From: a virus
DNA length: 36,553 bases
IMG/VR virus record: IMGVR_UViG_3300025410_000048
Location: 1 to 36,553 of that record
Direction: 5' to 3' (one strand)
Positions 1-36,553 of this stretch are shown here, piece after piece. The translations under genes were made by a program, and so were the position numbers. Position 1 is the stretch's first letter; each line of letters opens with the position of its first letter. Below the pieces are notes generated by a model. The model was not told the DNA's origin, did no database searches, and saw nothing but the letters and a program-made list of their open reading frames with translations.

Positions 1-304
1 TAACCGCAAGGTTACCCCCGTTGGGATGTGAAAAAACTCCTGTAACTGATTCATCTGTGTATTCCTTCCATTCGACTTTGCCACCTGCATTTTGGAAACG
101 GGCAAGCATCGCATCAGCCTTCAATGCGGGTCTGCCTTGGATTATGTGAAAGTCACGAGCTGCCGTTGCAGGGTGTAAACCTTCCGCCTGTGCTACCGCC
201 ATCAACGCTAGAACGCTGTTGGTGTCCTTCATACCAAATAGACCAGACTTGGCTATTGCTTGTGCCATCTGCTCCATCTCGTTAAAACTGACAATGTTAG
301 ACAT
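1..304 (-). CDS. recT: RecT-family annealing protein, allele A (3' part cut by window edge)
   Basis: This is the first 101 codons of a single-strand annealing protein; the rest lies off the window. My translation aligns without gaps to the complete copy at 33402-34307, at about 84% identity by hand count. The shared core includes the SGLFGMKDTNSVLALMAVAQ and GRPALKADAMLARFQ stretches. RecT proteins anneal complementary single strands exposed by a partner 5'-3' exonuclease, and the exonuclease gene lies directly upstream in transcription. The start codon overlaps the end of a 29-codon micro-ORF. On a circular genome this would be a second allele of the same locus rather than a second gene. Confidence 0.8.
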   Translation of the reverse strand, partial: MSNIVSFNEMEQMAQAIAKSGLFGMKDTNSVLALMAVAQAEGLHPATAARDFHIIQGRPALKADAMLARFQNAGGKVEWKEYTDESVTGVFSHPNGGNLAV

Positions 305-386
305 GAATAATCTCCGATAAGGTGTAAATAGTGTCAATGACTGAACTTACAGCCATGATCCAAACTGCTATATCAATATTGCTCAT
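297..386 (-). CDS. 29-residue hydrophobic micro-ORF, allele A
   Basis: This short reading frame sits between the exonuclease and recT. Its ATG overlaps the exonuclease stop (ATGA), and its stop falls just inside recT, so it is placed for translational coupling. The peptide has a hydrophobic centre (AVWIMAVSSVIDTIYTL) and might form one membrane or amphipathic helix. The other allele at 34300-34389 differs at only 2 of 29 residues (Asn/Ser near the start, Met/Ile near the end), although the neighbouring exonuclease differs at about 41% of residues. No function is recognised. Confidence 0.5.
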   Translation of the reverse strand: MSNIDIAVWIMAVSSVIDTIYTLSEIIHV

Positions 387-1285
387 TTGACTAAGAACCT
401 CCGAGATCCAGGGGTTTCGACCACAAACTGCTCATAAATATCAGGCATGGCACTTTGAAAGAGTGATGATGAGAACTTCTTAGAGCTTTTAGAGGACTTC
501 CAAGACACTAATGTCTGTCCATCCACTGTTCTAATCTCCTGGCACTCTCCCATAAGATTTCGGACAGCCACTTCAATTTGTTCTTCAGTAGCTTCAAGGT
601 GTTTAATCTGATTTTTGACATCCCGTAACTGAGCGACAGCCAACTCAACTTGCTGTGTAGCCGTAACCACCGCAGTAGAGGATGACGGGTAAATGATCTT
701 AGTTTGCTCAATGGTTTCTGCTGGCGGAAGCGTACCCGCTTGGCAATGACCCCAAACTGTAGCCATCTTCTGTATGAGATCATCTTTTTCCTGATCTGAA
801 ATAAAGAACTCAAATGTATGAAACTCTTGACCACCAAATAAAACAGCCAAAAAGATCCGATTAACATTGTGGCAAGCAGCTTCGTGGACAAGTTGTGCGT
901 AATCAGCATCAGGAATCCGATTAGTGTCGGGATCAAACTTAGAGCGAACTGCTGCGTTGTAGTTTTTAGCTTCAACAAGCACACCACCATCAGCACTAAT
1001 GAAATCAAAATGAGATTTAAACCAAGTATGCTTTGAATGGGTAATCGAGTAATCAGCATCTTTTAACTCCATCTTTAAACGATCTTGAGCCAGCTTTCCA
1101 ATCAAAGGTTGCATGACATGACCCATCTGCACTGCTTCCACGCCTGAGAGATCTTTTAACTCCTTCTTACCTTGCTTCTCTAGGATCACATCTACCATCT
1201 TGCCATTAGCTACCTTACGGCTATCGCCTGACCAGATGGCGGAACGCCTTATCTCTGGTGCAAAATCAGTTTGATTATTTGACAT
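383..1285 (-). CDS. YqaJ/lambda-exo-like exonuclease, allele A
   Basis: This 300-residue protein is a likely PD-(D/E)XK exonuclease of the YqaJ/lambda-exonuclease type, which resects DNA ends for the RecT partner. Visible core: SHFDFISAD with Asp94, then LVEAKNYN with Glu105 and Lys107, the expected D...ExK metal-binding set. The upstream helix motif GHVMQP carries Gln59 where the other copy (34386-35288) has Glu59. The family usually has an acidic residue there, so activity may differ. The two copies have the same length and align without gaps, with about 59% identical residues by hand count, highest around the active site and at the C-terminal PGSRRFLVK. The start codon coincides with the exact point where the two copies' upstream sequences become identical. 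Confidence 0.8.
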   Translation of the reverse strand: MSNNQTDFAPEIRRSAIWSGDSRKVANGKMVDVILEKQGKKELKDLSGVEAVQMGHVMQPLIGKLAQDRLKMELKDADYSITHSKHTWFKSHFDFISADGGVLVEAKNYNAAVRSKFDPDTNRIPDADYAQLVHEAACHNVNRIFLAVLFGGQEFHTFEFFISDQEKDDLIQKMATVWGHCQAGTLPPAETIEQTKIIYPSSSTAVVTATQQVELAVAQLRDVKNQIKHLEATEEQIEVAVRNLMGECQEIRTVDGQTLVSWKSSKSSKKFSSSLFQSAMPDIYEQFVVETPGSRRFLVK

Positions 1286-1460
1286 TGCGAACCTCCATCA
1301 TTTTGTCTGCAAGTCTGTAACATTCAAAGGGAATTTCATTGCTATTCCCTAAATCCCCTAGAGCTAAAATGCCTTGCAATACTTGACCAGCAAAATAATC
1401 TCGTAAATCCATACCCCTATAACAATCTGCAACACTACCTCTGTTTGGAAATGCTTTCAT
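1275..1460 (-). CDS. small conserved phage protein next to exonuclease, copy 1
   Basis: This 61-residue protein has the core MDLRDYFAGQVLQGILAL and a C-terminal ECYRLADKMMEVRN helix. From memory of similar phage genes, small proteins with an LRDYFA motif often sit next to recombination genes; their function is unknown. An AGGGG ribosome binding site about 8 bases upstream supports the ATG. Its last codons overlap the exonuclease start. Because the exonuclease alleles differ, this copy ends in Asn-Val-Lys while the copy at 35281-35463 ends in Asn-Gly. Confidence 0.75.
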   Translation of the reverse strand: MKAFPNRGSVADCYRGMDLRDYFAGQVLQGILALGDLGNSNEIPFECYRLADKMMEVRNVK

Positions 1461-1461
1461 G

Positions 1462-1704
1462 TTATTGCCCCTTAGCTAAGATGTTTACAAGTGCTAAGAA
1501 GTGATTGATTTGCTTACGGTAAAACTCTACATCTGCTAGCAAGTCGCTTACTTGGTCTTTAGCCATCTCAACAGCCGCATCCTGACGAGCTAATAAACCC
1601 TTCAGGCGCTCTACTTCAGCCTTGGTATAGCTTTCTTTGACCTCTTTATCCTTCAACGGAAAAGCGGGTTTTACTTTGTTTTTAATACCTACGGTTCTTG
1701 CCAT
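1462..1704 (-). CDS. small charged helical protein of unknown function, copy 1
   Basis: This 80-residue protein starts MARTVGIKNKVKPAFPLKD and continues with a Lys/Glu/Arg-rich helical stretch. I chose this ATG over an upstream one because AGGAG lies 7 bases before it. The helix (about residues 24-65) is likely a coiled coil. The leader carries the TAACTAG motif seen before several genes of this block. The family is not recognised. An identical copy lies at 35465-35707. Confidence 0.7.
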   Translation of the reverse strand: MARTVGIKNKVKPAFPLKDKEVKESYTKAEVERLKGLLARQDAAVEMAKDQVSDLLADVEFYRKQINHFLALVNILAKGQ

Positions 1705-1726
1705 GATATTTCTCCTAGTTAGGACA

Positions 1727-1975
1727 TTATTTGCCGAATGGGATTGTAGATAAATCGTCAAGGTCGGCATCCTCAACAATCGGGGTAAACCAGTTCGCAT
1801 GAATAGAGCATGAATAGTTATCGCTACGCATCACGCTAGCAAAAGAATTGCCACGATGACCCGTTACGAGGTCATATTTACGAGCTTCAGGGTGCATACA
1901 GACATGGGAGTCGTGTAGCGTTGAACAATGCAAGCAGGATACGCAAAACTTTGGTTCCGGCATATTTGAAATCAT
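1727..1975 (-). CDS. Cys-rich probable zinc-binding protein, copy 1
   Basis: This 82-residue protein has an N-terminal FCVSCLHC cluster, then VCMHPEAR, DLVTGHRG and a late CSIHANWF. This Cys/His spacing suggests one small zinc site. It recalls small phage proteins in which Cys pairs flank an HP...VTG core; the function is unknown. The start at 1975 is preferred because GGAGG lies 5 bases upstream, whereas the ATG at 1987 would place that site inside the gene. An identical copy lies at 35730-35978. Confidence 0.7.
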   Translation of the reverse strand: MISNMPEPKFCVSCLHCSTLHDSHVCMHPEARKYDLVTGHRGNSFASVMRSDNYSCSIHANWFTPIVEDADLDDLSTIPFGK

Positions 1976-2029
1976 TTTTACCTCCATCTAGTTAGGACAA
2001 TTAGTACGACATTACTACGATTAAAACGA

Positions 2030-2110
2030 TTATGCAATAGATTTGCGTAATTTTTTTCTAGCCTCTATCTCGCGTTGCAAGATATACCAAAAATCAGACT
2101 TGATTGGCAT
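2030..2110 (-). CDS. 26-residue basic peptide, copy 1
   Basis: This short frame, MPIKSDFWYILQREIEARKK followed by LRKSIA, overlaps the end of the preceding coiled-coil gene in another frame. A GAGGGAG sequence lies about 8 bases before the ATG, which supports translation. It is a probable amphipathic, basic helix. No family is recognised, and it could be a chance frame. An identical copy lies at 36033-36113. Confidence 0.4.
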   Translation of the reverse strand: MPIKSDFWYILQREIEARKKLRKSIA

Positions 2111-2393
2111 TTAATTGCTCCCTCATAGCCTTTAATTCAGCCTCTAGCATCTCTATCTCAGCTTGTTGCTGGCGTAGCATGGTGGCTGTCTGCATAAATC
2201 TTTCGCCAGAAAAACCATTAGCCCTAGCTTCAGAGGCTTTATCTCCTTGAAATTCAATCAGTTCATTTACGTTCAGAGAAGTCCACTTAGGGTTTACTCT
2301 TTTCCATATATGTTCATATGTGTAGCCTAGCGCAAGAGCTTCTGCCTCGGTAAATGCGAGCCTGTTTCCATCTTTGTCGTGAAATATAATCAT
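2094..2393 (-). CDS. small coiled-coil protein with LRQQQAEIE module, copy 1
   Basis: This 99-residue protein has a unique N-terminal half (MIIFHDKDGNRLAFTEAEAL) and a C-terminal coiled coil with TMLRQQQAEIEMLEAELKAM. The same module occurs in the genes at 2730-2972 and 2969-3316, so the three share a common C-terminal block. Its ATG overlaps the previous stop as ATGA, preceded by a CAAGAGAA sequence that acts as ribosome binding site and also encodes the upstream protein's C-terminal AQEK. Function unknown. The complete copy at 36097-36396 is identical. Confidence 0.7.
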   Translation of the reverse strand: MIIFHDKDGNRLAFTEAEALALGYTYEHIWKRVNPKWTSLNVNELIEFQGDKASEARANGFSGERFMQTATMLRQQQAEIEMLEAELKAMREQLNANQV

Positions 2394-2575
2394 TTCTCTT
2401 GTGCCTTTAACATTGGTTCAATTGTTACTGTTTCCCATTTAACTTCCCCAGTCTTAGGGTTTTTCCACCCATGCTTTGTGTAGATTGCTGGATAAATACA
2501 AGACGGATGCCAATCAAATCTAGTTTCTTGCACCGCCACAACTTCTAAGTCGGTCTGCATATCTTTAAGGTTCAT
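2390..2575 (-). CDS. 61-residue protein of unknown function, AQEK C-terminus
   Basis: The protein begins MNLKDMQTDLEVVAVQ and contains HPSCIYPAIYTKHGWKNPKT, a Trp/Tyr-rich stretch, before ending in KAQEK. I chose the ATG at 2575 because it overlaps the stop of the upstream gene as ATGA behind CAAGAGAA, the arrangement repeated at the adjacent junctions. No family is recognised. The start of this gene is missing from the second copy at the right end of the window. Confidence 0.6.
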   Translation of the reverse strand: MNLKDMQTDLEVVAVQETRFDWHPSCIYPAIYTKHGWKNPKTGEVKWETVTIEPMLKAQEK

Positions 2576-2733
2576 TTCTCTTGTGCCTTTCCACAAAACA
2601 TTTGCTCGCTAAAAGCATTTAATATTCTGCACTTTGCTTCTTCCCTTTCTTCTTCAGGAAAATCTGCTACAGATTCTTCTAAACATTCCATAATTTTGTT
2701 GGCTACTTCTTTTGCTGGAATAATTGAACTCAT
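2572..2733 (-). CDS. 53-residue acidic protein, AQEK C-terminus
   Basis: This short gene fills the gap between its neighbours exactly, sharing ATGA overlaps at both ends. The protein begins MSSIIPAKEVANKIMECLEE, has an acidic run (PEEEREEAK), then ends FCGKAQEK. The C-terminal AQEK is encoded by the CAAGAGAA ribosome-binding sequence of the next gene. Perfect tiling and the shared junction support a real gene. No function is recognised. Confidence 0.6.
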   Translation of the reverse strand: MSSIIPAKEVANKIMECLEESVADFPEEEREEAKCRILNAFSEQMFCGKAQEK

Positions 2734-2972
2734 TTCTCTTGTGCATTTCTTAGTATTGCACTTTTAATCTCTTGCTCAAACATATAAGCCAGCTTTGCAT
2801 TTAATAATTCTATTTCAGCTTTTTGCTGACGCACTACGGTATGCAAGTCTTCCATCATCTCTTTGCCAATACGGTTTACATACTCGTCACCTTCACGCAC
2901 CCAACGCAAGATGTATTGGTCACTAAAATGCACTTCATCGTATGCTTTCCACGCTACTGGTTCATTGTTCAT
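2730..2972 (-). CDS. small protein with EPVAW start and coiled-coil module
   Basis: This 80-residue protein has an N-terminal MNNEPVAWKAY stretch, a form I recall from small phage proteins of beta- and gammaproteobacterial phages. The C-terminal coiled coil holds TVVRQQKAEIELLNAKLAYM, a variant of the LRQQQAEIE module in the two related genes nearby. It ends in RNAQEK. Both junctions are ATGA overlaps. Function unknown. Confidence 0.65.
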   Translation of the reverse strand: MNNEPVAWKAYDEVHFSDQYILRWVREGDEYVNRIGKEMMEDLHTVVRQQKAEIELLNAKLAYMFEQEIKSAILRNAQEK

Positions 2973-3316
2973 TTCTCACTAGCCTTTCTTAGTAATTCAA
3001 CAACTCCATTCCACTTGGCAACATCGTCATACCAGCCGTGCTTTTGTTGAAAGTAATCGCCAGCATAGTTTCCCCAGTTCAAGGCTTCTAATACTTCTTC
3101 TGCATATTCAAGTTTGTCAGCTTTCAACGCTTCTATTTCAGCCCTTGCATTAGCCGCTTGTTGCCCTTCATGCTTCCAATCTTCGTGCTTTGCTAGTATT
3201 TCTTTTTTAAGGAATTCTATTTCAGCTTGTTGCTGGCGTAGCATGGCAACATGTTCAGCAAATCCTGCGTTTCCAAACCAATATTCCAATTCATCAGCTA
3301 GTTCTAGTGCGCTCAT
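2969..3316 (-). CDS. coiled-coil small protein (ADELEYWF / LRQQQAEIE)
   Basis: This 115-residue protein begins MSALELADELEYWFGNAGF, followed by AMLRQQQAEIEFLKKEI and a second weaker repeat, ARAEIEALKADKLEY, so most of it is probably coiled coil. The start at 3316 is preferred because AGGAG lies 6 bases upstream. Residues 97 onward (WYDDVAKWNGVVELLRKASEK) end in the variant ASEK at the same ATGA junction type. Function unknown; a structural or adaptor role would be inference only. Confidence 0.7.
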   Translation of the reverse strand: MSALELADELEYWFGNAGFAEHVAMLRQQQAEIEFLKKEILAKHEDWKHEGQQAANARAEIEALKADKLEYAEEVLEALNWGNYAGDYFQQKHGWYDDVAKWNGVVELLRKASEK

Positions 3317-3431
3317 GCTCACTCCTATAAAGGGATGGAATAGCCATAAACTCATCTATCCGGTGCTGCATTGGATGTGGTTTAGGTACATACAACTTAA
3401 ATACTGGTATAACGAGTTTTACTTTCTTCAT
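3294..3431 (-). CDS. 45-residue basic protein with a strong ribosome binding site
   Basis: This frame begins MKKVKLVIPVFKLYVPKPHP and ends EHERTRTS. AGGAGG stands about 4 bases before the ATG, one of the best ribosome binding sites in the block, directly behind the TAACTAG leader motif that contains the stop of the HNH gene. It overlaps the next gene by 23 bases in another frame. No family is recognised; the protein is basic and lacks a clear membrane segment. Confidence 0.6.
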   Translation of the reverse strand: MKKVKLVIPVFKLYVPKPHPMQHRIDEFMAIPSLYRSEHERTRTS

Positions 3432-3443
3432 ACTTCCTCCTAG

Positions 3444-4178
3444 TTAAAAGACAATACAAGGGCTACGGTAATCAATGCTATTGTTGTTGCCCTTTTCCCT
3501 GTTACATCTCCCACAAAGAGGCTGAAGATTGTTTATATCCATAGCCAATTCAGGGTAATACTTACGGGGCTTTATATGGTCAATATTGATTGGATAACGC
3601 CTTGACCCTACTCTCCCGCACTTACAACACTTATTGCCGTACTTCTTTATTGCCTCAAGTCTTAACTGTTTCCAACTTTTATTGACAATAAATTTTCTGC
3701 TGGTATTGACTATCAACTCCGCGTATTCGTTATTGGACAAGGGTTCGCGGTCTATTCTCCATGAGTTAATCATGGCTCTCTTTAATAATTTATGTATGGT
3801 TTTACTCATATCGTATCTACTTATCCCAAACGGTTTGAGCGCACCTAGCCTATCCTTAGGTGCCTTCAATAACTTTCCCAGTACGGAATCGCTACACCCG
3901 CCAGTCGTTCGTAGAATCGGCACTAGCTTCGCCACCGATATGTGCGGTATTACATCTACTTTCCCCCAGTCCGCTTGTATTGCAATCGCTGGCGTCATTC
4001 CCGTCCGATTACAACCGTTACGGAATAAAGTAGTAGGAATAGAAAAACCCCTTAGCGGATACTTTGTAGTGAAGCGGCTTAAATAAATGCTCTCATACTT
4101 ATTTAAGCCTACAAAATACCCGTTAAGGGGTTCTAACATCATACGGGCTTCACTCCGCGACATGGTGATTATAAACAT
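3444..4178 (-). CDS. HNH endonuclease, probably free-standing homing type
   Basis: The C-terminal part is a clear HNH nuclease with a structural zinc site: CCKCG (Cys184, Cys187), INIDHIKPRKYYP (Asp200, His201), MDINNLQPLCGRC (Asn217, Cys222, Cys225) and then Asn226. HNH enzymes cut DNA with one metal ion. In phages they act as mobile homing enzymes or, for some, in packaging; isolation from the terminase argues for the former. The first 120 residues are unusual and their start is uncertain. Another ATG at 3809 (MSKTIHKLLKRAM) would leave a more typical 121-residue nuclease. No ribosome binding site decides between them. I see no convincing flanking intron. Confidence 0.75.
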   Translation of the reverse strand: MFIITMSRSEARMMLEPLNGYFVGLNKYESIYLSRFTTKYPLRGFSIPTTLFRNGCNRTGMTPAIAIQADWGKVDVIPHISVAKLVPILRTTGGCSDSVLGKLLKAPKDRLGALKPFGISRYDMSKTIHKLLKRAMINSWRIDREPLSNNEYAELIVNTSRKFIVNKSWKQLRLEAIKKYGNKCCKCGRVGSRRYPINIDHIKPRKYYPELAMDINNLQPLCGRCNREKGNNNSIDYRSPCIVF

Positions 4179-4197
4179 GAATTGATTAAAGGCGCAA

Positions 4198-4263
4198 CTA
4201 CCATGAATTAGCTAGTAGCCAGCCAATAACAAAGGCAAGGACAAAAACGATAAAGTAAAGCAT
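4198..4263 (-). CDS. 21-residue single-span membrane microprotein
   Basis: The peptide is almost entirely one hydrophobic helix (YFIVFVLAFVIGWLLA) with a short polar tail. Its ATG overlaps the stop of the upstream gene as TAATG, an arrangement that favours re-initiation. No separate ribosome binding site is needed or seen. It would insert in the inner membrane. It is too short for family assignment. Confidence 0.5.
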   Translation of the reverse strand: MLYFIVFVLAFVIGWLLANSW

Positions 4264-4526
4264 TACCGGCTACCTTCTGATGGAGTCCAGCCAAAGCGCT
4301 TAAAGGTCTCGCGTATGTCAGTCTTGGTGCTAGGGGTATAGATAAAGCCTTGCGCGGGCGCGCGGGGAATTTCACCTTCCGGATAGATTAGCTCCCAAGA
4401 GTAGTAGCGCTCCTTGTCCTCCCTGCTCCCGCTCTTATTCCCTTGTCCGATTGACATACCAATTTCGACCAAAGACTCTCCTAATAGGTACCCGTCTTCC
4501 GTATCAATAAAAATATTTAGGCGCAT
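4263..4526 (-). CDS. 87-residue protein of unknown function
   Basis: The protein begins MRLNIFIDTEDGYLLGESLVE and ends in a basic, helical KTDIRETFKRFGWTPSEGSR. GGAGG lies 7 bases before the ATG, and the first 10 bases overlap the end of the upstream gene. The stop overlaps the start of a 21-residue membrane microprotein. No family is recognised; it looks like a soluble alpha/beta early protein. Confidence 0.6.
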   Translation of the reverse strand: MRLNIFIDTEDGYLLGESLVEIGMSIGQGNKSGSREDKERYYSWELIYPEGEIPRAPAQGFIYTPSTKTDIRETFKRFGWTPSEGSR

Positions 4527-4684
4527 GATGTAGCCTCCTCAGGGTTTAACTCAGTAACCCTGTATTTGACTATCTCCTCTCCGTTTTCAGGTTCCAGCAG
4601 CTCATAAACCGCGTCCGCTAGCCACTTATCCGGATAGCTATCTTCCTGAATTTTTACAATCAATTCAATTTTATAAGTCTTCAT
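4517..4684 (-). CDS. 55-residue protein of unknown function
   Basis: The frame starting MKTYKIELIVKIQEDSYPDK is preferred over an upstream in-frame ATG because AGGGG lies 7 bases before it. The predicted fold is a short strand, then an acidic region (VYELLEPENGEEIVKY). It overlaps the next gene by 10 bases. No family is recognised. Confidence 0.6.
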   Translation of the reverse strand: MKTYKIELIVKIQEDSYPDKWLADAVYELLEPENGEEIVKYRVTELNPEEATSCA

Positions 4685-4694
4685 TTTTATCCCC

Positions 4695-4775
4695 TTATTT
4701 TGTAACATACCAAACAAACTGCGCGAAAATAAACAATAAAACCATCAATAAAACCATGTGCCAATTTTTAAGCAT
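4695..4775 (-). CDS. 26-residue single-span membrane microprotein
   Basis: The peptide has a short polar N-terminus (MLKNWH), a hydrophobic helix (MVLLMVLLFIFAQFVWYV) and a Lys end, a typical one-span topology. AAGGGG lies about 9 bases upstream. Its stop is a few bases before the ribosome binding site of the 55-residue gene. It is the second such microprotein within 600 bases. Function unknown. Confidence 0.5.
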   Translation of the reverse strand: MLKNWHMVLLMVLLFIFAQFVWYVTK

Positions 4776-4816
4776 GATAAAACCCCTTAAATAAGCGCCT
4801 AAGCGCGTTAAATGAA

Positions 4817-4836
4817 GAGGGGCATACAAACCCCTC
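4817..4836 (-). terminator. GC-rich hairpin, possible weak terminator
   Basis: GAGGGG and CCCCTC form a 6 bp stem with an 8-base loop, followed on the minus strand by TTCATTT. The T-run is weak, so it could also be a processing or mRNA-stabilising hairpin between the 70-residue basic gene and the membrane microprotein gene. Confidence 0.3.
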
Positions 4837-4855
4837 AACCCGTTACAAGAGCGCC

Positions 4856-5068
4856 CTAAGCCGCTTTAAAACAATTCTCATAAACACTTGCGCCGCTTGT
4901 ACAACCCCAAACGGTACAATTCGCGTCATAGTAAGCCGCGACATATTGAGCCGTACTCATACGCGCCCCGCCGGACGGATAAACCCGCTTTTCTACAATG
5001 CGCCGGCTTATCTTAGGTTTGACCTTGCGCGGCTTAACTATCTTTTTGATTGGCTTAATAATGCTCAT
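4856..5068 (-). CDS. 70-residue basic protein with Cys-rich C-terminus
   Basis: The N-terminal 35 residues are strongly basic (IKPIKKIVKPRKVKPKISRR), suggesting nucleic-acid contact. The C-terminal half is neutral with Cys at NCTVWGC and ENCF. GGAGG stands 4 bases before the ATG, which overlaps the previous stop as ATGA. No family is recognised. Local base composition is GC-richer than that of the cluster at 2000-3400. Confidence 0.65.
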   Translation of the reverse strand: MSIIKPIKKIVKPRKVKPKISRRIVEKRVYPSGGARMSTAQYVAAYYDANCTVWGCTSGASVYENCFKAA

Positions 5069-5280
5069 AATTCCTCCGGTGCTGGTTCAAATTTAGGGGT
5101 CTCGTTAAGTAGGCACTCATCTATGAGCTGTAAAACTTCCTGCGCTTGCGTGATGTCTTCCTTGTCGCTATCGTATTGTTCCGGATAGCTATCGCGGGGA
5201 TAGTCATCTAGGTAATAATCCGCAAAATCAGATAAGCGGCGGATTTTCTCGTATTGCTCCATTGTCATAATTACATTCAT
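5065..5280 (-). CDS. 71-residue acidic protein of unknown function
   Basis: The protein is acidic and Tyr-rich in the middle (FADYYLDDYPRDSYPEQYDS), with a helical C-terminal half. GAGG lies about 6 bases before the ATG. It is the second gene after the antirestriction gene, separated from it by a strong GCCGGC hairpin. The charge could suit a DNA-mimic type protein, but that is only speculation from composition. Confidence 0.65.
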   Translation of the reverse strand: MNVIMTMEQYEKIRRLSDFADYYLDDYPRDSYPEQYDSDKEDITQAQEVLQLIDECLLNETPKFEPAPEEL

Positions 5281-5303
5281 AATTCACCTCATTAGATTAG
5301 GAC

Positions 5304-5322
5304 GCCGGCAAACCCCGCCGGC
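5304..5322 (-). promoter_or_regulatory. GCCGGC hairpin between ardC and the next gene
   Basis: Two GCCGGC blocks separated by 7 bases can form a 6 bp all-GC stem. No T-run follows on the minus strand, so it is not a standard terminator. A partial terminator or an mRNA 3' end stabiliser for the first gene of the leftward block is possible. Confidence 0.4.
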
Positions 5323-5339
5323 AAGGGTATTGCAACCTA

Positions 5340-6242
5340 TTAAGCGGCTTTTAGCTCTTCGCTAGCGTCCGCAACTTCATCAACCTTAACCAAGTAATCA
5401 AGGATTTTTTGCGCCTCCGCTCCGGCTTTTAAAATTGCCTTACTATCTTGCTTTAATACTTTGAGCCAAGAGGCAATATAGGACGCGTGCTGTAATTGCC
5501 CGTCAATTTTGAGATGAGCGCATAACATAGCGGCGCCCAGCTCTGCTACTAATTCCTCAAAGGCATAAGCACTATCGCCCCAACGCTTAGATTTTGAGAA
5601 GTCTCTGTCAATACGGCTCTTATGACCCGTCCAATGGCTTAACTCATGTAACGCCGTAGCGTAGTAATCCTGCTTGCTTTTAAAGTCTTCCCGCGCCGGT
5701 AACTGAATGTAATCGGACGCCGGCGCATAATGCGCGCTATTGCCCCCATGCTGGATTGTCGCGCCGGACAACTTGATAAAGTCTTCACACTCTTCGATAG
5801 TTTGAAATTCAGTTTTAGGCGCCTCAATTACCTCATCAACCGGCAAACCCTCAATAAAATCGGCATTAAATACGGTGTAAGTCTTAATCATGGGAATGAC
5901 TTTAGAGTCATGTTGACCCGTTGTAGGATTGAGAGCGCCCTGCACTTGTAATGGCTTATAGAAAATCACTTGCACGCCTTTAGCGCCCTTCACTACTTGA
6001 GCGCCTTTATCTTGCGCTTGCTTATATGTCATCCACTTGTCGGAAGTGCCGAAGGCGCCGGCAGATTGAAGCATGGATAACCATATAAAGTTTGCCCCGC
6101 GATAGTAAGTGCCGGACGCTGGATTATGAGGCGCTCCCTCATTAGGCTTACTGTGCCAAGGTTTAACCCAAGGCGCTGTACCGGCTTCTAATTGCTTAAT
6201 GATGCTATCTGTTATGGTTTGAGCGATATCTTGCTTATTCAT
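5340..6242 (-). CDS. ardC: ArdC-type antirestriction protein
   Basis: This 300-residue protein has the two-part build of ArdC. The N-terminal domain (about 1-130) is single-strand DNA binding, with the typical TAPWVKPWH and GTYYRGANFIWL motifs and WMTYKQA. The C-terminal zincin-like metallopeptidase domain carries ALHELSHWTGH (His199, Glu200, His203) and a likely third ligand in FEELVAELGAA. ArdC proteins of plasmids and phages protect incoming DNA from restriction. It is the first gene of the leftward block, next to the control region, which suits expression straight after DNA entry. The leader carries TAACTAG followed by AAGAGG. The catalytic residues look intact. Confidence 0.92.
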   Translation of the reverse strand: MNKQDIAQTITDSIIKQLEAGTAPWVKPWHSKPNEGAPHNPASGTYYRGANFIWLSMLQSAGAFGTSDKWMTYKQAQDKGAQVVKGAKGVQVIFYKPLQVQGALNPTTGQHDSKVIPMIKTYTVFNADFIEGLPVDEVIEAPKTEFQTIEECEDFIKLSGATIQHGGNSAHYAPASDYIQLPAREDFKSKQDYYATALHELSHWTGHKSRIDRDFSKSKRWGDSAYAFEELVAELGAAMLCAHLKIDGQLQHASYIASWLKVLKQDSKAILKAGAEAQKILDYLVKVDEVADASEELKAA

Positions 6243-6757
6243 TTTGTAACCTCTTATCTAGTTAAACATCTGGTTTAGGTGTACTACTAAGTTAGATTGT
6301 ATAGCAGGATTAGGACGATTAGTTAAAGTTATTTAGAATTATGTTGTTTTTATGAGATACAATAGTAGTTAAGATATAAGATATAATAACTAATAGTTGT
6401 AATAACTATATAAGATAGTTTGCTTACTAGGTTACTTGTTTAGTAGATATATAACAGGGTCTATCGTTAAGCGGGAAGACTGAGAGATTACCTCCCTCCC
6501 GTCCGGCTCACTTCAAACAATATCGGGTAATCGGGACAAATACTCAATAAAACAATACTAAACCCTTATGTTACAAGGGTTCTATGACGGTTACCACCTC
6601 TTAAACCTTATAGCGCGTGCATCCGGTTCATTGAGTGGGTTTGGGTCTGCTTAGGTGCGTGCCCCATTCACCTTTCCCCCCAAAAAAATTATCAGTTTTC
6701 TCTTTTCTGCATCTTTTATTTATGCGTATAATGACTACATAGCACATAAGGGATAGC
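6243..6757. promoter_or_regulatory. divergent control region
   Basis: These 515 bases separate the leftward and rightward gene blocks and hold no convincing gene. The left part (6290-6430) is very AT-rich with repeated TAAGATA and AATAACT words. An AACTAATAGTT near-palindrome lies at 6388-6398. A leftward -10 like element (TATACA, near 6290) has only a weak -35. The middle (6460-6530) is GC-richer. The right part carries the rightward promoter. A replication origin is possible but not shown. Confidence 0.6.
6704..6732 (+). promoter_or_regulatory. candidate promoter of the rightward block
   Basis: A perfect TATAAT lies at 6727-6732, about 25 bases before the first rightward gene. The sequence 17 bases upstream (TTTTCT, from 6704) is a poor -35, so an activator or a phage factor may be needed. 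It is the only perfect TATAAT I noticed in this control region. Confidence 0.45.
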
Positions 6758-6970
6758 ATGATGAATATAGAGTTAAGCAAGAGCGTTCCGCTCCCCGAAC
6801 CCAGAAGGACATACCCGTATAAAGAGATGGCTATTGGCGATTCTTTCCTCATTGAAGGGGGTAAGCTGCAAGTCGTGTGTAACGCCAATTACAGAGCCTC
6901 TAAACGCCTTGGAATGAAATTTGTAGCCCGTAGAGAAGAGATAGGAGTCAGAGTATGGAGAACGGCATGA
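6758..6970 (+). CDS. small conserved phage protein (YPYKEM...GVRVWR)
   Basis: This 70-residue protein contains YPYKEMAIGDSFLIEGG and, at the end, ASKRLGMKFVARREEIGVRVWRTA. Small phage and plasmid proteins with this pattern (an aromatic-Pro, MxxGDSF, then basic helix and RVWR) are common; their role is unknown, and the basic C-terminal half suggests nucleic-acid binding. AGGGA precedes the ATG. It is the first gene of the rightward block. Confidence 0.7.
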   Translation: MMNIELSKSVPLPEPRRTYPYKEMAIGDSFLIEGGKLQVVCNANYRASKRLGMKFVARREEIGVRVWRTA

Positions 6971-7182
6971 TGAACGGTACAGGACCTTCTTTCCTAGCCA
7001 TGGAAGAGGCTAAACGGATGTATATGGATAGGATTCAGAAGATGACCCATACCGAACTCTATATGGAGTTAATGCGGGTTCATACTGAAAGCTCTAAGCT
7101 CTTATCTAACGCTGAGAAGGAAATTATCCGCCTTCGTGAAGCCTTAGAAGGCTATGATGACTTCGCATCGAGAGACTGCTGA
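6955..7182 (+). CDS. helical small protein of unknown function
   Basis: This 75-residue protein is largely helical, with heptad-like EEAKRMYMDRIQKM and a long charged helix around residues 45-68. Two in-frame starts are possible. ATG 6955 has AGGAG 7 bases upstream; ATG 6967 has GGAG 6 bases upstream and overlaps the previous stop as ATGA. Its place just before the terminase invites a role in packaging, but nothing in the sequence proves this. Confidence 0.6.
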   Translation: MENGMMNGTGPSFLAMEEAKRMYMDRIQKMTHTELYMELMRVHTESSKLLSNAEKEIIRLREALEGYDDFASRDC

Positions 7183-7405
7183 AGACCGTATCTATTTGGA
7201 GTATCTCCGGTACATCTATAAAACGGAGATGATTCATGCTTGCCAATGTATCTACGATAAAGAGAAGATTGAGCTAGCAGCCAAGTGGAAGAGAAAGTAT
7301 CCTGAAAGCACTTACAAAGAGTTAATCAAGATGGCAAAAGACCCTAAAGCAAGAGCGATTATTGCCAATTGGGATGTGGATAACTTTAGAAGCGCATCTA
7401 AATGA
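7154..7405 (+). CDS. 83-residue protein before terminase, unknown
   Basis: This is a Lys/Tyr-rich helical protein (EDRIYLEYLRYIYKTEMIHA, later KWKRKYPESTYKELIKMAK). It overlaps the previous gene by 29 bases, and its stop overlaps the terminase start as ATGA. A small terminase subunit normally sits here, but those are usually longer with a recognisable DNA-binding N-terminus. I cannot assign that role. The start could be 7157, with a better spacing to AAGG. Confidence 0.6.
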   Translation: MMTSHRETAEDRIYLEYLRYIYKTEMIHACQCIYDKEKIELAAKWKRKYPESTYKELIKMAKDPKARAIIANWDVDNFRSASK

Positions 7406-9165
7406 AATTTAATTTAAAGCAGTTTTATCAATTTTGCGCCCAACTCAAGATTGAAACCAAAGAGCAAGGCTTACGCAACCTTGATGACTTGCTCGGTACC
7501 CAAACCTATGTCATGGATGAGATAGCGTCTGGACTAGAGGAGGGAATCCATTTCTTTGTAATCCTTAAAGGACGGCAGCTTGGAATCACAACCATCTCAC
7601 TCGCACTTGACTTGTACTGGCACTTCATTAACCAAGGTCTCAATGGCACTTTGGTTACAGACACGGAGGAAAACCGGGATATGTTTAGGGGGACGCTTGC
7701 CGCTTATATGGACGGTTTACCCAAAGAGTACCGAATCCCATTACTTACCCATAACCGGAATAGTCTTTCCCTCAAAAACCGTAGCCGTATCTTTTATCAA
7801 GTCGCAGGGCTTAGAGCAAAAGGTTCACTTGGTCGCGGCAAAGGTATCACCTTCCTCCATGGAACAGAGACAAGCTCATGGGGAGATGAGGAAGGATTAG
7901 CTTCCTTGCTAGCCTCGTTAGCTGAATCCAATCCTAAACGACTGTATATCTTTGAATCTACCGCTCGGGGGTTCAATATGTTCCACGATATGTATGTGAC
8001 TGCCAAGAAAGCGCGTACTCAGAAGGCGATTTTCTGTGGCTGGTGGCGTAACCAGTTCTACTCTGCTGACCCTGATTCTGATGTCTATAAGGTCTATTGG
8101 GATGGAAAACTGACCTCTGAAGAGAAGGAATGGACTAGAGAAATTAAGAAGCTCTACAACTATGAGGTAAATTCCCGTCAAATGGCGTGGTGGCGCTGGA
8201 AGTTAGCTGAAGGCATTAAGGATGACGCCCTCATGTATCAAGAGTTCCCGCCTACCGAAGACTATGCCTTTGTGATGACTGGCAGTTCTTTCTTTTCTAA
8301 TGCAAGGTGTACAGATGCCGTTAAGATTGCTAAAAAGATTAATTTCGATTGCTACAGATATGCGATGGGCGCTAATTTCCAAGATACTGAAGTTGTCAAG
8401 TCAACAGAAAGACTTGCAACGCTTAAAATCTGGGAGGAACCAATTGATACTGCTTACTATGTCATTGGTGCTGACCCCGCTTACGGTAGTTCTGATTGGG
8501 CTGACCGCTTTTGCATACAAGTGTACCGTTGCTATGCTGACGGTATGGAGCAAGTTGCTGAGTTTGCTACAAGCGAAATGAACACTTATCAATTTGCTTG
8601 GGTGATTGCTCACTTAGCGGGTGCCTACAAAAACTCTACCCTTAACCTTGAAGTCAATGGTCCGGGGCAAGCCGTTATTAACGAATTGCGTAACCTCAAG
8701 AGGCAAGCGTCTGCGATGGGCGGAGCGTATGGCGGAAAACTCATGGATGTTTTAGGTTCAATGCAAAACTACATCTGGCGCCGTAATGACACCATGGGCG
8801 GTATCTCTAACAGCATTGGCTGGATAACTACTTCCCAAACCAAAGAGCGGATGCTCTCCTACATGAAGGATTACTTTGAGCGGGGCATGATGGCAATTTA
8901 CTCCCTTGATTTGATTGAGGAAATGAAGACCATTGTGCGTGACGGAGCTTCCATTGAGGCTTCAGGTCGCAACAAAGATGACCGAGTAATTGCTAGCGCC
9001 TTGGCAGCAGCCGCTTTTGCAGAGCAGCTTCAGCCGCGCCTCATAGCTCAAAAGATTACCCGTCAAGTATCTCGCGCCCAAGAAGACCATACCCCTGAAG
9101 AAATTGCAGTTGGAAAGAATGTGAGCAATTACTTAAAACGCATTGGTGTCTATGGAAACCCGTAA
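7402..9165 (+). CDS. terL: terminase large subunit
   Basis: This 587-residue packaging motor and nuclease has an N-terminal ATPase with a Walker A-like KGRQLGITT (56-64), a likely Walker B region ITFLHGTETSSW (149-160) and the coupling motif YIFESTARGFNMF (182-194). The C-terminal RNase H-like nuclease has GADPAYG with Asp near 358, then EVNGPGQAV and the late acidic pair NKDDR near 524. It translocates DNA into the prohead through the portal and cuts genome units. Length and order fit the family. The ATG is coupled to the upstream gene. Confidence 0.93.
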   Translation: MKFNLKQFYQFCAQLKIETKEQGLRNLDDLLGTQTYVMDEIASGLEEGIHFFVILKGRQLGITTISLALDLYWHFINQGLNGTLVTDTEENRDMFRGTLAAYMDGLPKEYRIPLLTHNRNSLSLKNRSRIFYQVAGLRAKGSLGRGKGITFLHGTETSSWGDEEGLASLLASLAESNPKRLYIFESTARGFNMFHDMYVTAKKARTQKAIFCGWWRNQFYSADPDSDVYKVYWDGKLTSEEKEWTREIKKLYNYEVNSRQMAWWRWKLAEGIKDDALMYQEFPPTEDYAFVMTGSSFFSNARCTDAVKIAKKINFDCYRYAMGANFQDTEVVKSTERLATLKIWEEPIDTAYYVIGADPAYGSSDWADRFCIQVYRCYADGMEQVAEFATSEMNTYQFAWVIAHLAGAYKNSTLNLEVNGPGQAVINELRNLKRQASAMGGAYGGKLMDVLGSMQNYIWRRNDTMGGISNSIGWITTSQTKERMLSYMKDYFERGMMAIYSLDLIEEMKTIVRDGASIEASGRNKDDRVIASALAAAAFAEQLQPRLIAQKITRQVSRAQEDHTPEEIAVGKNVSNYLKRIGVYGNP

Positions 9166-9553
9166 AGTTAGAACCAAAGAAGAGCTGCGTAGGATTATTG
9201 GTAAATTCTTGCGTGACCCCAATCGCGGTATCAGCATTAACTTGTTTGCCGATGTCTGCGGAGTCAACGAGGCGCACATGAGAGATGTCTTTATCTATGA
9301 GACTGAAAACATGGGCGAGTACCTCCAGCGCCGGGTGTCTAAGGGCTATGACGCATGGATACGAGGCGAAGTAGCCATCATGCAAAACAAAGACCGAACA
9401 AAATTTGTAGAGTTCCGCAGAGAAGCCAAACCTAGAATGGCTAGAACAACGGGCTTGCAAGTGATTAACGGAGAGATTAAGATTAGGGTGGGTATAAGCA
9501 ATATGAACGATTATACGAATCAAACACTTGACGAGCAACTGAAGGGGAGATAA
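9152..9553 (+). CDS. possible DNA-binding protein after terminase
   Basis: This 133-residue, basic protein has a helix-turn-helix like segment (ISINLFADVCGVNEAHMRDV) near residues 26-45, followed by a long helix and a basic C-terminal part. It overlaps the terminase end by 14 bases. ATG 9152 is chosen because the upstream in-frame starts are TTG and GTG; no clear ribosome binding site is visible. It might be the missing small terminase subunit displaced downstream, which is inference from the putative DNA-binding motif and position. Confidence 0.6.
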   Translation: METRKVRTKEELRRIIGKFLRDPNRGISINLFADVCGVNEAHMRDVFIYETENMGEYLQRRVSKGYDAWIRGEVAIMQNKDRTKFVEFRREAKPRMARTTGLQVINGEIKIRVGISNMNDYTNQTLDEQLKGR

Positions 9554-9555
9554 CA

Positions 9556-10053
9556 ATGGCGGTAATCAACGACTATAAGTGTGAGAAGCATGGGTACTTT
9601 GAGGCTAGAAAGCCTCAATGTCCAATGAAAGGGTGTGCAGCAGAAGTCATGCTGGTTTTTTTACAAGCACCATCTCTAGTCTCAGAAAGGACTAAACGAA
9701 ATGATAAAACGGTTAAGCAACTGGCTATGGACTTTGATATGTCAAACATCAAGTCAACCCGCGAAGGAGAAAACCAAGCCGGCTTCTTCACGCGCAAAAA
9801 CAAAACCAGCAAAAAGCAGCTCGAACACGAAAAAGCCGCAGCCGAATCAAAGCAGCGCGAAGCGCGCCCGGGGGACTCGGCAATCTGGGGCGGCAAAGGC
9901 GGAATGAATATGGGGTCTATACTGGGAGGAAATCAGTTCCGTTCAGTAGCCGGAGAGTCCGTTGGTTTCAATCCAAAAGATGCTGGCAACTTGACGGGAC
10001 CTAAAGCGGCAAGTTATATTGCAGACCATGAGAACCTTACTGTGAAAAAGTAA
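9556..10053 (+). CDS. protein with N-terminal zinc-ribbon-like motif
   Basis: This 165-residue protein has an N-terminal YKCEKHGYFEARKPQCP and KGC arrangement, consistent with a small Cys/His zinc site. A long basic helical middle (about 50-105) and a Gly/Asn-rich tail follow. GGGGAG precedes the ATG. Small proteins with a YKCE.HGYFE start occur just ahead of the portal in other podoviruses in my recollection; their role in head assembly is not established. Confidence 0.65.
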   Translation: MAVINDYKCEKHGYFEARKPQCPMKGCAAEVMLVFLQAPSLVSERTKRNDKTVKQLAMDFDMSNIKSTREGENQAGFFTRKNKTSKKQLEHEKAAAESKQREARPGDSAIWGGKGGMNMGSILGGNQFRSVAGESVGFNPKDAGNLTGPKAASYIADHENLTVKK

Positions 10054-11712
10054 ATGAGAATCCCAGAGAACAACGAAGCTAGAGAAATTTTTTATCTTGA
10101 TTTAATTCAAAAGTGTCTAGTTTCGATAGATGAGCGCAAAGCGGATTACTCATCTTTGCGTTCATGGTTCTTGTTTGGCAATGGTCCAGATGAAGGTCCG
10201 GCAATCTTTAATAAGATTTATCCGCATATTGACCAGCTTACCAGCTTTTTATACTCGGCAGAAACAACACGATTCTCAATCAATACTGGCGCTGCGGTAC
10301 CAACGCTAGAACAAATTAAAGTCCCAACCTTAACAAAAGCCCTTAATGATGAGTGGCTTAATTCCAATGCAGACCAAGTGTTTAGCTTGGCATTGACATG
10401 GGCTTTAGTGTTCAACACAACTTATGTAAAACTGGTGATGAATAACGGTATTCATCCGTTTATGATTGAGCCGTCATCTATGGGTGTATTGCGCGAAGAT
10501 ACGCCGCAATCTGATAGACAAGAAGCCATTGTTCAGATTTATTACATTACTCGCAGCGAGTTGTACAACAGACTGTACAAGCATCCTAAGCGCGAGCAGA
10601 TTGTTAAGCGAGTCACTTCAGGCTATCACGCTAAAACCGATGAAGTTCCTGAAGGCGTTAATCGAATTATCATGTCACAGTCTCAACCTGAGATGTACGG
10701 TAATGTGGATTTAGACTTAGCTGGCATGAATCGTTATAAAGCTCGGGTAGCTGAAGACACAATCAAAATGCACGAACTTTGGGTATGGAATGACGATACT
10801 CAAGACTATCAAGTAGTAACAATGGCAGACCCCGATATAGTTATTTATGACCGTCCGGGCGCGTCTTTATTTCTAAAGGGCGAATGTCCTTTTGTTCAGA
10901 TTACTCCTAACCCTCAGTTTGATTATTACTGGGGCTTGTCAGAGGTTCAGCGCCTTGTACAGTTACAAGGATTGCGTAACAACCGTATGACAGAGGTATT
11001 GGATTTGCTTTCTAAACAAGTAAACCCACCAACCGTATTTACTGGCTTTACTGGCATTACCGATGAGAAAGCGTTTGCTTTCCAGCGCGCAGGGTCTTTT
11101 GTGTCTAACGATATGCCTAACAGCAAAGTGGACAGACTCTCGCCTAATATGCCGCCAGAACTTTTTGAGGTGATACATGAAGTTGATGCAATGTTCGCTG
11201 AAGCTAGCGGTATCAGTAGCGTTCTTAGTGGTCGTGGCGAGCAAGGTGTACGCTCCGCTGGACACGCAAGCCAATTGGCTAGACTTGGTTCAAGCCGCGC
11301 TAAGAAACGCGCTCTCATTGTTGAAGATAGTTTAGAGAAAGTCGCAACGCTATATCTCAAGCTCATGCAAGCCTATGACAATACTCACTTTTCTGATGAG
11401 TACGGCAACAAATTTATTGCAGAACAATTTACTAAAGACTTTGTGGTTAAAGTGGACGCCCACTCTAATAGCCCAATCTTTACTGAAGACTTACGCGCAC
11501 TTGCATTTAATTTATTTAAAGCGCAAGCTATTGATAAGCAATCTTTACTTGACTTGCTTGAGCCTCCGATGAAAGAATTGCTCAAAGACAGATTAAAGAA
11601 ACGCGAAGAAAATGCAGCACAGGCACAGGCAGGAGGCGCCGCTTCAGCAACACCAGCGCAGCCAAAGCCTAAAGGCGGTAAACCAGATTTGAAATTGGCG
11701 GAGGGTACATAA
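10054..11712 (+). CDS. portal protein
   Basis: This 552-residue protein directly follows the terminase group and has portal features: an early helical SYSSLRSWFLFG-like region (residue Tyr31 to Gly44), a core with TYVKLVMNNGIHPFMIEPSSMG, and a long helical region around 330-430 (ASGISSVLSGRGEQGVRSAG, then LARLGSSRAKKRALIVEDSL). It ends in an Ala/Lys/Pro-rich tail. Portals form the ring through which DNA enters and leaves the head. Assignment rests on position, size and pattern rather than a single diagnostic motif. The start follows the previous stop directly with no clear ribosome binding site. Confidence 0.82.
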   Translation: MRIPENNEAREIFYLDLIQKCLVSIDERKADYSSLRSWFLFGNGPDEGPAIFNKIYPHIDQLTSFLYSAETTRFSINTGAAVPTLEQIKVPTLTKALNDEWLNSNADQVFSLALTWALVFNTTYVKLVMNNGIHPFMIEPSSMGVLREDTPQSDRQEAIVQIYYITRSELYNRLYKHPKREQIVKRVTSGYHAKTDEVPEGVNRIIMSQSQPEMYGNVDLDLAGMNRYKARVAEDTIKMHELWVWNDDTQDYQVVTMADPDIVIYDRPGASLFLKGECPFVQITPNPQFDYYWGLSEVQRLVQLQGLRNNRMTEVLDLLSKQVNPPTVFTGFTGITDEKAFAFQRAGSFVSNDMPNSKVDRLSPNMPPELFEVIHEVDAMFAEASGISSVLSGRGEQGVRSAGHASQLARLGSSRAKKRALIVEDSLEKVATLYLKLMQAYDNTHFSDEYGNKFIAEQFTKDFVVKVDAHSNSPIFTEDLRALAFNLFKAQAIDKQSLLDLLEPPMKELLKDRLKKREENAAQAQAGGAASATPAQPKPKGGKPDLKLAEGT

Positions 11713-11879
11713 TGGCAACTAGAGGAACGGTATCTCCTAAGGCGGACCAGCCTAGGGTAAGCACTAGCTCATTGCGTGAGACTTCTGCTCCAGCAAATTT
11801 GCAGTATCGTGTACAAGGTATTAAAACATTTACTGGTAGAGATACCCGTAAAACTGGTAGAGAATTAGGTAGGGGATAA
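11712..11879 (+). CDS. 55-residue basic protein after portal
   Basis: The frame MATRGTVSPKADQPRVSTSS continues to a basic end with KTFTGRDTRKTGRELGRG. Its ATG shares one base with the portal stop. The composition (Arg, Ser, Thr, few hydrophobics) suggests a disordered, possibly DNA-contacting protein. It precedes two much smaller basic peptide genes. No family is recognised. Confidence 0.6.
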   Translation: MATRGTVSPKADQPRVSTSSLRETSAPANLQYRVQGIKTFTGRDTRKTGRELGRG

Positions 11880-11896
11880 TTTTTTAGGAGATTATG

Positions 11897-11938
11897 ATGC
11901 GTAAAAGCTATAAAAAAAGTCGGAAGACTCGTAGATAA
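11897..11938 (+). CDS. 13-residue basic peptide MRKSYKKSRKTRR
   Basis: AGGAG lies 6 bases before this ATG; an ATG just upstream at 11894 would add one Met. Eight of the 13 residues are Arg or Lys. A good ribosome binding site and a second similar peptide 80 bases on suggest a real gene. By composition it would bind nucleic acid or another polyanion. Compare the small basic DNA-binding protein J of microviruses, a similarity of composition only. Confidence 0.55.
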   Translation: MRKSYKKSRKTRR

Positions 11939-12015
11939 GGTTTCCTTCACGGGAGAAAGGGTTGTGGCTGCCTTACCCTAAAAATAGGTGACCGTATGCT
12001 CAAGGAGATAATCTC

Positions 12016-12057
12016 ATGGCACGCAAAGCACGCAAAGGTCGTAAAGCTCGCAAGTAA
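12016..12057 (+). CDS. 13-residue basic peptide MARKARKGRKARK
   Basis: AAGGAG ends 8 bases before the ATG. The peptide is a short Ala-Arg-Lys repeat, with eight of 13 residues basic, and has the same length as the peptide at 11897-11938. The ribosome binding site lies inside a small GAGATAATCTC palindrome, which could modulate translation. A perfect GNRA-loop hairpin overlaps the stop codon. Function unknown; a protamine-like or RNA-binding role is inference. Confidence 0.55.
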   Translation: MARKARKGRKARK

Positions 12058-12124
12058 TCCGTAAGGATTGCTTTGGGTGACCAAACAAGTCCTACGGGGA
12101 GGAGGAAACTAAATAAACCTCCCC
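12056..12124 (+). ncRNA. candidate structured RNA with two GNRA hairpins
   Basis: In order: AATCC-GTAA-GGATT (12056-12069), TTTGG-GTGA-CCAAA (12072-12085), then a 7 bp stem of GGGGAGG with CCTCCCC (12096-12124, 15-base loop). The first two are perfect 5 bp stems with GNRA tetraloops, separated by two bases. No U-run follows the last stem. It could be a processed leader, a terminator or attenuator of the portal transcript, or a functional RNA; I cannot choose. Confidence 0.4.
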
Positions 12125-12126
12125 AC

Positions 12127-12155
12127 TTGACAATTTGTGATAGTTAGAATAAATA
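12127..12155 (+). promoter_or_regulatory. candidate promoter before the scaffold/capsid genes
   Basis: A perfect TTGACA (12127-12132) is followed after 17 bases by TAAATA, a moderate -10. Transcription would begin near 12162, just before the ribosome binding site AAGGA of the gene at 12183. It sits immediately after a strong hairpin, a layout in which a new, stronger transcript for capsid genes could start. Confidence 0.45.
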
Positions 12156-12182
12156 GTATTTAACTGTTAATTAAGGAAATAT

Positions 12183-12668
12183 ATGAGTGTTCCACCAGAT
12201 AAAATGATGGAGTTGATTAAAAACCAACAACCCGGCGGGGCGCCAGCTCCAAATATTACGCCTGAACCACAGGCAAACGGCATGTCGGATTCTTCTACCG
12301 CTCCAATGGGTACACCAATGTCAACGCCTGAACCTAAAATGGGTAACAAAGAAGGCGCAATGGTAAACCTTTCAATGGCTCAAGACTTGTTAGAACAAGC
12401 GCTTCCTTCCGTTGGCTCAGATAGCGAAGAAGGTAAAGCAATTCTTAATGCCATTAATGTAATAAACAAAGTTATCGGTCCTCGTAAGGGCAAAACTAAA
12501 GAGTTGCAGCAATCTGAAATTTTGCAGATGCTTCAAAACTTGCCTCAAGCTGGTGGTGCAACGCCTGAAGGTACAGCAATGTCTAAAGCACCGGCAGTAC
12601 CGAATATGCCTCCAATGCCAGCAATGGCGGCGGCGGGTCCAACACCTCAACCGAGTCCAGCTCAATAA
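12183..12668 (+). CDS. Pro/Gln/Met-rich head-region protein
   Basis: This 161-residue protein has low-complexity ends rich in Pro, Gln, Ala and Met, around a helical centre (about 60-120: NLSMAQDLLEQALPSVGSDS and the following ILNAINVINKVIG). AAGGA precedes the ATG. It lies between the portal and scaffold-like genes, so a role in head assembly is plausible. No known family is recognised. Confidence 0.65.
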   Translation: MSVPPDKMMELIKNQQPGGAPAPNITPEPQANGMSDSSTAPMGTPMSTPEPKMGNKEGAMVNLSMAQDLLEQALPSVGSDSEEGKAILNAINVINKVIGPRKGKTKELQQSEILQMLQNLPQAGGATPEGTAMSKAPAVPNMPPMPAMAAAGPTPQPSPAQ

Positions 12669-12677
12669 GGAGAAATC

Positions 12678-12863
12678 ATGGATTTATTTAAGCCAAGAGG
12701 CGCGAGCCAACCTCGCCGTCCTACTGACAATACGCAACAACACGGCGTTATTACTAACACTCCACGCTTTTCACAGCTTGGTGGTTTAGATAGCCCAATC
12801 AAAACCGGACCTAAGAACAAGATGCAAGTTCAAAAGCCCGGCGATGGCAAAAAAGTAATCTAA
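12678..12863 (+). CDS. 61-residue basic protein of unknown function
   Basis: The protein is polar and basic, MDLFKPRGASQPRRPTDN at the start and KMQVQKPGDGKKVI at the end, probably disordered. AAGGAGA stands before the ATG with good spacing. It sits just before the scaffold-like gene. No family is recognised. Confidence 0.6.
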   Translation: MDLFKPRGASQPRRPTDNTQQHGVITNTPRFSQLGGLDSPIKTGPKNKMQVQKPGDGKKVI

Positions 12864-12883
12864 ATCAGAAAAGGGGATAAATT

Positions 12884-13414
12884 ATGAGCTTAGAAGACCT
12901 ATCGTTTGAAGCAAGAGACCAATTGGCTGCGCTAGCGCAACAGTTGTCCGAAAATCCTGATACTCGCAAGGAATTTTTGCGCTTGACCAAAAAAGCCAAG
13001 CCAGATTTGAATATTCCTGAATTAGATATTGAGGATTACACAAATAGAGTGGCTTCCGCGTCTGAAAAACGCGTACAGGCATTAGAAGCACAGTTGCGAG
13101 AGCGCGATGCTATCGAAGACCTTAATAAGCGCCGTAACAAGCTAATGAAAAAAGGCTTGGCGAGTTCTGATGAAGATATTGAGCAGATTGAAAAAGTCAT
13201 GCTTGAAAAAGGTATTACGAATCACGAGGTTGCCGCAGAGTATTGGGACTGGATGAAGCAATCCGCTGAACCAACACCTACCGGCTACAATCCAAGCGCA
13301 GTCAGCAAGTTCGACCTAGGTAAATACTATAAGAACCCAGTTGGCGCAGCTAGAGATGAGGCTTCAAAAGCATTAGCGGAACTTCGGAGAAATCCGAAAC
13401 CAATTGGTTTTTAA
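12884..13414 (+). CDS. probable capsid scaffolding protein
   Basis: This 176-residue, charged, almost wholly helical protein lies directly before the major capsid gene, where scaffolds are encoded. A coiled coil spans about 48-90 (VASASEKRVQALEAQLRERD). The C-terminus ends with basic helix EASKALAELRRNPKP, as expected for a coat-binding tail. GGGG precedes the ATG. The call is made from position and build; sequence similarity to a named scaffold is not visible to me. Confidence 0.65.
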   Translation: MSLEDLSFEARDQLAALAQQLSENPDTRKEFLRLTKKAKPDLNIPELDIEDYTNRVASASEKRVQALEAQLRERDAIEDLNKRRNKLMKKGLASSDEDIEQIEKVMLEKGITNHEVAAEYWDWMKQSAEPTPTGYNPSAVSKFDLGKYYKNPVGAARDEASKALAELRRNPKPIGF

Positions 13415-13456
13415 GACGCAGTAAATGGGGATATTTACTTTTAACGGAGATTTATT

Positions 13457-14458
13457 ATGCCAATAGGCGGAGGGATTGTTCCGGCAACAGGCACAAGTCA
13501 ATATAATGAGTTGACTTATGTTACACGCCGGGCTTTTATTCCCAAACTCGTAGTACAGCTTTATAACAGCACACCATTGATGGCTGCGTTGATTGCTAAC
13601 AGTCAATCAGCTTCAGGCGGTGTATCCTCAGTAACCGTTCCAGTTCAGGGTTCGCAATTTGTGAACGCCCAATGGTCTGACTATTCTGGTTCATTCAACC
13701 AGCCTTCAGTCCAGCAAGGTGCTTTCAATGCTGAATTTGACTTGAAATTGATGATTGCTCCAGTACCGTTCCTCGGTATGGAAGGTGCAGTTCAGCAAGA
13801 CGCAGCAATCATTCCATTGATTGAAGCTCGTATGAACGATGCAACCAATGTAATGATGGATGCAATGGCAACTGCTTTGTACACCAACACTACAAACAAT
13901 CAACAATTTATCGGTCTTCCAGCAGCCGTTTCTAGCTCTGGTACTTACGGTAATATCAGCCGTAGCGCCTACACATGGTGGCAGTCTAAGCAATATGCCG
14001 CTGGTGGTGTAAACCCAACCCGTCAAAACATCTTGCAATACATTTCTGGTACCGTTAAAAACGGCGCTGAAATGCCTAGCTTTGGTGTTTGCGGATTTGG
14101 TACATGGACATTGCTTGCTCAAGACTTCGTAGGTCAAGAACAGTATGTCATCACCCCCGGTCATGGTTTTGATAGCGACTCCAATGGTCCTCAAGCTGCT
14201 TTCCGCGCTTTGATGGTCGCTGGTGTTCCAATCTATCCAGACCCATATTGCCCTGAAGGTACTGTGTACTTCCTAAATACTAACTACTTGTCTCTGTACA
14301 TCCATGACCAAGGTTCGTTCGTATTTACAGGATTTGAGTCCACTCTACCTAACTGGCAGATTGGTTATGTTGGTGCTGTGTTAATGATTGCAGAGTTGGT
14401 TAATACCAAGCCTAAGTCAATGACACAAGTGACCGGTTACAACTCACTTTCTATCTAA
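13457..14458 (+). CDS. major capsid protein
   Basis: This 333-residue protein has the expected size and place for a HK97-fold coat protein. Features: an N-terminal segment (YNELTYVTRRAFIPKLVVQL), a beta-rich region, a long helix IPLIEARMNDATNVMMDAMA, then a loop-rich C-terminal domain with PIYPDPYCPEGTVYFLN. A CGGAGA ribosome binding site precedes the ATG. It follows the scaffold-like gene and is followed by small beta-rich proteins. The N-terminus shows no obvious protease delta domain; the scaffold is a separate gene. Confidence 0.85.
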   Translation: MPIGGGIVPATGTSQYNELTYVTRRAFIPKLVVQLYNSTPLMAALIANSQSASGGVSSVTVPVQGSQFVNAQWSDYSGSFNQPSVQQGAFNAEFDLKLMIAPVPFLGMEGAVQQDAAIIPLIEARMNDATNVMMDAMATALYTNTTNNQQFIGLPAAVSSSGTYGNISRSAYTWWQSKQYAAGGVNPTRQNILQYISGTVKNGAEMPSFGVCGFGTWTLLAQDFVGQEQYVITPGHGFDSDSNGPQAAFRALMVAGVPIYPDPYCPEGTVYFLNTNYLSLYIHDQGSFVFTGFESTLPNWQIGYVGAVLMIAELVNTKPKSMTQVTGYNSLSI

Positions 14459-14469
14459 GGAGATAAACC

Positions 14470-14805
14470 ATGTCATTAGCTTCCAATAAAATCCTAGTAT
14501 CGAATGTAGCAACTAACGCGGCATCTGGCTATTTTCAAGCCTATGCTGCTGGTAACGCTACTGTTGTTATGCCAGCCGGCATCTACTACATTGCTCCTAC
14601 TGCCAATGTCACAATCGAGTTAAATACCGATACTGACGGCAATATCAGCAATGCAACTTGGGCTGTTGTTGTTGCTAACAATACTGGCGGCTTGTTCATC
14701 GCTGACGGCTACAATGTACGCGCTAATGTGCTTTCTGGCACACCAACGATTACATTGTTTGCTACTAACGGCGGTCAACCAGTATCAGGCACATACAACA
14801 AATAA
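14470..14805 (+). CDS. small beta-rich protein, possible head decoration
   Basis: This 111-residue protein is rich in Ala, Asn, Thr and Val and looks all-beta (VATNAASGYFQAYAAGNATV, later NVLSGTPTITLFATNGG). It is encoded just after the capsid gene with a strong AAGGAGA site. A decoration or vertex protein is a reasonable inference, not demonstrated. Confidence 0.6.
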   Translation: MSLASNKILVSNVATNAASGYFQAYAAGNATVVMPAGIYYIAPTANVTIELNTDTDGNISNATWAVVVANNTGGLFIADGYNVRANVLSGTPTITLFATNGGQPVSGTYNK

Positions 14806-14814
14806 GGAGCAGCC

Positions 14815-15273
14815 ATGTCTAGCGTAGATTCAGTAGCACAAAATACGGCGGCAAACTTTGGCAACTATGCCATTGCTTCCGCTACTGGCGTGCCTCTGGG
14901 TGCAACAGGCAATGCTGTTATTACAATTCCTATTCTTAGCGGCGGTTTGACCGCAGGGGCAAATGCCGCTAGTTCAGGAAGCGTAATTATTAGACGCGTA
15001 ACCGTTCAGAATCCGAATGGAAATATTGGTACAGCCAATGTGTCTATTCTGACTTCTAACGATGGCAATGCGAGTAATGCGGTAGTTGCGGCTACCGTGT
15101 TATCCAATTTGACAGCGACTACTACTTATCAGGACTTGACTGTTGCTAGCCCGTATAGCACGACAACCGTTGTGAATGGTTATACCGTTCAGGCTTTATT
15201 TGTAAAAGTGAATACCGCAGTTACCAATGGTACTTGTGATATTCGTGTTTATGGCGATACTGTGAGCTTCTAA
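14815..15273 (+). CDS. beta-rich virion protein, possible decoration
   Basis: This 152-residue protein, with VVAATVLSNLTATTTYQDLT and a C-terminal TNGTCDIRVYGDTVSF strand, has the composition of a beta-sandwich. AAGGAG precedes the ATG. It shares the amino acid style of the 14470 gene but not obvious sequence, so both could be surface proteins of the head. No named family is recognised. Confidence 0.6.
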   Translation: MSSVDSVAQNTAANFGNYAIASATGVPLGATGNAVITIPILSGGLTAGANAASSGSVIIRRVTVQNPNGNIGTANVSILTSNDGNASNAVVAATVLSNLTATTTYQDLTVASPYSTTTVVNGYTVQALFVKVNTAVTNGTCDIRVYGDTVSF

Positions 15274-15275
15274 TT

Positions 15276-15614
15276 ATGTCAACCTTATTTGTGACGAACA
15301 CATGGGAAAAACCCATACACTTTGATTATGCTTTTAAACCGTACGCTTTTCCTATCGGGGAGACGGTGGAGGTGGAGGTAGAAGTGGCTCGTCACTTATT
15401 TGGTTACATGGAGATGGATAAAGAACCATTCCTTGCTCGTTTAGGTTTAATTAGAACTAAAGCGGAAGTACCGGAAGGTTTGGCTATTTTGTCCAAAATC
15501 TTAATTTCGGAGCAAGCTCCAAAAAAGAATCACTCGTTATCCCCGGTGGTGGAAAGAGTACCCTTGCCCTCCCAAAAGAAGGCAGGGGGAAAAGTCCTTA
15601 GCCAAGCAGCTTAA
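15276..15614 (+). CDS. 112-residue head-region protein of unknown function
   Basis: The N-terminal half is well ordered (WEKPIHFDYAFKPYAFPIGE, then EVEVEVARHLFGY), the C-terminal third basic and Ser/Pro-rich. It starts two bases after the previous stop without a visible ribosome binding site, so re-initiation is likely. The position between capsid and adaptor genes suggests a head completion role; unproven. Confidence 0.6.
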   Translation: MSTLFVTNTWEKPIHFDYAFKPYAFPIGETVEVEVEVARHLFGYMEMDKEPFLARLGLIRTKAEVPEGLAILSKILISEQAPKKNHSLSPVVERVPLPSQKKAGGKVLSQAA

Positions 15615-15626
15615 TATGGAAAATCA

Positions 15627-16475
15627 ATGTCACAAACTCTGCAAGGCTACATCACGCAAGTCAGAAGACTCTTGCATGATGCTAATGGAAACTTTTACTC
15701 CGACCAGCAATTAACAGATTACATTAATGCTGGCAGGGAGCGCGTAGTCCGGGATACCGGATGCTTACGCACGATTCAAATTACGACTGTACCTACTACG
15801 CCTGTAGTGGGAGGTGCAACACCCTATTTCTGGACTGGTGGCGGCACAGCTAACACCGGCGATTATGTTGTCTATAACATCTTTATTTACAAGGTAGTAA
15901 ACGGCGGCGTCTTTAGCACTACCGCTCCTAACTATCCATCTGGTCCTAATCCATATCCGCCAAGCACTACATTCCTTAATGGAACAGTTACTTTGCAATA
16001 TGCAGGACCATCTGAAATTATTAATTTTTCATGTTTGCCACAAGGCACTCAGACCCTTGATGTATTAAACATTAACTTGTATTGGGGCAATACGCGTATT
16101 CCAATGCGTTATTTGTCATGGACAGACTTCAACGCGCAATTGCGTTTTTGGCAAAATTATATTGGACGCCCTATTGCGTTTAGCGTATTCGGGCAATCAC
16201 AGATTTACATTTCTCCGGTACCAGACCAAGTTTATACCGTTGAAATTGATACTGTAATTTTGCCGACACCAATGGTAAATCTTGCAGACACAGATACCAT
16301 CAATGACCCGTATTACAATCCGGTTCAGTTCTACGCTGCTTATCAAGCAAAGTATTTTGAGCAATCCTTTGGAGAAGCTGAAATATTTAAGCAACAATAT
16401 GACAAGCAAGTTATGGCGGTACAGACCTCGGTTTACACCAGAAGGATGCTCAACCCTTATAGCACTCCATACTAA
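15627..16475 (+). CDS. probable head-tail adaptor (P22 gp4-like role)
   Basis: This 282-residue protein begins with helices typical of podovirus adaptors: YITQVRRLLHDANGNFYSDQ, then LTDYINAGRERVVRDTGCLR. The middle is beta-rich with an inserted Gly/Thr/Pro loop; the C-terminus returns to helices (FYAAYQAKYFEQSFGEAEIF). Adaptor rings dock under the portal and carry the tail hub, whose gene follows three bases later. The similarity in role to P22 gp4 comes from order and helical start, not a confirmed match. Confidence 0.7.
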   Translation: MSQTLQGYITQVRRLLHDANGNFYSDQQLTDYINAGRERVVRDTGCLRTIQITTVPTTPVVGGATPYFWTGGGTANTGDYVVYNIFIYKVVNGGVFSTTAPNYPSGPNPYPPSTTFLNGTVTLQYAGPSEIINFSCLPQGTQTLDVLNINLYWGNTRIPMRYLSWTDFNAQLRFWQNYIGRPIAFSVFGQSQIYISPVPDQVYTVEIDTVILPTPMVNLADTDTINDPYYNPVQFYAAYQAKYFEQSFGEAEIFKQQYDKQVMAVQTSVYTRRMLNPYSTPY

Positions 16476-16477
16476 TT

Positions 16478-18703
16478 ATGGCAGCCGCAGAGCAAAAAAA
16501 ATCGTATGCCATTGTCAAACAATTTAAAGGTCTTGACACTAAAGCTAACCGTACTGCCATTGAAGACACCGAGTTTTCTTGGCTTGAAAATGCTATGCCA
16601 ATTGGTTATGGCAACCTCAAAATTATTCCTAATTACACCGATTTAGGGATTACTTTTAGCCTTACAGTTTTGTATTTTTTTTCTGCCAACATTGGATTGG
16701 TGGATTATTTAGTGGCTTTTGAGTCCGATGGAAGCGCTGAATATGTCCGACTAGATAATTTAACTAAAGGCACAATTGCTGCTGCTGGCACTTTTAGCAC
16801 CGACAATATCAATATTTCCCAATGGAAAAATGAATATTTATTGATTTGTGACCCCGTAAAAGGGTATTTCACATGGGATGGCACTAGCGTTATTAGTGTT
16901 GGTTCTGTTGGAATTATAGGTTTAACCAATCAAGGAAGCGGCTATACTTCCGCGCCCACCGTACAAATTTCAGCACCAACCCAAGCTAATGGAGTTCAGG
17001 CTACTGGCGTTTGCTCAATTAGTTCTGGCTCGGGTTCCGTTTTATCTATTGGCATGACCAATATTGGAACAGGCTATACCTCTATTCCTCAAGTCGTTAT
17101 TGGCGCTCCAAACCTTTCAAATGGTGTGCAAGCTATTGCTGGTGCCACAATACAATCTGGAGGCGTTGTAGCCATCTCTGTAACCACGCCCGGCTCTGGA
17201 TATACCTCAGCCCCAAGTGTGACGATTACAGGCGGTGGGGGCGCTAATGCAGCCGCTAATGCCGTTGTAGATACAGGCATCGTAACCAGTATTAGCTTGA
17301 TGGAAGCTGGCTCAGGATATACCTCTGCTCCTACCGTAACTTTAGTCGGTGGAGGCGGTTCTGGAGCAACTGCGGTAGCTGGATTGACTACTTTTGCTCA
17401 AGGTACCGTTGGCATCACCGTTACTAATGGCGGTTCAAACTACATCAATGCTGCAAACACCGTAGTCACGATTACTGGCGGAGGCGGCACTAACGCGGCA
17501 GGAACGGCTATTTTGGCTGGCGGTCAAGTTACCGAAGTCATTATGACTAACCCCGGAACTGGCTATACCAATTCAGCAAATATCACCGTCACCATTACCG
17601 GCGGCGTAGGAAGCAATGCAACGGCAGTAGCCAATGTCACAACTGACAAGAATGTGGGTATAGCTAGCTTTTCTGGACGCGTATGGATTGCTCAAGGTCG
17701 TACCGTTTATTACAGCGCCGCTGGCTCATCTAGTGACTTTACAAGCGTTTCTGCTGGCGCAGTAACCATTTCAGATTCAACTTTGCATGGCAATATCCAG
17801 CAATTGCTATCTGCTAACAACTTTCTATACATTTTTGGCGATGACTCAATCAATGTGTTTTCGGATGTTAGGGTTACTAATACTGGTACTACTCTGTTTA
17901 CTAATACCAATGTCAGCGCTTCTGTGGGTTCCAAGCTGGCTTATGCCCTATTTCCATATTTCCGTTCGGTTCTTTTTATGAACAATTATGGGGTGTATGC
18001 GCTAGTCGGCTCTACAACCTCAAAGATTTCAGATGCTTTAGATGGGGTTTTCCCTAGTATTGACTTTGTTACCGAGGAAACTACGGCTGGACAAGTCTTA
18101 CTCAATAACATTTTGTGCGCTGCATTTAACTTTAAGTACACCGGAAATCAGGGAACATCAAGCTCTGCTCGCTATATGCAAGCAATATTTTTTGAAAAAA
18201 AATGGTTCTTTACCAGTCAAGGTAATGACCTCAAATACATTACTTCAGCGCCCGTAAGCGGTAAGGTAAATTTGTATGGCACTAACGGTACTAATTGCGT
18301 CCAGCTTTATGCCGATGCAAGTGCTAATATTTCAAGTTATGTGCAAACTGCCCTGCAACCTATGGGTGACAACATCCGTACAAAACAAGCATTAAAAGTA
18401 GGTATTGAAGCAACTACAACAACTCCTGCTGAATTGTCCGTGACTGTGGATTCCGAGTCCGGTTCTAGTCCAGCGTATTTGTTGGGAAATTTTGTAACTT
18501 GGTACAACAACTTGGGCGTCACAATTACTTGGATAAATAATAGTTCTACAACTATTGGCTGGTTCGGCGGACAGGGATATACTCTCTATAAAACCGATGC
18601 TCAACAGTATGGCAAGTATTTGGGGATGACTGTGACATCAACCTATCCGAACTTTGTTTTAAATGGATTTGAATACGAACACGAATTGAGAGTGAGGTTT
18701 TAA
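16478..18703 (+). CDS. tail hub / DNA stabilisation protein (P22 gp10-like) with repeat insertion
   Basis: This 741-residue protein has a hub-like N-terminal part (FKGLDTKANRTAIEDTEFSW, PIGYGNLKIIPNY, LLICDPVKGYFTWDG) that resumes after residue 393 with FSGRVWIAQGRTVYYSA, NNFLYIFGDDSINVF and LFMNNYGVYAL. This recalls the plug/hub proteins that seal the portal in P22-type tails. Between residues about 145 and 393 lie six repeats with a GYTSAPTVTI core. It starts two bases after the adaptor stop, with no clear ribosome binding site. The hub assignment is by pattern and gene order. Confidence 0.7.
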   Translation: MAAAEQKKSYAIVKQFKGLDTKANRTAIEDTEFSWLENAMPIGYGNLKIIPNYTDLGITFSLTVLYFFSANIGLVDYLVAFESDGSAEYVRLDNLTKGTIAAAGTFSTDNINISQWKNEYLLICDPVKGYFTWDGTSVISVGSVGIIGLTNQGSGYTSAPTVQISAPTQANGVQATGVCSISSGSGSVLSIGMTNIGTGYTSIPQVVIGAPNLSNGVQAIAGATIQSGGVVAISVTTPGSGYTSAPSVTITGGGGANAAANAVVDTGIVTSISLMEAGSGYTSAPTVTLVGGGGSGATAVAGLTTFAQGTVGITVTNGGSNYINAANTVVTITGGGGTNAAGTAILAGGQVTEVIMTNPGTGYTNSANITVTITGGVGSNATAVANVTTDKNVGIASFSGRVWIAQGRTVYYSAAGSSSDFTSVSAGAVTISDSTLHGNIQQLLSANNFLYIFGDDSINVFSDVRVTNTGTTLFTNTNVSASVGSKLAYALFPYFRSVLFMNNYGVYALVGSTTSKISDALDGVFPSIDFVTEETTAGQVLLNNILCAAFNFKYTGNQGTSSSARYMQAIFFEKKWFFTSQGNDLKYITSAPVSGKVNLYGTNGTNCVQLYADASANISSYVQTALQPMGDNIRTKQALKVGIEATTTTPAELSVTVDSESGSSPAYLLGNFVTWYNNLGVTITWINNSSTTIGWFGGQGYTLYKTDAQQYGKYLGMTVTSTYPNFVLNGFEYEHELRVRF
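16913..17656 (+). repeat. six tandem 39-46 residue coding repeats
   Basis: Within the hub gene, six repeats begin with an Ile/Val-x-hydrophobic-T strand, then G(S/T)GYTSAP and VTITGGGG. Repeats 3 and 4 are the clearest (GSGYTSAPSVTITGGGG and GSGYTSAPTVTLVGGGG). Repeats 5 and 6 have Asn-Tyr or Gly-Tyr-Thr-Asn variants. Repeats of this kind form stacked beta structures in phage receptor-binding or surface proteins. The DNA copies are diverged, so this is an old array. Confidence 0.8.
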
Positions 18704-19816
18704 ATGACTATTCCGTACACCTTTGCCGGCGCCACCACCGCTATTCCTTTAGCGCAATTAGATGCTAACTTTGCGTCTCCCATTACTTTAGGTAATGTGG
18801 CGATGACGCTTTCCAATACTTATACCAGTATTGGCAATTTAACGCTAACTAACGCTACTATTTCAAGCATATCTGGCGGCTCTGCTAATGCGGTAGTTAC
18901 ATTAAATTCAAGTGGTGCATTTACTTCTAATGCGACTGCTTTTAGTTTAACTTCTACCGGCGTTGGCATTGGAACTTCTACACCACTTGCGGTGGGTGGC
19001 GCAACATTGCAAGTTCAGAACAGCACTGTTGCGGCAATTATTTGGAGTGATGGAACTCGTACAGGTGAATTGCTTGCATCATCTTCGGCAAATATTACTG
19101 TAGGCTCTAGGTCGGCTCATTCTTTGTTATTGGCTACTAACGATACGCCACGGATGACTATTGACACTTCTGGGAATATTGCCGCATCTAATGCAATTTT
19201 AACTATTGGTGATAATTCAAGAACAGTATCATCATCAACCACTACAGGCGCAATTGTATGCGGTGGTGGTCTTGGTGTTTGGTCAACTATTAACGCTGGT
19301 GGTTCAGGAAATTTTTCTGACACTGTTTCTGTATTTAGTCAAAATCCATCTACCACTCAACAAGGTATTTTATTCAGAAATACATTTAATACTGGCGCAA
19401 GTATTTTTAGCACTGGGGCGTCAACTACCAATGCATTCATAACTTGGAGAAATGGCAATGGAGATGTTGGTTCTATTGTGGGAAATGGTTCTGGTATTAA
19501 CTACAACACCACTTCAGACTATCGCCTAAAGGAAAATGTTGCGCCAATGACAGGCGCTTTGGTTACCGTTGCAAAACTAAAACCCGTAACTTACAACTGG
19601 AAAGCAGATGGTGCGGATGGTCAGGGCTTTATTGCCCATGAACTTGAAGAAATTTTTCCTGATGCAGTCAGTGGCAAAAAAGACGGGGTTGATGCTGAAG
19701 GTAATCCCGAATACCAAGGCATTGACACCTCATATCTTGTGGCAACGCTCACAGCTGCTATTCAAGAATTAAATGCTAAAGTAACTGCGTTAGAAGCAAA
19801 AGTAGGAGCTAAATAA
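18704..19816 (+). CDS. tail fibre with C-terminal S74 intramolecular chaperone
   Basis: This 370-residue protein has an N-terminal PYTFAGATTAIPLAQLDANF segment found at the start of tail fibre proteins. A long Ser/Thr/Asn-rich beta fibre follows, then a peptidase S74 domain from about residue 270. Its SDYRLKENV motif supplies Ser271 and Lys276, the expected catalytic dyad. GFIAHELEEIFPDAV and a C-terminal coiled coil (AAIQELNAKVTALEAKV) complete it. The domain helps trimerise the fibre and then cuts itself off. This is a candidate host receptor-binding protein. The ATG follows the hub stop at once. Confidence 0.85.
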   Translation: MTIPYTFAGATTAIPLAQLDANFASPITLGNVAMTLSNTYTSIGNLTLTNATISSISGGSANAVVTLNSSGAFTSNATAFSLTSTGVGIGTSTPLAVGGATLQVQNSTVAAIIWSDGTRTGELLASSSANITVGSRSAHSLLLATNDTPRMTIDTSGNIAASNAILTIGDNSRTVSSSTTTGAIVCGGGLGVWSTINAGGSGNFSDTVSVFSQNPSTTQQGILFRNTFNTGASIFSTGASTTNAFITWRNGNGDVGSIVGNGSGINYNTTSDYRLKENVAPMTGALVTVAKLKPVTYNWKADGADGQGFIAHELEEIFPDAVSGKKDGVDAEGNPEYQGIDTSYLVATLTAAIQELNAKVTALEAKVGAK

Positions 19817-20160
19817 TGACAACAACAATCGCATGGACAATCGACTGGATGCAAGTATCCACACAACCTATCGCTGGTGAACAGGAAGTAGTTTTAACTG
19901 CTGGCTTGCGTTGCAATGGCACAGACGGAACTCATAGCGCTTCTAACTATGGTTCTTGCTCATTCCCAGAGCCAACCACAGGCGGTCAATTTACTCCTTA
20001 CGCAGACTTAACCCAAACTCAAGTATTGAGCTGGTGCTATGAAAATGGTGTAAATCAATCTGAAGTAGAAGCATCTGTTACAGCTCAAGTTAATGCTTTA
20101 GCAAACCCATTGGTAGTTCAACCGCCTCTACCGTGGGCTTCATCAACTCAGGCGGCGTAA
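19816..20160 (+). CDS. 114-residue fibre-associated protein
   Basis: The protein begins TTIAWTIDWMQVSTQPIAGE and has a Cys-containing loop (NYGSCSFPEPTT) and a helical end (LSWCYENGVNQSEVEASVTA). I recall small proteins of this type following fibre genes in aquatic phages, perhaps as fibre chaperones or accessory proteins, but the role is not established. The ATG shares one base with the previous stop. Confidence 0.6.
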   Translation: MTTTIAWTIDWMQVSTQPIAGEQEVVLTAGLRCNGTDGTHSASNYGSCSFPEPTTGGQFTPYADLTQTQVLSWCYENGVNQSEVEASVTAQVNALANPLVVQPPLPWASSTQAA

Positions 20161-20177
20161 TTATTTAGGGGATACCT

Positions 20178-20333
20178 ATGAAAACTTTTACATTAGAAGA
20201 CAACGAAGCGGAATTTGTGGTGAAAGTAATTGGTAAATTACCAACACAATCGGGAGCTTTCCCGTTGTTTCAAAAATTGGCTGAACAATTTAACGCACAA
20301 ACTCCAGCTCCAACAGAAACACCACAGGAGTAA
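20178..20333 (+). CDS. 51-residue small protein of unknown function
   Basis: The frame begins MKTFTLEDNEAEFVVKVIGK and ends in a Pro/Thr-rich tail (TPAPTETPQE). AGGGG lies 6-7 bases before the ATG. It sits between fibre genes and may be an accessory or chaperone, by position only. Confidence 0.6.
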   Translation: MKTFTLEDNEAEFVVKVIGKLPTQSGAFPLFQKLAEQFNAQTPAPTETPQE

Positions 20334-20335
20334 AT

Positions 20336-20668
20336 ATGTCAGTAAGCGCGCCATTTACCGTATCAGGAAACACCGTTGTTGTAACGGCTAACAGTACAGC
20401 TCCAACTCCGGTTCAGGCTACCTCATTAACTTTAGGTGGAAATCAATACCGGATTATTAACGCTGGTAGTATTACTGCTTTTCTTGGTTTTGGCGTAGAT
20501 GCTGCAACAGCTACCGCAGGAGCTAAAACTCCTGACGGTACTGTAAAAAATTGTTTGCCGCTACTTCCCGGCACAGATGAAATTTTAAGTTTTATTCCTA
20601 ACGCGTATTTCACAGCTAATGCAGCTTCAAGCTGCGTTATTTACATTACTCCCGGAGATGGCTGTTAA
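20336..20668 (+). CDS. 110-residue beta-rich structural protein
   Basis: The sequence alternates short beta strands (MSVSAPFTVSGNTVVVTANS; later ITAFLGFGVDAATATAG) with two Cys near the end. It resembles small surface proteins of phage virions in composition. The start is coupled to the previous stop with two bases between. No family is recognised. Confidence 0.6.
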   Translation: MSVSAPFTVSGNTVVVTANSTAPTPVQATSLTLGGNQYRIINAGSITAFLGFGVDAATATAGAKTPDGTVKNCLPLLPGTDEILSFIPNAYFTANAASSCVIYITPGDGC

Positions 20669-20670
20669 TC

Positions 20671-21564
20671 ATGCTAAAAACCGTTAGTTCGTTTGCTAAC
20701 TCTATTGGAGCCTTAAATTACAAAGGTTCTTGGAACGCTTTAACCAATAACCCAACACTTACTTCAGGAGTTGGTACTAAGGGTGATTACTATGTAGTTT
20801 CCGTAGCTGGAGTTACTAATTTAGACGGTACGGCACTCTGGTCAGTAGGTGACTGGGCTGTATTTAACGGTTCTATTTGGCAGAAAGTAGATGGTTCAAC
20901 TAATGAAGCATTTAATAGTATTACCGTTACGGGTCTTACTGGCTATATGTACGCAAACAATACTAGCGCTGTTACTGCTAGCACAACTATTCCTGTTGCG
21001 AATGTGTCTGGCGCCGTTGCTAATACAGTTAATGTTCTCGCTGGTGGTTTGCTTTCTGGCGGTGGCGCTCTTACTGGGAATGTAACAATTAGCTTAACTT
21101 CTGTACCAGCAGCCAATGTGTCCGGCTTAGGTACTATGGCAACTCAAAACGCCAATGCCGTTGTCATTACTGGCGGTACGATTAATTCGGTAGCGCACTC
21201 AGGAGGCACTTTTGCTTCCGCTAATATCACTAGCGTTGCAGCCACTTTTCCTAATAGCTATTTAGCTAATGCTAATGTCATTATTGGCAATACGACGGTA
21301 ACGCTTGGAAGTACAGTCACCACTCTTGGTAATGTAACTTTACAAAATGTCACTATAAGCTCAGGCAATGGAACATTTACCAATCTTTCTAGTTCTAATG
21401 TGTCCATTACTGGCGGCACAATCAATGTACAAGCAACAAACATAGTATCAACAACTTCATCTACTGCTACTTTTGCAACATCAAGCCTTCCTCTAGTTCC
21501 TGCTGGTTATATCCAAGTGGACTTAAACGGTACGATAGTCAAAATCCCTTACTACTCGGTCTAA
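20671..21564 (+). CDS. second tail fibre-like protein
   Basis: This 297-residue protein has an N-terminal module NYKGSWNALTNNPTLTSGVG, followed by GDYYVVSVAG and VGDWAVFNGSIWQKVDG, widely seen in phage tail fibre and baseplate proteins. The remainder is a Ser/Thr/Asn/Val-rich beta fibre with repeated NVTI / VTISSGN strands and a short C-terminal cap (IQVDLNGTIVKIPYYSV). It has no S74 domain. It probably contributes to adsorption together with the 18704 fibre. Confidence 0.72.
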   Translation: MLKTVSSFANSIGALNYKGSWNALTNNPTLTSGVGTKGDYYVVSVAGVTNLDGTALWSVGDWAVFNGSIWQKVDGSTNEAFNSITVTGLTGYMYANNTSAVTASTTIPVANVSGAVANTVNVLAGGLLSGGGALTGNVTISLTSVPAANVSGLGTMATQNANAVVITGGTINSVAHSGGTFASANITSVAATFPNSYLANANVIIGNTTVTLGSTVTTLGNVTLQNVTISSGNGTFTNLSSSNVSITGGTINVQATNIVSTTSSTATFATSSLPLVPAGYIQVDLNGTIVKIPYYSV

Positions 21565-21567
21565 CTA

Positions 21568-21789
21568 ATGGACAGTCAATTCTTGTTTAATATTGTTGCT
21601 ACCCTAGCGGGAACGCTAGTAGGATGGGTTCTTAAGGTCCTGTGGGATGCTATCCACGACTTAAAAGAGGATGTTAAAGAGATTGAGCGTGGCTATGTAA
21701 TGAAAGATGATTACCGTATTGATATTGCGGAAATTAAAGGAATGTTATCTCGTATTTTTGATAAGCTAGATTTAAAGGCTGATAAATAG
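21568..21789 (+). CDS. membrane-anchored coiled-coil small protein
   Basis: This 73-residue protein has one N-terminal membrane helix (FLFNIVATLAGTLVGWVLKV) and a charged coiled-coil tail (IHDLKEDVKEIERG, EIKGMLSRIFDKL). Such one-span proteins with a cytoplasmic helix appear in phages as accessory lysis or virion membrane proteins. A holin role is possible but a stronger candidate lies in the lysis cassette. Confidence 0.6.
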   Translation: MDSQFLFNIVATLAGTLVGWVLKVLWDAIHDLKEDVKEIERGYVMKDDYRIDIAEIKGMLSRIFDKLDLKADK

Positions 21790-22133
21790 TGAATTTTGAC
21801 ACTCTTTCTATAGTTAAGTTTGGAGATGTGGACTCCTTAGGAGAGTTTTTGTTTGAAAACGGCATACAACACAAGCTATTTCAAGAAACATTCATGGACC
21901 AAGGCATTTCGGTGCCTATTTACCCAATTATTGACGCCAATACAGACAATTTAGATGACTGGTTATTGGCTCATCAGGTAGAACACCAAGCATTTTCAGG
22001 CTTGTTAGGGCTTAATAATCCCTTTAATATGCTGGATGTGGACTTTAATAATGAGTCAGATTTCTATGATTGGATAGCTTCTCATCTGTACATTCACGAA
22101 CAGATTGCTGCTGCCCTCAATTTGAGTTCTTAG
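21789..22133 (+). CDS. 114-residue acidic protein, GTG start
   Basis: The GTG start overlaps the previous stop (TAGTG). The protein is acidic and aromatic with two related halves: VDSLGEFLFENGIQHKLFQE, then NLDDWLLAHQVEHQAFSGLL, and again NESDFYDWIASHLYIHEQIA. The repeated aromatic-His-x-x-F pattern suggests an internal triplication of about 40 residues. Family unknown; the position suggests a virion or assembly protein. Confidence 0.6.
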   Translation: MNFDTLSIVKFGDVDSLGEFLFENGIQHKLFQETFMDQGISVPIYPIIDANTDNLDDWLLAHQVEHQAFSGLLGLNNPFNMLDVDFNNESDFYDWIASHLYIHEQIAAALNLSS

Positions 22134-22136
22134 ACC

Positions 22137-22226
22137 ATGAAAAAAGTTTTCTCCGCCCCAAGAAAAAATGGTTTTTTGGAATTGTGCAATGCAACACAAA
22201 TAGAGGTGATTTATGGCAATAGCTGA
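22137..22226 (+). CDS. possible 29-residue peptide
   Basis: This short frame (MKKVFSAPRKNGFLELCNAT and nine more residues) fills the gap between two genes and overlaps the next start. It has no visible ribosome binding site. It crosses an A6-TGG-T6 inverted repeat. It may be spurious. Confidence 0.25.
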   Translation: MKKVFSAPRKNGFLELCNATQIEVIYGNS

Positions 22227-22587
22227 ACCAATGGCTCCTATTGAGCCTACGATAGATAACAAACAGCAACTTGACTCAGATGTAATGGCTGCTGTTAAGA
22301 GGAAAGGAAAGCCTAAGCAACCTCCTGCTGTTGAGCAATCTAAAGAAAAGCTCAAACAAGTCATTATTCAAAACAAAATTGACCCTCAAGCATTGATTCG
22401 TGCCGGCAAATTGGCGAGCATGGCTTTGAAAGACCCAGCCATTTACCAGATGGCGGTGCAAGCTGCAATCAAAGAAGGCTTAATTACTGCCGCCGATGTG
22501 CAACCCGGAATTGATTACAAGCTATTGTCTTACGGCATTACTGCTGGCAAGATGGCTGAAGAGTTATTGTCCGAAGGTGCAATATGA
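22213..22587 (+). CDS. 124-residue helical protein, probable virion component
   Basis: The N-terminal third is Pro/Lys-rich and probably disordered (MAIAEPMAPIEPTIDNKQQL); the rest is helical (IIQNKIDPQALIRAGKLASM, AAIKEGLITAADVQPGIDY). AGAGGTG precedes the ATG. It heads the group of probable ejection proteins and overlaps the next gene by four bases. Function unknown. Confidence 0.6.
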   Translation: MAIAEPMAPIEPTIDNKQQLDSDVMAAVKRKGKPKQPPAVEQSKEKLKQVIIQNKIDPQALIRAGKLASMALKDPAIYQMAVQAAIKEGLITAADVQPGIDYKLLSYGITAGKMAEELLSEGAI

Positions 22588-22991
22588 GCATTTACTGTGT
22601 CCAACAAAATTTAGTGTCTTCTGTATGGGACTCTGTGGAGCAGTATTTGTCTGAAGGAATCAAAGATTGTGATGCTGAATACACTTTGCCGCAATTAAAA
22701 ACTTTTTTAACTTCTGGAAAATGGAAGTTGTTTGTTGCAATAAGTGATAAAGATGAGGTTCATGGTGCCGCAGCGGTGTCTTTTATATCTTATCCAGATA
22801 ATTACATTGCCTTTATTGCAAGCATTGGCGGAAAAATGCTAATTAATAAAGATTACATTAATGAGCTAAAAGATTTGTTAAAGTCCTACGGGGCTAATCG
22901 TATTCAGGGGTATGTAAGCGAGTCTATTGAAAGACTTTATAAGCGATTTTCTTTTGAAAGAAAATCTATTGTCGTGGAGATGAGAATATGA
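22584..22991 (+). CDS. small protein, possibly GNAT-fold, before ejection genes
   Basis: This 135-residue alpha/beta protein has VHGAAAVSFISYPDNYIAFI, then a Gly-containing turn (SIGGKMLI), a helix and a final LYKRFSFERKSIVVEMRI. This order recalls GNAT acetyltransferase-like folds, seen in podoviruses near internal virion proteins (compare the neighbourhood of T7 gene 13). The acetyl-CoA loop is not well conserved, so a structural role is as likely as an enzymatic one. ATGA overlap with the upstream gene. Confidence 0.55.
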   Translation: MSIYCVQQNLVSSVWDSVEQYLSEGIKDCDAEYTLPQLKTFLTSGKWKLFVAISDKDEVHGAAAVSFISYPDNYIAFIASIGGKMLINKDYINELKDLLKSYGANRIQGYVSESIERLYKRFSFERKSIVVEMRI

Positions 22992-23917
22992 AATATGGTT
23001 TAGATACTATGTTGCCTGAGCGCGCGTTTCAACCAAGAGGAAAAGGTCCTTTTGGAATGGGAATGACATTAGAAGGCGGTGGTGGAGGCGGCGGTATTGT
23101 TTCTGTTGTTGTTGATGTGGTCGCTGTTGTTGCTTCCGTATATGCGGGTCCTGAAGTGGGCGCCGCTATTCTTGATGCAATGGCTGTTGAAGGTGCTAGC
23201 GCTGCTACTGTTGCTGCTGTTGGCTCTGCTGCTATTGCTGGTTCATCAAGTGCTGTTAATGCTGCCGTTCAAGGAAAAAATGTTGAAGGTGTTTTGGCTG
23301 CTGGAGCTGAAGGAGCCGCTGCTGGAGCTGCTGGCTCTTTGGCTGGAGGCGCAGTATCAGATGCCGTAACTGGTGCTACTGGTGGTCCTGTAGCCGTTCC
23401 TAGCGACTTAGGTCCAACACTAGGAGCTAATGCTCCCGGAGCTATTTCTGGTGGCGCCGCTTCTGGTGGAGTAAGCGGATTTACTGGTGCTGAATTAGCC
23501 GGTCAAAATCTTAATCAATCATTAAGACAGGGTGAAATAGGTGCTGCTACTGGTGCGATTACTGCTGGTATTGGACAAGCATTACAAGGCGCAGATGTTT
23601 CTCCAGAGACAAGTAGAGCAATTACTGGCGTTGCAAGTCCATTTATTCGTCAAGATGTCAGCAATTTATTTGGTGGCGCAAGCCCAACAGGAGGCGCGAC
23701 TACTGCTAGCACTAGCGGCTCACCGTCTTCTGCCCCAACTTCTAGCCCGTTGACTGGTGGTGCTGGTTCAAGTCCGGGTAGCTCTGCATTAGCTCAGGCA
23801 TTAAATTTAGGTGGTGGGGATATTAGCCCTCCAGTTAATATCGGAGGTGGAGAGAAAACTACACCTAATGTTTGGAATCAGGCTTCTTTAAGAACTAAAG
23901 ACGAAACCGGAGCTTAA
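22988..23917 (+). CDS. Ala/Gly-rich internal virion (ejection) protein candidate
   Basis: This 309-residue protein has a Gly run near residue 30 and a long Ala/Gly/Val-rich hydrophobic stretch (about 37-130: VVVDVVAVVASVYAG, SSAVNAAVQGKNVEGVLAAG), then a Ser/Gly/Thr-rich tail. Ejection proteins of P22 and T7 type are rich in such small residues and can line a membrane channel. It is the first of four consecutive large genes of this character. The name of a specific homologue cannot be given. Confidence 0.6.
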   Translation: MKYGLDTMLPERAFQPRGKGPFGMGMTLEGGGGGGGIVSVVVDVVAVVASVYAGPEVGAAILDAMAVEGASAATVAAVGSAAIAGSSSAVNAAVQGKNVEGVLAAGAEGAAAGAAGSLAGGAVSDAVTGATGGPVAVPSDLGPTLGANAPGAISGGAASGGVSGFTGAELAGQNLNQSLRQGEIGAATGAITAGIGQALQGADVSPETSRAITGVASPFIRQDVSNLFGGASPTGGATTASTSGSPSSAPTSSPLTGGAGSSPGSSALAQALNLGGGDISPPVNIGGGEKTTPNVWNQASLRTKDETGA

Positions 23918-23918
23918 T

Positions 23919-24995
23919 ATGGCTAAAGCGTTAATTGAATCATTACAACTTGATTTGCCAGCATTGGCAAAAATCATTCAAGCTAAGGGTAGAAAAGGCG
24001 ATACCATCCTCGCTCACATCAACCCTAGGGAGGCTGCACTTTTAAAAAGACGCGGCGGTAGTGGAACAATTAACCCTGAAACTGGTCTTCCTCAATTTGA
24101 TGATTATGGTCCTACTTATTCTGAAATGGGATATACCCCTCCTCCAGAACAAGCTGGTCCTCCAGTTCAATTTGCCGCGCCTGATGTTCAAGCAAGCTAT
24201 ACCGGCTCACAATATGGCGGTCAAACGGCTGCCCCTGTAAGCGCAGAAGCTCCTGCTGTAAACGCACAATCTCAAGCCGGTCAATTTAATTTGCCTAGCT
24301 TTTATGACCCAAGCACTTCAGGACTTAGCGTTGCAGATATGCAAGCTGGCTCACAACCAAACGCTGCTCAATTAGCGGATTACAGAGCTAGCATTGCTCA
24401 ACAACCAGCTTTGACGGCTCAACAACAATCTGATTTATTAGCATCATCTACACCTACTTACGGTACACAACCAATACCCGGTGACCAAACCACTAAAGAT
24501 ACGGGAAAGACCTTGGGAATGTCTGCGGATACTCTTGCTCGTCTTGGTTTAGCTGGTGGATTAGGTTTATATGGCGCTGGACAATACAAAAAAGGCGTTA
24601 ATCAAATTGGGCAAGCCACTCAGCAACAACAAAATATTGCTCAACCTTATCAAACTGCTGGTCAAAACTTAATCCGAGCTGCTAGCGCTGGTGAACTGAC
24701 TCCACAATCCGTTCAGTCTTACAAGGCTGCACAAGCTCAATTGGCTCAAGGTGTAGCTAACCGTGGTGGCGTTGGCGCTGAACAGGCTGCCACTCAACTT
24801 GAAGCCTTCCGTCAAACATTGCTAACAAACCAATATAACTACGGATTGCAAGTAAGCCAGATTGGTGACCAGATTGCTCTTGGCGCTATTCGTACCGGTA
24901 TGCAACTTGACCAACAATTAAATGCTGCAAGCAATAACTTTTACACAAGTCTTGCCGGAATAGCGGCTGGATTACCAATGGCGAGGACCGTCTAA
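23919..24995 (+). CDS. internal virion protein candidate with conserved N-terminal module
   Basis: This 358-residue protein starts with a distinctive module: LAKIIQAKGRKGDTILAHIN, then PREAALLKRRGGSGTINPET and GLPQFDDYG, which I recall from other podovirus virion proteins. The rest is Gln/Ala-rich and helical, with a hydrophobic segment LGLAGGLGLYGAG near 208-220 and a C-terminal Leu-rich helix. It is probably ejected or internal; evidence is composition and place. Confidence 0.65.
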   Translation: MAKALIESLQLDLPALAKIIQAKGRKGDTILAHINPREAALLKRRGGSGTINPETGLPQFDDYGPTYSEMGYTPPPEQAGPPVQFAAPDVQASYTGSQYGGQTAAPVSAEAPAVNAQSQAGQFNLPSFYDPSTSGLSVADMQAGSQPNAAQLADYRASIAQQPALTAQQQSDLLASSTPTYGTQPIPGDQTTKDTGKTLGMSADTLARLGLAGGLGLYGAGQYKKGVNQIGQATQQQQNIAQPYQTAGQNLIRAASAGELTPQSVQSYKAAQAQLAQGVANRGGVGAEQAATQLEAFRQTLLTNQYNYGLQVSQIGDQIALGAIRTGMQLDQQLNAASNNFYTSLAGIAAGLPMARTV

Positions 24996-26449
24996 TGGCT
25001 GACCCAATTAACCCAGTTACCCCTCAAGAGTCGGCTAATTTAAAGCCGTTCACATTACCGGCTGCGCCTACTGAGCAAGCAATTAAGACTCAGTTTGGTG
25101 GCGTTCCCGGTATTGACATGACAAAAGCACCTAAGTCTTTGGGTGGCGTTCAGCAAGAAGAAGCTAGAGTTTTGCAGCGTCAACAACAATTAGGGCAAGA
25201 TATTGGTGCTAATGAGCTGGCTCAAAAACAATATCAAGCCGATGTACAAGCCTCTATTGCAACTCAAGAGCGTGAAAGAACACAAGCTATTGAAGCTAAA
25301 GTGGACCAAGTTCGCAAAGATTTTCCTTATCCTGAACTTCATCCAACCAAAGAAAACATCCCTGAACTAGCCACTTTGTTTAGCTTGATTGGCGTTATTG
25401 GTATGGCAGTCGGTGGCGCTGGCAAAATGTCCGCTATTGGCTCTATGAACTCTATGTCTGGAATGATGAAAGGCTGGCAGCAAGGTCGTTCAGATTTATG
25501 GAATCGTGAAAAGCAAGAGTTTGACAAAGAGATGACTAAGGTCAAGTCAATTATTGAAGATGCCTCCAAAGATGCGGACCGAGCCTACAAGATGATGGCA
25601 ACCGATAGACGCGAAGCTGAAGCATTAGCAAACCAGTCCGCAGCAAAGATGGGCGGTCAAATTGGCAAACAAATTCTTGAAAAGCAAGGTTTAGAGCCGT
25701 ACTTCAAATATCTACAAGAGATTAAGGGTGACATTAATAAAGTTCTGGACCGAGCCGTTAAACAGTCTAAAGCTGCTGGAGTTAGCGGTGATTTACCTTC
25801 ATTTATTAAAGAATACAGCGGTGCAAACCTAAAAGATAAAGATGCTCAAGAAGTCGGCATTAGCGCCAATGCAATTGGTCATGCCTACGCTCTTAAAAAT
25901 CAAGTTGCCGAACATCCTGAATGGGTAGGTCGGTCAGGTCAAATTCAACAATTCTTTAATCGTTATGTAGATTCATTGAATAGTGGAAAGCCATTACCGG
26001 CTGATGACCCTGCTTTAGCAAAAGATAGGTCTGGTCAAGAGGCTTTAGTGTTTGCTAAAGACTATGCCTCATACCTTGTTGATTACGAGCGTTCGTTAGC
26101 TGGTGGAGCTAGAGGCTTTACAGTCCAGTTCCAAAAACGCTTTAATGATTTGTTAAGTCAAAATCAATTTAATGCTACTGGCTTTGATAATTTAATGAAT
26201 CAACAAATTGATGAAGTGGTAAGAAAGGCTAGAGTTCATAGCCCTGATAAATTGACCAAAGACAATTTAACCAAAATGGGATTAAAGATTAACGACTTTG
26301 ACCCTAATGCTGAGAAAGGTTATAACCGGTCTATTGGAAAAGGCGATATACCAGCGCAACCTAATGTCACTCAAGAAGAGTATGCCAAGCTAAAACCGGG
26401 CGAATTGTATTGGTGGAATGGAAAACAGGTTCCTAAAGGAAAAGAATAA
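24995..26449 (+). CDS. large helical internal virion protein candidate
   Basis: This 484-residue protein is mostly helical and charged. It has a Gln-rich coiled coil (about 50-110), a central hydrophobic segment LATLFSLIGVIGMAVGGAG near 125-145, and a soluble C-terminal half ending EEYAKLKPGELYWWNGKQVP, a short module common at the end of phage structural proteins. The start overlaps the previous stop. It is likely an ejection protein with one membrane-interacting segment. Confidence 0.62.
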   Translation: MADPINPVTPQESANLKPFTLPAAPTEQAIKTQFGGVPGIDMTKAPKSLGGVQQEEARVLQRQQQLGQDIGANELAQKQYQADVQASIATQERERTQAIEAKVDQVRKDFPYPELHPTKENIPELATLFSLIGVIGMAVGGAGKMSAIGSMNSMSGMMKGWQQGRSDLWNREKQEFDKEMTKVKSIIEDASKDADRAYKMMATDRREAEALANQSAAKMGGQIGKQILEKQGLEPYFKYLQEIKGDINKVLDRAVKQSKAAGVSGDLPSFIKEYSGANLKDKDAQEVGISANAIGHAYALKNQVAEHPEWVGRSGQIQQFFNRYVDSLNSGKPLPADDPALAKDRSGQEALVFAKDYASYLVDYERSLAGGARGFTVQFQKRFNDLLSQNQFNATGFDNLMNQQIDEVVRKARVHSPDKLTKDNLTKMGLKINDFDPNAEKGYNRSIGKGDIPAQPNVTQEEYAKLKPGELYWWNGKQVPKGKE

Positions 26450-28368
26450 TGGCTGATTGGTCACCTCCTGAGGTTAAAAGTTCTGTTGAAGTTTCTGGCT
26501 GGACGCCTCCAGAAGTTAAGCCACAAGAACCGGCTACTGGATGGGAGAAGGCTGGAGCAGTTGCTCGCGGTGTTGCTGCTGGCACGCTTGGCGGTCCCGG
26601 TGATATTGAATACTTTGCTACCACTACAGTTCCAAAATTATTTGGTGGAGAAGGTGAAACCGGTACTTTTATGGGTTCGCCTACTTTCTTTCCTCGTTCG
26701 GAAGATGTGGAAAAAGGATTTCAGCAAGTTGAAAGCGCTGTTGGCGCAAAGCCCGGCGTTCGCCCTGAGCTAGAAAGTTATCGTACTGGCGGTGAATTTG
26801 CTGGCGGCTTTGTTACCCCCGGTCAAATTGTTAAAAATGTAGTTAAAAAGCCTTTTGAAAAAGGTATGGAACTTGTCTCTAAAGCTAGGGGAAAACCACT
26901 AGAAAAATCATTAAGCGAGATGACAACTACCGCTGAAGAGCTTGGACAGAAGGCTGGCACCCGCATTAAAGAAACTGAAAAAGTCGGTCAAGAAAAGATT
27001 TACACCGACCAACAACGCCAAGAAATTAATTTGCGCGATGCTGCAAAGCGTTTTGATGCTGATGCTCAATTGGCTAAAGCTGAAAGCCAAGGCACTTTAA
27101 ACAAGATTGGCAGACCTACTAACGAATATCAAGTCGGAGAAGGGCTTAGAGGCGTTGCTAAAGGCGTTGAAAAGCAATTAGATGTTGCTAGAGGTAGAGC
27201 TGCCGATGTTCTTAAAGACGCTTATTTTGCAGAAGGCAAAGCAAGTGAAGCTGCTGGAAAGTTTTGGTCTCAATCTCAAACCGGTCAAGCGTTTTTAAAA
27301 AACCTTAAAGATATCGCGTCCCCTGTTAATGCCGGAAAATATACCGCATCTGAACAATTGGCTGCTAAAGACTTGATGGAAACCCTATCTGGAGTTCAGG
27401 TTCAAGGAAAGATTGTTCGTTCTCAAATTGAAAAGATTGAGAAAGTTATCAGAGAAACAAAAAAAATAGCCAACAAACCGACAATGACGGGCGCGGATGC
27501 TATGAAACAGCAGTACATGGGTAAGCTAGCAGAAAAGCTAGAAGACTCTGTGTATGGCTATGTCAGCGAAAGCGGTAAACCAATTGCGGGATTTGCTCCT
27601 ACCGGCAGAACCTTTAGAGAGGTTTATGCCAAGATGAGCCAGCCTTTAAATACCTACGAGTCTCAAGTTGGCAAAGTGTTGACTCAAGAAATCGAAGGAT
27701 TAAAAGGCGTATTTCAAGCTGACGCTACTCAAATTCCAGCTAAAGTATTTCAATCTCCAGAGCAGATTCGTATTTTGGAAAAGATGGACATTAGCAAAAA
27801 AGCATTAGAACCATTTGCTGCTCAACACGCCGTTAATGAACTGTCTAAATTAAATACTGCTGAAGCTGTTGACGCTTGGATTAACTCATCCAAAGGCGCA
27901 TATCTTCAAGAGTTTCCTGCTGTTGCTGCAAAGGTAAAAGAGTATGCGAAAACGCTTGCAACGAATGAGGTTAAAGCTGCCGAGAAATCTACGGGCGCCA
28001 AGGCTCTGTCTCAACGCGCTAAAGAAATATCTCAACGCGCACAGGGAAAAACTGAAAATCTCGCAAATTTAACTAAAGAAAATCAAAAGTTTGTAAGCGA
28101 ATCCTCAAGGGATATATTTAATGCAACCACTACAAATAGAAGTATTAGCGCGGCTGAATCTTTTGTTAAAGGCTTGGAAAGTCGAGGTCTTGCAAGTCGA
28201 GAAGAGACTATTGCAATGCTGGACAAAATCCGTGATGTTAAGACTAGAGAAACTGATAAAGCAAAAGCACTAACCGCTTTAAAAGGTATCTTGCCTTATG
28301 TGGGGGCTACAGTTGGTGGTGGCGCCGTCGCCGGTTACAGCTTAAATAAATTGCTAGGTGGATTTTGA
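26449..28368 (+). CDS. largest internal virion / ejection protein candidate
   Basis: This 639-residue, Lys/Glu/Ala-rich protein is almost entirely helical. The N-terminal region has two WxPPEVK repeats (WSPPEVKSSVEV and WTPPEVKPQEPA). Long coiled coils cover about 150-260 and 330-620, and the C-terminus is a Gly/Val hydrophobic segment (LPYVGATVGGGAVAGYSLNK). The size and terminal membrane-active segment fit proteins injected to span the periplasm, as P22 gp16/gp20 or T7 gp15/gp16 do. No lytic transglycosylase motif is seen. Confidence 0.62.
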   Translation: MADWSPPEVKSSVEVSGWTPPEVKPQEPATGWEKAGAVARGVAAGTLGGPGDIEYFATTTVPKLFGGEGETGTFMGSPTFFPRSEDVEKGFQQVESAVGAKPGVRPELESYRTGGEFAGGFVTPGQIVKNVVKKPFEKGMELVSKARGKPLEKSLSEMTTTAEELGQKAGTRIKETEKVGQEKIYTDQQRQEINLRDAAKRFDADAQLAKAESQGTLNKIGRPTNEYQVGEGLRGVAKGVEKQLDVARGRAADVLKDAYFAEGKASEAAGKFWSQSQTGQAFLKNLKDIASPVNAGKYTASEQLAAKDLMETLSGVQVQGKIVRSQIEKIEKVIRETKKIANKPTMTGADAMKQQYMGKLAEKLEDSVYGYVSESGKPIAGFAPTGRTFREVYAKMSQPLNTYESQVGKVLTQEIEGLKGVFQADATQIPAKVFQSPEQIRILEKMDISKKALEPFAAQHAVNELSKLNTAEAVDAWINSSKGAYLQEFPAVAAKVKEYAKTLATNEVKAAEKSTGAKALSQRAKEISQRAQGKTENLANLTKENQKFVSESSRDIFNATTTNRSISAAESFVKGLESRGLASREETIAMLDKIRDVKTRETDKAKALTALKGILPYVGATVGGGAVAGYSLNKLLGGF

Positions 28369-28571
28369 TGGTTAAAAAGCAAAGAGGGATAAACAACGCT
28401 TTAGAAGAGGCTATCTCAACTATGCTAACGCAAGTGATGGCTGACCCTGAAGCAAGCATTACTGACAAAACTAAAGTGTTAGACCGAGCATTAAAGCTAG
28501 AAGCAATTAAGCTCAAAATGAACGATGATGAGTGGGGAAGTGGTTTTTCTATTGATGATGAGGATGAGTAA
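28368..28571 (+). CDS. 67-residue acidic-tailed helical protein
   Basis: The protein begins MVKKQRGINNALEEAISTML and has a helical middle (DKTKVLDRALKLEAIKLKM) with an acidic C-terminus (SIDDEDE). ATG 28368 overlaps the previous stop (TGATG); a TTG just upstream is less likely. Size and charge resemble small terminase-associated or scaffold fragments, but I cannot assign it. Confidence 0.6.
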   Translation: MVKKQRGINNALEEAISTMLTQVMADPEASITDKTKVLDRALKLEAIKLKMNDDEWGSGFSIDDEDE

Positions 28572-28611
28572 GGTTAGAATATGAGTATCTTTAATCGAAT
28601 AGGGGATATTC

Positions 28612-28836
28612 ATGGATGCAATCACTATCATCAAAGTAGCATTAACGGTCATCTCAGACCGGCTCATAACGATTTTGGCTCTGTCAATGTCGTGCGCTTT
28701 AGCGTGTTGGGTGATGTGGGGACCACAATGGGACCGCGTAGCAACACTAGCAATATTTGTAATCTTCAGCTATCTTGTGATAAACACAAAGGAAAGGAAA
28801 CAACATGAAAAGCAGACCACACCAGAGGGACCATGA
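28612..28836 (+). CDS. small two-span membrane protein, holin-like
   Basis: This 74-residue protein has two hydrophobic helices (ITILALSMSCALACWVMWG, then VATLAIFVIFSYLVI) and a basic tail. AGGGGA stands 6 bases before the ATG. The topology could suit a holin or a phage membrane protein of other role. An overlapping frame at 28581 is rejected because this frame has a better ribosome binding site and membrane character. Confidence 0.6.
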   Translation: MDAITIIKVALTVISDRLITILALSMSCALACWVMWGPQWDRVATLAIFVIFSYLVINTKERKQHEKQTTPEGP

Positions 28837-29020
28837 GTCAAATCAGCAAATAGCTACGGCTATTCGTCCACAGTTGCCAAGAGACGGCAGCGCTGGAATG
28901 ACTAAATGGAAACCCGGAGAACTACCAAAAGGCGGCTATCGCTCAATGTTTGATTTTGCTGAAGGTTCTTACAATACAAAATTAAGCCCATCTGGAGCGA
29001 AAGAAAAGAAGGTGTACTAA
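28805..29020 (+). CDS. 71-residue basic protein before structural gene
   Basis: The protein is polar and basic (MKSRPHQRDHESNQQ, later MTKWKPGELPKGGYRSMFDF). AAGGAAAGGAAACAAC before the ATG includes a usable ribosome binding site. The first 32 bases overlap the preceding gene in another frame. It is probably a minor virion or assembly protein; unknown family. Confidence 0.55.
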   Translation: MKSRPHQRDHESNQQIATAIRPQLPRDGSAGMTKWKPGELPKGGYRSMFDFAEGSYNTKLSPSGAKEKKVY

Positions 29021-29779
29021 ATGGCTACGAACAATAATGTGTTCTCGATGACCGAGCATGGTCGTTATGAGCCTTTTGACCTTCAAGTAGCTCGCGGATT
29101 AGTTAAGTATCACAACACCGTTAATATTTATGGGTATCAAACTGCCGTAACGACTTCATTTATTCCTGTTTGGGAAAATGCAACCGCTTACACTTATCCT
29201 GTTTCTGCTGCTCAAATGCACTTAGCTGGCTCTGTTGGAGATACTGCAACTATCACCATTAACGGATTGGATGCTAACTACAATTCAATTTCAGAAAATT
29301 TAGTTCTTAACGGAGCCACTTCTGTTGTTACTGTTAATTCTTATTTAAGAATCAATGGATTGTCTGTTGCTGTTGGAAGCGCTACAAACCCATCGGGCGT
29401 GGTAACTTTAAAAAATCTAACTGATACAGTTACTTATGCTCAGATTAATGCTGGTGTAGGTCGTTCTCAAGCAGCTATTTATACGGTTCCAGCGGGATAC
29501 ACTTTTTATTTAAGTCGCGTAGATGGTTATACATCCTTTAATGGAAATAATGCCAGTTATGCTACTTATAGAAATCAAAGCATTTCTTCCTCTGGAGTTG
29601 TTACATTAACTCAACAGTCTCCGTTTACTCAGTTTTATCATGCTCAACGAGTAATGCCTAGACCGTTTAATGAGAAAACCGACATTCAAGTTCAATGTAC
29701 AACCAGCACCGGAACAGCAGCAGTTACATTTGCTCTTGAAGGTTATTTAATCGCTAATACAGCACCAGCTATTTCATAA
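29021..29779 (+). CDS. beta-rich virion structural protein
   Basis: This 252-residue protein has a start module EHGRYEPFDLQVARGLVKYH followed by an all-beta body (DTATITINGLDANYNSISEN, VGRSQAAIYTVPAGYTFYLS), and a C-terminal VTFALEGYLIANTAPAIS. Proteins with the PFDLQVARG opening occur among structural proteins of aquatic podoviruses as I recall. It is placed between ejection genes and lysis genes. It starts directly after the previous stop. Confidence 0.65.
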   Translation: MATNNNVFSMTEHGRYEPFDLQVARGLVKYHNTVNIYGYQTAVTTSFIPVWENATAYTYPVSAAQMHLAGSVGDTATITINGLDANYNSISENLVLNGATSVVTVNSYLRINGLSVAVGSATNPSGVVTLKNLTDTVTYAQINAGVGRSQAAIYTVPAGYTFYLSRVDGYTSFNGNNASYATYRNQSISSSGVVTLTQQSPFTQFYHAQRVMPRPFNEKTDIQVQCTTSTGTAAVTFALEGYLIANTAPAIS

Positions 29780-29788
29780 GGAAAAATC

Positions 29789-29959
29789 ATGGCAGATATT
29801 CAAGATGTAACACCAGTAGTAGAAGTCCCTAATGTACCTGAGCCAGCACCAGCTCCAGAGCCAATCGTGCCTCCTGAAGTGGTCGTTGAAGTAGCCGGCG
29901 ATGCTCCTAAGTCATTGGGCGAAAACATCAGCGTAGTAAAGATTTACACACCAGAATGA
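29789..29959 (+). CDS. 56-residue Pro/Glu/Val-rich protein
   Basis: The protein is acidic and rich in Pro, Glu and Val (PVVEVPNVPEPAPAPEPIVP), probably extended or disordered, with an ordered end (LGENISVVKIYTPE). AAGGA precedes the ATG. Its stop overlaps the start of the holin candidate as ATGA, linking it to the lysis cassette. The repeat of Pro-Glu recalls periplasm-spanning linkers, but it has no signal sequence. Confidence 0.6.
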   Translation: MADIQDVTPVVEVPNVPEPAPAPEPIVPPEVVVEVAGDAPKSLGENISVVKIYTPE

Positions 29960-30141
29960 ATACGCTAATACAAGCTCTGAAATCTCGTACCGTTTGGTAT
30001 GCGATTGTTATTGCCATTTTATCGGTAATGCAAGGCTATGTATTTTTGCTGCATATCACACCATACTATCAAATGCTGGTTGGCGTAATTATTTCTATTG
30101 GCATTATCTTTTTTAGATTTATTACTAAAACGCCGTTATGA
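29956..30141 (+). CDS. holin candidate
   Basis: This 61-residue membrane protein has two hydrophobic helices (about 14-32, TVWYAIVIAILSVMQGYVFL, and 39-56, MLVGVIISIGIIFFRF) and a short basic tail. It lies immediately before the lysozyme gene with an ATGA overlap, the usual place for a holin. With a SAR lysozyme, the partner would be expected to act as a pinholin or to collapse the membrane potential, which fits its small size. Assignment is by topology and position. Confidence 0.75.
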   Translation: MNTLIQALKSRTVWYAIVIAILSVMQGYVFLLHITPYYQMLVGVIISIGIIFFRFITKTPL

Positions 30142-30602
30142 CAGATAACCGAACTCGAGCCGCCGCCGCTTCTTTAGTTGCTAGCGCTACGGTTCTAGTC
30201 GGTATTGCTGTACATGAAGGTTATAGCGACACTTCTTATAAAGATACTGCTGGAGTAGCGACCATTGGCTTTGGTCAAGCAGACGGCGTTAAGCTAGGTC
30301 AGACAACAACTCCAGTACGCGCCCTCATTCAGCTTGAAGCGAGCATGAACGAACACGCTAAAGGTATGGTTCAATGTATCAAGGTTCCTATTACTCAAGG
30401 AGAATATGATGCTTATTTGGATTTTACCTATAATGTTGGGGTCCATGCTTTCTGTACTTCAACCCTTAATAAAAAGCTCAATACAATGGATTATGGCGGG
30501 GCTTGCAAAGAGTTGCTAAAGTGGACTCAAGCCGGTGGACAAGTATTGCCCGGTCTAGTTAAACGCAGACAAGAGGAATATGCAAATTGCTCGGAACGCT
30601 AA
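30138..30602 (+). CDS. SAR-type endolysin, glycoside hydrolase family 24 lysozyme
   Basis: This 154-residue muramidase has the T4 lysozyme catalytic spacing: Glu27 in HEGYSD, Asp36 in YKDTAG, Thr42 in VATIGFG (E-8-D-5-T). DAYLDFTYNVGVHAF and GLVKRRQEEYANC are further family motifs. The N-terminus (about 10-25: AASLVASATVLVGIAV) is weakly hydrophobic and rich in Ala/Gly/Ser, a signal-anchor-release segment, so the enzyme would reach the periplasm by Sec export and be released on membrane depolarisation. It overlaps holin and spanin genes. Confidence 0.92.
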   Translation: MTDNRTRAAAASLVASATVLVGIAVHEGYSDTSYKDTAGVATIGFGQADGVKLGQTTTPVRALIQLEASMNEHAKGMVQCIKVPITQGEYDAYLDFTYNVGVHAFCTSTLNKKLNTMDYGGACKELLKWTQAGGQVLPGLVKRRQEEYANCSER

Positions 30603-31003
30603 ACTTAAAATTGATTGCGATTGTGATTGCAGTCCTAACGACATTCTTTGCTGGATGGACTGTAAACGGGTGGCGATACGAAAAGAGAATAGCTCAAGAG
30701 AGAATTGCTCAGGAGAAGGTCATTCAAGCGAAGGAAGCAGAACATCAAGCCGCAGCCGACAAGATAAGGAAAGACAAAAATGCTCAAATTGACGCTATCA
30801 ATAATCAGTTGTTTGCTGCTCTTAGCGAGTTGCGCTCACGACCCAGTCGTAGTCAGTACAGCGCCACAGTTGGACAAGATGGAACTGGGCGCTCCCTTTC
30901 TGCCGAGGATGCAGAATTTCTTATCGGGGAAGCTGCCAGAGCAGACAAGCTCCGCGCAGCACTAGACGCTTGTTATCAACAATATGACGCGGTAGTTAAG
31001 TAA
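30587..31003 (+). CDS. inner-membrane spanin (Rz-like)
   Basis: This 138-residue protein has an N-terminal membrane anchor (LKLIAIVIAVLTTFFAGWTV) and a long periplasmic coiled coil (about 30-80, rich in Ala, Glu, Lys, Gln), then a C-terminal region with EDAEFLIGEAARADKLRAAL. With its outer-membrane partner it fuses the two membranes in the last step of lysis. There is no ATG at the N-terminus; TTG 30587 is the first plausible start, with AGAGG upstream. It overlaps the lysozyme by 16 bases. Confidence 0.85.
   Translation: MLGTLNLKLIAIVIAVLTTFFAGWTVNGWRYEKRIAQERIAQEKVIQAKEAEHQAAADKIRKDKNAQIDAINNQLFAALSELRSRPSRSQYSATVGQDGTGRSLSAEDAEFLIGEAARADKLRAALDACYQQYDAVVK
30780..30965 (+). CDS. outer-membrane spanin lipoprotein (Rz1-like), nested in Rz
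   Basis: This 61-residue frame is entirely inside the Rz gene, shifted by +1. It has a short basic start, a hydrophobic signal (LTLSIISCLLLLA) and a lipobox LASC with Cys18 as the lipidated residue, followed by a short Pro-containing periplasmic part. AAGGA precedes the ATG. Embedded Rz1 genes are known from lambda-like phages, so this completes the two-component spanin. Confidence 0.85.
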   Translation: MLKLTLSIISCLLLLASCAHDPVVVSTAPQLDKMELGAPFLPRMQNFLSGKLPEQTSSAQH

Positions 31004-31200
31004 TGGCAGAAGATAGTCATTACAAATCTCTTTTAAAAGCAGTCACTTGGCGTATTACAGGAAGCCTTGATACTTTTGTGCTGTCTTGGATTATCACAGG
31101 ACACGCTTCTCTTGCCTTCTCTATTGCGTTTGTAGAACTGTTTACCAAGATAGCGCTCTATTGGTTACATGAGCGTATTTGGCTAAAGGTGAAACTATGA
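31003..31200 (+). CDS. DUF2061 small membrane protein
   Basis: This 65-residue protein matches the DUF2061 pattern: SLLKAVTWRITGSLDTFVLS, two hydrophobic segments, then FVELFTKIALYWLHERIW. The family is found in bacteria, often near sulphate or membrane genes, with unknown function; it forms small inner-membrane proteins. Here it is the last rightward gene after the lysis cassette. Its stop overlaps the end of the convergent gene by 6 bases. Confidence 0.82.
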   Translation: MAEDSHYKSLLKAVTWRITGSLDTFVLSWIITGHASLAFSIAFVELFTKIALYWLHERIWLKVKL

Positions 31201-31575
31201 ATCATTGGGTGCTTGGGGAACCGGCTGCAAGTCCGCCAGCAAATACCAATCGGTAATAAAATCTTTTAGCTGCTCAACGCTGGAGCCAGCCAAAGAAAGA
31301 TTCCCGTCTTTATTTATTTTCCAGAACTTATGCACAGTCATTTCGTTATCGGTATCTCCGGTAATTATTAGAACGGTAAATTTATCTAATTTGGCAAAAG
31401 CCTTGAGAAGTATCTCTTGACCTTTGCTAACCTTTTCGTTTGGTCTTTTCCATTCTCCAATAAGAAAATAGCCCCTTCTTTCCATCACCATATCTATGTT
31501 AGAAGGAATGATTTTTCCCAACATTCCAGAAAACTCCTCAAAATTAATATGAGGAGCATTAGGATTTCTCATCAT
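31195..31575 (-). CDS. small PD-(D/E)XK-like nuclease candidate
   Basis: This 126-residue protein has NIDMVMERRGYFLIGEWKRP, in which Asp28, Glu41 and Lys43 form a plausible D...ExK metal site, followed by KGQEILLKAF with Gln53 and a strand FTVLIITGD. The layout resembles compact PD-(D/E)XK nucleases such as VRR-NUC or resolvase-like proteins. It is the last gene of the leftward block; its ATG overlaps the glycosyltransferase stop (ATGATG). The substrate is unknown. Confidence 0.6.
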   Translation of the reverse strand: MMRNPNAPHINFEEFSGMLGKIIPSNIDMVMERRGYFLIGEWKRPNEKVSKGQEILLKAFAKLDKFTVLIITGDTDNEMTVHKFWKINKDGNLSLAGSSVEQLKDFITDWYLLADLQPVPQAPNDS

Positions 31576-32366
31576 GGCGAAGGAATTAGTTGTCCTTCAA
31601 ACAAATAGCTACCCATGTGTCCTAAGCTGACCCAAGGTGCAGCCCATACTTTGATGCCGTTATCTCTAGCGAGCTTACAAAAATGATAATCCTCTGAAAG
31701 CAAAGTGTTATTGATTGGCTCAATGCTAGTCGTAAAGTATTCTTTAATCTCATCTGCTTTAAGAGTACCGGCTAAGTCCAATACATTGTTGGTATAGGAA
31801 GGCACTTTATCTGCGAGCTGCTCAAAGACTTGACGCTTAATCAACATAAAGCCTGTGCCGCCATTCCATATCTCTACTGGCTCATTGACTGGTACCGTTA
31901 CTGAACCTGAATAATCCACTAGATTCACTACAAAAGAGCCGGTGTAATACTTGAGGTTATCGTCAGGAACATTATTGTCCATAGCCTGTTTAACGCTGCC
32001 CCAGTTGATTTCTTTCTTAGGGTAGATACCGCAAATAATGTCTTTATCCACTTCAATCATGCGTGGCATTTGAGCAGGGTTAAAACGAATGTCTGCATCA
32101 ATGAACATCAAGTGAGTTGCATTACTGGCTAGAAACCCTTTAACCAAGGCGTTACGGGCGCGAGTAATCAAAGACTCATTAAACATAAAAGAGAAGGTAA
32201 CATCAACGCCAATCTCGTTTAAATGCTTTTGCATCAGCACAATGCTCTGAGTATAAAAACCAGCGCACATACCACCGTACATTGGAGTCGCAATAAATAA
32301 ATGCGGTCTCGGTTTAACTTCTTCAGTCATTGCGTTCTCTCTATCTTCAGTTGTAAAAGTTGTCAT
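31572..32366 (-). CDS. GT-A type glycosyltransferase-like protein
   Basis: This 264-residue protein opens with HLFIATPMYGGMCAGFYTQS, then NESLITRARNALVKGFL and HLMFIDADIRF, where Asp90-Ala-Asp92 is the DxD metal and sugar-nucleotide motif. Later WNGGTGFMLIKRQVFEQL and SEDYHFCKLARDNGIKVWA fit the acceptor region. Phages use such enzymes to modify their own DNA bases, virion proteins or host surface; the target is unknown. ATG 32366 is chosen because AAGGA lies 6-7 bases upstream; a second ATG at 32330 is possible. Confidence 0.78.
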   Translation of the reverse strand: MTTFTTEDRENAMTEEVKPRPHLFIATPMYGGMCAGFYTQSIVLMQKHLNEIGVDVTFSFMFNESLITRARNALVKGFLASNATHLMFIDADIRFNPAQMPRMIEVDKDIICGIYPKKEINWGSVKQAMDNNVPDDNLKYYTGSFVVNLVDYSGSVTVPVNEPVEIWNGGTGFMLIKRQVFEQLADKVPSYTNNVLDLAGTLKADEIKEYFTTSIEPINNTLLSEDYHFCKLARDNGIKVWAAPWVSLGHMGSYLFEGQLIPSP

Positions 32367-32374
32367 AATCAATC

Positions 32375-32410
32375 CTTGTAAGTGGGGCTGCCCGAATACT
32401 CTGCCCCGTA
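32375..32410 (-). promoter_or_regulatory. GC hairpin in the leader of the glycosyltransferase gene
   Basis: GGGGC and GCCCC blocks, flanked on both sides by the word ACTTAC on the minus strand, can form a stem between the RusA stop and the glycosyltransferase start. No T-run follows. It may attenuate or stabilise the transcript. Confidence 0.3.
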
Positions 32411-32416
32411 AGTGTC

Positions 32417-32809
32417 CTAACTGTCCGCTGAGGGACTCTCATTCAGGCTTGAGGAGGTCTTATCAATGGTCTCAATCATCACTCTGATTCCACCATTCTT
32501 GACCGGCTCACCCCTTATGATTTCTAAGTGGTCAACCTGAAAATCATTGTTGAATACTCCAGCATCCTCAAGCGCATCTAAGACTGCTTTGATACGGTTA
32601 TCAATATCTATCTTGCGCTTGTCTCTTGGAAACAGCACCATCGTTACTTTCAATTTACTATCTCCAAGTTTAGGAACCTTGTACTCAACAACATAATCTG
32701 CAACAGCCGCCTTGAACTCCCGCCCCGCCTTTGTAATATTCATCCTTCCTCTAAAAATAGTCCGGTAGGAATTAACGCTAGGAGGGAGCGGAAGTGTCAA
32801 AAAAAACAT
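32417..32809 (-). CDS. rusA: RusA-family Holliday junction resolvase
   Basis: This 130-residue protein has the RusA signature: FPRDKRKIDIDNRIKAVLDA, with Asp68, Asp70 and Lys74, and NNDFQVDHLEI with Asp89. These match the spacing of the catalytic residues of E. coli RusA (Asp70, Asp72, Lys76, Asp91). The N-terminal LPLPPSVNSYRT and the C-terminal strand are also typical. It cuts four-way junctions made during RecT-dependent recombination or replication and so resolves branched DNA before packaging. The ATG overlaps the stop of the secreted-peptide gene (TAATG). Confidence 0.9.
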   Translation of the reverse strand: MFFLTLPLPPSVNSYRTIFRGRMNITKAGREFKAAVADYVVEYKVPKLGDSKLKVTMVLFPRDKRKIDIDNRIKAVLDALEDAGVFNNDFQVDHLEIIRGEPVKNGGIRVMIETIDKTSSSLNESPSADS

Positions 32810-32952
32810 TAGCAGCTTATCGGTTTAAAAGGACCATCAGTATTAGTATCCCAACAGCACATACCGCCGCGTCCGTCAGGCTCACATTTGGTGGCTGCAA
32901 AACAATTTGCGCTCAACAAAACAAACAATACAATCGCAGTCAATTTTTTCAT
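32809..32952 (-). CDS. 47-residue secreted Cys-rich peptide
   Basis: The sequence has a classical signal peptide, MKKLTAIVLFVLLSANCFA, with a likely cleavage after FA or AA. The mature part has four Cys (23, 32, 33 and 47) in a short Gly/Asp-rich body (CEPDGRGGMCCWDTNTDG). AAGGA lies about 8 bases before this ATG; an in-frame ATG two codons upstream is too close to it. It would act in the periplasm, perhaps as a disulphide-bonded peptide. Its stop overlaps rusA (TAATG). Family unknown. Confidence 0.6.
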   Translation of the reverse strand: MKKLTAIVLFVLLSANCFAATKCEPDGRGGMCCWDTNTDGPFKPISC

Positions 32953-32963
32953 AATCATTTTCC

Positions 32964-33206
32964 TTAAAAGGGTACATCTCCGGCATCAGGGGTAACATCT
33001 CTTGGGTAGCTTTGTTGTCCTTCGGGCTTCCAATTATCAACGGACAATGTAATGAATGGACCGTAACCCACATCCTTGACCCATCCCGCCAGCTTAATAT
33101 CTTCTCCATTAACTCTTATCTGCCCTTTCCAATCCGGCGATTTCTCGCTTGCTTTCTTTTGATTACGAGACAAAATTCCTTTGCCTTCACTTGGTATATG
33201 CGCCAT
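32964..33206 (-). CDS. small protein, possible OB-fold, in recombination block
   Basis: This 80-residue protein has SRNQKKASEKSPDWKGQIRV, then LAGWVKDVGYGPFITLSVDN. The strand pattern and W-x-G core resemble small proteins found beside phage recombinases that may form an OB-like fold and bind single-stranded DNA; this is inference. AAGGAAATAGC before the ATG supports the start. An overlapping frame at 32882-33109 is rejected. Confidence 0.65.
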   Translation of the reverse strand: MAHIPSEGKGILSRNQKKASEKSPDWKGQIRVNGEDIKLAGWVKDVGYGPFITLSVDNWKPEGQQSYPRDVTPDAGDVPF

Positions 33207-33207
33207 G

Positions 33208-33405
33208 CTATTTCCTTTGTATTAAGTGGTAACGGGCAAAACTCTTTCCGTTTTGTTTAACATCTTCAGTTCTAATGTTGTGTCCAGACTTCCTTAGCAC
33301 CTCAATATGAGCAGCCAATCTCATCGTTCCTATATGTTCCAAGGCTTCTAGCGGCGTCAATGGTCGAGTCTTCAACCAATGCAGCACCGCATCCCTTTGG
33401 TTCAT
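33208..33405 (-). CDS. helix-turn-helix protein
   Basis: This 65-residue protein is a compact winged-helix-like DNA-binding protein: DAVLHWLKTRPLTPLEALEH, then MRLAAHIEVLRKSGHNI and a wing strand ARYHLIQRK. Small phage helix-turn-helix proteins of this pattern are widespread next to recombination genes; targets are unknown. It is coupled to recT by ATGA. It might regulate the leftward block, a guess from its fold. Confidence 0.78.
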   Translation of the reverse strand: MNQRDAVLHWLKTRPLTPLEALEHIGTMRLAAHIEVLRKSGHNIRTEDVKQNGKSFARYHLIQRK

Positions 33406-34307
33406 CCCTGCGGGGACTCCATCGTAACTTCCGCTTCCGTAGTTGATTGGCTGCCATGTTCCTTTGGGCTTTCCTGTACTCCCTTAGGCGCAATAGCCGC
33501 TAACACTTGAGACTTCTGCACAGCGCTCATAACACCAAGGACAATGTAGTTCGCCTTCTTGAGCGCGTCAATCTTTGCGTGCTTCTCATCCTCTTTGATT
33601 TTTGCTGAGTCTCTGATACGGACAAATAAATCTGCGTAAGCAGCAATCCATCCTTCAATCTCTTCATGCTTTGAATAGATGGTGCCGTCCGGTAGCATGA
33701 GGGCATAAGTAGGAGCGCTAGGCTCTACATCAACCGTAATGCTTACTGGGTCTTCTCTAAGGTTTTCTATGGTAATAGGAGGAGGCGTTATGTTTACCTC
33801 TCCCCGCCCCATAAATTTTTCATTTTTTGGCGTGTCAAAGTCTTCGACTTCTTCAGGCGTATAGGTGCCAATGACACAGCCCGGATAGATAGTTCTAATA
33901 CCTTCAGAGACTACTCGGGCGCGAAGCATAGCGCGTGGATACTTTTCCCATCCGCCGCCAGACTTGATTAAGCCAATCTTACGAGCTTGCTCAATCGTCC
34001 AAGAGAGTTCCAAAGAGCCGCCATTGGGGTGCGTGAAGATTCCGGTTACATTTTGGTCGGTATAAATCTTCCAATCGACTTTTCCTCCGGCGGCTTGGAA
34101 CCTCGCTAGCATAGCATCAGCTTTGAGCGCGGGGCGCCCTTGGATGATATGGTAATCCCTAGCTGCGGTAGCCGGATGTAAACCTTCCGCCTGAGCCACA
34201 GCCATTAAAGCCAATACGCTATTGGTGTCCTTCATGCCAAATAGCCCTGATTTAGCAATAGCCTCAGCCATGCTCTGCATCTCTCCAAACGGTACGATAT
34301 TAGACAT
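33402..34307 (-). CDS. recT: RecT-family single-strand annealing protein, allele B
   Basis: This 301-residue protein has the RecT-type core: SVLALMAVAQAEGLHPATAA, GRPALKADAMLARFQAAGGK, SLELSWTIEQARKIGLIK, then WEKYPRAMLRARVVSEGIRT, with a variable acidic C-terminal third. It anneals single strands produced by the exonuclease encoded just upstream, and may promote recombination-dependent replication. Its start overlaps a 29-codon micro-ORF. The partial second allele lies at 1-304. The C-terminal tail overlaps the helix-turn-helix start. Confidence 0.87.
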   Translation of the reverse strand: MSNIVPFGEMQSMAEAIAKSGLFGMKDTNSVLALMAVAQAEGLHPATAARDYHIIQGRPALKADAMLARFQAAGGKVDWKIYTDQNVTGIFTHPNGGSLELSWTIEQARKIGLIKSGGGWEKYPRAMLRARVVSEGIRTIYPGCVIGTYTPEEVEDFDTPKNEKFMGRGEVNITPPPITIENLREDPVSITVDVEPSAPTYALMLPDGTIYSKHEEIEGWIAAYADLFVRIRDSAKIKEDEKHAKIDALKKANYIVLGVMSAVQKSQVLAAIAPKGVQESPKEHGSQSTTEAEVTMESPQG

Positions 34308-34389
34308 GAATCATCTCCGATAAAGTGTAAATAGTGTCAATGACTGAACTTACAGCCATAATCCAGACTGCTATATCAATATTATTCAT
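34300..34389 (-). CDS. 29-residue hydrophobic micro-ORF, allele B
   Basis: Same frame and layout as at 297-386: the ATG overlaps the exonuclease stop (ATGA), and the stop lies inside the recT start. The peptide has a hydrophobic core (AVWIMAVSSVIDTIYTL). Over about 97 bases around it the two alleles differ at six positions, far fewer than in the exonuclease. This supports either selection on the peptide or an RNA or DNA element there. Confidence 0.5.
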   Translation of the reverse strand: MNNIDIAVWIMAVSSVIDTIYTLSEMIHV

Positions 34390-35288
34390 TTGACTAAGAA
34401 CCGGCGTGAACCCGGAGCCTCCATAATGAATTGGTCGTATATGTCTGGCATAGCGGCTTTAAATAAATCCGCCTGAAAGCGCTTAGAAGCCTTGCTAGCC
34501 TTCCAAGTAGCCAACACCTTGCCATCCACTCCTAAAAGCTCTGAGCCTTCTCTCATAAAGCCCTGTAATGCCGTCAAGAGCTGCTCTTCGGACTCTTCCA
34601 GCTCTTTAATCTGCGCCTTGCAACTTTTAAGCTGGTTTACTGCTCGCTCTACTTGTGCATTGGCATAGACTGTTGAGCCGTTATCCTTGGAATAGATGAG
34701 TTTGGTCTGCTCTGTTGTCTCAGGGTCTAGCGGGGTATTGGTCTCTACTGCTCCCCAAAACCTAGCCATGTCCTTTATCAGCGCTTCCTTTTGTTCCGGC
34801 GTGATAGTGAAATCAAAAGTGCAAAACTCCTGTCCACCAAAGAGGACTGCAAGTACCACTCTATCAACTTGGTGAACGGTTGCTTCGTGGATAATTTGCG
34901 CCATATCCGCGTGAGGAATAATGTTAGCTTCCGCATCAAACTTGTTGCGGACGGCTGCGTTGTAATTCTTAGCCTCCACAAGAGTTCTGCCATCGGCGCT
35001 AATAAAATCAAAGTGAGACCGTAGCCAAGTCTCTTTAGGGTGCGTAAGAGCATAAGGGGCTTCCTTGAGTTCGAGTTTGAGTTTGTCTTGTGCTAGTCTT
35101 CCGATTACGGGTTCCATTACATGACCCATACGGACTGCCTCTACCCCGTCAAGGTTAGGGCGTTCTTTTAATCCTAGCTTCTCTAAGACCGCCTCGTTCC
35201 CTCTACCATTAGCCGCCTTCCTAGAGTCTCCAGACCACCATGCACCGTTGCGTATCTCGGGCGCGAAATCTGTTCTGTCATTAGCCAT
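34386..35288 (-). CDS. YqaJ/lambda-exo-like exonuclease, allele B
   Basis: This 300-residue exonuclease has GHVMEP with Glu59, SHFDFISAD with Asp94 and LVEAKNYN with Glu105 and Lys107, a complete PD-(D/E)XK set. VLAVLFGGQEFCTF and TTEQTKLIY are further shared motifs, and a coiled-coil region lies near 215-245. It degrades 5' strands to feed RecT. Together with RecT it forms a two-gene recombination system. About 59% of residues match the other copy at 383-1285. The start overlaps the preceding gene's last codons. Confidence 0.87.
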   Translation of the reverse strand: MANDRTDFAPEIRNGAWWSGDSRKAANGRGNEAVLEKLGLKERPNLDGVEAVRMGHVMEPVIGRLAQDKLKLELKEAPYALTHPKETWLRSHFDFISADGRTLVEAKNYNAAVRNKFDAEANIIPHADMAQIIHEATVHQVDRVVLAVLFGGQEFCTFDFTITPEQKEALIKDMARFWGAVETNTPLDPETTEQTKLIYSKDNGSTVYANAQVERAVNQLKSCKAQIKELEESEEQLLTALQGFMREGSELLGVDGKVLATWKASKASKRFQADLFKAAMPDIYDQFIMEAPGSRRFLVK

Positions 35289-35463
35289 TGCGAACCTCCA
35301 TCATTTTGTCTGCAAGTCTGTAACATTCAAAGGGAATTTCATTGCTATTCCCTAAATCCCCTAGAGCTAAAATGCCTTGCAATACTTGACCAGCAAAATA
35401 ATCTCGTAAATCCATACCCCTATAACAATCTGCAACACTACCTCTGTTTGGAAATGCTTTCAT
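35281..35463 (-). CDS. small conserved phage protein next to exonuclease, copy 2
   Basis: This copy is 60 residues long and identical to the gene at 1275-1460 except for its end (Asn-Gly instead of Asn-Val-Lys), because its last codons run into the other exonuclease allele. On a closed circle this is the copy that belongs with allele B. The LRDYFAGQVLQG core suggests a conserved but unassigned role. Confidence 0.75.
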   Translation of the reverse strand: MKAFPNRGSVADCYRGMDLRDYFAGQVLQGILALGDLGNSNEIPFECYRLADKMMEVRNG

Positions 35464-35464
35464 G

Positions 35465-35707
35465 TTATTGCCCCTTAGCTAAGATGTTTACAAGTGCTAA
35501 GAAGTGATTGATTTGCTTACGGTAAAACTCTACATCTGCTAGCAAGTCGCTTACTTGGTCTTTAGCCATCTCAACAGCCGCATCCTGACGAGCTAATAAA
35601 CCCTTCAGGCGCTCTACTTCAGCCTTGGTATAGCTTTCTTTGACCTCTTTATCCTTCAACGGAAAAGCGGGTTTTACTTTGTTTTTAATACCTACGGTTC
35701 TTGCCAT
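35465..35707 (-). CDS. small charged helical protein, copy 2
   Basis: Identical to the gene at 1462-1704, including the AGGAG ribosome binding site and the TAACTAG leader. It is probably the same gene seen twice through contig overlap rather than a duplicate. Confidence 0.7.
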   Translation of the reverse strand: MARTVGIKNKVKPAFPLKDKEVKESYTKAEVERLKGLLARQDAAVEMAKDQVSDLLADVEFYRKQINHFLALVNILAKGQ

Positions 35708-35729
35708 GATATTTCTCCTAGTTAGGACA

Positions 35730-35978
35730 TTATTTGCCGAATGGGATTGTAGATAAATCGTCAAGGTCGGCATCCTCAACAATCGGGGTAAACCAGTTCG
35801 CATGAATAGAGCATGAATAGTTATCGCTACGCATCACGCTAGCAAAAGAATTGCCACGATGACCCGTTACGAGGTCATATTTACGAGCTTCAGGGTGCAT
35901 ACAGACATGGGAGTCGTGTAGCGTTGAACAATGCAAGCAGGATACGCAAAACTTTGGTTCCGGCATATTTGAAATCAT
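35730..35978 (-). CDS. Cys-rich probable zinc-binding protein, copy 2
   Basis: Identical to the gene at 1727-1975, with the FCVSCLHC cluster and GGAGG before the ATG. It is the same locus seen again at the contig end. Confidence 0.7.
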   Translation of the reverse strand: MISNMPEPKFCVSCLHCSTLHDSHVCMHPEARKYDLVTGHRGNSFASVMRSDNYSCSIHANWFTPIVEDADLDDLSTIPFGK

Positions 35979-36032
35979 TTTTACCTCCATCTAGTTAGGA
36001 CAATTAGTACGACATTACTACGATTAAAACGA

Positions 36033-36113
36033 TTATGCAATAGATTTGCGTAATTTTTTTCTAGCCTCTATCTCGCGTTGCAAGATATACCAAAAATCAG
36101 ACTTGATTGGCAT
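36033..36113 (-). CDS. 26-residue basic peptide, copy 2
   Basis: Identical to 2030-2110. The same reservations apply: a fair ribosome binding site but overlap with the upstream gene in another frame. Confidence 0.4.
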   Translation of the reverse strand: MPIKSDFWYILQREIEARKKLRKSIA

Positions 36114-36396
36114 TTAATTGCTCCCTCATAGCCTTTAATTCAGCCTCTAGCATCTCTATCTCAGCTTGTTGCTGGCGTAGCATGGTGGCTGTCTGCATAA
36201 ATCTTTCGCCAGAAAAACCATTAGCCCTAGCTTCAGAGGCTTTATCTCCTTGAAATTCAATCAGTTCATTTACGTTCAGAGAAGTCCACTTAGGGTTTAC
36301 TCTTTTCCATATATGTTCATATGTGTAGCCTAGCGCAAGAGCTTCTGCCTCGGTAAATGCGAGCCTGTTTCCATCTTTGTCGTGAAATATAATCAT
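36097..36396 (-). CDS. small coiled-coil protein with LRQQQAEIE module, copy 2
   Basis: Identical to 2094-2393. The ATGA junction behind CAAGAGAA is also present here. Confidence 0.7.
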   Translation of the reverse strand: MIIFHDKDGNRLAFTEAEALALGYTYEHIWKRVNPKWTSLNVNELIEFQGDKASEARANGFSGERFMQTATMLRQQQAEIEMLEAELKAMREQLNANQV

Positions 36397-36553
36397 TTCT
36401 CTTGTGCCTTTAACATTGGTTCAATTGTTACTGTTTCCCATTTAACTTCCCCAGTCTTAGGGTTTTTCCACCCATGCTTTGTGTAGATTGCTGGATAAAT
36501 ACAAGACGGATGCCAATCAAATCTAGTTTCTTGCACCGCCACAACTTCTAAGT
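36393..36553 (-). CDS. AQEK-ending protein, copy 2, start cut by window edge
   Basis: This is the C-terminal part of the gene seen complete at 2390-2575. The window ends about eight codons short of its ATG. The visible part is identical. Confidence 0.55.
   Translation of the reverse strand, partial: LEVVAVQETRFDWHPSCIYPAIYTKHGWKNPKTGEVKWETVTIEPMLKAQEK

Follow-up and report, generated by a model that had tools for sequence, protein, structure and literature searches.

Strongly basic 10–15-residue peptide genes beside the portal gene of uncultivated phages, one of them usually framed by RNA pseudoknots

Microvirus protein J (phiX174 and relatives) is tiny and very basic and is encoded in a capsid-gene block, as are the peptides described here; it is longer than they are, and it belongs to ssDNA phages with another capsid. 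In T4, genes 67 and 68 adjoin the portal gene. The T4 prohead core proteins gp67, gp68 and IPI–III are small internal proteins present in hundreds of copies, and several of them are dispensable (PMC9958956). These core proteins are several times longer than our peptides and resemble them in gene position only; the analogy is a loose one. At the RNA level, the 5' pseudoknot of T4 gene 32 and the initiation region form an autogenous operator (PMC535899). The locus compared here with these systems lies in a 36,553-nt window (the whole stretch of DNA analysed) from an uncultivated virus record. Hundreds of uncultivated phages carry strongly basic peptide genes of 10–15 residues between the portal and scaffold genes, and one such mini-gene is usually framed by RNA pseudoknots.

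The head-gene block and its two mini-genes

The head block is bounded by the portal gene (phrog_1216; PF23899 SU10_portal) and the major capsid protein gene (phrog_9953), and the interval from portal to capsid contains, in order, a 55-aa ORF, A, B, a 161-aa gene, a 61-aa ORF and a 176-aa gene (Table 1). An earlier note on this DNA, made from its letters alone, had placed A and B between portal and scaffold. Their place in a head-gene block stands, but the 55-aa ORF separates A from the portal gene, and the label "scaffold" is given by gene position only because the 161-aa and 176-aa products have no family match in PHROGs or Pfam. Relatives of the 55-aa ORF share the consensus PKADQPRVTT..L.R....P.LQYR, and a search of the PDB with this family gave no match. 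A resemblance to T7 gp6.7 (PF17570) was dropped (E 0.016, below the cut-off, in 1 of 33 members).

Table 1. Features of the portal-proximal interval in window coordinates
Feature	Position	Strand	Sequence or structure	Basis
55-aa ORF	11712..11879	+	KADQPR motif	overlaps portal stop; conserved among relatives; neighbour of A
SD of A	11886..11890	+	AGGAG	sequence; SD-like site precedes great majority of A frames
Gene A	11897..11938	+	MRKSYKKSRKTRR, stop TAA	kept in 101/110 unbiased loci; pN/pS 0.36
Optional hairpin before PK1	11941..11956	+		predicted in window
PK1, H-type	11959..11993	+	S1 GGGT/ACCC, L1 TGT, S2 GGCTGCCTT/TAGGTGACC	covariation, 76 sequences
SD of B	12002..12007	+	AAGGAG	sequence; SD sites in relatives
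Gene B	12016..12057	+	MARKARKGRKARK, stop TAA	kept in 103/110 unbiased loci (strict filter); pN/pS 0.41
PK2, H-type	12090..12124	+	S1 TCCT/AGGA, S2 GGGGAGG/CCTCCCC	compensated stems; shuffle comparison
Promoter-like -35 hexamer before 161-aa gene	12127..12132	+	TTGACA	recurs in relatives

As the earlier note had read them, A and B are of equal length (13 aa, with eight Lys/Arg apiece), each has its own SD, and exactly 77 bases (11939–12015) separate them. Its remark that almost nothing else in this region is non-coding fits less well, since no long ORF occupies the 125 nt after B and the 77-nt gap itself holds a conserved structured RNA. A tandem ATG at 11894 offers A an alternative start (MMRK...), but the AGGAG lies 6 nt from the second ATG and just 3 nt from the first; given this spacing and the alignment of relatives with the 13-residue form, we favour the 13-residue start. 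A and B are the sole ORFs of 8–20 aa with an ATG, an SD and at least 55% Lys/Arg on both strands of the whole window, and 30 shuffles of the window yielded none. Neither a signal nor an amphipathic pattern was seen in either peptide.

The PHROGs and Pfam searches have a lower limit of 20 residues, above the length of A and B; run on their neighbours and on the longer peptides of deep-clade relatives, they gave no name. No family model covers the A/B cassette, and catalogues of small phage genes may hold these families unnamed. Open-library literature on pseudoknots and on basic or protamine-like peptides of phages contained no description of the cassette, in line with the earlier statement that no counterpart was known. 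Among 50,697 phage records, the sole close relatives of the window are two GenBank records from Manatee Spring. In the annotation of MW202753 neither peptide is called and two antisense ORFs are drawn over the region; these hypothetical genes (MW202753.1, 4740–4877 and 4874–5038, minus strand), which cover the peptide and RNA region, are probably spurious.

Elsewhere on the contig, ends 1250–2550 and 35253–36553 overlap with 99.3% identity over 1.3 kb, and the remaining end overlap is only partly similar, its exonuclease-like ORFs (383–1285 and 34386–35288) being 59% identical. The contig is probably a join of two strain variants, with a true genome of ~34.0 kb. A match to the Betaproteobacteria-1 RNA (RF02932, 96 bits) at 3896–4015 (minus strand) hints at a betaproteobacterial host; it sits inside or just upstream of an HNH-endonuclease-like ORF (3444–4178), perhaps reflecting an RNA–HNH association.

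Conservation and selection on the peptides

Relatives were gathered through IMG/VR portal and capsid searches blind to the peptides, giving 110 distinct usable regions, of which 95 have both peptides, 8 have B only, 6 have A only and 1 has neither; one locus scored as A only (L131) has a longer B-type ORF missed by the filter. In some tables about half of the loci were fetched by pattern and are therefore biased, and unbiased counts are reported apart. A is typically MYKKMKRGRKTRR, and B is typically MRKARKGRKSRK, MARMKRKGRKGRK or MARKARKGRKARK. L185, L258 and L269 have one more basic 13-mer upstream of A, of the MARKSKKGRKSCK type and likewise preceded by an SD.

Estimated pN/pS was 0.36 for A (123 distinct sequences) and 0.41 for B (105 distinct sequences), and the true values are probably lower because pS is near saturation. 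Arg-5 and Lys-4 of A and Lys-1 of B are invariant, synonymous codons vary in both genes while the residues stay, and the +2 frame of B is interrupted by a stop in 99 of 102 sequences. Judged by these substitution patterns, A and B are real genes under purifying selection, which bears out the earlier reading of them as genes; the roles that it put forward, neutralising packaged DNA, binding RNA or acting at the portal, are possibilities. That reading had named frames broken within conserved flanking DNA as evidence against it; loci that lack a peptide lack the entire unit and do not carry a decayed copy, yet one lineage group lacks both. The lineages without either peptide (L157, L403, L405, L408 and L414) indicate that the peptides are not essential in all lineages. 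In window-type lineages without mini-genes the 161-aa protein is more acidic (mean charge -8.7 versus about -4), possibly as compensation or through shared descent; though suggestive, this was set aside, being confounded by descent.

RNA pseudoknots and the deeper relatives

Covariation places an H-type RNA pseudoknot, PK1, inside the A–B gap. Across an alignment of 76 diverse copies, 92.9% of cells are paired, 74 cells carry double changes (17.2 in shuffles) and the covariation score is 0.270 (0.097 in shuffles); none of 500 shuffles matched these values, and sliding the partner strand destroyed the covariation signal. Stem 2 occurs as GGCTGACTT/AAGTTGGCC, GGCTGCATT/AATGTGGCC, GGCTGCCCG/CGGGTGGCC and further variants. 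Nested folding of the window's PK1–B stretch alone was no better than shuffles (z +0.79), which is unsurprising because half of the pairs form the pseudoknot and are invisible to nested folding; the case for the structure therefore comes from covariation. Many relatives, though not all, have a TTCCCC-GNAA-GGGAA type hairpin before PK1. Positions 11700–12300 of the window had no Rfam match up to E 5, and ten loci had none at the gathering threshold in the peptide/RNA region.

A rule-based finder recovered PK1 in 212 of 266 regions, compared with 2.5% of shuffled regions, and a basic mini-ORF lies just downstream in 210 of these 212 loci, starting 20–23 nt after PK1 in 172. Searches of records with R1, our PK1 model, returned one strong copy in each of five PK1-bearing records and no substantial copy in those of L134 and L414; we attribute to chance a second PK1-like site found in the L134 genome. 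Some deep loci (L330, L280 and L401) have B without a recognisable PK1. A is lost and PK1 and B are kept in L024, L026, L052, L074, L075 and L129; PK1 and B are lost and A is kept in L126, L133, L134, L135 and L145; in L157 all three are gone. These patterns show that PK1 belongs to B, whereas A is a separate gene. In L045 an inserted ORF of ~50 aa parts A from PK1. A does not behave as an attenuator leader of PK1, as the two are lost independently and the L045 ORF stands between them.

A second pseudoknot, PK2, follows B. Its stems change in compensated fashion, reading UGUC/GACA with GGACGGC/GCCGUCC in L111 and CAUC/GAUG with GGCAGUU/AACUGCC in L129. It was found in 169 of 208 B-bearing relatives, usually 1–6 nt before TTGAC, and in 3.3% of shuffles; the evidence lies in this shuffle rate, as the finder itself selects complementary stems. 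TTGACA or TTGACT occurs at most 110 nt from the 161-aa gene in 197 of 231 relatives, and no clear -10 element follows TTGACA in the window. At the deep loci L366, L353 and L433 a T-tailed terminator-like hairpin after B takes the place of PK2, suggesting that the B message terminates after B. At L433 (5500–5900), on a contig binned as Saccharibacteria, this hairpin accompanies PK1 and a B identical to that of the window (MARKARKGRKARK).

Viral contigs were also scanned with one pattern for the core of the RNA and one for the C-terminus of B, and true copies, among the matches listed by both scans, are confined to this lineage, including its deeper members. Among the matches listed, 13 RNA-pattern matches outside the lineage had no accompanying basic mini-gene or portal relative and were judged chance, as was a B-pattern match in L294. 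Further samples, picked without regard to the peptides, came from capsid searches started with two deep members. Of the 60 loci scored in the L252 sample, 47 carry a basic mini-ORF, which in many cases resembles MARRHRRHKRK, and 39 of these 47 also match the RNA pattern; the loci without one belong mostly to one group near L157 and L414. All ten loci of the L297 group have such an ORF (e.g., MITRNRRKGRKHRK or MVFERNRRGRKHKRK), directly preceding the 161-aa gene homologue. A basic 12–14-mer is retained while portal identity drops to 27–33%. The peptides MARRHKRSHKRK and MLSKNRRRGRKGRR come from contigs in Patescibacteria and Verrucomicrobia bins, the bin names being no proof of hosts.

Some deeper relatives carry arrays. 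Five basic mini-genes of 11–21 aa are present in L401, and six ORFs of L356 satisfy the mini-gene filter. Upstream of the 161-aa gene homologue, L401, L402, L356, L366 and L389 have 4–6 basic mini-ORFs, several of which share an RGGGG(K/R)YA(R/H) motif. No comparable pair was present in the isolates Mx8, Mx9, BUCT555, ppBjS10J-1 and a TM7 phage, which have distantly similar capsid proteins, or in two uncultured records; the annotation of SU10 shows just one gene, of 79 aa, from portal to scaffold, and no cassette-bearing isolate was found. The observation in the earlier note is confirmed and was undersold. That account did not include PK1 and its tie to B, the PK2 fold, the fact that A and B are independent of each other, or the deep arrays.

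Possible functions and comparison with known systems

Our preferred explanation, to which we give a probability of roughly 0.45, is that A and B serve head assembly as protamine-like peptides that bind nucleic acid in bulk, and that translation of B is controlled through a pseudoknot, possibly autogenously. Both would be translated as 13-residue, +8 peptides of the head-assembly block and, made beside portal and scaffold, would work in bulk as protamine- or J-like binders of phage DNA or RNA that join the inside of the procapsid or reduce charge while the genome is packaged. The end of PK1 lies approximately at the upstream edge of the B ribosome footprint, so PK1 probably sets B translation, and free B could plausibly bind PK1 and hinder the 30S subunit as autogenous control. 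PK2, ahead of the promoter-like site, may serve to close off the message of B or shield its 3' end. Genome comparison shows that the peptides are under selection, that PK1 and PK2 fold, that PK1 is linked to B at a set spacing and that A is independent; translation, nucleic-acid binding, head location, autogenous control and the role of PK2 are what we infer.

Composition is kept more than sequence, as in the basic 12–14-mers at 27–33% portal identity, which fits a charge-based binder, and the 4–6 different basic mini-genes arrayed in deeper relatives argue for a bulk product. Selection acts on charge more than on sequence, a genome has several different basic peptides, and their position next to the portal and capsid genes is fixed; together these observations point to a bulk head-assembly role, and the locked spacing of PK1 to the B start codon indicates translational control. 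Counting against a bulk role, thousands of peptide copies would be required to neutralise a genome of 34 kb. A bolder version, which we regard as rather doubtful, is a phage head system in which arrays of 10–20-residue Arg/Lys peptides are dosed by gene number and one member is autoregulated by a pseudoknot at the footprint edge; if true, it would be among the smallest protein–RNA regulatory circuits known.

The strongest rival, possible if doubtful, holds that A and B are whole-protein arginine-rich regulators of PK1, PK2 or other phage RNAs that control late-region translation, termination or mRNA stability, their head location being incidental. The tight PK1–B linkage, spacing and joint loss suit it, as do the second pseudoknot downstream of B and a size and charge resembling known arginine-rich RNA-binding motifs. 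However, several lineages keep A without PK1 or PK2, the deep arrays of dissimilar basic peptides have at most one PK1, and in the L297 group, which does have the peptide, no PK1 was recognised. That the frames are leader peptides, in which slow passage of ribosomes through Arg/Lys runs regulates the genes downstream and the product itself has no role, is improbable: residues are conserved while synonymous codons vary, loss or retention of A does not track PK1 (and the L045 ORF is inserted between them), as many as 4–6 mini-genes stand in tandem, and a promoter-like site separates B from the next gene in most relatives, even though the frames are short, lie upstream of structural genes and, in the L297 group, immediately precede the 161-aa gene homologue. 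We see little likelihood that the peptides are directed at the host, acting late in infection on ribosome, RNA polymerase, membrane or nuclease. Cationic 10–15-mers can act on membranes, ribosomes or nucleases, and sequences drift rapidly in deeper clades, but the place among head genes is constant in very divergent phages and no signal or amphipathic pattern was seen. Two covarying pseudoknots flank B, and PK1 and B are lost jointly, as would be expected were the PK1–B–PK2 stretch a functional RNA (e.g., stable or packaged) with a secondary B frame; this is very improbable in view of the purifying selection on B with variable synonymous codons, the conserved SD and AUG spacing, and the terminator-like hairpins that stand in for PK2 at some deep loci. 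Chance ORFs or a low-complexity artefact, for all that the frames are very short and simple in composition, are hardly credible given the empty shuffles and the retention of the frames, with SD sites and selection at the codon level, in hundreds of divergent contigs.

If the bulk head-assembly reading is right, genes of 10–15 codons would be standard head-region components in a large group of uncultivated tailed phages. Phage annotation has a blind spot for such genes, which lie under the usual gene finders' length limit, and so has proteomics, since digestion with trypsin would leave pieces of the peptides too short to detect. The cassette would be a minimal natural system for peptide–nucleic-acid binding and pseudoknot-coupled translation, and PK1 and PK2 are two searchable RNA motifs.

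Among known systems, microvirus J neutralises nucleic acid, the role proposed for A and B, as a loose analogy; in contrast to the ssDNA microvirus context, the neighbours here are terminase, portal and tailed-phage capsid genes, and the genes come in sets of 1–6, one with a pseudoknot leader. The arginine-rich motifs of lambda N and HIV Tat are likewise short Arg/Lys-rich stretches of similar size and charge, but there they belong to larger proteins whose RNA targets are known, whereas in A and B the motif is the whole protein. A possible likeness of B is to the mRNA pseudoknot operators of ribosomal proteins (S15 and the alpha operon), where a basic protein acts on a pseudoknot at its own start; PK1 differs in having no Rfam match and in lying upstream of the SD, which is not within it. 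Although the product here has 10–15 residues, stems and spacing differ and repression is a proposal, the nearest precedent for PK1 and B is the operator of T4 gene 32, which encodes a nucleic-acid-binding protein; it is likewise an H-type pseudoknot 5' of the ribosome-binding region.
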